DNA of 31,279 bases from positions 1-31,279 of IMG/VR virus record IMGVR_UViG_3300006917_000094; one strand, written 5' to 3'. Position numbers and translations under genes: made by a program. The notes under the pieces were generated by a model. That model did no database searches. It was not told the origin of the DNA and worked only from the letters and a program-made list of their open reading frames with translations. Within the stretch, counting starts at the first letter, position 1. Every line of letters starts with the position of its first letter. Origin of the DNA: a virus. This document shows positions 1 to 31,279 of the stretch, piece after piece.

Positions 1-308
1 CTATCCTCTAGGTTGATTCGGTCGTCTGGTGTCACGTTTAGAAGGCTGGCAACGTGGTTGATGTATGCTTGGGTGTCGTTTTCTTCACTAGGCGCCCAGC
101 GCGTAATAATGCCGTGAACTGTGTCGAGGCCATGCAATCGGTAATAGGTCAGCAGGGTTTTAGCTAGCGCCCTGATACCGTATTCTGGCTTGGTGAACAC
201 GATAAAACGCGGGTCAGTCTGAGCGCTTGCCATGCCCTGCCAAGTAATATCTCTACGCTCGATGTTGCCCGGATTGCAGTTTTTTTCGCCCCTAGTTTGC
301 GTGAACAC
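1..308 (-). CDS. P5-like phage virion protein, 3' end cut by window
   Basis: The reading frame starts with GTG at 308, inside the end of the receiver-domain gene, with a GGGGAG ribosome site nine bases upstream. It stays open to the window edge (about 102 codons), so the C-terminus is missing. Near the N-terminus it reads NPGNIERRDITWQGM, followed by DPRFIVF, a GIRALAKTLLTYY stretch and ITRWAPSEENDTQAYI. This order matches a common phage family usually annotated 'structural protein P5'. The family is virion-associated and is suspected of acting on peptidoglycan, but I see no catalytic motif I can name. It ends the leftward operon in view, after two small membrane proteins, where lysis genes are expected. 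An internal ATG at 233 would drop the conserved NPGNI start, so GTG is preferred. Confidence 0.75.
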   Translation of the reverse strand, partial: MFTQTRGEKNCNPGNIERRDITWQGMASAQTDPRFIVFTKPEYGIRALAKTLLTYYRLHGLDTVHGIITRWAPSEENDTQAYINHVASLLNVTPDDRINLED

Positions 309-645
309 CGTTATAGACTCCCCTAACACATTGCAGAAAAGACGCATCAACAGGTTTTTGAAACAATACCCCGCGCTGCCACATCGCCTGTCTGTTGTAT
401 TGGTCAGTTACACCAGACACAAATATCACTTGGCAATCAAACTTATCGGCTAGGGCTACGCCTGAGCCATCAGGAAGTATGCCGTCCAGTATGGCAAGGT
501 CAAACTGCATGAGCGCGGCCATTTTTTCAGCGCTGGCACGGTCGCACGCTTCGTGTACAACAAAGCCCAATTCTTTCAGCATTATCTTGATATAACGCCT
601 GATAAACGGGTCGTCGTCCACGACTATGGCTATCTTATTTGTCAT
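292..645 (-). CDS. Stand-alone response-regulator receiver (REC) domain protein
   Basis: This 117-residue CheY-sized protein consists only of a receiver domain. The acidic pocket is D10-D11-D12, the phospho-acceptor is D54 in LAILDGILPDGSG, the switch hydroxyl is S77 in FVSG, and K97-P98 supplies the conserved lysine and cis-proline. All residues needed for phosphoryl transfer are therefore present, and no output domain follows. The family takes phosphate from a histidine kinase and changes partner binding; no kinase is encoded in the window, so a host kinase would be needed. The start overlaps the end of the preceding coiled-coil membrane protein by 11 bases, and its own end overlaps the P5-like gene, so it is expressed with late genes. 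A receiver domain is unusual in a late phage operon. Its role is unknown. Confidence 0.88.
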   Translation of the reverse strand: MTNKIAIVVDDDPFIRRYIKIMLKELGFVVHEACDRASAEKMAALMQFDLAILDGILPDGSGVALADKFDCQVIFVSGVTDQYNRQAMWQRGVLFQKPVDASFLQCVRGVYNGVHAN

Positions 646-931
646 GGGGCAAGCTGCCTGTTTTCAGGGCGAAATATGCACCGCCGATTAAAACGACTAT
701 GGGCGTTAAAATCTTAATGACTGCCGAGACAAACCGCATACCAGAAGCAAAGCCTTTCATGTTGTTCCAGGCTTCCAAAATTTCCTTCATGGCTTGCACG
801 TCTGCCTGGATTTGCTTTATAACTTGCGTAATTGAGTCAAACTCAAGGTCTACGTCTTTTTTGCACTCCCTGAGACGGTCATCGAACCGTTTATTTTGCT
901 GAATGAATCTTTTTTCGACTTCCTCATCCAT
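635..931 (-). CDS. Coiled-coil protein with C-terminal membrane anchor (holin/XhlA-like layout)
   Basis: I chose the ATG at 931 (MDEEVEKRF) because an AAAGGGG ribosome site precedes it; the longer frame starting at 1006 would overlap the upstream gene. The 98-residue product has a charged, probably coiled-coil N-terminal two thirds (roughly residues 3-60), then one hydrophobic segment (about residues 69-89, SAVIKILTPIVVLIGGAYFAL) and a short polar tail. This layout resembles XhlA-type or spanin/holin-side phage proteins, but no family motif is certain. It lies between a two-segment membrane protein and the receiver-domain gene, close to where a lysis cassette would be. A lysis accessory role is inferred from topology and place only. 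Confidence 0.7.
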   Translation of the reverse strand: MDEEVEKRFIQQNKRFDDRLRECKKDVDLEFDSITQVIKQIQADVQAMKEILEAWNNMKGFASGMRFVSAVIKILTPIVVLIGGAYFALKTGSLPHDK

Positions 932-944
932 CCCCGGCCCCTTT

Positions 945-1292
945 CTATCGACAATGACCACCCACTTGGAACGGGTCAAGCAACTTTGCGCAAATCCACC
1001 GCGCAATTTTCCCCCTAATACCTTCGTCTTTTTTCCAACGCGTTACCCTTGCCGTCACTGTAATTTCAAAAGGGGGTTCAAGGAACACGATAGAGGCGAC
1101 GAACACATTGACTAGAAAATCTATGATGTAGCCGACGAATAGGACAGACAAAGCGAGATAGTAACAGTCTGCTTGACGGTTGACTAAACCAGCGTCCCTA
1201 GCTGCACGGAGTTCCATCACCGCGAGAAAAAATACCCAAAGCAGCCAGAATGCAAATAAGCCAAGCAGCAAATATTTAATGATGGTTATCAT
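945..1292 (-). CDS. Conserved phage membrane protein, two transmembrane segments
   Basis: The 115-residue protein has a hydrophobic N-terminal segment (about residues 5-27, rich in L, F and W). A second follows at about 46-72 (LALSVLFVGYIIDFLVNVFVASIVFL). After these comes a basic cytosolic-type tail with ITVTARVTRWKKD and a C-terminal CR. I recognise the overall pattern (AVMELRAARDAG, VGYIIDFLVNV, TVTARVTR) from podovirus proteins annotated only as membrane proteins. It is separated by 13 bases from the coiled-coil membrane protein and follows the tail fibre gene by four bases. A holin-like role is possible by position, but this size and topology do not prove it. Confidence 0.75.
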   Translation of the reverse strand: MITIIKYLLLGLFAFWLLWVFFLAVMELRAARDAGLVNRQADCYYLALSVLFVGYIIDFLVNVFVASIVFLEPPFEITVTARVTRWKKDEGIRGKIARWICAKLLDPFQVGGHCR

Positions 1293-1296
1293 GTTT

Positions 1297-2199
1297 TTAC
1301 ACTCTATATATGCCAGAAATCAGAACTGTTGAAGTATTGTTAAAATTCGTATCAGTCATGGTCGCGCTAGATGCTGGTTTTATCACGCCTAAATAAATGC
1401 TCGTTCCAGTCACATAACCTTGTGGACTATCTCCAGAGGTCAACGTCATTGTTTCCATATGCGTGGTTACTGCCGTTAAATTTGCCGATGTAAATGGAAG
1501 CCCTGTAATAGTTGCAGCACCCGTTGCAGAACCTTTTGAAGAAAGCACTATATGAATAACAAACACAACAACATTACCAATCTTGGTATACGTCCCGGTC
1601 TGTGTCGTATAGGTAATCCCGGTCGTTGCGCCGCCAAAATTTACAACGGGGGTGAAAGTTCCTTCCTCGCGATTCGCCGCACCGTTCCGTATCAATTGAA
1701 AATTTGTTCCATCGTAGCAAATTTCGATAACAGCCCCGTTTTGTATATCCCCTGCAACCAGCGCCGAAGTACCGTCTTTTTTAATGGATTTCGCACCGAC
1801 AGAACTAACGTTGACAGTTGCCGCGCCTGTGTTAGCGCCGGATGAGATAAAGCGGAAAGTTTGCCCTGTAGCATAAGCCGTGATGGCTGGCGAAGGTGTC
1901 AGCGTGATTGCGTCCACCGTACCGCCACCCGTGCCACACCATACCAAGGACGAATCTTGCACTTGTGAGGCGCGCGCATAATCGGTGCGGGCGCTGGCAG
2001 CACCAACATTGGTGTGCCGGTATGTTCCCATTGGGAGGTTGGCGGTTGGAGTTGTCTGCCCGTCTTTAGCGATAGAAGCCGTGAGCGCCGTTGCAATATC
2101 GTCCATTTCGGCATTGACAACAACCTGGTCAATCACCGTGTTATAGACATACGGCGTGCTTGCTACCCTTGAATATGTACCGCTTCCGTTTCGTGCCAT
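1297..2199 (-). CDS. Tail fibre / receptor-binding type protein
   Basis: The 300-residue protein opens with MARNGSGTYSRVASTPYV and a segment containing VVVNAEMDDIATALTASI. This is the N-terminal virion-attachment signature of many podovirus fibres. The rest is rich in G, T, S and A with repeated beta-strand-like stretches (ANTGAATVNVSSVGAKSI, GTFTPVVNFGG, ATGAATITGLPF), as expected of a fibre shaft and knob. The start at 2199 has a GGAG ribosome site directly after a small GUGA-loop hairpin. It lies after the ejection-type genes, and a 57-residue gene on the opposite strand sits in the gap upstream. The variable C-terminal half probably contacts the host receptor; its ligand cannot be read from sequence. 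Confidence 0.82.
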   Translation of the reverse strand: MARNGSGTYSRVASTPYVYNTVIDQVVVNAEMDDIATALTASIAKDGQTTPTANLPMGTYRHTNVGAASARTDYARASQVQDSSLVWCGTGGGTVDAITLTPSPAITAYATGQTFRFISSGANTGAATVNVSSVGAKSIKKDGTSALVAGDIQNGAVIEICYDGTNFQLIRNGAANREEGTFTPVVNFGGATTGITYTTQTGTYTKIGNVVVFVIHIVLSSKGSATGAATITGLPFTSANLTAVTTHMETMTLTSGDSPQGYVTGTSIYLGVIKPASSATMTDTNFNNTSTVLISGIYRV

Positions 2200-2207
2200 G
2201 TATTTCT

Positions 2208-2227
2208 CCAGCGCCTCACGGCGTTAG
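2208..2227 (-). promoter_or_regulatory. GUGA-tetraloop hairpin upstream of the tail fibre gene
   Basis: On the minus strand the RNA reads ACGCC-GUGA-GGCGC, a four-base-pair CGCC/GGCG stem closed by a GNRA loop. It ends right before the GGAG ribosome site of the tail fibre gene. The same element with one compensating base-pair change (CGUC/GACG) occurs twice upstream of the scaffold gene. Conservation of the loop and of the flanking TAA with a changed pair supports a real RNA structure. Its action (translation tuning, processing or stability) is unknown. Confidence 0.55.
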
Positions 2228-2228
2228 G

Positions 2229-2257
2229 TTGTTTCATTTCAAATCGTTTGCTACACT
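2229..2257 (+). promoter_or_regulatory. Possible promoter for the 57-residue plus-strand gene
   Basis: TTGTTT at 2229-2234 and TACACT at 2252-2257 are separated by 17 bases and point at the plus-strand small gene. The expected start of transcription would fall at or next to its ATG (2264), giving a leaderless message. The -10 box is only a partial match, and no ribosome site is seen, so this is tentative. Confidence 0.3.
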
Positions 2258-2263
2258 GTGCTG

Positions 2264-2437
2264 ATGGAACCTTGGCAATGGGGCTTACTGCTCAAACCAT
2301 TCGGCGCGCTGCTGATCTTCGGCGGCATCGCCTTGCCTATCCGCTGGGCAATCCATCGCTGGATGCCTGAAGGCAAATGGAAAGACATCATCCTCAAACC
2401 GCGCTTTGGCAAACACCGCGACAGATTCATGCGCTGA
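2264..2437 (+). CDS. 57-residue basic membrane protein on the opposite strand
   Basis: An ATG at 2264 opens a 57-codon frame ending in TGA at 2437. The protein reads MEPWQWGLLLKPFGALLIFG, then GIALPIRWAI and a basic tail (GKWKDIILKPRFGKHRDRF). This gives one hydrophobic segment (about residues 7-28) and a positively charged cytosolic end. It fills the gap between the leftward ejection-type and tail fibre genes on the opposite strand. The composition is protein-like and resembles short membrane proteins I have seen in other podovirus genomes, also unassigned. No ribosome site is visible; a weak promoter upstream would make a leaderless message. The antisense frame looks like non-coding shadow. 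I infer a real gene of unknown function. Confidence 0.55.
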   Translation: MEPWQWGLLLKPFGALLIFGGIALPIRWAIHRWMPEGKWKDIILKPRFGKHRDRFMR

Positions 2438-2441
2438 TTCA

Positions 2442-4298
2442 TCACTGATTCAACATCATCGGCGTGGTTGACAGCGCCATGCCTTGCGCCCCGTTTTGCA
2501 GCAGATTGGCCATCACGGATGGATTAACGCCAGCCGCTTCCATAGCCTTGGCGGCTTCCTGCGGGTTTTTGAGCAGGTCGGCCATCATCATCCTGACCGC
2601 ATCGTCACTATTGCCATATACCGCATCCCCGATGCGCTTGACCCACCCGCCAGGTACGCGCGCCACGCTCGACATCCAGTTTGGAATGCCTGCCTGTGCG
2701 GCAATGTGCGACATGGCGGTCTTCTGCACCGTATCCGACCCAACGCCGCGCCCGGCGTTTTCTGCCGACTTCATCAATTGCAAATCAGAAGCCACGCCGC
2801 GCAGCGTATTCATCTGTTCCGAATCCATGATGCTACTCAGCCGCGCGCCCTTCATGCCGGTGGCGCGGCGCGCAATATCGTCGCCTTGATCGGATAGCGC
2901 ACGCGCAAATGCAGATGCGTTGAGCTGCGTAGGGGCTGGCATGTCACGGTAAAGCGCTGGAATCAACTTGTCGGCTAACACCTGGCCGATGTCCATCTGG
3001 TTGATCGGGCGCGACAGCGCGGCATAGGTATCCTTGGCCTCGCCGTATTCGGGAATTTTTGACGCCAACCAGTCCAGGTAAGCGTCCTTCGTGCCGATGG
3101 CTGCGGCGCGCTCTTCACCTTGCATGCCACCCTGCCCAGGCACGCCAATGGCGTCATCCAGTCCACGTTTCAAATCATGCAACGCCTGCCCGGAATAGCT
3201 TGCCGGGTTGCCAGGCATTACCTTAGAGATCGGATTGCCAGAGGCGTCAAGCACGCCCGTTTGAATCGTCTTGGCTGCGGTCGGTCTTGCCAGCAAGAAT
3301 TTGCCGCCGCGCTCCGCTGCGAGATTTGTTGCACGGCCTGCCGCCGCCTGCATGCTGGGTCGTTGCAATAGCGTATCCAGAGCCGGGTCGGCTTCTACCG
3401 TGGCCTTCTTCGCCATGTCATACAGCGGTTGAACTGCATTATCGCGTGCAGTTACCGCAGCCCCGCGCTGTATATCATCCTTGGCGATCCCGCGCACTGC
3501 ATCCGCCAGCGACTGACGCTGCGACCGATCAACATCGTCAAACGCGCCTGGATTCACCGCACGCGTCGTGCGTTCCAGCGCGGCAATGCCTGCATCGTCT
3601 GCGGCTTGCCCTGCGGTCGGTGTAAACCCAGGGGTTGCGCCTTTGGCTTGCGTCATCTTGACGGCTGCTGCCTTTGCGTCGGCTGCGCTTCTGTTCAGCA
3701 CATCCCCAGCAATTCGATTGCGGCCTGCTTCGGTAAATGGGTCTACAACAGCAGCTTTTATGGTCTTGCCAACCTTCAACGCAGCCGGAACAGCCGCGCC
3801 AACAACTGCCCCGGTTGCCGCATTTGACAAGCGCGATTCACCTTCAAGCGTAGGCTGCGCCGCGCCAGTTGCCGCGCCGATCAACGCACCTCCAGCCACT
3901 GTATTGGCACCTGGCACCATTGCCAGCGGCGCATAGGTTGCTACATTCCCGGCAATTGCCCCGGCTGGCGCTTCCTCTGCGATGATGCGCTGCGCTTCGA
4001 TATTCTGCGCGTTGCCCAAACCAAATAGTTGCTTGCCGCTCTCCCACAGATTAGCGGGAGCCGTGCCAATCGCGGCCAGGTTGCGGCCAACCCATCCAGC
4101 ATTCTTCAACTCCTGACGCAACGCGTCGGCAAAGCCTTGCTTGGGGTCAATGTTGATGGGTTTTGGAGCGCGAAGTACGCGAAATTGCCCAGCTTCATTC
4201 TTCTGCGCTTTTGACGCCGGAACCCACTCACCGCCAATCAATGCGCGGTATTCGCCAGCGGCGTTCTTTTGCACACGTTCAGCAGCTTCCCAATCCAT
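2442..4298 (-). CDS. Large ejection / internal virion-type protein
   Basis: The 618-residue protein starts at the ATG at 4298, which overlaps the TGA of the preceding gene (TGATG) and has GGAG nine bases upstream. A longer start at 4313 is possible but less likely. Residues about 10-45 contain a tandem-like motif (QKNAAGEYRALIGGEWVPAS, then QKNEAGQFRVLRAPKP). This is followed by an Ala/Gly-rich region (about 110-190) that could insert into membrane, and a long helical, Ala/Asp/Arg-rich body. The pattern matches ejection proteins that leave podovirus capsids with the DNA and extend the channel through the envelope. The gene comes after two other internal-protein genes and before the fibre. No enzymatic motif (for example a transglycosylase) is seen. 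Confidence 0.72.
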   Translation of the reverse strand: MDWEAAERVQKNAAGEYRALIGGEWVPASKAQKNEAGQFRVLRAPKPINIDPKQGFADALRQELKNAGWVGRNLAAIGTAPANLWESGKQLFGLGNAQNIEAQRIIAEEAPAGAIAGNVATYAPLAMVPGANTVAGGALIGAATGAAQPTLEGESRLSNAATGAVVGAAVPAALKVGKTIKAAVVDPFTEAGRNRIAGDVLNRSAADAKAAAVKMTQAKGATPGFTPTAGQAADDAGIAALERTTRAVNPGAFDDVDRSQRQSLADAVRGIAKDDIQRGAAVTARDNAVQPLYDMAKKATVEADPALDTLLQRPSMQAAAGRATNLAAERGGKFLLARPTAAKTIQTGVLDASGNPISKVMPGNPASYSGQALHDLKRGLDDAIGVPGQGGMQGEERAAAIGTKDAYLDWLASKIPEYGEAKDTYAALSRPINQMDIGQVLADKLIPALYRDMPAPTQLNASAFARALSDQGDDIARRATGMKGARLSSIMDSEQMNTLRGVASDLQLMKSAENAGRGVGSDTVQKTAMSHIAAQAGIPNWMSSVARVPGGWVKRIGDAVYGNSDDAVRMMMADLLKNPQEAAKAMEAAGVNPSVMANLLQNGAQGMALSTTPMMLNQ

Positions 4299-5548
4299 CA
4301 CATATCGCTCCATCCGCCATTGCCACCACTTGGCGCTGCTGGCTTTCCGCCTTTAAGGTATTTACGCTCGATATTCGCCAGCGCTCTGCGGTTTGATTCG
4401 ACATCCAACGATGGATCAGTGGCAGTGGACAGCCACAACTTCAATTCCGCGTTCGAGTCCATCTGTTTAGCCGACATGCCCGTCGCTTTCATCAACGCAG
4501 CTAACAGTGCTGGGCGAGCCATGGCAATGTCGTTACGAGCAGATTGATTGTCCGTTCCAAAAAATTTGCCAGCCGCCTGACCGATACCCGATGAGGAAAC
4601 CGCAGCCGCTAAATTGGTGCCCCATTTATTTTTTGTGCTGGTAATGCCACCGCCCTTATCTAGCCGGTCGTATGCCTCGCGCAATGTGCCGAGTGCTACA
4701 TCCACATCCGTTGCGCCGTCAGCCTGACGCTGCGCGACCGCTTGCGCCTTCACGTCGGCAGGGCCGCCAGGGATGGCCTCCAAATCGCCTGACTTTGTAT
4801 ACCTGTATCCTGATGGCGGCTTGCCACTCGCATCCGCCCCAACATGCACCACAGATGGCACCTGCCGAGCGAACCTAGGGCCGCGTCCAATTTCCTGATA
4901 GCTGCCGTCAGACTGCAACTGTTCTTGAACTTCTTGATCGCCAATAATGCGTGTTCTGATGAACGGCTTTTCTGTTTTTGACGCTACGCTGGCAATCTGC
5001 TTACCATCAGGCCCAAATCTTACTTGACCCTGGCCAAGCGTGAAATTTTCTCCCGGTTCCATCCCCTTCAGCATCTGCGCCATATATAACTGTTGAATTG
5101 CCGGGTCTTTAGACTGTGCCAGCACGCCCATTGCCGCGTCACGATTGCCAGGTACAGCTGGCGTAACAGATTTCAGGTCACCAAGGTCTTCGCCAAATGG
5201 ATTGTCGGCCTGGTACGGCGTAACGCTTTCTGGGGTGCCCTGTAGTGCCTTAGAAAAGGCCTGAAGCGTGTCGGCTCGGTCTGTTGCGCGCTGATCGTTC
5301 AGTACCTTTTGGCGCTGATCGAGCGCGTCCATCTGCTTGCGCGCCATCATCGGGTTCAGCGCTTTGGCTAGATATTGCGTCCAGCTAGGCGCAACAAAAA
5401 TACGCCCTGCCATTTGTCCTTGTGGCGCTTCGGAATCTGCGGCAAGCTGTTCGGCGAGTTTGCGTTCATAGTCAATGCGGCGCTGCTCTGCATTTTGGTC
5501 GCCTGTTAAGCCAAAATTCACGGATGCCGAGGTAAAAGGATTGCCCAT
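4298..5548 (-). CDS. Internal virion / ejection-type protein, helical
   Basis: The 416-residue protein starts MGNPFTSASVNFGLTG. It continues with a strongly charged helical segment (AEQRRIDYERKLAEQLA, about residues 20-38), a Gln/Asp/Ala-rich middle and a C-terminal half with GGITSTKNKWGTNLAAAVSS and SNRRALANIERKYLKGG. It lacks cysteines and recognisable catalytic motifs, as expected of a structural or ejected protein. It lies two bases after the S74-domain protein gene and overlaps the 618-residue protein gene by one base, so the three are translationally coupled. I infer membership of the ejection set from order and composition; the precise role (pilot, channel or scaffold of the internal proteins) cannot be read. 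Confidence 0.68.
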   Translation of the reverse strand: MGNPFTSASVNFGLTGDQNAEQRRIDYERKLAEQLAADSEAPQGQMAGRIFVAPSWTQYLAKALNPMMARKQMDALDQRQKVLNDQRATDRADTLQAFSKALQGTPESVTPYQADNPFGEDLGDLKSVTPAVPGNRDAAMGVLAQSKDPAIQQLYMAQMLKGMEPGENFTLGQGQVRFGPDGKQIASVASKTEKPFIRTRIIGDQEVQEQLQSDGSYQEIGRGPRFARQVPSVVHVGADASGKPPSGYRYTKSGDLEAIPGGPADVKAQAVAQRQADGATDVDVALGTLREAYDRLDKGGGITSTKNKWGTNLAAAVSSSGIGQAAGKFFGTDNQSARNDIAMARPALLAALMKATGMSAKQMDSNAELKLWLSTATDPSLDVESNRRALANIERKYLKGGKPAAPSGGNGGWSDM

Positions 5549-5550
5549 CG

Positions 5551-6627
5551 TTAGAGCCTCGCGTAATTAACCATCATGAACCCGCTTGGATGTTGGATAA
5601 CAGCATCTGGCATCACTGCAAGCACTTCGTCTGCCATTACGCCAATTTCATGTCTATCAAATATGTCGTATTCATAGATTCCTATCCCAGTAGCATGGGT
5701 GCCAATGCGCTTGATATTGCGCTTTAAGCGTCTATCTGAGAACATGTACGGTAATGCCGCAGACCCAAGCTGGAACAATCCACCCATCATATTGGATTGT
5801 GCTTGCCGATCGGCGTTGTAAACATCGACCGCCGCGCCATGTTGCGCTTGCGCCGCACCTAACAAATTCGCGCCCTGCGTCGTTGCCTGTTGTGGGACAT
5901 TAATAAACTGAGGATTAGTAACCTGCGCCCCACTGCGCACCGCATTGAGTGTGTTGATCGGCTCATTGCGCAGTGTTTGTGTTTCTGCAAGTTGATTCTG
6001 GCGCTGGGCTTGCTGCAACCCGAGCAAGCGGGATTGCTCTTGCCCTCCAGCCTGCACAGCAGCCAAGCGCGCGTCATTCTCGGCACGCGCAAGATCATCC
6101 TCGGTAGCGTTCCACGCTTCTCCGCCTCGATTGTGGCCTTGAATCAGCAAGGCGTTTTCTTTCATCTGGCGTTGTCGGTCAAGGCTTGGTTGCAAACGAT
6201 CCAGCAACGCCGCCGTGACGGCCTCGCGCCCGGCTACAGACGCGGGATCAACTTTTGTGAATTTGCTGGTATCAAGTGGCGAGTCGAGCATATTGCTGAC
6301 ATAGCCAAGCCCACGATCCATGGTATTACTTAAACCCATGCTTATTTTGTTTTGCTTGGTGAGTAACTTTTGTTGTTCAGGGGAAAGGGTGAGATTCGAT
6401 TGCCAAACGTCCTGGTCGTTTGGGTCTGGTCGCGAATACACCAGGCTTCCATATGGTGTATATTGGCTGATACGATTTGCTTTTGCTGCAATGCGTGCCG
6501 CATCGGCATTGCCCGTAGCTGTTTCTCTTGCTGCGCCGGCATAATCCGGCGCGGGGGGCGGGTCAGACTTGCCTAAATCCCTATACCCTGGATGGGTCAG
6601 CACACCGATTGTTTTGCGTCCTAGCAT
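5551..6627 (-). CDS. Virion protein with C-terminal S74-like intramolecular chaperone domain
   Basis: The 358-residue protein has a Pro-rich start, an Asn/Gln-rich helical body (about residues 90-270) and a C-terminal 62-residue segment. That segment begins SDRRLKRNIKRIG, continues with IYEYDIF and EIGVMADEVL, and ends MVNYARL. This matches the peptidase S74 / endosialidase chaperone family, which trims itself from trimeric spikes and fibres after folding. The classic family has a catalytic Ser (in the SD-R-LK region) and Lys; S297 and the following D, R, L, K are present. The domain here is short and attached to an internal-protein-like body rather than a spike. The gene overlaps the acetyltransferase gene and precedes two ejection-type genes. 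Confidence 0.78.
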   Translation of the reverse strand: MLGRKTIGVLTHPGYRDLGKSDPPPAPDYAGAARETATGNADAARIAAKANRISQYTPYGSLVYSRPDPNDQDVWQSNLTLSPEQQKLLTKQNKISMGLSNTMDRGLGYVSNMLDSPLDTSKFTKVDPASVAGREAVTAALLDRLQPSLDRQRQMKENALLIQGHNRGGEAWNATEDDLARAENDARLAAVQAGGQEQSRLLGLQQAQRQNQLAETQTLRNEPINTLNAVRSGAQVTNPQFINVPQQATTQGANLLGAAQAQHGAAVDVYNADRQAQSNMMGGLFQLGSAALPYMFSDRRLKRNIKRIGTHATGIGIYEYDIFDRHEIGVMADEVLAVMPDAVIQHPSGFMMVNYARL

Positions 6628-7048
6628 TCCGTCTCTCCAAGTACCGGCAGTCTTTTTTGAACATCCGGTAAATCAGCAAGTCGCCGGTTTTTCCGGCGTC
6701 CTTCATCGAAAATTCAAGCTCAAAGCCCAATTTCTCGACAAACTGCTGAGAGACGAAATTTGTCTGCTCGACGCAGGCGGTAATCCGCTTTGCACCCGCC
6801 TGGATGAACGGGTAAAAAAACATAAACCACAAAAACTCACGGGTCATCCAAGATTTACCTTCCCCCGCGATTCCAGCTGTTATATTTGAGCCGTTGTAAT
6901 CAGTGTATACAACACCCGCGATCAGTTTGTCACCATCCAAAAGACCTATTGCGCTAAAATTGTCGGTTTTGCGCCCAGAACCTATTTTTGTTGAGACAAA
7001 TTCTTCGATCACTGGCCACCAAGATGGATGGCAAACGATTTGCTTCAC
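6581..7048 (-). CDS. GNAT-family N-acetyltransferase-like protein
   Basis: The 155-residue protein contains the strand-turn pattern of small GNAT enzymes. IAGVVYTDYNGSNI is followed by AGIAGEGKSWMTREFLWFMFFYPF, then GAKRITACVEQTNFVSQQFVEKLGFELEF, which resembles the acceptor-side motif B region. The canonical acetyl-CoA loop (Q/R-x-x-G-x-G/A) is not clear, so activity is uncertain. GNAT enzymes move an acetyl group from acetyl-CoA to an amine; the substrate here is unknown. The gene sits between the hub protein (ATGA overlap) and the S74-domain protein (47-base overlap). Similar acetyltransferase-like genes occur at this place in other podovirus virion clusters. The C-terminal extension (RYLERRNARTQNNRC) overlaps the next gene and may be dispensable. 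Confidence 0.7.
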   Translation of the reverse strand: MKQIVCHPSWWPVIEEFVSTKIGSGRKTDNFSAIGLLDGDKLIAGVVYTDYNGSNITAGIAGEGKSWMTREFLWFMFFYPFIQAGAKRITACVEQTNFVSQQFVEKLGFELEFSMKDAGKTGDLLIYRMFKKDCRYLERRNARTQNNRCADPSRV

Positions 7049-8610
7049 ACCAAAGCAGTCCCCGGCTCATAAAGCACATCGGTTGCTTGCCAACGTATCT
7101 CCAAGCCTTGCGATGCAATCTTTAGGCGTACCGCCGCACATAACCCGATCCCTGATAGCCCAATCCAGTTACGCAATGTCTGCAATCCAGAACCCCACAA
7201 ACCAATACCCCATAGGCTGACTCCCCACAAAGCGGATGAGGATGGTGTAAATGTAAGCGTTCCGAAGTTTTCTCCGTTGTCATAATCTACATTTATTCCG
7301 ATCTCAACAGTTGGCGTCCCATCAGTCATTAATGTTGGCCGTGCCATCTTGAACGACTTTTTTGATTGCGATTTAAAATAATCAAAGGCCGTCTTCGCAT
7401 TGCCAACAATATTGCTTGAAGCGTTGTCCGTGAAAGTGTCCCAGACTTTTTCCACCACCCCATTTCCGCCCATGTAAAGCTCACCATCCAGCAATTCAAA
7501 ACAATTGCCTTCCCAGCCGGTAAAATGACACCACGCGCCCGTTAGCACGTTCATTACATACTGCTGCTGTTCGCTACCTTCACTTACAGGAACGTTTAAA
7601 AGCAACATGTCAGCAGACGGCAACACCGCAAGCTGCCACCCGAAATTTGCTTTATAACTCACCGCCGCTAAATTCATTGCGGGAGAAATTAAATCTGTTA
7701 TCGCAACCCTTGGATCAACAGCAGCCGACAACAGCGCCTTTGAAAGCGGCCATACTCCATTAACCAGCAACAATAACAAATCACCGCCGAATTTCATTAA
7801 ACATCGCCGCCCAATGGGCTCGCCAATATACCAGACTCCCTTAATAACCCACGTTGACCCGCTGGACGGATCGGTGCCGCCGTATACAATTACTTCCCCT
7901 TCACTGGTTACGGCAACCCAATAATCGTCAATTCCTTCGCCTGCATCGAGCGTCCAAGTGTCAATAGCCATGATGTATCCACCACGCTTTGCGATGCCAG
8001 ATAAGTCCAGCGCATTAGCCGCGCCCCCCACTGCATCGACGGGCAAATACCATGCCTTCAAGCTATTCTTTTGAACCAGCCACATGCGGCGTTTGTGCAT
8101 AGCGGCTGATACGATGTCGGATGTTGTCAATCCGGTAATAGCTGGCGTACTTGCGCCCGTGATGGTGATCCAGCTTGCATTGTCCCAATACCTTGGTGAG
8201 TCAGTGCCATTGAAGCAGCACAAATAAGACGTGCCGCTACTATTTGTATAGTTCAAATGTTGCCAACGCGCATTCGTCAGTCCTGACACCACGGCGGCAC
8301 CCACAGCGCCAGCCGATGTGACATTGTAGAAATCTGTTCCCGCCGCGGCGAATAGCGTTTGTGTTCCGGCTGGCGTGTTGTAAGCCATTAATGATTCGAC
8401 TTGCGCACCGATACCCGTTACGTGATCGCTTTTCCCTTTGCGCAGCATTACGTCAGTAGCAGAAGGGAAGAAATTCTCCAAATGGATGGCATACCCAGAC
8501 TTCATCCCTGCGACTTGATCGCGCGCATTCCAGCCAAGCGTTGGCGCAGGTTGTGAAGCCAGGTAAGAAACCCTTGAGCGTACCGTTTTTTTACGAAATG
8601 GAATGCGCAT
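7045..8610 (-). CDS. Tail hub / DNA-stabilisation-type virion protein
   Basis: The 521-residue protein is beta-rich with repeated short blocks ending in aromatic residues (QTLFAAAGTDFYNVTSAG, SSGTSYLCCFNGTDSPRYWD, DDYWVAVTSEGEVIVYGGTD). This resembles propeller-like hub proteins such as P22 gp10, which plug the portal and hold packaged DNA. The N-terminus (FRKKTVRSRVSYLASQPAPT) and the LWGVSLWGIGLWGSGLQ repeat near residues 465-485 are notable. The gene follows the adaptor directly (start one base from its stop) and precedes the GNAT gene. A hub role is supported by position between adaptor and ejection proteins; direct homology to gp10 is not certain. Confidence 0.68.
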   Translation of the reverse strand: MRIPFRKKTVRSRVSYLASQPAPTLGWNARDQVAGMKSGYAIHLENFFPSATDVMLRKGKSDHVTGIGAQVESLMAYNTPAGTQTLFAAAGTDFYNVTSAGAVGAAVVSGLTNARWQHLNYTNSSGTSYLCCFNGTDSPRYWDNASWITITGASTPAITGLTTSDIVSAAMHKRRMWLVQKNSLKAWYLPVDAVGGAANALDLSGIAKRGGYIMAIDTWTLDAGEGIDDYWVAVTSEGEVIVYGGTDPSSGSTWVIKGVWYIGEPIGRRCLMKFGGDLLLLLVNGVWPLSKALLSAAVDPRVAITDLISPAMNLAAVSYKANFGWQLAVLPSADMLLLNVPVSEGSEQQQYVMNVLTGAWCHFTGWEGNCFELLDGELYMGGNGVVEKVWDTFTDNASSNIVGNAKTAFDYFKSQSKKSFKMARPTLMTDGTPTVEIGINVDYDNGENFGTLTFTPSSSALWGVSLWGIGLWGSGLQTLRNWIGLSGIGLCAAVRLKIASQGLEIRWQATDVLYEPGTALV

Positions 8611-9306
8611 TTATAGTGTCCAACTTCCTTCAGGGACGTTGCCGCGCCCGCTTACTTTTCCGCCCATGTTGATATTGCGTGGCGCGCCATCACGAACCAT
8701 CGCGTCCGCGACCATTTCTTCATAGACACGGAAATCTTCGGCATACTCAAGACCCTGCGCAGCCTTCCAGCGCCATTTTAGACCGGCGCGCATCAATTCA
8801 TCAGGCAAACGCAACACATCCGTGTCAGCTACAAGCTCGCTTTGTCCCGTTCCTCCGCTTGATTCACACCAGTTTTTAGATACCCACTCAAAAGCGAGCG
8901 TTTGCCCGGCTGTTGGGGTTGGAATGGCCAGCAAATAATTTCCGCGAATGCGAAAATAATGATTTGGCCCCGTGACACTGGATGCTTTCATCTGTTGCCA
9001 GTGCTGATTGTCAGCGGGCAGCCATTCTCTATTTTGCGTCCGATTCCAAAACGTGCCGTTTTTGATCCTATCGAAATCAGCCCCGGCAATTGTGGTAACC
9101 AAGCCCTGAGATTCCGCAGCCAACGTGGTATGCGTGGCCTCTGACGTTAAGCGCTGCCAATCATGCCGCGTGGCAAGTTGTTGCCCTTCCTCATTGGCCA
9201 GCGCAATCATTCGCAACACATTTTCATCAGTGTTGCCAATGGCACTTGTGGGCGCAGTCAACCCAACGCGCTTGAATGCGGCTTGAACCAATTGCAGCAG
9301 CGTCAT
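8611..9306 (-). CDS. Head-tail adaptor protein (SU10/P22 gp4-like)
   Basis: The 231-residue protein starts MTLLQLVQAAFKRVGLTAPT, then EENVLRM-like helices and EEGQQLATRHDWQRLT. A beta section (DRIKNGTFWNRTQNREW, NHYFRIRGNYLLAIPTP, TLAFEWVSKNW) follows, and a C-terminal helical segment (LPDELMRAGLKWRWKAAQG). This order fits adaptor proteins that join the portal ring to the short tail of podoviruses (SU10-like and related families). The gene overlaps the preceding coiled-coil protein gene by four bases (ATGA) and the hub gene follows without a gap. Position and fold pattern agree. Confidence 0.78.
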   Translation of the reverse strand: MTLLQLVQAAFKRVGLTAPTSAIGNTDENVLRMIALANEEGQQLATRHDWQRLTSEATHTTLAAESQGLVTTIAGADFDRIKNGTFWNRTQNREWLPADNQHWQQMKASSVTGPNHYFRIRGNYLLAIPTPTAGQTLAFEWVSKNWCESSGGTGQSELVADTDVLRLPDELMRAGLKWRWKAAQGLEYAEDFRVYEEMVADAMVRDGAPRNINMGGKVSGRGNVPEGSWTL

Positions 9307-9932
9307 TGCATCACCGCAGGCTCAGACTTTGCCTTGGGCGCACGCTTTGCCCTTGGTTTGATCTTTTCCTTAGCGGCCTCCAGCTCATTGACACGGGCAA
9401 GCAATGCCGCGTTTGAGGTTTCGAGTGTTGTAATCGTGAGTTTCGCTTGTTCCAGTTCCACGCGCAGCCTGTCCGTTTCCCCGCTGCCTTGCAGGTATTT
9501 TTTCGCCCGATTTCTGATGTCGAGCCCACCCATTCCAACTTGCTGCATGGCAATGTCAGACAATTCGGCCATTTGCTCGATAGTGTGGATGTACATAGCT
9601 TTTAGGGCATCTGCCATGCCATTCGGCAGCCCAGGCAACAGCTCAATCGGTGTGCCAGAGACTTGATGCGCTTTGCCTTGCAGATACGCGGCCCATTCTT
9701 GGGCATATTGAAACTTGTCAGTGTCGGTGGCTTTGCGTCGTACTTCCGTCTTGGCTTGCCCAGGGCTGATGATAATAATAAAGTCTTGTTCCTCACCGAT
9801 TTCACGGCCTTCTTGAGCGCTTTTGAAGTTATTGCGCACCCATTGCCGATAGAATTTCACGTAATTTCTTGGCCCAGACATCTGGCCACGCTGATCCGCG
9901 TTAAACGATGAGTCCGCTTCTGGGTCAAACAT
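9303..9932 (-). CDS. Phage head-region protein with C-terminal coiled coil
   Basis: The 209-residue protein has a mixed N-terminal part (about residues 1-140, with YVKFYRQWVRNNFKSAQEG and EEQDFIIIISPGQAKTEVRRKATD). A heptad-rich coiled coil follows (about 153-192, DRLRVELEQAKLTITTLE), then a Lys/Arg/Ala/Pro tail (KIKPRAKRAPKAKSEPA) that could bind nucleic acid. An AGGAGG ribosome site lies upstream. It is placed between the MptE-like genes and the adaptor gene. I do not recognise the family by name, though similar proteins appear in podovirus head clusters. A role in portal or adaptor assembly is possible; nothing in the sequence proves it. Confidence 0.65.
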   Translation of the reverse strand: MFDPEADSSFNADQRGQMSGPRNYVKFYRQWVRNNFKSAQEGREIGEEQDFIIIISPGQAKTEVRRKATDTDKFQYAQEWAAYLQGKAHQVSGTPIELLPGLPNGMADALKAMYIHTIEQMAELSDIAMQQVGMGGLDIRNRAKKYLQGSGETDRLRVELEQAKLTITTLETSNAALLARVNELEAAKEKIKPRAKRAPKAKSEPAVMQ

Positions 9933-10692
9933 GCTCCACCTCCTGTTTTAATTGTTTGGCAATATGAGAAATCAAGCCATCCCCATGCACAGTAATTTTT
10001 GAACCAGCTGCTGTTATATTGGCGTAATCCGTCTGGAAATCGACTGCCTGCCGCGCCATCCATTTACCGCACTTGAACTTTCGGCCCGCGACTTGCACAA
10101 AAACCACTTCTTCACCATCGTTGAGCGGTTGTGAATAGGCATGATGAGCATATTCGCCATAACATGAATCAAACCCGAATAAGTGCATGCGCGGGAATTT
10201 ACAAAGCGAAGCAAGCGCCATTGCTTTGAGTCCTACCGTGTTGCCATTGCCAACAATCACAATTGGTTTGTCGGAAAACTCATTGCACACATCTTCAATT
10301 CCAGGGCAATACCCCACCCAGATTTTTACGTTGTACCCTTCAAGCGCGTCGAACACTCTTGGATCGCATTGCGCTGCCACGTAATACGTGGTTTTTCTAT
10401 GTAGGTTGCGCAACATTCCGGTCATTTCCGGGCGCGCATCCAATAAAACCATGGCGTCAGGTACGATGTAATGCTCTTGTAGCCAATCCATGGCACCATT
10501 CAACGCCCATATTTCCGCACCCCGATTTTTACGCATGCGCAAATTTGGCAATGTAGCCGACAAGCTTGGGCCACCACCCACAATGCACACCTCATCGCGT
10601 TCGCGGTTTGGAATAAACATTGGCAATCCACGCGTCAGGTTAATCCTGGCGTTGCTCAACATCTTTTTCGGTGGCGTGTTCAACGTTTGCAT
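9925..10692 (-). CDS. MptE/DUF115-like protein (glycosyl- or diphosphotransferase-like), single domain
   Basis: The 255-residue protein carries the DUF115/MptE-like pattern. It has CIVGGGPSL near residue 36-44, WALNG, VPDAMVLLDARPEM, VIVGNGNTVGLKAMALA, MHLFGFDSCY, QPLNDGEE and KITVHGDGLISHI. The superfamily includes archaeal 6-hydroxymethylpterin diphosphokinase and the Maf proteins linked to flagellin glycosylation; all use a Rossmann-like nucleotide-binding fold. Its substrate in phage is unknown. It is clearly a paralogue of the N-terminal half of the gene upstream, with which it overlaps by 13 bases, so the pair arose by duplication. I infer a role in modifying a virion or cell-surface component because it is embedded among head genes. 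Confidence 0.8.
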   Translation of the reverse strand: MQTLNTPPKKMLSNARINLTRGLPMFIPNRERDEVCIVGGGPSLSATLPNLRMRKNRGAEIWALNGAMDWLQEHYIVPDAMVLLDARPEMTGMLRNLHRKTTYYVAAQCDPRVFDALEGYNVKIWVGYCPGIEDVCNEFSDKPIVIVGNGNTVGLKAMALASLCKFPRMHLFGFDSCYGEYAHHAYSQPLNDGEEVVFVQVAGRKFKCGKWMARQAVDFQTDYANITAAGSKITVHGDGLISHIAKQLKQEVEHV

Positions 10693-12053
10693 ATCGCCAC
10701 CAATTCTCCGCCATCTGCGTGCATTTCAACATTTGGCCAATATTTGCATAGTTTTTCACGCCACCACGCAGCGGGTTGTACCGTCAAATGCAGCGGCTGG
10801 CCAATCATTGCGCCCATTGCATCGGGCTGGGTGCTGATGTTGAAGTAACAGCCTTCGACACGTGTTGAAATGCCGTTCAATACCGCATCTACTTTTTCAG
10901 TCGGGATATGTTCCATTACATCGGTACAATATCCATGTTTGGCTGTCACATCCGGCATATTCCAAAGCGGGGCATGCAACACGGGAACATGGCGGCAATT
11001 CGGGTCAAGGCTGTTTTCTGCCAAGTCTATGCCGATTACATTCAACCCCAATTCTATAAACTTGGCCGCGCCCCGGCCTGTGCCGCATCCAAAATCGAGC
11101 AGTTCATCACCCTTCGCCATGGACAACGCATCAAACGCGGCTGCGACATGATGCTCACCAGGGGCATAATGCCGATAGCCTGGAATGCTCCACATGGCCT
11201 CATATTTTGTTTTTTCTGCGGCTTCCAATTCTTCTGGCAATATCAAATGTTGCCTTTCCCAAATGTGCGGCAACAACCCGGAACCATGAACCTCAATCGT
11301 GCAACCCGCAGCCTCTAGGGCATGTGCCGTATCAATAAATTTTTCCGCTTGCAGCTTCATCGTCAGACTTGCTATATATTGCTTTCCATCGAAGTCAACC
11401 AGCGCGCACGGATCGCCATCGTTTAATGTTTGTTTGAATGCGTGGCCAGCCCCATCCCGATGGCTAGAGTCATAACCAAAGCAGTGCATAACGCGATACC
11501 CTAGCGCATAAGCCAAGCATAGTGCCGTATTACCAACTGACGCCGCGCCGCCAATCAACGCATACGGCAAATCATAATCAGGAAATTGCGCCTCAATACC
11601 ACCGACTTGCAAATGCCACAAATCTGCATCGGGTTGGCGCATAAAACATTCGGGATGCACTTGAGAGGCAAATAAATGCCTCTTGGCTGGGCCGATCAAC
11701 TCGGCGGTTTCAATCCGGGCATCAATGATGCACTGGTAATCTGGAATGATCCCGTTATCGTACAGATATTCCGCACACCCGTTCAAAGCAAATATTTTCT
11801 GGCCGATGCTTTGCCGCTGGCGAATTTCATTCAAATCGTCCGCAATGCTTGGGCCGGAACCGCAAAGAATTGCAATGCCGTCATGCTCCCGTTCAACCTT
11901 TACCCATTCTTTAGGAAGACGCGAGTTCACGCGAATATTCCCCATGATTTGATCGTCTGACGTGTTGCAGATAAGATGCACTGGCAGAATAAGCGGCATA
12001 CTTGCGCCAGGGTTCCAGTGTTTTATCTGCGTGTTGCTATAAGGGAGGTGCAT
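10680..12053 (-). CDS. MptE/DUF115-like domain fused to a SAM-dependent methyltransferase
   Basis: The 457-residue protein has two modules. Residues about 58-265 form an MptE/DUF115-like domain (AILCGSGPSI, ALNG, IPDYQCIIDAR, ASVGNTALCLA, CFGYDSSHRD, QTLNDGDP, CTIEVHGSGLLPHI). Residues about 305-457 form a class I methyltransferase with motif I LLDFGCGTGRG at 318-328, acidic IGIDLAENSLD next, and CTDVMEHIP as the later catalytic-region motif. The start at 12053 has a GGAGAG ribosome site. The fusion suggests that the first domain makes or binds a product that the second methylates. It is co-transcribed with a stand-alone copy of its first domain. Substrates are unknown. Confidence 0.83.
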   Translation of the reverse strand: MHLPYSNTQIKHWNPGASMPLILPVHLICNTSDDQIMGNIRVNSRLPKEWVKVEREHDGIAILCGSGPSIADDLNEIRQRQSIGQKIFALNGCAEYLYDNGIIPDYQCIIDARIETAELIGPAKRHLFASQVHPECFMRQPDADLWHLQVGGIEAQFPDYDLPYALIGGAASVGNTALCLAYALGYRVMHCFGYDSSHRDGAGHAFKQTLNDGDPCALVDFDGKQYIASLTMKLQAEKFIDTAHALEAAGCTIEVHGSGLLPHIWERQHLILPEELEAAEKTKYEAMWSIPGYRHYAPGEHHVAAAFDALSMAKGDELLDFGCGTGRGAAKFIELGLNVIGIDLAENSLDPNCRHVPVLHAPLWNMPDVTAKHGYCTDVMEHIPTEKVDAVLNGISTRVEGCYFNISTQPDAMGAMIGQPLHLTVQPAAWWREKLCKYWPNVEMHADGGELVAICKR

Positions 12054-12077
12054 ATTCTCTCCGGTTGGCGGTTTGCA

Positions 12078-12101
12078 TAGCCCCCGCTTTCGCAGGGGCT
12101 A
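12078..12101 (-). promoter_or_regulatory. Strong GAAA-loop hairpin between decoration and MptE genes
   Basis: The minus-strand RNA forms a ten-base-pair stem (UAGCCCCUGC with GCGGGGGCUA, one U-G pair) closed by a GAAA tetraloop. It stands in the gap after the decoration-type gene. No U-tract follows, so it is not a simple intrinsic terminator. It could protect the abundant upstream capsid message from 3' decay or dampen transcription into the MptE genes. That is inference from structure and place. Confidence 0.6.
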
Positions 12102-12123
12102 CACACTCAGCCATCAGGCTTTG

Positions 12124-12618
12124 TTAGGTTACGCGACCTTGCTTCCGTGGCCGCTGAATCACCACTTGAACCGTGGTGCGCCCAGCCGTTGCAGAGGCTA
12201 CAGCAGCAACAGCCGCGCCTTGGATTTCCTTGCCAGAGCCCGTGCCGGCAATCAACCCAGCCGTCAGAACACCCACAGCAGCACCCGCAGCCAGCGACAC
12301 GGTACAGGTTTTCTTCACAACGGCAACGCCGCTGATCTGATACCAGCCATATTGCGAGGCTACGTTTGCCGACATCGCAATTGCAACGGGCAGCGATACG
12401 TTGCCGCCGACAGTACAAAGCGTAGTCGTAAAGCTTGAAGTGTTATAAGTCACTACCGAACCCACAGCAGTAGAAGCAACGCCAGTCAAGTAGATAAACT
12501 CTGCATGGCCGTATGTTGGATCGGTTGCGTGAACGATAGTCCCAAGGGGGTGGTTCTGTGTGGTACTGGTGTCAGCGATTGCTTGAGCGCCAGGTAAACT
12601 ATGAATTGCATAAGTCAT
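12124..12618 (-). CDS. Capsid decoration-type protein
   Basis: The 164-residue protein reads MTYAIHSLPGAQAIADTSTT, followed by HPLGTIVHATDPTYGHAEFIYLTGVASTAVGSVVTYN. The remainder is Ala/Gly/Thr/Val-rich and beta-like (GWYQISGVAVVKKTCTVSLAAGAAVGVLTAG). This is a recognisable family of small proteins encoded directly downstream of the major capsid gene in many podoviruses and siphoviruses, thought to decorate or stabilise the head. A GGAGAG ribosome site precedes the start. The gap to the capsid gene is 12 bases. A hairpin without a U-tract follows the gene. Function is inferred from place and family. Confidence 0.75.
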   Translation of the reverse strand: MTYAIHSLPGAQAIADTSTTQNHPLGTIVHATDPTYGHAEFIYLTGVASTAVGSVVTYNTSSFTTTLCTVGGNVSLPVAIAMSANVASQYGWYQISGVAVVKKTCTVSLAAGAAVGVLTAGLIAGTGSGKEIQGAAVAAVASATAGRTTVQVVIQRPRKQGRVT

Positions 12619-12630
12619 GGCATCTCTCCT

Positions 12631-13593
12631 TTACGCTTTAAGCACGCCCTGGAGGCTGGCATTGCTCGTGGTCATATTGCCCGCGAACGTAATCAGCTGA
12701 ACCATTGCGTCTTGGTTAATGGATTGCACTTTCTCCAACGGCTTAAACAAGCGTTTAGGCGCGTAGCGTAAATAGATGTAATCCGTGTTCAAGAAATACA
12801 TATGATTGGTAGGCATGCCAGAATTGTCCTCGTACACCACATCTGCACCAGAGAATTTAATATTCTGGAACCCGGCTTCTGCCATTTTGCTGTCGGTGAC
12901 GCGCTGAATTGCCTGCATCGAGCCCCAGAACAGCTTGTAGTAATTTGCATCGGCCAAAATCAGATCGGGCTTGTCACCGCCGCGCGTACATTCCAAGTAC
13001 ATAGCATTCATGTACGTTTGAATGTTCGACGCTGTGGCTGCCGTGCCACCATCCGAGCTGGCGTCATACACTTGGTTTTGCCAGAAGGAATAAGTCGCGC
13101 GGTTGATGCCACCCACGGTTCCCGAAGTTGGAGCGTCTGCCACAAGCAATTGCAGACCGCCAATTTGCTTGCCGCCCGTGCCCGTACCATCGGAATACAT
13201 GCCGTTACAGATGTTATTGCGCATAGTGCGCTGCGCGTTCTTAATGCGCGCTTCCAGCAAGTCAATAATTGCCTCTTTGCCGGTATTCTGAACATCTACC
13301 TCCAGACCCGTTGCCACCACGGCGCAAGCTGCCTGTTTCCAGTCAAACTCGGCTGCGGACAATACATCAGAAGCGCCAACATTCAGCTGTTCACCACCGC
13401 TGTAATACATGAAGGTGCCATTCTCTGCGTAGTCCAGCTCCTGAACGATGGTGCGACCAGAAGCGGGCTTCCACGCCCCTTTTTCTTTCAAACGCATGAG
13501 CAACGCATTACCATTGCTCACATTGTCTGCGAGTTCACCGCTGCGGTTGCGCAGGGTAGTGGTGATAATCTCGCTTAAATTAGGCGATGCCAT
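12631..13593 (-). CDS. Major capsid protein
   Basis: The 320-residue protein starts MASPNLSEIITTTLRNRSGE and has a segment GRTIVQELDYAENGTFMYYSGGE typical of phage coat proteins. It also has WKQAACAVVATGLEVDVQNTGKEAIIDLLEARIKNAQRTMRN (an E-loop/spine-helix-like region, about residues 84-125) and a C-terminal domain with LILADANYYKLFWGSMQ and YLRYAPKRLFKP. The length and order (scaffold upstream, decoration downstream) fit an HK97-fold coat protein assembled on a separate scaffold. No protease or N-terminal delta domain is seen. It lies 29 bases after the scaffold gene with an AAGGAG ribosome site. Confidence 0.88.
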   Translation of the reverse strand: MASPNLSEIITTTLRNRSGELADNVSNGNALLMRLKEKGAWKPASGRTIVQELDYAENGTFMYYSGGEQLNVGASDVLSAAEFDWKQAACAVVATGLEVDVQNTGKEAIIDLLEARIKNAQRTMRNNICNGMYSDGTGTGGKQIGGLQLLVADAPTSGTVGGINRATYSFWQNQVYDASSDGGTAATASNIQTYMNAMYLECTRGGDKPDLILADANYYKLFWGSMQAIQRVTDSKMAEAGFQNIKFSGADVVYEDNSGMPTNHMYFLNTDYIYLRYAPKRLFKPLEKVQSINQDAMVQLITFAGNMTTSNASLQGVLKA

Positions 13594-13622
13594 AATTTAT
13601 CTCCTTAGACTATCGCCATCGT

Positions 13623-14735
13623 TCAAAGCCGAGCGGAACCCATTGCTGCATCAAGTTGCGCGCCAAGCTCATCCCGAAGGCTCGTTGAAGTTGCGCCAGC
13701 AATGCCGACGCCGCCTTGCCCAGAGACGTTGAATCCGGCTCGACCGGCGTCTTGGGCTTTTCGCTTGGCTTCTTCGAGACGTTTCGCATCTGCCGTGCGC
13801 TGCTGTTCTGCTTGCAGCGCGGCGCGAACTTCGGGGTGTGCCCAGCACGCCATTTCGTAAACCTCCTGCATAGACATGGGACGCCCATCTTCATGGAACG
13901 TCTTGCCAGCTGCGTAATAAGCCGACATCAGGCCACGCACGTTTTCGAAATAGAGATTCGATGGCGTGCCGTCTTCGTTTGTCGCATTACGGAAAGTTTC
14001 GATTTGGTTTGATACGTCTTGCTCAATCTGCATCGCCTCGCGTTGCTGGGCCGTTGCCTGGCTTTCCTCCCACTGCTGAATCTTTTGGAGGTGAGGGGCA
14101 ACAAGCTGCTGAACGATTTGCTGCACTTGGGACAAGTCTTGCTGACCGCCTTGCTGTTGCGTTGGCTGGCCAGTAAATTGCGTTAGGTCTGCGCCGAATT
14201 GTTGCGCGACCTGCATGATTAATTCGCCTTTCTGCTGTGGTGATGCCGTGCGCAGAATATAGGCCTGTTGAAGAAATGATTTGAGCGCACCTGCCGCGTC
14301 AGAACCTTCGGCCCTTAACATAGCTTCGTAAGGGCGCGAAATTTCCATGAAGGTATCGAACCCCCTGGCTTTTTCTGCGTGCTGTTGGATGCCGCGCGCA
14401 AAATCCTGTTCGCGCTTGATGACTTCTTTACGGATGCCTTCAGGCAATTGCCCCCAGGCTGCCTTGCTACTGGCAGACCATGTGGCAGGCGGCGTCATGG
14501 CAGAACCGGGTTGCGCGGCTTGCTGTTCTGACGGCTGCCCTTCTGGTTGGGTTGCTTGGGTTTGCGATGGGTCTTGAATCTCTCCGGTTGGCTCTGCCGC
14601 TTCTTTATTTAATGCAGTATCTTGCGGCTGTGATTCCAAGCCAGCATCTTCAGCGACAGCCAATCCGTTTTCGTCTTCCGGTTGCGCTTCAGCCGCATCA
14701 AGTGCGGCTCCCAAGTCTTCCGACAGGGTTGCCAT
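13623..14735 (-). CDS. Scaffolding-type protein
   Basis: The 370-residue protein is acidic and Gln/Ala/Pro-rich at its N-terminus (about residues 1-85: EDLGAALDAAEAQPEDENG, many Gln-Pro-Glu). A helical middle follows (ASSKAAWGQLPEGIRKEVIKREQDFARGIQQ and a long Gln-rich coiled region), then a basic helical C-terminus (RTADAKRLEEAKRKAQD). Disorder plus helices, placement immediately before the major capsid gene, and the conserved WSASSKAAWGQLPE block fit phage scaffolding proteins, which fill the procapsid and leave before DNA enters. The start at 14735 has GGAGG upstream, preceded by two GUGA-loop hairpins and a terminator-like structure, so this gene may begin its own regulated segment. Confidence 0.82.
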   Translation of the reverse strand: MATLSEDLGAALDAAEAQPEDENGLAVAEDAGLESQPQDTALNKEAAEPTGEIQDPSQTQATQPEGQPSEQQAAQPGSAMTPPATWSASSKAAWGQLPEGIRKEVIKREQDFARGIQQHAEKARGFDTFMEISRPYEAMLRAEGSDAAGALKSFLQQAYILRTASPQQKGELIMQVAQQFGADLTQFTGQPTQQQGGQQDLSQVQQIVQQLVAPHLQKIQQWEESQATAQQREAMQIEQDVSNQIETFRNATNEDGTPSNLYFENVRGLMSAYYAAGKTFHEDGRPMSMQEVYEMACWAHPEVRAALQAEQQRTADAKRLEEAKRKAQDAGRAGFNVSGQGGVGIAGATSTSLRDELGAQLDAAMGSARL

Positions 14736-14751
14736 GTCTTACCTCCATTCA

Positions 14752-14767
14752 GCGTCTCACGACGTTA
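14752..14767 (-). promoter_or_regulatory. GUGA-tetraloop hairpin before the scaffold ribosome site
   Basis: The minus-strand RNA reads TAACGUC-GUGA-GACGC: stem CGUC/GACG with a GNRA loop, ending nine bases before the GGAGG ribosome site of the scaffold gene. It repeats the hairpin at 14781-14796 exactly, and the one at 2208-2227 with one compensating pair. Placement matches that upstream of the tail fibre gene. Confidence 0.55.
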
Positions 14768-14768
14768 G

Positions 14769-14802
14769 AAAAAAGCCCCGGCGTCTCACGACGTTAAAGG
14801 GC
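14769..14802 (-). terminator. Intrinsic terminator upstream of the scaffold gene
   Basis: Read on the minus strand, GCCC at 14802-14799 pairs with GGGGC at 14779-14775. Inside this outer stem lies a second copy of the CGUC-GUGA-GACG hairpin (14781-14796), and six U residues (14774-14769) follow. This would end transcription arriving from the FmdB and PhoD genes, at least in part, and separate it from scaffold and capsid expression. The inner hairpin is the repeated element seen near other starts, so the element seems to have been recruited into a terminator. Confidence 0.6.
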
Positions 14803-14809
14803 AAATCTG

Positions 14810-15169
14810 TTAAAGCGCTTCCTCCACGAAGCCTTGCTTTTTTAGTTCATCAACTGACAGCATCGGCGCATCAGCTGGGCCATCGTCCCGTTTTTTCGGT
14901 GTGCCGAAATCGTTTCCAACCTCGACATACCCATTGCGCGCCAAAAATTCTTTATGTTGCTTGCGACTGTGAATTTGCGCCGGTTTTCCTGTTTTCTTGT
15001 CAATTGCTACGCTGACATAAGCATCAATGTCCGCCTGAATCATCGTTGGTACGATACGAAATTCCATCGCAGCACCACAGCAAATTGGCGCTTCATAGCG
15101 CTGCGCAATCTTGCGGAATACCTCCGCTTTTCGATAGCATTGGTTGCAAATGTATGTGTAAATTGGCAT
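14810..15169 (-). CDS. FmdB-type zinc ribbon protein
   Basis: The 119-residue protein begins MPIYTYICNQCYRKAEVFRK and has a C-x2-C pair at residues 8 and 11 and a CC pair at 30-31 before GAAMEFRIVP. Together they form the single zinc ribbon of the FmdB/CxxC family. The remaining part (VAIDKKTGKPAQIHSRKQHKEFLARNGYVEVGND) is charged and helical and resembles phage proteins annotated as FmdB family. Function is not known in any phage; metal binding and a role in assembly or regulation are guesses. It lies five bases after the PhoD-like gene and is followed by a terminator. Confidence 0.78.
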   Translation of the reverse strand: MPIYTYICNQCYRKAEVFRKIAQRYEAPICCGAAMEFRIVPTMIQADIDAYVSVAIDKKTGKPAQIHSRKQHKEFLARNGYVEVGNDFGTPKKRDDGPADAPMLSVDELKKQGFVEEAL

Positions 15170-15174
15170 TGGTT

Positions 15175-16899
15175 TTATCCAAACATTGCAGCGTTATACT
15201 GGAACTGGTTGCCAATCTGAGTGGCGGTTTGATAGCCACGCCAAGCTATTTGCATAGAAGGCAAACGGATCATTTCAGCAGTCAGCTTTTTTGGGCTCGC
15301 GGTTTCCTCGACCGTAACTTTAACCACTGCTGACAATTGCTTGCTGCTCTGGGTTGCGCCACAATCAAGTAATCTAACCTTGCCACCAGCGGTAATTGTG
15401 TACGCCTGGCCGTGACTGGTCATATTGTTTCCGAACAAACCGCCGCCAATAGGACTAGAATTGATCGTTCCTGGGCAAATCTCCCATAATTCATAACCGC
15501 TCGGTGTAGAAGCGCCGCCGCAGCCAGATGCTGTTCCATCTGAATGATATGAACAGACATGCAACGCGTGAGTGTCGCCCTTTAATATAAATGTATGTCC
15601 AGTGGTGCCGTTTGTCTTAGGGTTACGCAATAGCCCAAGCTCTGTTGAGTTGCGCCCCATCGCATCATCAAAATCATCCGGCCAACGGTCAGACCAAGGC
15701 TGGTTGTGCATGCTGATTCCATTTGGAGCAAAAATGATCTTGAACGGCTCTACATTGTTAAACCAGTTGAGCATGTCGGTGATCTGTGTTGAGCCTAAGA
15801 ATTGCGCACAACAACCCGCGCCGCCCACTGCTTCGCATGCTGTCTTGGTTGGCACCGTCGCACCAGTTGAAGTTCCACGTGAAGCCGTGCCGCTACGCCC
15901 GTACGTAACGCCAGCCGCGTCCGCTGCATCATAGGGCCAAGCGTGCTTATTACGATCAAAAGAGAAAAAGCGCACCGAGCCAACGGCCTTGCCCCAATAT
16001 TGCTCGCCCGTATTACTGGCGGGCCCGCCATCTGCCGTGTGGGATGGAGGACGGCACGCATCAGCGACATAGGCGTTCCATAGTTCCTCCGCCTCTGTTT
16101 CCATGGCGGCATACTCGACCCCAGCGACGCCGGTTCTGTTGCAGCCATAGTTAGCCGGGGAAGTTCCAGACCCCTTTACACTCGAACAGTGATCGCCAGC
16201 AATTTCATGATCGCCCCATTGGGCCCAGCGTGGCACATTGCGAAAAAACCATTTTCGATCAGCATACGTCGCCTGTGGAAGCCCTGGCAATAAACCAAAC
16301 CAAGCCGTCCAAGCAACTGCCCTATCCCATTTTAAATGGGTATTTTCTGCCCCTGTTTGCGGGTCAACAGCCGTATTATTCAACCCTGTTTGCGCATCTG
16401 TCTTGCTATGCGCTTCAAACACGTATTTAAATTCGTCCGTGTACATATTATCGTCAATGTGCGCGTAAAATAGCACCGGAACACTTGAATCTTCCACAAT
16501 CTGACGCATGACGCTGTAATTTTTGTCAATCGTATAACCCTGACTAGTCAGGCTCTCGCATGTCCCTTGCAAAAACGCCCAATCAACAGAATCATCATCG
16601 GGCAGCGTGGTAAAAGAACCTGACACGGTAATGCCGTCGCATGTTGCTGTATATGTATAACGCGTGAACGGACTCAACCCGGTGATGGTAATCAAGCCCG
16701 TGGTTGATACGTACAACCCAGAACGCGCAGAATTATCCGCGCCACGTTCAGTCATAGTCGAACAACTTACCGATCCTCCAGAACAAGTAGCCGTCAGCGT
16801 TCCGCCTTGCAGAGAACAACAGCCAATCTTGGCCGTTGTTTCGCTGACATAACCAACTACGACTTCAAATCCCTTAATTGATGATGCAGGTGTTGCCAT
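15175..16899 (-). CDS. PhoD-like metallophosphatase, virion-cluster
   Basis: The 574-residue protein has an N-terminal Fn3-like domain (about residues 8-100, ending SGSFTTLP) and a PhoD-like catalytic domain. Metal-site motifs are visible: AHIDDNMYTDEF at 146-157 in place of the usual GDxxY, WGDHEIAGD at 228-236 corresponding to the W-D-D-H-E motif, and LKGDTHALHV at 439-448 corresponding to the GD-x-H motif. Several extra cysteines suggest disulfides. PhoD enzymes cleave phosphodiesters (for example teichoic acid or phospholipid) using calcium and iron. There is no signal peptide, as expected if it is carried on or released by virions or lysis rather than secreted by the host. It lies between the lectin-like and FmdB genes. 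Confidence 0.85.
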   Translation of the reverse strand: MATPASSIKGFEVVVGYVSETTAKIGCCSLQGGTLTATCSGGSVSCSTMTERGADNSARSGLYVSTTGLITITGLSPFTRYTYTATCDGITVSGSFTTLPDDDSVDWAFLQGTCESLTSQGYTIDKNYSVMRQIVEDSSVPVLFYAHIDDNMYTDEFKYVFEAHSKTDAQTGLNNTAVDPQTGAENTHLKWDRAVAWTAWFGLLPGLPQATYADRKWFFRNVPRWAQWGDHEIAGDHCSSVKGSGTSPANYGCNRTGVAGVEYAAMETEAEELWNAYVADACRPPSHTADGGPASNTGEQYWGKAVGSVRFFSFDRNKHAWPYDAADAAGVTYGRSGTASRGTSTGATVPTKTACEAVGGAGCCAQFLGSTQITDMLNWFNNVEPFKIIFAPNGISMHNQPWSDRWPDDFDDAMGRNSTELGLLRNPKTNGTTGHTFILKGDTHALHVCSYHSDGTASGCGGASTPSGYELWEICPGTINSSPIGGGLFGNNMTSHGQAYTITAGGKVRLLDCGATQSSKQLSAVVKVTVEETASPKKLTAEMIRLPSMQIAWRGYQTATQIGNQFQYNAAMFG

Positions 16900-16904
16900 T
16901 TTTT

Positions 16905-17909
16905 CTATAACCCATTAGACAAGTAACCGGGGAACCCTTTGCGTTTTGAGTTGGTAATTTCCTTCACAATGTCAGCAATGTTTGTTGGAACAGCGGTCAA
17001 TTTTACATAACCGAATCGGCGTAAATATCCTCGGTAGCTTTTCTCCGTTGAGCCGCCTTCCTGGGCTACACCAAAATGCACCTTGCTATTCGTTGAGCTA
17101 TTAATGGTTACTGTAGACGGCGAACTGGCCATGTTAGAAACAGACCCGCTCTGGTTTCCATCTTGATAAAATGTCACTTGTTGAGTAGCGAGATTGAATA
17201 TAAACGCAACCGTTGTCTCCACACCAGGCACAATCGCTGATGTATTTGGATGCGCTGTTTGATCGGCTGTGTGCGTGTTCCCCTGGTAACGGCATTCAAA
17301 GCGCCCGCCCGTGCTGGAGCCAGAATTACCGTTTGCCATAATCTTAAAGCCTTGCGTTGCGCTTGCAGAATTTTGATTCCCAACCTGAAATATGCAATGC
17401 ACGCCGATTGCAGTCCAATACGCAGCATCGCTGGTCGCCTTGACTACGGTGGCGGGCCCATTTATTTGAATACAGATGTAAAGCGTACCGCTTGAGTTTA
17501 CAACATCATCAACGGCATAATCTGTAGCAGCGCTGTAGTTACCCCTGAAAGTTGTTCCGGGTAACCAAGTTATGTTCATCCAGAAGACCGCCGCCTGAAG
17601 TCCATTGAGACTAAATGCGCTCACCCAGTTTGGCCCACCAGAAGAAGACAACGCGAGGGTATAATAATGCGAACCGGCCCCAGAATTTGCATTATTTCCA
17701 AACGAAATACTGCCAGTTGAGGCAGTCCATGACGGCGAGCCTGTGGTTGTCAGCGCCTCTAATCCACTAACCGCACCCGTCCCCCAAGCATTGTTGCTGG
17801 GCGTGGTGTCACCTGAGTTAATCGCGTAATCATGGAAATTGTAGAACACCCATGGCGACTCGATGTCAATAACACTGGATGGTTTTATATTAATCGGCAT
17901 GGTAAACAT
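16905..17909 (-). CDS. Lectin-like (LamG/concanavalin-type) protein with an inserted CBM5/12-like module
   Basis: The 334-residue protein looks like a beta-sandwich lectin. It has PWVFYNFHDYAINSG, VSAFSLNGLQAAVFWMNITW, then late strands ETTVAFIFNLATQQVTFYQDG and KVHFGVAQEGGSTEKSYRGYLRRFGYVKL, typical of LamG folds. Between the halves lies a segment of about 48 residues (roughly 120-167: FRGNYSAATDYAVDDVV, LYICIQINGP, AYWTAIG). It matches the pattern of a carbohydrate-binding type 5/12 (chitin-binding-like) module. A surface-sugar binding role on the virion is inferred. The start ATG at 17909 overlaps the TAA of the upstream gene, so translation is coupled. No catalytic motif is seen. Confidence 0.68.
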   Translation of the reverse strand: MFTMPINIKPSSVIDIESPWVFYNFHDYAINSGDTTPSNNAWGTGAVSGLEALTTTGSPSWTASTGSISFGNNANSGAGSHYYTLALSSSGGPNWVSAFSLNGLQAAVFWMNITWLPGTTFRGNYSAATDYAVDDVVNSSGTLYICIQINGPATVVKATSDAAYWTAIGVHCIFQVGNQNSASATQGFKIMANGNSGSSTGGRFECRYQGNTHTADQTAHPNTSAIVPGVETTVAFIFNLATQQVTFYQDGNQSGSVSNMASSPSTVTINSSTNSKVHFGVAQEGGSTEKSYRGYLRRFGYVKLTAVPTNIADIVKEITNSKRKGFPGYLSNGL

Positions 17910-18448
17910 TAGAACACCTCCACAGTTACGCCAAAGTTGCCATCAGTTGTGCCACCGTTGCTGCGAATACCGACTATATAAATAGTGCTAATATCCAAAA
18001 GCGTTCCGTCTGTGTCATATAGTGTTGTTTCAAATAACGGGACGGTTTTGCTAATACGTGCCCCAGCGCTACCGGGAGACGTAACGCTTCCCCCGCCACC
18101 AACGTCAACCAGCGTCAGTGCGTCTTTAGCCGCTTCAATATCTACTGGGTTTATTGAAATCATTGCGCCGATTGCGCGATTTCCGTTTGCATCATCGTGC
18201 CATGTGATTCGCACGCGATTATATCCAGACGGATAACCAGACAGTGTTACCATCGTACTCGCCACATTTGCGCGGCTTGTGTTATCTGCCGGAAGGTCGC
18301 CAGTTGCATTAAATAGTATGTGATCTCGGTAAACAAAACCCGGATCACGCGCAAGCGTTACTCGTGCAGAACCACGATCAACAATAATATCAACCGGCCC
18401 CTGCGCAACCCCTAAACTGTCTTTACCAGCAATTTGCACCGCTGCCAT
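17909..18448 (-). CDS. Small beta-rich virion-type protein
   Basis: I chose the ATG at 18448 (MAAVQIAGKD) because GAGGGGG precedes it; the longer frame up to 18490 would run into the portal gene. The 179-residue product is beta-like and Gly/Thr/Asp-rich (DIIVDRGSARVTLARDPGFVYRD, YNRVRITWHDDANGNRAIGAMISI, TLYDTDGTLLDISTIYIVGIRSN). It has no cysteine, membrane segment or catalytic motif. It lies ten bases after the portal gene and overlaps the lectin-like gene. I do not know the family; a decoration, fibre-base or appendage protein partnered with the lectin-like protein is the most likely kind of role. Confidence 0.65.
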   Translation of the reverse strand: MAAVQIAGKDSLGVAQGPVDIIVDRGSARVTLARDPGFVYRDHILFNATGDLPADNTSRANVASTMVTLSGYPSGYNRVRITWHDDANGNRAIGAMISINPVDIEAAKDALTLVDVGGGGSVTSPGSAGARISKTVPLFETTLYDTDGTLLDISTIYIVGIRSNGGTTDGNFGVTVEVF

Positions 18449-18458
18449 TTTTACCCCC

Positions 18459-20399
18459 TCACATTTGAACTGGCGGCAATGCGCCAACATTTAACATCTG
18501 AACGCGCATCTCGGCTAGTTCTGCTTTTGCCTCTGCCTCACGCGCTTTTGCTTTTGCCTCTACCGCCTCGAATTGCGCTTTTTCCATTTCCGCGCTTTCT
18601 TTTGCGATTACCATTTGCTGCGCTTGCGTATCGTTTTGCGGTTGCTCCTGCCCGCTTTTTTGCTGCCCGATTTGATCCAGCGCATCCTCAAGCTGGGGAG
18701 ATACTTTGAACCCACGCACACCAAATGACAGCATTTCCTTTGCGAGTTCCATTGAAATGGCACCAGACTGAACAGCAGGCCCAACACCCTGAACAAATTG
18801 CGTGATAGCACCAAGCAATTCGACACGGTTTTTTTGCTCTTCAGTCGCATCGGGCTGAACGGTTGAGTCTGTCTCGACATCCACACGGAAACCGCGCAGC
18901 TTGTCATCACGCATCAGCTTGATAACCTGCTCCCAAGTTGGTGTATTGGGCAGTTGTTTTCCGGTTGCCTGCGCTTGTTGTAGTAATGCCATTTTATGGG
19001 CATCATCTGCCGGGAAGTCTTTGCCAGTCATCAGCGCGAGTGTTTGCTGGCTGAATTTTTCCGCAATGATTTCCGCTTTGATGCGGAACAAATCACGCGC
19101 AAACCGTTCGATAGCCTTTTGACGCGGGCCTGTGCGGCTGTTTGAATAGCGAGCCTTCAATTGCTGTGCGCCAAGCGTTTCAGAGGCTACTGAGACGCCA
19201 CGCACCACATCTGACAGACCCGTGATTTCATAAATGGTCTGTTTGACTGCTTCGCGCTGCTGCATCAAGTGAACAACCACCTTGGCGATTCCCTCAATCG
19301 GCGCTTCAAGAAAAAGTTTTTCGATACCGCCCGCCGCAATCAACTCAGAGTAATTTTCAATGGCTATGAACTGATTATCACTGGCGTTTGCCAGCGCTTC
19401 TAATTCAGTGAATTTTCCATTAAACAAACCACGGCGGCGCAGCGCATCAACCAGGACGTTAATGCGCGCGGTCAGGTTGTCTAGCTCAATGGCCTGATCT
19501 TGATATTGTGTATATTCAGGGATAGGAATCATCGAATCTGTTGTGTGGATCGCATACACCGGGCGGGGGCACGGGAAGAAGCCTTGCAGGTTCAATGGGT
19601 CATCCACCACCGCCAAACGACGCGAAGGCATACCCTTGGCGACAACATGCACCTTGCGACTGGATTTGTCCCAGATTGACCAAACCCGCGCACGCTTGAA
19701 CATTTCGTCGTCTTGCTCCTTGTCTTTAGGAGCCCAATCGAGGGTGACGGTCTTGCCGATTTCGCCAAACTGTTTTACCAGCTCGTCGCGTGTCAGCAGT
19801 TCACCGAAAGCCACCCAGCGCACTTTAGCCCATCGCTTGGCGGGGCTGATTCTCACCATCTCCCATTCAACGTATTCCGTCTCGACCGTTTCGTACACCA
19901 CCTGTTGAAGCGGCTCGCCGGTTTCGTGATCCAGCATTGTTTCGCCAGTTTCTTCGTTGGTCATCGGTGCATAAGTCGGAATGTATTTGACACGCGCCAT
20001 GCCACGGCCTGGCAGCAAATAATCTTCAACAACTTGCTCAATTACGCCATCAAAATCGTAGCTGTCCACGCAGAACGATAGAGCGCGTTGCAGAATTTGT
20101 GCGGTTTCGCGCCCAACTGGGTCTTTGTCAAGGAAACGGCGGCGCACATCTGGGACTGGGGTCTTTTGGTAAATAACACCGCGCAAAACTTCAGTATTCG
20201 CGTATAGGATATTGAATTGCGCTTGGCGGTTTTCGTCAGAATCGGCGTTTGTTTCGTCACGGTAGCGCTTCAGCACTTTCCGTGCTCGGCGACGCCATGC
20301 TCTCTCATGCGTGCCTGCCAGGTCGATTTCTTTCAACCAACGCGCCGTTATCTGGCTTTCTCCCGTGTCTTGGTCTTTTGACTCGATTTCACCGCTCAT
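18459..20399 (-). CDS. Portal protein (P22-like)
   Basis: The 646-residue protein starts at the ATG at 20399, which overlaps the stop of the upstream gene as ATGA; a start at 20417 is possible but would overlap more. Residues from about 15 to 400 follow the P22-type portal pattern: RWLKEIDLAGTHERAWRRRARKVLKRYRDE, NILYANTEVLRGVIYQKTP, DGVIEQVVEDYLLPGRGMARVKY, and a long segment ending in YEITGLSDVVRGVS near residue 400. The C-terminal 100 residues are Gln/Glu/Ala-rich and coiled, as in the barrel of P22 portals. It forms the DNA entry ring and takes DNA from the terminase. Order terminase, HTH protein, portal supports the call. Confidence 0.9.
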   Translation of the reverse strand: MSGEIESKDQDTGESQITARWLKEIDLAGTHERAWRRRARKVLKRYRDETNADSDENRQAQFNILYANTEVLRGVIYQKTPVPDVRRRFLDKDPVGRETAQILQRALSFCVDSYDFDGVIEQVVEDYLLPGRGMARVKYIPTYAPMTNEETGETMLDHETGEPLQQVVYETVETEYVEWEMVRISPAKRWAKVRWVAFGELLTRDELVKQFGEIGKTVTLDWAPKDKEQDDEMFKRARVWSIWDKSSRKVHVVAKGMPSRRLAVVDDPLNLQGFFPCPRPVYAIHTTDSMIPIPEYTQYQDQAIELDNLTARINVLVDALRRRGLFNGKFTELEALANASDNQFIAIENYSELIAAGGIEKLFLEAPIEGIAKVVVHLMQQREAVKQTIYEITGLSDVVRGVSVASETLGAQQLKARYSNSRTGPRQKAIERFARDLFRIKAEIIAEKFSQQTLALMTGKDFPADDAHKMALLQQAQATGKQLPNTPTWEQVIKLMRDDKLRGFRVDVETDSTVQPDATEEQKNRVELLGAITQFVQGVGPAVQSGAISMELAKEMLSFGVRGFKVSPQLEDALDQIGQQKSGQEQPQNDTQAQQMVIAKESAEMEKAQFEAVEAKAKAREAEAKAELAEMRVQMLNVGALPPVQM

Positions 20400-20881
20400 T
20401 TCGCCACCACATCCCACTCACCCGGTAGCAGATCAAGCGCTTGAATGCCAATCTCCGCCCCGCATGAACTGCAAATCATCGAATCCCCAGGATTGGGTTT
20501 GCTGCCGTCAACATGAGTAACGCGTTCAGCGTCAACACGGTCAATCGGTGCGCCTTTTTCATCATAAAAAAATGCCACGCGCCCACAAGCGCCTATATCA
20601 TTTCGATGAATGGCTGTTATCGTCATGCTGGAATGATGCGCTGATCTTCTGGCGTTTTGGCGACTCTTTGCAAGACAAGCGCGACGCCATAACATCAGCA
20701 GCGCGCGTCCATCGTCATACCTGGGAGCCTTCCCGGCAACCCATTCTTTGAGCCTATCTCTTGGCACGCCGATTAAGCGCGCAACCGCGACTTGAGACAA
20801 CCCACAACGTTTCAAGTCTGCTATGATGCGAAACCAATCAACAGGCGGCTTGCGTTCGATTCTGTACATGTAAATGTTCAT
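20396..20881 (-). CDS. HTH plus zinc-knuckle protein between terminase and portal
   Basis: The 161-residue protein has an N-terminal helix-turn-helix (about residues 14-65: DWFRIIADLKRCGLSQVAVARLIGVPRDRLKEW) and a C-terminal module with a CSSC zinc pair (MICSSCGAEIG). The HTH begins with the same DWxxIIxDL opening as the Cro-like protein encoded at 26404. It overlaps the large terminase and portal genes by ATGA on both sides. It could help the terminase recognise DNA, or regulate late genes; the sequence does not tell. Proteins of this kind are found between terminase and portal in some betaproteobacterial podoviruses. Confidence 0.7.
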   Translation of the reverse strand: MNIYMYRIERKPPVDWFRIIADLKRCGLSQVAVARLIGVPRDRLKEWVAGKAPRYDDGRALLMLWRRACLAKSRQNARRSAHHSSMTITAIHRNDIGACGRVAFFYDEKGAPIDRVDAERVTHVDGSKPNPGDSMICSSCGAEIGIQALDLLPGEWDVVAK

Positions 20882-22257
20882 ATTCGCCTGCTCCCCTTTC
20901 CGCCACGTTCTGACATGCTGATAAATTGATCCACTGTAATAGGGCCGCGCGGTACTATTGGTTCTTTAACCATGGCAGGCTTAGTCATCTGCATGATTAA
21001 GCACCCGTAGCTAAATCCGTCGCCATCGTGGCTTGCCCAATCGTGTTTTGGTGTCTGACTAAATATCTTACTGGCGTCGTTATAGTCATAAGTCCATGAA
21101 CGCAGGCCATCTAAGCCACGCTCACAGCTTTCCGCAAACTCACAACGATTGATTAATACACGGGCAGCGTTCACGCGGTCTGGAATGGATGAATCTGGAG
21201 TAATGTTGACGTGCTTCGCACCGAAGCGGTTTATAAATACCTCCAGTGCTGAATGCTTGGCGGCAAATGTCTTGGCGCGCGCATCATGCGGAAGCCAGAT
21301 CATACCCAGTTTGCGCCCCTGCAATTTCGCCTCAATGCGGTCGCACCACTCATCAGCATCCAGCCCCCAGCCTCCATCATAATCAACGATGGCAAATCCG
21401 CCGATGCGTGGCTGCCAAAACCACCATGTCGCCGAGTCTCTTCGCCCGATGTCAGCGCTGATTTCAATTGGCGCGCCTTCTGGATCATATTCAACATGCG
21501 GGCCGATTCTGCCCATGCGCTCAAGTTTGCTGATGGATCGCGCCAAAATACTGCCGATATTGGCCGAATCAAAGCTGCACAAATACTCTTGCTCGAACTT
21601 TGCCAAACCATAATCCTCACCAAACTCTGCAATATAAGCCGCGCGTTCTGCCGCTAGTTGCTCAATGGTGAATACTCCGGTTTGCTCTGCGTCTAAGACC
21701 TGGGAGAATGCGGAGGAGTCGCGCTCTGCGGCTTTGAGCGTGGTATAAGCGTGGTTTCTGCCACGCGGCGTGGTGATGAATATTTGCCAGCCGTTATTCT
21801 CTGCCAAGATTGGGCGAAGGTAAGCACGCGCTGAAGGATTGGCCAGCGCCCATTCTGAATACACGATTCCTGCTGGTGTGGAACCAACCAAGCTGTTGAA
21901 ATTGTCTGAACCAACCACTTGCCATGATGATCCATTCTTAAATTCGATCATCATTTCCTGGTTGCGCGTGGATTTGCGCAATTCATGCGGGAAAACTTCG
22001 TCAATCCGGCGTTTCCCTGAGTGCGGATTGACGGCATCCCAGATCGCTTTGCGTGCCTGTGAATACTCTGGGAGCATGTGCCAGTACCCTGCAACCCGTT
22101 CAAATGCCGCGCATGCTGCACGATGCAAAGCAACTTCGTCTTTACCAGAGCGGCGGTGCCACACCAGCTCGGCATGCCGCCCGCCGTTTTCTAAATATCC
22201 CCACGCTGGCAGTTGATAGCCGCGTGGTTCCCAGTTATTTGGCAGCCTTATCCGCAA
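20878..22257 (-). CDS. terL: Large terminase subunit
   Basis: The 459-residue protein is a packaging motor ATPase/nuclease. Walker A is WHRRSGKD at 33-40, Walker B is GIVYSEW at 130-136 (E135 catalytic), and the coupling motif is ITTPRG at 161-166. The C-terminal RNase H-type nuclease has SADIGRRDSATWW (D269, D274) and a distal HDWASHDGDGFSY (D406, D411, D413). It cuts concatemers and drives DNA into the procapsid with the portal. The start overlaps the small subunit by 23 bases, so the pair is coupled. Confidence 0.93.
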   Translation of the reverse strand: MRIRLPNNWEPRGYQLPAWGYLENGGRHAELVWHRRSGKDEVALHRAACAAFERVAGYWHMLPEYSQARKAIWDAVNPHSGKRRIDEVFPHELRKSTRNQEMMIEFKNGSSWQVVGSDNFNSLVGSTPAGIVYSEWALANPSARAYLRPILAENNGWQIFITTPRGRNHAYTTLKAAERDSSAFSQVLDAEQTGVFTIEQLAAERAAYIAEFGEDYGLAKFEQEYLCSFDSANIGSILARSISKLERMGRIGPHVEYDPEGAPIEISADIGRRDSATWWFWQPRIGGFAIVDYDGGWGLDADEWCDRIEAKLQGRKLGMIWLPHDARAKTFAAKHSALEVFINRFGAKHVNITPDSSIPDRVNAARVLINRCEFAESCERGLDGLRSWTYDYNDASKIFSQTPKHDWASHDGDGFSYGCLIMQMTKPAMVKEPIVPRGPITVDQFISMSERGGKGSRRI

Positions 22258-22699
22258 AGCGCACCAGCTCGACAGTTAAATTGCCTTCAACTTGCGCATC
22301 CAGCTTCAGGCTCTCGCCGTACTTCTTCGGATTCCACTTCGCCAGCAACTTCAAACGCGATTCGATTCTAAGTTTAGATCGCTGAACATGCTCTCCATTT
22401 AGCACATATCCAGGAGCAGAATCTTTATCGCCCTGCCGCTCCATCCAGTCATTTGTTGCATCGTCCGCAATATCGAGAATTTCCTCAGCAATAGCGTCAT
22501 ATCCAAGATCCCGCGCGTGCGCGATGCGTTCAGAAAACTTCGCATTTATCCGCATCCAAGAATAAACCGTCTGCCAAGGCGGCATATGATCTTCACGGCA
22601 TATCGCCCTAAGCGTTTCGCCCTCTGAGATTCTTTTGTATATCTCATCGGCGGTTTCATCGTTGTACGTGCTTGGCCTTCCGTGTTTTTTCTTCGCCAT
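22235..22699 (-). CDS. terS: Small terminase subunit
   Basis: The ATG at 22699 (MAKKKHGRPSTYND) has a GGGTGAGGG ribosome site just upstream; the longer frame to 22732 has a less likely start. The 154-residue product has the GRPSTYND opening followed by an HTH (EIYKRISEGETLRAICREDHMPPWQTVYSWM). It then has ERIAHARDLGYDAIAEEILDIADDA, which is the core helical segment of the Sf6/Bordetella-type small terminases. It would bind the packaging site and bring the large subunit. Place just ahead of the large subunit agrees. Confidence 0.88.
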   Translation of the reverse strand: MAKKKHGRPSTYNDETADEIYKRISEGETLRAICREDHMPPWQTVYSWMRINAKFSERIAHARDLGYDAIAEEILDIADDATNDWMERQGDKDSAPGYVLNGEHVQRSKLRIESRLKLLAKWNPKKYGESLKLDAQVEGNLTVELVRFADKAAK

Positions 22700-22783
22700 A
22701 CCCTCACCCCTTCGTATTCCGTAATAACACATGCAAGACGATTCCCAGCGACATGGCTTGCATTCTGTTTCTAGTGGCTTCCT

Positions 22784-23434
22784 TCATTCCAACCCCTTAA
22801 ACGCTGCCGGCAAGAACCTGCTCAATCCGTGAAGCTCTGCCCATTGAACAATTTTTCCCGGCTCAACATCAGCCAACGATTCCACTTCAAGCCATTCGCG
22901 CAACTTGGCATGCCCCCAAGCGTTACACATTTCCGCGCGTTGCTTATCCAGATACTCTTTACCGCCGATTGCGCTTTCGCCTGAAATATGTTGAATGCCA
23001 TGATGCTTATGGCACAAAGGCACGGCTGAATATGCAGGTTTGATCCCCGTCCCCGCGCCATTTGCTACACGTCGAACATGCGCCGCAACCACACCGCCAT
23101 CGCACGCCGTGCCGCGCGGTGCGCAACATTGACGCGTACGCACAAACTCAAGAAACTCGTCATCGCTGCCCAGCGCACCCAACACATGCGGATTTAGGAA
23201 AAATCCAGACTTATGCAATGCGGCGGCATATTGCCCGTATTCACCCGCTTGGGATTGCGCCGATGCCTGCGCAGCGGCTTGTGTCAACCTGGCCAATACC
23301 ATTGGCACACCCGGCGCACCGAACAGCGAAAAAGCGGCTTGTGCGTGTCTTGGCTCGATGTCCACGAATAACCTGAGCGTGCCATCGGCCATTGTCTTGA
23401 TCTGCCCGCTTGAGGCTTCAATCAGGTCTGTCAA
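22784..23434 (-). CDS. DUF968 (Ref-like) HNH nuclease
   Basis: The 216-residue protein has an N-terminal domain with DGTLRLFVDIEPRHAQAAFS and SLFGAPGVPMVLARLTQAA. Its HNH-type zinc nuclease has C103/C104, C111, the HVRRVANGAGTGIKP loop with H119, and LCHKHHGIQH at 140-149. This pattern matches the DUF968/Ref family, whose P1 member Ref is a RecA-dependent nuclease. It lies directly after RusA (four-base overlap), so the two are likely a recombination or DNA-repair pair. A 84-base gap precedes the terminase genes with no gene seen in it. Confidence 0.83.
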   Translation of the reverse strand: MTDLIEASSGQIKTMADGTLRLFVDIEPRHAQAAFSLFGAPGVPMVLARLTQAAAQASAQSQAGEYGQYAAALHKSGFFLNPHVLGALGSDDEFLEFVRTRQCCAPRGTACDGGVVAAHVRRVANGAGTGIKPAYSAVPLCHKHHGIQHISGESAIGGKEYLDKQRAEMCNAWGHAKLREWLEVESLADVEPGKIVQWAELHGLSRFLPAAFKGLE

Positions 23435-23850
23435 ATCGCCCTCACCATCACGATTGCTTTTGCCAGATTCGAATAACGCTTAATGACTCTCACATCGCAC
23501 GCCTGTTTATCGTCCTTCCACACGATCTCGTTGCAGGCGTCGAAAATCCCCTTGACCACGTTGTCGATGTCCGGCTTGCTGGTTGGCATCACCTCGCCAT
23601 TGAGCGCGGCGCGTTTCTTTTTCAGACTCCAGCTCTCCGGAGGCGTGACATACAGAACGATGTCTACGCTTACCGCGCCTTCAAATAATTCCGCGCCCTG
23701 CATGGCTTCCTGTGCGGAAAGCTTGACCAGGTTTTCGTAGCTGGCGGTTTTTTCTGGCGTGTAGGCCTGCACAAAATTACCGCGCTTGGCGAAACGTGGG
23801 CGGCCTTTCCCTACTGGCGCTCCTGGAACAACAAAGCGGATCGCGCTCAT
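23431..23850 (-). CDS. rusA: RusA-type Holliday junction resolvase
   Basis: The 139-residue protein has GKGRPRF at 14-20 and KPDIDNVVKGIFDACN at 92-107 with D94, D96 and K100, then IVWKDDKQ at 109-116 with D113/D114. Together they give the acidic catalytic set of RusA (three Asp and a Lys). RusA cuts four-way junctions and debranches phage DNA before packaging. It is placed in the usual spot after replication genes. Its start overlaps a 27-codon ORF (ATGA). Confidence 0.92.
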   Translation of the reverse strand: MSAIRFVVPGAPVGKGRPRFAKRGNFVQAYTPEKTASYENLVKLSAQEAMQGAELFEGAVSVDIVLYVTPPESWSLKKKRAALNGEVMPTSKPDIDNVVKGIFDACNEIVWKDDKQACDVRVIKRYSNLAKAIVMVRAI

Positions 23851-23930
23851 ATCCCCGTCCAGTCTTTTTCGTCAATCCCGTTGTCGCAACTTGAACGATC
23901 AAGCAACGAACGAAACGCCCAGCCTTGCAT
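23847..23930 (-). CDS. 27-residue protein upstream of RusA
   Basis: An ATG at 23930 with an AGGGGAG ribosome site starts a 27-codon frame (MQGWAFRSLLDRSSCDNGID, then EKDWTGI). Its TGA overlaps the RusA ATG as ATGA. The strong site, tight coupling and protein-like composition support a real, very small gene. No function is known. It may act mainly by coupling translation into RusA. Confidence 0.5.
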   Translation of the reverse strand: MQGWAFRSLLDRSSCDNGIDEKDWTGI

Positions 23931-23944
23931 ACTCTCCCCTTTCG

Positions 23945-24223
23945 TTAAGCTGCTGCCTCAATCTCAATACTGGCGCGTATGCGCTCGTTTATTCCTGTTT
24001 GTACGTTCCCTAGATTGCGCAATCTGCGCGCTTCCGTGGTGTAAAACACAATCGCGCTTTCTATGTCGTTTCGGGCGCATTCCTTGGCTAGCTCATATTC
24101 GCCGTGTTCTCTTAACTGGTAGTGAGTCGCTACCAATTCGAAGTCTGCAATGAATTCGCGTGATACTTTTGGTTTAGCTAGCGCTCTTTCTTTTAAATCC
24201 GCCAAGCGTTCTAACGCACTCAT
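23945..24223 (-). CDS. Small helical protein, replication cluster
   Basis: The 92-residue protein is mostly helical and charged (SALERLADLKERALAKPK, EYELAKECARNDIESAIVFY, ARRLRNLGNVQTGINERI). It has no membrane segment or named motif. Its ATG at 24223 overlaps the TGA of the upstream gene (TGATG) and a short gap precedes the 27-residue ORF. I do not recognise it. It lies in the early replication segment, so a replication or host-interaction role is possible. Confidence 0.6.
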   Translation of the reverse strand: MSALERLADLKERALAKPKVSREFIADFELVATHYQLREHGEYELAKECARNDIESAIVFYTTEARRLRNLGNVQTGINERIRASIEIEAAA

Positions 24224-24819
24224 CAGGCCGCATTCCCAAGCATTCTGGCCTTAGCTTCCAACAAGATATTTTCTAAGCGTTGCTTGGCGTCTGAGCCTTC
24301 ACGGTAAGGCAGCAATCCAGCAACATGCTCATGACTCAAACGCCCTTTGATTGCCGCATCCAACAAGGCCGTTTCGCGTTGTGCCGGGTCATATCCAGGG
24401 CTTACCACCCATCTGACAGATTCGCCGTTTGCCCTAGCCTGTTCAATGCGGCGCTGGTAGCTGTCCTTAAACGCCATCCTTGCGCCCGTCTTGTCGCCCG
24501 CATCCAGCAAGTGCTGCGCATCGAAAAACGCTTGTGAGATTTCCTCGGTCCACACTACCGTTGCGGCTTCGCTTTGCGCGTTAATCGCTAGACTCCAAGC
24601 CTCGTCTGCTTGCAATCTTCCGTCGTTAGCATTTACTCGCTCGATGATCGCGGCCAAACTCAAACGCCCCGTCAATTCGCGTCGGCAACGTGTCAGCGCA
24701 TCGAGTACCGCTTGCAGGGGATAGGCTTGCAAATCAGCTTCCATCGCTTGAATGGCGTGCTTGGATAGCTCTGTTCCGGTCAATTCCGCCGTGACTGCTA
24801 GCGCTTGCAACAAGTTCAT
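24223..24819 (-). CDS. Protein at the helicase-loader position
   Basis: The 198-residue protein begins MNLLQALAVTAELTGTELSK and is helical, with LSLAAIIERVNANDGRLQADEAW near residues 54-76 and an Arg/Glu-rich second half (DSYQRRIEQARANGESVRWV, DAKQRLENILLEAKAR). Its start overlaps the stop of the initiator-like gene by four bases. In lambdoid phages the gene following the O-like initiator is the helicase loader. The residues LSLAAIIERV and the helical layout fit a small loader or DnaB-interacting protein, but no motif decides it. Confidence 0.6.
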   Translation of the reverse strand: MNLLQALAVTAELTGTELSKHAIQAMEADLQAYPLQAVLDALTRCRRELTGRLSLAAIIERVNANDGRLQADEAWSLAINAQSEAATVVWTEEISQAFFDAQHLLDAGDKTGARMAFKDSYQRRIEQARANGESVRWVVSPGYDPAQRETALLDAAIKGRLSHEHVAGLLPYREGSDAKQRLENILLEAKARMLGNAA

Positions 24820-25721
24820 GCTTGACCCCTTTCCCGTTCAATCTCGTTCACGATGTCGAACATTGACCCAGCACGTTCAACCTGTTTGGCTCGTGTTCCC
24901 GTTACTTTCCGGCCTGTTGCCCATTCGGTACGGAGCTTTTCCGCATCGGCCAGCAACAGGCCGAAATCGTGCATTTTTCGGACATAAAACCCGTCTGGGT
25001 GCGTGATGTAATACGCCGCAACATCAGGCGATTCAATAAACCCAATACGCTGCACGAATTGCTTAACTTGCCCGTTTACCTTGGCATTGCGCACTGGTTC
25101 AGTTTGGTATTTCTCAAAATACGCGCCCGAATAACTCGCCCATGTTTCCCGGCAAGCAGCTTGCAATTCCGTTTCATCCGGCTTCTCGCGTATCGAAACT
25201 TTCAAGTTGGGAGTTATGTCTTTAGAAGAAGAAAAATTAACTACCGCAACCGAAGTACCGTTAGGTACTGAGGTTAAAGAATCAGGGTTAAGGGAATCAG
25301 GAATCAGTAAGAGGGAATCAGCACGATTAGTTCCGATAAATTCGGGCTTTGTTCCGTCCTTTTTCAACTCATTGAAACTATTATCGTTTTCTGTTATGTC
25401 TGGAATATCGCTCCCAGCTTCCCGCTCGTTCTTGTGCGGGTTCTGGTGCTTCTCAAAATTCACTATTTTTATGTACCGTTTTCCTTGTACGGAGTAGAAC
25501 CGAATAAATCGGGCTTTCTCCAGATTGTTTACGATTTCATCTAAATCGCATTCGTCGTAAGGAAGAATTTGAACCTTTAACATTTTTGGACGGTATTCAA
25601 TGCAGCCTTTAAAATCTGCAATAGTCCACATTCCAATAAACGCTAATCTTGCCAATGGGGATTGATCGGCTAACTCATCATTTTGAAAAAAACCCGGTTT
25701 TATATTCCTAGCGCGTGCCAT
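24816..25721 (-). CDS. Replication initiator-like protein (phage O-type)
   Basis: The 301-residue protein starts MARARNIKPGFFQNDELADQ, then RLAFIGMWTIADFKGCIEYRPKMLKVQILPYDE and YIKIVNFEKHQNPHKNERE. This is the winged-helix N-terminal pattern of phage replisome-organiser proteins. A Ser/Asn/Asp-rich linker (about 120-185) contains LLIPDSLNPDSL, encoded by direct DNA repeats. A helical C-terminus with AAYYITHPDGFYVRKMHDFG follows, likely contacting the loader. The repeats inside the gene suggest that the origin lies here, as in lambda. It is next to the CII-position regulator and the loader-position gene. Confidence 0.78.
   Translation of the reverse strand: MARARNIKPGFFQNDELADQSPLARLAFIGMWTIADFKGCIEYRPKMLKVQILPYDECDLDEIVNNLEKARFIRFYSVQGKRYIKIVNFEKHQNPHKNEREAGSDIPDITENDNSFNELKKDGTKPEFIGTNRADSLLLIPDSLNPDSLTSVPNGTSVAVVNFSSSKDITPNLKVSIREKPDETELQAACRETWASYSGAYFEKYQTEPVRNAKVNGQVKQFVQRIGFIESPDVAAYYITHPDGFYVRKMHDFGLLLADAEKLRTEWATGRKVTGTRAKQVERAGSMFDIVNEIERERGQA
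25279..25321. repeat. GAATCAG iterons, candidate replication origin
   Basis: Four direct copies of GAATCAG start at 25279, 25294, 25301 and 25315 within the initiator-like gene. Spacings are 15, 7 and 14 bases. In lambda the origin is a set of iterons inside gene O that its product binds, followed by an AT-rich element; the bases after 25330 here are moderately AT-rich. The repeats encode part of a low-complexity linker, as in lambda. Two more copies of the heptamer occur at 25879 and 26497. Origin function is inferred. Confidence 0.55.
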
Positions 25722-25736
25722 TACTATCCCCTTTTA

Positions 25737-26132
25737 TCAAGCAACCCTCCTAGCCTCGATAACCTGTTCCATGATGGTTACTTTGCTAATCAAAGCGAGA
25801 TACTGCGTAATCCCTCGCCATCCAACATAGTTTTCAAAAGCAGGTATTAGGTCAGGGTGCAATTCCATTGGCGCTTTAGAATCAGGATTGACGAAGCGGC
25901 TCATGTGTGGCGCATGCACACCAAAATTTCGACTAAACAATGCTTGGTCGTCCGGTTCAGCCAAGCCACGGCGTGGACGATTTGCCCAACACCAACAGAC
26001 TGCCTCACGGTAAGTTTTCCAGCTGGCTACCGTTTCAGCCTCAACCCATTTAACCGGCTCAAGTCCTAATAGAAACGGCATTTCGCGTTGCGCTCGTACA
26101 GGTTGAGTCCTGCGGTCATTAGTAAATTTCAT
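25737..26132 (-). CDS. CII-position regulator-like protein
   Basis: The 131-residue protein has WKTYREAVCWCWANRPRRGLAE near residues 38-59. A segment follows that reads LFSRNFGVHAPHMSRFVNPDS, like a helix-turn-helix recognition part, then HPDLIPAFENYVGWRGITQYLA and a helical C-terminus (MEQVIEARRVA). Proteins with this pattern occur in betaproteobacterial phages between the Cro-like and initiator genes, the place of lambda cII. A DNA-binding regulatory role is inferred from the pattern and place; direct homology to CII is not claimed. An AAGGGGG site lies upstream of the start. Confidence 0.65.
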   Translation of the reverse strand: MKFTNDRRTQPVRAQREMPFLLGLEPVKWVEAETVASWKTYREAVCWCWANRPRRGLAEPDDQALFSRNFGVHAPHMSRFVNPDSKAPMELHPDLIPAFENYVGWRGITQYLALISKVTIMEQVIEARRVA

Positions 26133-26189
26133 GGCTGCCCCCTTGGGGTACGCGTTGCATTACAGGTTGAACAAGGCCAAAGCTTAAAG

Positions 26190-26209
26190 CCACGTTAAAA
26201 ACTTCGTGG
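26190..26209 (-). promoter_or_regulatory. Hairpin right after the Cro-like gene
   Basis: CCACG and CGTGG form an inverted repeat with a ten-base A/T-rich spacer that starts next to the Cro-like stop codon. On the minus strand no clear U-tract follows. It stands where lambda has the tR1 terminator, so it may be a weak attenuator. Evidence is thin. Confidence 0.28.
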
Positions 26210-26404
26210 TTAGGCTGCTTTCTTTGTCTTAATCTTGCGTTTGTGTAATTCGACTAACTTGCTGCCGATTTCATAGCTGCAAGTTTTATGATTTCCCGAA
26301 CCCAAATCGCTAATTACGCTTTGAGAACAACCACAAAACGCGGCAATCTCGTATTGCTTGACGCCATGTTTAGCGAGGTCACTAATAATGTTTTTCCAGT
26401 CCAT
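26210..26404 (-). CDS. Cro-like HTH regulator
   Basis: The 64-residue protein (DWKNIISDLAKHGVKQYEIA, then AFCGCSQSVISDLGSGNHKT) has a Cro/CI-type helix-turn-helix at about residues 15-38 and a basic tail (KRKIKTKKAA). It is divergent from the CI-like repressor gene with about 49 bases between their starts, the classic phage switch arrangement. Its promoter has TTGACA and TATAAT; the -10 box ends only eight bases before the ATG, so its message is leaderless or nearly so. It would turn down repressor expression and its own. Confidence 0.85.
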   Translation of the reverse strand: MDWKNIISDLAKHGVKQYEIAAFCGCSQSVISDLGSGNHKTCSYEIGSKLVELHKRKIKTKKAA

Positions 26405-26405
26405 A

Positions 26406-26426
26406 GGCTCTCATTATAGGGGAGCC
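26406..26426. promoter_or_regulatory. Inverted repeat over the leftward -10 box (possible operator)
   Basis: GGCTC at 26406-26410 and GAGCC at 26422-26426 form an inverted repeat with an 11-base spacer covering the Cro-like promoter -10 box. A protein bound there would block leftward transcription. The arms are short and the binding protein is unknown. Confidence 0.35.
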
Positions 26427-26440
26427 GATTATATTGTCAA
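26413..26440 (-). promoter_or_regulatory. Leftward early promoter (TTGACA, 16 bases, TATAAT)
   Basis: On the minus strand TTGACA (26440-26435) is followed, 16 bases on, by TATAAT (26418-26413). Both boxes match the sigma70 consensus fully, so this should be a strong promoter for the Cro-like gene and the whole early leftward operon. Two inverted repeats overlap it, one on each box, suitable for repression by the CI-like protein. Confidence 0.8.
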
Positions 26441-26448
26441 TAGGACAA
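26434..26448. promoter_or_regulatory. Perfect operator-like palindrome TTGTC-AATAG-GACAA
   Basis: Five-base arms TTGTC and GACAA separated by five bases form a perfect inverted repeat. It covers the -35 box of the leftward early promoter and part of the ribosome site of the repressor gene. Size and place fit a repressor/Cro operator. Confidence 0.6.
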
Positions 26449-26453
26449 CCGAA

Positions 26454-26837
26454 ATGAATTTTCTACATAATGTAGCAATGGAAACTATGGGCATTAGAAT
26501 CAGGGCCAGACGGGCCGAATTGAAAATGTCGCAAGGAAAACTTGCTAAGGAATGTGGATTGGCGCAAGCCACCATTTCTGAATTTGAATCGGGTAAATAT
26601 GGCGGTTCGCGCTATGTTGCAAAAATAGCCAACGCTCTAAAAGTAAATACCTTGTGGCTTTCTGACGGGATTGGGCCTAAAGAGCCAGGAGAGAACAACA
26701 CGCCAAAAGATTTAGTAGAAGAATTTGCTTATGTTTACGGCGCAACCACGCCACTTGGTAGGGAAATGCTCGATATGGCTTTGCGTTCTGCTAAAGCGCA
26801 TATGAACGAAGGAGGCAACAAAAAACAAGAACAGTAA
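26454..26837 (+). CDS. Short CI-like XRE repressor without a peptidase domain
   Basis: I chose the ATG at 26454 because AGGA lies eight bases before it; an ATG at 26478, giving METMGIRIRARRAELKMSQG, is an alternative with no ribosome site. The 127-residue product has a CI/XRE HTH (RIRARRAELKMSQGKLAKEC, then GLAQATISEFESGKYGGSRY) and a short helical C-terminus (LVEEFAYVYGATTPLGREML). There is no S24/LexA peptidase domain with its Ser-Lys pair, so RecA-stimulated self-cleavage is not expected; induction would need an antirepressor or another signal. A CTACATAATGTAG palindrome lies inside the 5' end of the frame. Confidence 0.82.
   Translation: MNFLHNVAMETMGIRIRARRAELKMSQGKLAKECGLAQATISEFESGKYGGSRYVAKIANALKVNTLWLSDGIGPKEPGENNTPKDLVEEFAYVYGATTPLGREMLDMALRSAKAHMNEGGNKKQEQ
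26463..26475. promoter_or_regulatory. Palindrome CTACAT-A-ATGTAG at the repressor start
   Basis: A 13-base perfect palindrome lies between the two possible starts of the repressor gene. It could be an additional operator for autoregulation, or favour the later start codon at 26478. Its sequence differs from the other operator-like palindrome. Confidence 0.4.
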
Positions 26838-26906
26838 TTAACAATAGTTTACAATTGGCATAAAAATTGCACGACTATTAAAACCTGAATTCTTGAAAGG
26901 CTGTAA

Positions 26907-27089
26907 ATGAAAATTCACAAAGCCAGACTCACTCAAGATGAATTGGAATTAATACAGGCATACCGCACCATGAGCGCAATACACAAAGAATGCTTATTGT
27001 ATCTATCGCGCACCGTTATATATCACAATAAAGAAAACATTGATCGAAAAATAATCAACTTCCACGAATTTTTATCAGCTAAAGCTTAA
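26907..27089 (+). CDS. 60-residue protein downstream of the repressor
   Basis: The 60-residue helical, basic protein (MKIHKARLTQDELELIQAYR, then TMSAIHKECLLYLSRTVIYH) has AAAGG ahead of its start. TTGGCA and TATTAA boxes (26855 and 26876) lie upstream but are 15 bases apart, which is short. It is followed by a clear terminator. The phrase DELELIQAYRTMS resembles the small regulatory or antirepressor-side proteins often found next to phage repressors, but I cannot assign a function. Confidence 0.65.
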   Translation: MKIHKARLTQDELELIQAYRTMSAIHKECLLYLSRTVIYHNKENIDRKIINFHEFLSAKA

Positions 27090-27115
27090 TCAATTTTTTA
27101 GCTATCCCCCTAACT

Positions 27116-27138
27116 AACCCGATTAATGCGGGTTTTTT
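27116..27138 (+). terminator. Intrinsic terminator after the 60-residue gene
   Basis: AACCCG and CGGGTT form a six-base-pair stem around a seven-base loop, followed by a run of T to 27138. This ends the repressor-side transcript and isolates the P63C gene that follows. Confidence 0.8.
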
Positions 27139-27167
27139 CTTGCGCATTTAATATTGCGTGTTTCTGC

Positions 27168-27195
27168 TTGCTTATTTATATACAGCAAGTATAAT
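27168..27195 (+). promoter_or_regulatory. Promoter of the P63C gene (TTGCTT, 16 bases, TATAAT)
   Basis: TTGCTT at 27168-27173 and TATAAT at 27190-27195 lie upstream of the P63C gene. An inverted repeat CTTGC (27167-27171) and GCAAG (27185-27189) spans from the -35 box to the base before the -10 box and may be an operator. The same TTGCTT-16-TATAATT arrangement is used in front of the structured RNA at 28322. Confidence 0.65.
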
Positions 27196-27226
27196 TAATA
27201 TTCCATTAACTGTCAGGAGGTAACAA

Positions 27227-28246
27227 ATGGAAAAAGAAATCAAAGGAAGAGCCAAGGGGGGCGCTGCTTTAGCCGCAAAAATGACAGCAGAGCAACGGAA
27301 AGAGAAGGCCATGAAGATGGCTGCTGCAAAGAAGGAATTGGCTTCGCTTCCAAAAGTAACGCATCCAGGTACGCTCAAATTAATAGATCAAGAAATCCCA
27401 TGCGCGGTACTCGAAGATGGAACTAGAGTATTAACCCAGTCTGATTTTATGGAAGCAATGGGAATGTACTACAGCGGATGGATTGCAAAAAACGCACCAG
27501 AAAACTCTGCTATCGTTCCTGCAGAAATACCTCATTTTCTTGCACAAAAAAGTCTTATTCCCTATATTAACAGGCACTTAAGCCACCTGCAGAACGTTGT
27601 TCTTAAATACCGAACAGAGAAAGGTTCAGCAGCTCATGGAATCCGCGCGGAGATTATCCCAAGCATTTGTGATATTTACATTGATGCTGACAAGGAAGGA
27701 AATCTAGGCACAAGGCAAAAACAAATCGCACAAAAAGCAATGCTGTTAATGAGAGCGCTCGCTCATGTGGGGATTGTCGCGCTTGTTGATGAGGCCACTG
27801 GTTATCAAAAAGATAGGTCAAGAGATGCGCTTGCAAAGATTTTAGAAGCATATGTAGAAAAAGAATTGCAACCTTGGATTAGAACATTTGATTCTGACTA
27901 CTACGAGCAAATGTTCCGTTTGCGCGGCCTTCCATTTCCGCCAGAGCGCACCAATTATCGCCCAAGCTATTTTGGGCATTTAACAAACGACGTGGTATAC
28001 CGAAGGCTGGCACCTGGCGTATTGGCGGCGCTAAAAGAAGAAGCGCGAAAAGATGCGAGAAAGGGAAAATTATTCCAGCATTTGACAGCCGGATATGGAA
28101 GGCAAGAATTACTCAAGCACTTAGGGCTAGTAACAGGCTTAATGAAAATATCAAATGAATGGCCTGACTTTATGTTGAAATTAAATCAGGTATCGCCACG
28201 ATTCAACGCAACTTTACCGTTAGATATTGACGAGCAAGACCGCTAA
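27227..28246 (+). CDS. P63C-domain phage protein
   Basis: The 339-residue protein starts after a full AGGAGGT ribosome site. The N-terminus is Lys/Ala-rich and helical (GRAKGGAALAAKMTAEQRKE). Residues about 185-245 contain the P63C pattern VDEATGYQKDRSRDALAKIL, then AYVEKELQPWIRTFDSDYYE and MFRLRGLPF, followed by HLTNDVVYRRLAPGVLAALK. P63C proteins occur in phages and mobile elements and are predicted to bind DNA or regulate, but are not characterised well. This one is a one-gene unit with its own promoter and a UUCG-loop terminator, in the immunity region, so it could be expressed in the lysogen. Confidence 0.83.
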   Translation: MEKEIKGRAKGGAALAAKMTAEQRKEKAMKMAAAKKELASLPKVTHPGTLKLIDQEIPCAVLEDGTRVLTQSDFMEAMGMYYSGWIAKNAPENSAIVPAEIPHFLAQKSLIPYINRHLSHLQNVVLKYRTEKGSAAHGIRAEIIPSICDIYIDADKEGNLGTRQKQIAQKAMLLMRALAHVGIVALVDEATGYQKDRSRDALAKILEAYVEKELQPWIRTFDSDYYEQMFRLRGLPFPPERTNYRPSYFGHLTNDVVYRRLAPGVLAALKEEARKDARKGKLFQHLTAGYGRQELLKHLGLVTGLMKISNEWPDFMLKLNQVSPRFNATLPLDIDEQDR

Positions 28247-28265
28247 TCATTTTTAACGCAAATTT

Positions 28266-28290
28266 TAAGACCCGCTTCGGCGGGTTTTTT
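28266..28290 (+). terminator. UUCG-loop intrinsic terminator after P63C
   Basis: ACCCGC, a UUCG tetraloop and GCGGGT form a six-base-pair stem with a T6 run. This is a textbook strong terminator that separates P63C from the promoter and structured RNA downstream. Confidence 0.92.
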
Positions 28291-28321
28291 GTTGCCTAGA
28301 AAAAATATTTCGGTTCCCCTA

Positions 28322-28349
28322 TTGCTTTTATCTTCGGAACGCCTATAAT
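28322..28349 (+). promoter_or_regulatory. Promoter of the structured RNA (TTGCTT, 16 bases, TATAAT)
   Basis: TTGCTT at 28322-28327 and a perfect TATAAT at 28344-28349 are separated by 16 bases. Transcription should begin at about 28355-28357, just at the left edge of the folded region. It has the same boxes and spacing as the P63C promoter. Confidence 0.75.
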
Positions 28350-28355
28350 TGAAAT

Positions 28356-28740
28356 CGTTGAGTAGCGAATCACCAGCGGCCAACAGACTCACAGCCGCCA
28401 AGCTTCAAGCCTCAATCCGGTAAATCCCAAGCGGTGCGGAAAGACAAGCGGAAGTAGACGCGGAAAGGTGAAAACAAAGGGGTGGCGCAAGCCCTGCTAG
28501 GTGTAACGAAAAGGATTGAAGTAGCGCACCAGGGTCGCTAAGGCGCTGGAGGTAACGGGAGAACCAAAGCCCCGTGACAGCCGGAGAGACGGCACAGATC
28601 GAGGCGTCAACCGGCCTGACTCAAAACGGTTGGGACAGCGGGAGAGACTGAATTGGTCGCGTTCCTACCGTCTAGCACCCCGCTACCCTGGGTAGATGCA
28701 GAGTATAAGACGCTGGCAGCCGGAAAGACGGCACCTTTTT
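28356..28740 (+). ncRNA. Candidate large structured non-coding RNA (or long structured leader)
   Basis: About 385 bases between a promoter and a hairpin-plus-U5 end have no open frame of note. By hand it folds into GCGGC/GCCGC (28376-28380 with 28394-28398) and a seven-pair long-range stem UCAAUCC/GGAUUGA (28412-28418 with 28513-28519) that encloses a GGC-GCAA-GCC hairpin (28484-28493). Then come ACGGG/CCCGU (28555-28575) and GCCG-GAGAGA-CGGC (28580-28593). A closing stem GGCGUC/GACGCU (28603-28608 with 28709-28714) encloses CAACCG/CGGUUG, AGCGGG/CCCGCU with inner AGAC/GUCU, and UACC/GGUA. Last is GCCG-GAAAGA-CGGC (28719-28732) before U5. I see no match to RNase P, tmRNA, 6S, or group I or II introns. 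It may instead be a cis-acting leader of the genes from 28754. Confidence 0.72.
28719..28740 (+). terminator. Terminal hairpin plus U5 of the structured RNA
   Basis: GCCG and CGGC around GAAAGA, with a possible GG/CC extension across a small internal loop, are followed by five T residues at 28736-28740. The stem is short for a strong terminator, so read-through into the next gene is likely. The same hairpin, with one base changed in the loop, occurs upstream at 28580-28593 where no U-run follows. Confidence 0.5.
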
Positions 28741-28753
28741 AGAGGGGGTTGAT

Positions 28754-28936
28754 ATGAACGCAACGGAAGAACTTAAACAGGACATACGAGAAGTTTTGAG
28801 CGCGGCTAACTGGCATATGGCAGTTGCACTGCGTTACCCAGCCGTATGCGAGGGTGACATAGATCAAGCCATCAAGTACCTACAGAGCGCTAAAAACATG
28901 CTTGGGAAACACTTTGAACTAGAGGCAGCAGCATGA
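28754..28936 (+). CDS. 60-residue helical protein
   Basis: The 60-residue acidic protein (MNATEELKQDIREVLSAANW, then ALRYPAVCEGDIDQAIKYLQ) is predicted helical and has a GAGGGGG ribosome site that begins right after the U-run of the structured RNA. It overlaps the next gene by four bases. No motif is recognised. It is the first gene of a rightward run that leads to the recombinase and SSB, so its expression depends on read-through of the terminal hairpin or on an unseen promoter. Confidence 0.65.
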   Translation: MNATEELKQDIREVLSAANWHMAVALRYPAVCEGDIDQAIKYLQSAKNMLGKHFELEAAA

Positions 28937-29193
28937 GCGCCCTAAATTATGTCCCGCTAAATGTCCGGCTAGAACGTCTACAGACAAGGCTTGCATTGGC
29001 TTTCGTGATTATTCTTGTCCTGCTGATTGGCCTAGTCTCTGCCTACGGCAACAAGATCGACGGCATCAGGGAGGTAAGTTGTCGCGCACCGCAAGATACA
29101 TCGCAAAAGTTGACGGTACGACTGGTAAATGTTGACGGTGTACTTGTGGAAGAGTGTCAATACTCCGCGCTAGGTTTCGGGAGGACAAATTGA
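28933..29193 (+). CDS. Small single-span membrane protein
   Basis: The 86-residue protein has one hydrophobic segment (about residues 20-38: LALAFVIILVLLIGLVSAY) after a basic N-terminal stretch (RLERLQTRL). A polar C-terminal domain with two cysteines (C50 and C75) follows. It overlaps the upstream gene by ATGA and is followed by a TTG-start ORF in a TTGA overlap. The likely topology is N-in with a periplasmic tail. Function is unknown; superinfection exclusion is one of several possibilities for such phage proteins. Confidence 0.65.
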   Translation: MSALNYVPLNVRLERLQTRLALAFVIILVLLIGLVSAYGNKIDGIREVSCRAPQDTSQKLTVRLVNVDGVLVEECQYSALGFGRTN

Positions 29194-29261
29194 TTTGCAT
29201 TCACCCTGAAATGACTTATGGCGCAGCATGTTTGCTGGCGCATGAACTTGGTAAAACTTGA
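29190..29261 (+). CDS. 23-residue TTG-start ORF
   Basis: A TTG at 29190 overlaps the TGA of the membrane protein gene and has GGGAGG five bases upstream. The product, MICIHPEMTYGAACLLAHEL plus GKT, ends in TGA at 29261, which overlaps a second TTG start. The good ribosome site supports translation; the length makes it tentative. Confidence 0.38.
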   Translation: MICIHPEMTYGAACLLAHELGKT

Positions 29262-29383
29262 TTACCGTACCAGCAAAGGTTAAGCACAAGTACATATCTT
29301 ATTTGGGAGACTGGAATGCTAACTTTGAAACAACGCAAACGGTTGATATTCGTAACCCGTCCAACCTTCTCCCAGCGGCTTAG
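29258..29383 (+). CDS. 41-residue TTG-start ORF
   Basis: A TTG at 29258 overlaps the previous stop as TTGA and opens a 41-codon frame (MITVPAKVKHKYISYLGDWN, then ANFETTQTVDIRNPSNLLPA). It closes with TAG four bases before the next ATG. Composition is protein-like with Tyr, Trp and Asp, better than the competing frame at 29316-29426 (an ATG with GGGAG but Arg-rich). No ribosome site is visible, so translation would rely on coupling. Confidence 0.4.
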   Translation: MITVPAKVKHKYISYLGDWNANFETTQTVDIRNPSNLLPAA

Positions 29384-29386
29384 ATC

Positions 29387-29554
29387 ATGGGTAAAGATCA
29401 GATTCGGGTTGATGTGGAGATTGTAAAACAGTGCAAACACTGTGCGCACTCAATAGGCACGCATGGCGGTGAGTTGTATTGCAGGATGTGGAAAATTAGA
29501 CCGTTTGAATTTTGCGGCAAGTGGATGAGAGAGCCGGGAATCGACGACGAATAA
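29387..29554 (+). CDS. 55-residue cysteine-rich zinc-binding-type protein
   Basis: An ATG at 29387 opens a 55-codon frame ending in TAA at 29554. The protein contains CKHCAHS and later YCRMWKIRPFEFCGKWM, which gives four cysteines in a C-x2-C and C-x9-C array suited to one zinc ion. This pattern is common among small phage proteins placed ahead of recombination genes. It has no strong ribosome site but starts four bases after the previous frame ends. Function unknown. Confidence 0.65.
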   Translation: MGKDQIRVDVEIVKQCKHCAHSIGTHGGELYCRMWKIRPFEFCGKWMREPGIDDE

Positions 29555-29567
29555 TAGGAGGTGGAAA

Positions 29568-30638
29568 ATGGGAATGCTTAAACCAGCAACAAATAAAATG
29601 GCCTACTCTAAAGTAGGTATTTACGGCACCGCCGGGAGCGGTAAAACGCGCACCGCAACGGAAATAGCGATAGGGTTGCATAAAGCGATCGGAAGCACCA
29701 AACCAATAGCGGCTTTTGATACTGAACCAGCCTTTAGCTTTGTCCTTCCATTGTTCCAGAAAGAGGGAATTGAATTGCTTGTGGCCGACGAAAGCCGCGC
29801 CCTAGTGGATCTAATGGATTTTATGGACGAAGCAGAGAAAGTCTGCGACATCGTTATTATTGATTCGATTACCCACGTTTGGCGAGATGCGCAAGAGTCT
29901 TATTTAACCAAGCTAAATGATGCCAGGAAGAAGCAGAACAAGCGCCCTTTACTAGCGTTAGAGTTCCAGCATTGGAGACCGATTAAGGCGACCTGGGCAG
30001 CGTTTACGGATCGCTTCCTATCTTCAAAGCTGCATGTCATCGTATGCGGTCGAGCTGGTAATGTGTACGAGTATCAAAGCAAAGACGATGGTTCAGGCAA
30101 GAAAGAGCTAATTTCTACCGGCACCAGAATGGCGACAGAAAAAGAACTTGGTTATGAACCTTCATTATTGATTGAAATGGTTATTAACCGAGAAGACGGA
30201 AAAACCATCAACACCGCCATTATTCAGAAAGATCGCGCAGACAAGCTAAATGGCCGTGAAATACCAATGCCAAATTATGCAAAGCTTAAACCGCATTTCG
30301 ACTTTTTGAACATCGGCGGTCAGCACTTTGAAAGTATGGACAAGCGCGACTCACAGCAGCTTTACGAAGGAGCAGAAGAAGGAACTTGGGATAGCGAGTC
30401 ACGAAAACGCACTGAATGGGCCGAAGAAATTAAAAGCCTGTTGATCTCGCATGGATTGGATGGAACCAGCACGGAAGCCAAGAAACAACGCAATGAGTTA
30501 TTGCTTGAAGTGTTTGATACTGGAAGTTGGTCGAAAGTTGAAAACATGCACAGCGAAAAGATCAAAGAAGGGTATGAGCGCATGAAAGCAAAACTTGAAC
30601 AAGTCAACAAACCAACTTTAGAGGTCGTCAATGGCTAG
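29568..30638 (+). CDS. Sak4-like RecA-fold ATPase (single-strand annealing/recombination)
   Basis: The 356-residue protein has Walker A GTAGSGKT at 20-27, a DTEP motif at 51-54 and Walker B DIVIIDS at 94-100, followed by [13 protein letters not shown]. This matches the phage AAA_24/Sak4-type RecA-like core, about 230 residues, with a charged helical C-terminus ([24 protein letters not shown]). Sak4 proteins are phage recombinases that work with an SSB; here the SSB gene overlaps by eight bases, which strengthens the call. An AGGAGG ribosome site precedes the start. Confidence 0.82.
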
Positions 30639-31050
30639 TGTAAACAAGGTAATTTTAATCGGAAATTTAGGCAAAGACCCTGAAGTGCGTTACATGCCAA
30701 GCGGCGAAGCAGTAACAAATATCAGCCTAGCCACTACTGACACATGGAAAGACAAGCAAGGAGAGAAACAAGAGCGCACCGAATGGCACAGGGTATCTTT
30801 CTTTTCAAAGCTTGCGGAGATTGCTGGCGAGTATCTTAAAAAAGGCTCGCCAGTTTATATCGAGGGCCGCTTGCAAACGCGGAAATGGCAGAATAAAGAG
30901 GGGCAAGACCAGTACACCACAGAAATTATTGCAGACCGCATGCAAATGCTAGGCGGTAAGTCTAGACAAGAAGAAAGCGAAACAAAGCCTAATTATAATC
31001 CGCCATCCCCCGATTATTTTTCTGACATAAAAGACGATATTCCATTCTAA
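30631..31050 (+). CDS. ssb: Single-stranded DNA-binding protein
   Basis: The 139-residue protein begins [20 protein letters not shown], then [37 protein letters not shown] and a C-terminal DDIPF acidic tip. This is a standard bacterial-type OB-fold SSB with an intrinsically disordered tail. The tip recruits replication and recombination enzymes. It overlaps the Sak4-like gene, and the two likely act together on phage DNA ends. Confidence 0.95.
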
Positions 31051-31052
31051 TT

Positions 31053-31232
31053 ATGACATTCGACGAATACGCAGAAACGCACAACCTACACCCAGGCAGC
31101 GGGCGGTATGAGGCATGCAAAGAGGCATGGTATGCAGCGATTAATGAAGTGCTGAAAGAATGGCGTAAACCATGGGGAATGTCTGAGGGTAAGGCGTTTA
31201 TAGAACGGTTGGAGAATATGGCTAACGTGTGA
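31053..31232 (+). CDS. 59-residue protein after SSB
   Basis: An ATG at 31053, two bases after the SSB stop, opens a 59-codon frame (MTFDEYAETHNLHPGSGRYE, then ACKEAWYAAINEVLKEWRKP) ending in TGA at 31232. It is helical and Trp/Lys-rich. No ribosome site is obvious, so it may rely on reinitiation. Function unknown. Confidence 0.6.
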   Translation: MTFDEYAETHNLHPGSGRYEACKEAWYAAINEVLKEWRKPWGMSEGKAFIERLENMANV

Positions 31233-31242
31233 GTTCAGCGTG

Positions 31243-31256
31243 GCCGCTTTAGCGGC
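31243..31256 (+). promoter_or_regulatory. Hairpin GCCGC-TTTA-GCGGC after the last gene
   Basis: A five-base-pair GC stem with a four-base loop lies ten bases after the stop of the 59-residue gene. No U-run follows, so it is not a standard terminator; it may be a message-end or processing element. The window ends 23 bases later. Confidence 0.4.
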
Positions 31257-31279
31257 ATCCGGTTGAATGTAAGGTTAGA

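Follow-up and report, generated by a model that had tools for sequence, protein, structure and literature searches.

A few HK022-like phages are known to achieve antitermination with an RNA that needs no protein, and ten put sequences have been described (PMC9378689). The cryo-EM structure of HK022 put shows a pseudoknot, in which positions 3–7 pair with 15–19 and positions 10–14 with 30–34, bound to the β′ zinc-binding domain (PMC9378689; PDB 7XUE). Another compact phage RNA, the theta ribozyme, is located downstream of tRNAs in phages (PMC10879173).

Here we describe a module of about 50 nt, repeated three times in a 31,279-base virus record of IMG/VR, the whole of which was analysed and is referred to as the window. 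An earlier note on this DNA, made from its letters alone, had described positions 28356–28740 as one large unassigned structured RNA. The best explanation for this region is an untranslated leader of a phage early operon that carries a tandem array of the module.

The leader and its surroundings

A P63C-type gene (27227–28246) lies upstream of the region and is closed, as the note had seen, by a strong intrinsic terminator on the plus strand, ACCCGC-TTCG-GCGGGT with a T-run (28267–28290; fold z −3.78). The candidate σ70-type promoter that the note proposed, TTGCTT-16-TATAAT (28322–28349, plus strand), is present and has a perfect −10, but its −35 has only three of six matches and the sequence stays below the threshold of the promoter scan; we infer a transcript start near 28356. 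No coding ORF lies on the sense strand of 28356–28740, again as noted earlier, and about 400 nt downstream of the promoter pass without a sense-strand gene before the first ORF, from 28754. The early operon that follows (28754–31232, plus strand; gene calls and PHROG matches) contains small ORFs, a Sak4-like annealing protein (29568–30638) and an SSB (30631–31050), and the array heads this operon beside a CI-type repressor.

The note had counted at least nine stems in the 385 nt. As a single architecture these are not supported, as the whole region folds no better than dinucleotide shuffles (minimum free energy −125.6 versus −125.2 kcal/mol; z −0.07). Two long-range pairings were among them, UCAAUCC (28412–28418) with GGAUUGA (28513–28519) and GGCGUC (28603–28608) with GACGCU (28709–28714), all on the plus strand. 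Both complementarities exist, but the frequency of such helices is at chance level (three perfect helices of at least 7 bp in the 385 nt versus 4.0 expected in random sequence), and we rejected them as real structure. In the 5′ part of the leader (28356–28550, plus strand), no above-chance structure is supported, and a nucleotide search with these 190 nt found no homologue.

A pseudoknot–hairpin module

A repeat search of the window revealed three GACAGCCGGAGAGACGGCAC-like copies, at 28576, 28634 and 28715, and this triple repeat exceeds what chance would give. When viral contigs were scanned with the pattern AGCCGGARAGACGGCA, at least 120 stretches matched; nearly all of those listed have G[AG]C directly before and A(C) directly after the match, and many have an upstream strand complementary to the bases preceding GAC. 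A second scan, with GRCGTGACNNNNNGGAGAGAC, left the arms of the hairpin stem (P2) free except for the closing pair and matched at least 125 places. In 100 of the 125 places listed, at least four consecutive pairs form across the loop, by way of many different stems, which strongly supports a conserved RNA hairpin; by eye, several of the remaining places fit a stem with one bulged base.

The module is an H-type pseudoknot (helices P0 and P1) joined by a GAC linker to a hairpin with the invariant loop G[GARAGA]C. From 5′ to 3′, it consists of P0 (2–6 bp), 1–2 nt, the 5′ strand of P1 (typically ACGYC), 0–3 nt and the P0′ strand, followed by a loop of about 5–15 nt, which sometimes carries an inserted hairpin, P1′ (GRCGU), GAC, usually an A, P2 (4–6 bp, with an invariant closing pair) and then A(C). 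About ten unpaired bases are invariant. Across sites, no position in the flanks is clearly conserved, and the borders of the module are therefore sharp.

In copy 1 (28551–28595, plus strand), P0 pairs GGU (28551–28553) with ACC (28563–28565), P1 pairs ACGGG (28555–28559) with CCCGU (28571–28575), the linker GAC occupies 28576–28578 and P2 pairs GCCG (28580–28583) with CGGC (28590–28593) around the loop GAGAGA. This copy folds with a z score of −2.78 and matches our covariance model R1 at 28548–28596 with an E value of 1.3e-9, although it is itself one of the 50 sequences from which R1 was built. The other two copies, also on the plus strand, are degenerate: copy 2 (28606–28651) and copy 3 (28655–28735) are the third-best and second-best R1 matches of the window (E values of 0.42 and 0.098), and they fold no better than shuffles (z 0.23 and 0.13). 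By inspection, copy 2 has P0 GUC/GAC, P1 AACCG/CGGUU, GGGAC and a hairpin with the loop GAGAGA on a short P2 that includes G-U pairing, and copy 3 has P0 GGU/ACC, P1 GCGUU/GACGC with a hairpin insert, GGC, P2 GCCG-GAAAGA-CGGC and ACC. What the note had taken for a GNRA-capped hairpin is most likely this conserved hexaloop, GAGAGA or GAAAGA.

Covariation, which the note had suggested as a check, supports the module across homologues. In 38 diverged sequences, 87.8% of cells pair, compared with 69.5% after shuffling, and the covariation score is 0.445 compared with 0.126; none of 500 shuffles reached either the score or the pairing, and sliding the partner columns by 1–3 positions lowered pairing to 25–48%. 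Because P1 is largely fixed by the search pattern in this set, it was tested in the first pool instead, where an exact 5-mer complement occurs within 40 nt in 26% of sequences versus 4.9% of permuted ones, formed by 13 different stems. P0, for which there was no selection, has a mean of 3.05 bp; exchanging 3′ flanks between sites gives a mean of 2.28 ± 0.13, and none of 1,000 permutations reaches the observed value. Of 34 sequences, 27 form its inner pair 4–15 and 30 its inner pair 5–14, using up to six types of pair. The pseudoknot has independent support. Neither the window nor about 35 related loci gave a match to Rfam 15 at the module, whether at the gathering threshold or at relaxed ones. 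The module is a real, covarying and widespread RNA structure on the transcribed strand that is absent from Rfam. The unassigned structured RNA of the note is genuine, but its large and ornate character is unsupported; the unit under selection is the module of about 50 nt, present three times.

A single large phage RNA of about 385 nt that acts in trans or forms particles, the first of two roles that the note had offered, could account for a promoter-like −10 in front, a hairpin and U5 behind and the 385 nt or so between them. We consider it highly improbable, as the region in its entirety neither folds better than chance nor has a homologue, and the module is used singly in most phages. Nor does the region match any family in Rfam 15, including GOLLD, ROOL and HEARO, whose landmarks the note likewise did not see. 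The hairpin–U5 end does exist, in that P2 of copy 3 precedes a U5 tract (28736–28740, plus strand), but the stem has only 4 bp and is set off by a 3-nt spacer, the terminator scan does not list the tract and a start codon follows 14 nt further on. It is a weak terminator at best, and the leader continues into the mRNA.

Distribution and genomic positions

The two pattern scans place the module in more than 200 viral contigs, a lower bound, and an exact match to its 22-mer core is present in 31 contigs from genomes of bacterial species, most of them Alpha-, Beta- and Gammaproteobacteria, with sphingomonad islands among them. The carrier phages are very diverse, with contigs of about 15 to 342 kb. 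Of 40 phage records examined with R1, 39 have one to three sites each, these 39 having been picked for already holding a match, and HK022 has none. A BLAST of the whole region against phages and plasmids recovered the 22-nt P2 core in two phages but nothing else. Relatives of Sak4 (L001–L003) and of P63C (L289–L295) have neither modules nor a homologue of the leader, and the array thus travels independently of its neighbours.

According to codon-usage gene calls, 144 of 193 sites are gene-free, whereas about 74% of random 50-mers fall inside genes. Of the 120 sites with both neighbours known, 95 have both running in the direction of the module. Some modules lie in the leaders of early, recombination or replication operons, as in the window, before RecT in an EBPR podovirus and L264, and next to genes for an ssDNA-binding protein and a DNA polymerase in L297. 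Others lie behind the major head gene (phiSHP3, L248, L313 and L315), form a triple array behind a capsid-like gene (L088) or precede terminase (Itty13, Morganella and Providencia phages and ctjtQ328). Many sites are in the middle of late operons, away from the operon start. The cis-acting leader that the note offered as its other role is favoured, but control of Sak4 and SSB in particular is too narrow, because what follows the module in other phages includes genes for recombination and replication, head genes, terminase and tRNAs.

A tRNA lies within 60 nt of the module in 17 events, compared with 1.0 expected, always on the same strand, and in most of these cases the tRNA begins 4–13 nt 3′ of the module. 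One phage array of 14 tRNA genes carries only two modules and has a 640-nt gap before tRNA-His, with a module at the end of the gap (L134:1-3026). The tRNA setting argues against translation control. An ATG follows 8 nt after the end of some modules, and the loop GGAG resembles a Shine–Dalgarno sequence; we rejected a general role as a translation-start element, as many modules are followed by tRNAs or sit hundreds of nucleotides from an ORF.

Several other loci deserve mention. In L088 (1062–1310, minus strand), the three tandem modules have differing P2 stems and a good intrinsic terminator follows about 70 nt downstream, which makes this array a natural construct for testing readthrough. 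In Sphingomonadales (L252, L253, L256, L263 and L266), the module sits between a gene for a protein of about 320 amino acids that looks like a helix-turn-helix protein and an operon, common to L253, L256 and L252, whose proteins have no Pfam or NCBIfam match; this locus is possibly a mobile island. One contig matches the Rfam DUF2815 RNA (RF03084) at L078:2337-2396 on the minus strand, and its P2-core match does not overlap.

Three other functions come into consideration. The module could be an element of RNA processing or stability: as a stop for nucleases or a processing site, it would protect downstream mRNA or tRNA precursors at their 5′ ends, or capsid mRNA at its 3′ end, and so give segmental stability. 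Such a role would suit modules confined to narrow gaps between co-directional genes, frequently just after the major head gene, and modules 4–13 nt before tRNAs. We nevertheless judge it unlikely, given that a genome has only one to three sites, that two modules serve a whole array of 14 tRNAs and that modules are placed in early leaders; moreover, the invariance of bases in the loop and linker points to a specific conserved partner that recognizes them.

That partner could be a phage or host protein (an N-like antiterminator, a translational repressor or another RNA-binding protein) rather than RNA polymerase itself. The fixed hexaloop and linker and the leader positions are in line with a protein-binding site, and the hairpin loop of lambda boxB is likewise purine-rich. 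A single phage-encoded partner is unlikely, however, given the great diversity of the phages that carry the module, and the tRNA-adjacent sites exclude translational repression there. Overall, we find a protein-binding site unlikely, and a conserved host protein would be a possible form of it.

The module could also be a novel small ribozyme that cuts itself and thereby divides transcripts between phage genes and at tRNAs. It is a compact pseudoknot with about ten invariant unpaired bases, and theta ribozymes, which are HDV-like, are similarly intergenic and tRNA-adjacent in phages (PMC10879173). We regard this as improbable: the module is 5′ of tRNAs whereas theta ribozymes are 3′, and no Rfam ribozyme matches it. 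Cleavage has no evident purpose in an early leader, and the order of strands differs from that of the HDV fold.

Modules in enterobacterial leaders

In Escherichia coli UPEC85, the module lies between a pL-type leader, which is 98% identical to that of phi80, and kil/recE. The module or its flanking conserved domain is also present in phage 733R5, in Klebsiella ST101-KPC2phi6.3 and in prophages of MB06232, p10A and MLI106K4, in each case after a CI/LexA-type repressor and at the head of the leftward operon. HK639 has the two flanks of the UPEC85 leader as well, and in the HK639 record a putL-like antiterminator RNA is annotated between them. A 98-amino-acid ORF annotated as N in phi80 is retained in UPEC85 at 100% identity, which weakens the idea that the UPEC85 module is a clean swap for N; by eye, the start of this ORF does not look arginine-rich.

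A structured-looking companion domain (ACAACnAAAAGAGC ... GCUCUUUUnGUUGU) lies directly 3′ of the module in these leaders (L283:3925-4160, L286 and L287) and its UPEC85 sequence is conserved to about 88% in phages 733R5 and ST101-KPC2phi6.3. In Klebsiella phage KO-TP1 (L288:1880-2000) and in the phi80 leader (L285), short ORFs occupy the slot of the UPEC85 module and, judged by eye, may encode small N-like peptides.

Proposed function in antitermination

On balance, and with modest confidence, we favour the reading that the module is a new, widespread put-like cis-acting RNA that acts on the transcribing RNA polymerase. It would fold while leaving the polymerase and presumably bind the elongation complex, as put does at the β′ zinc-binding domain, and it would make the bound polymerase resist pausing and termination. 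Complete transcription of long phage operons and of untranslated tRNA arrays would then need no N-type protein, and tandem copies might raise the odds that at least one folds and loads. The covarying structure, a helix order and loop lengths like those of putL, the early-leader slot beside CI-type repressors, the small number of sites, their intergenic sense orientation and their association with tRNAs favour put-like action, as does the putL-like annotation of HK639 in the interval that matches the UPEC85 leader. Untranslated RNA is prone to Rho termination, and the tRNA setting therefore fits antitermination.

Several observations count against the put-like reading. Intrinsic terminators are not enriched within 400 nt downstream of the module (6 of 160 versus a background of 2.6%), and we rejected them as a sign of antitermination. 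The module has no put sequence signature and R1 is blind to HK022 put, many sites are in the middle of late operons and UPEC85 keeps the N ORF of phi80. H-type pseudoknots also serve many unrelated functions.

More tentatively, this uncatalogued class of RNAs, from tailed phages, prophages and islands mainly of Pseudomonadota, might be a general protein-free processivity element for RNA polymerase, of which put would be one distant form. If so, it would be an RNA counterpart of N/nut before early operons, capsid–tail junctions, terminase operons and tRNA arrays, and protein-free antitermination, with its fold topology shared by hundreds of unrelated phage contigs, would be a common strategy. 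Such a module could explain early operons that have no recognizable N gene. Because it is small (50 nt) and portable, one reporter assay suffices as a test.

Comparison with known RNAs

We found no earlier description of the module in the open-access literature, to which this search extended, so that priority is not certain. GOLLD, ROOL and HEARO are likewise noncoding RNAs of phages or bacteria that span a few hundred nucleotides, but each is one large conserved fold, whereas the leader in the window consists of repeated 50-nt modules. Lambda-type nut sites (boxA/boxB with N) resemble the module as early-operon leader RNAs with a purine-loop hairpin, but the module has a pseudoknot and does not seem to be tied to an N gene. 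Flank conservation across sites reveals no conserved boxA-like element beside it, and the PHROG matches of the sampled genes in the window include no N-like protein, although N proteins are small and divergent.

The only known RNA that we found with the helix order of the module, similar loop lengths and the same slot is HK022 put. We read putL in the HK022 sequence as AGACG AA CGGCG CGUCU UUAAACCAUG CGUCG G GAGC..., and both RNAs have the order P0, a short A-rich loop, P1, P0′, a loop, P1′ and a hairpin (PMC9378689), with a P1 of about 5 bp and the hairpin directly after the pseudoknot. Both are cis-acting phage leader RNAs that occupy the same slot (nutL/putL) in lambdoid leaders; a location downstream of early promoters, as for put at pL and pR, is found in the window and in the lambdoid leaders, whereas other sites are mid-operon. 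The two differ in sequence, as the conserved AACGGCG ... ACCAUGCGUCGG of HK022 and HK639 put is absent from the window with up to three mismatches allowed, and a search of HK022 with R1 did not find put. They also differ in structure: put has a long stem II (positions 36–72, 37 nt) with internal non-canonical pairs, whereas the module has a P2 of 4–6 bp and an invariant GARAGA hexaloop, and an A-U pair in the module takes the place of A9-G35 in putL. Finally, the module occurs in far more phages, in tandem, and also behind capsid genes and beside tRNAs. Because the sequence and stem II differ, we do not class the module as a member of put; we propose, by analogy of fold and position, that it may act like put.
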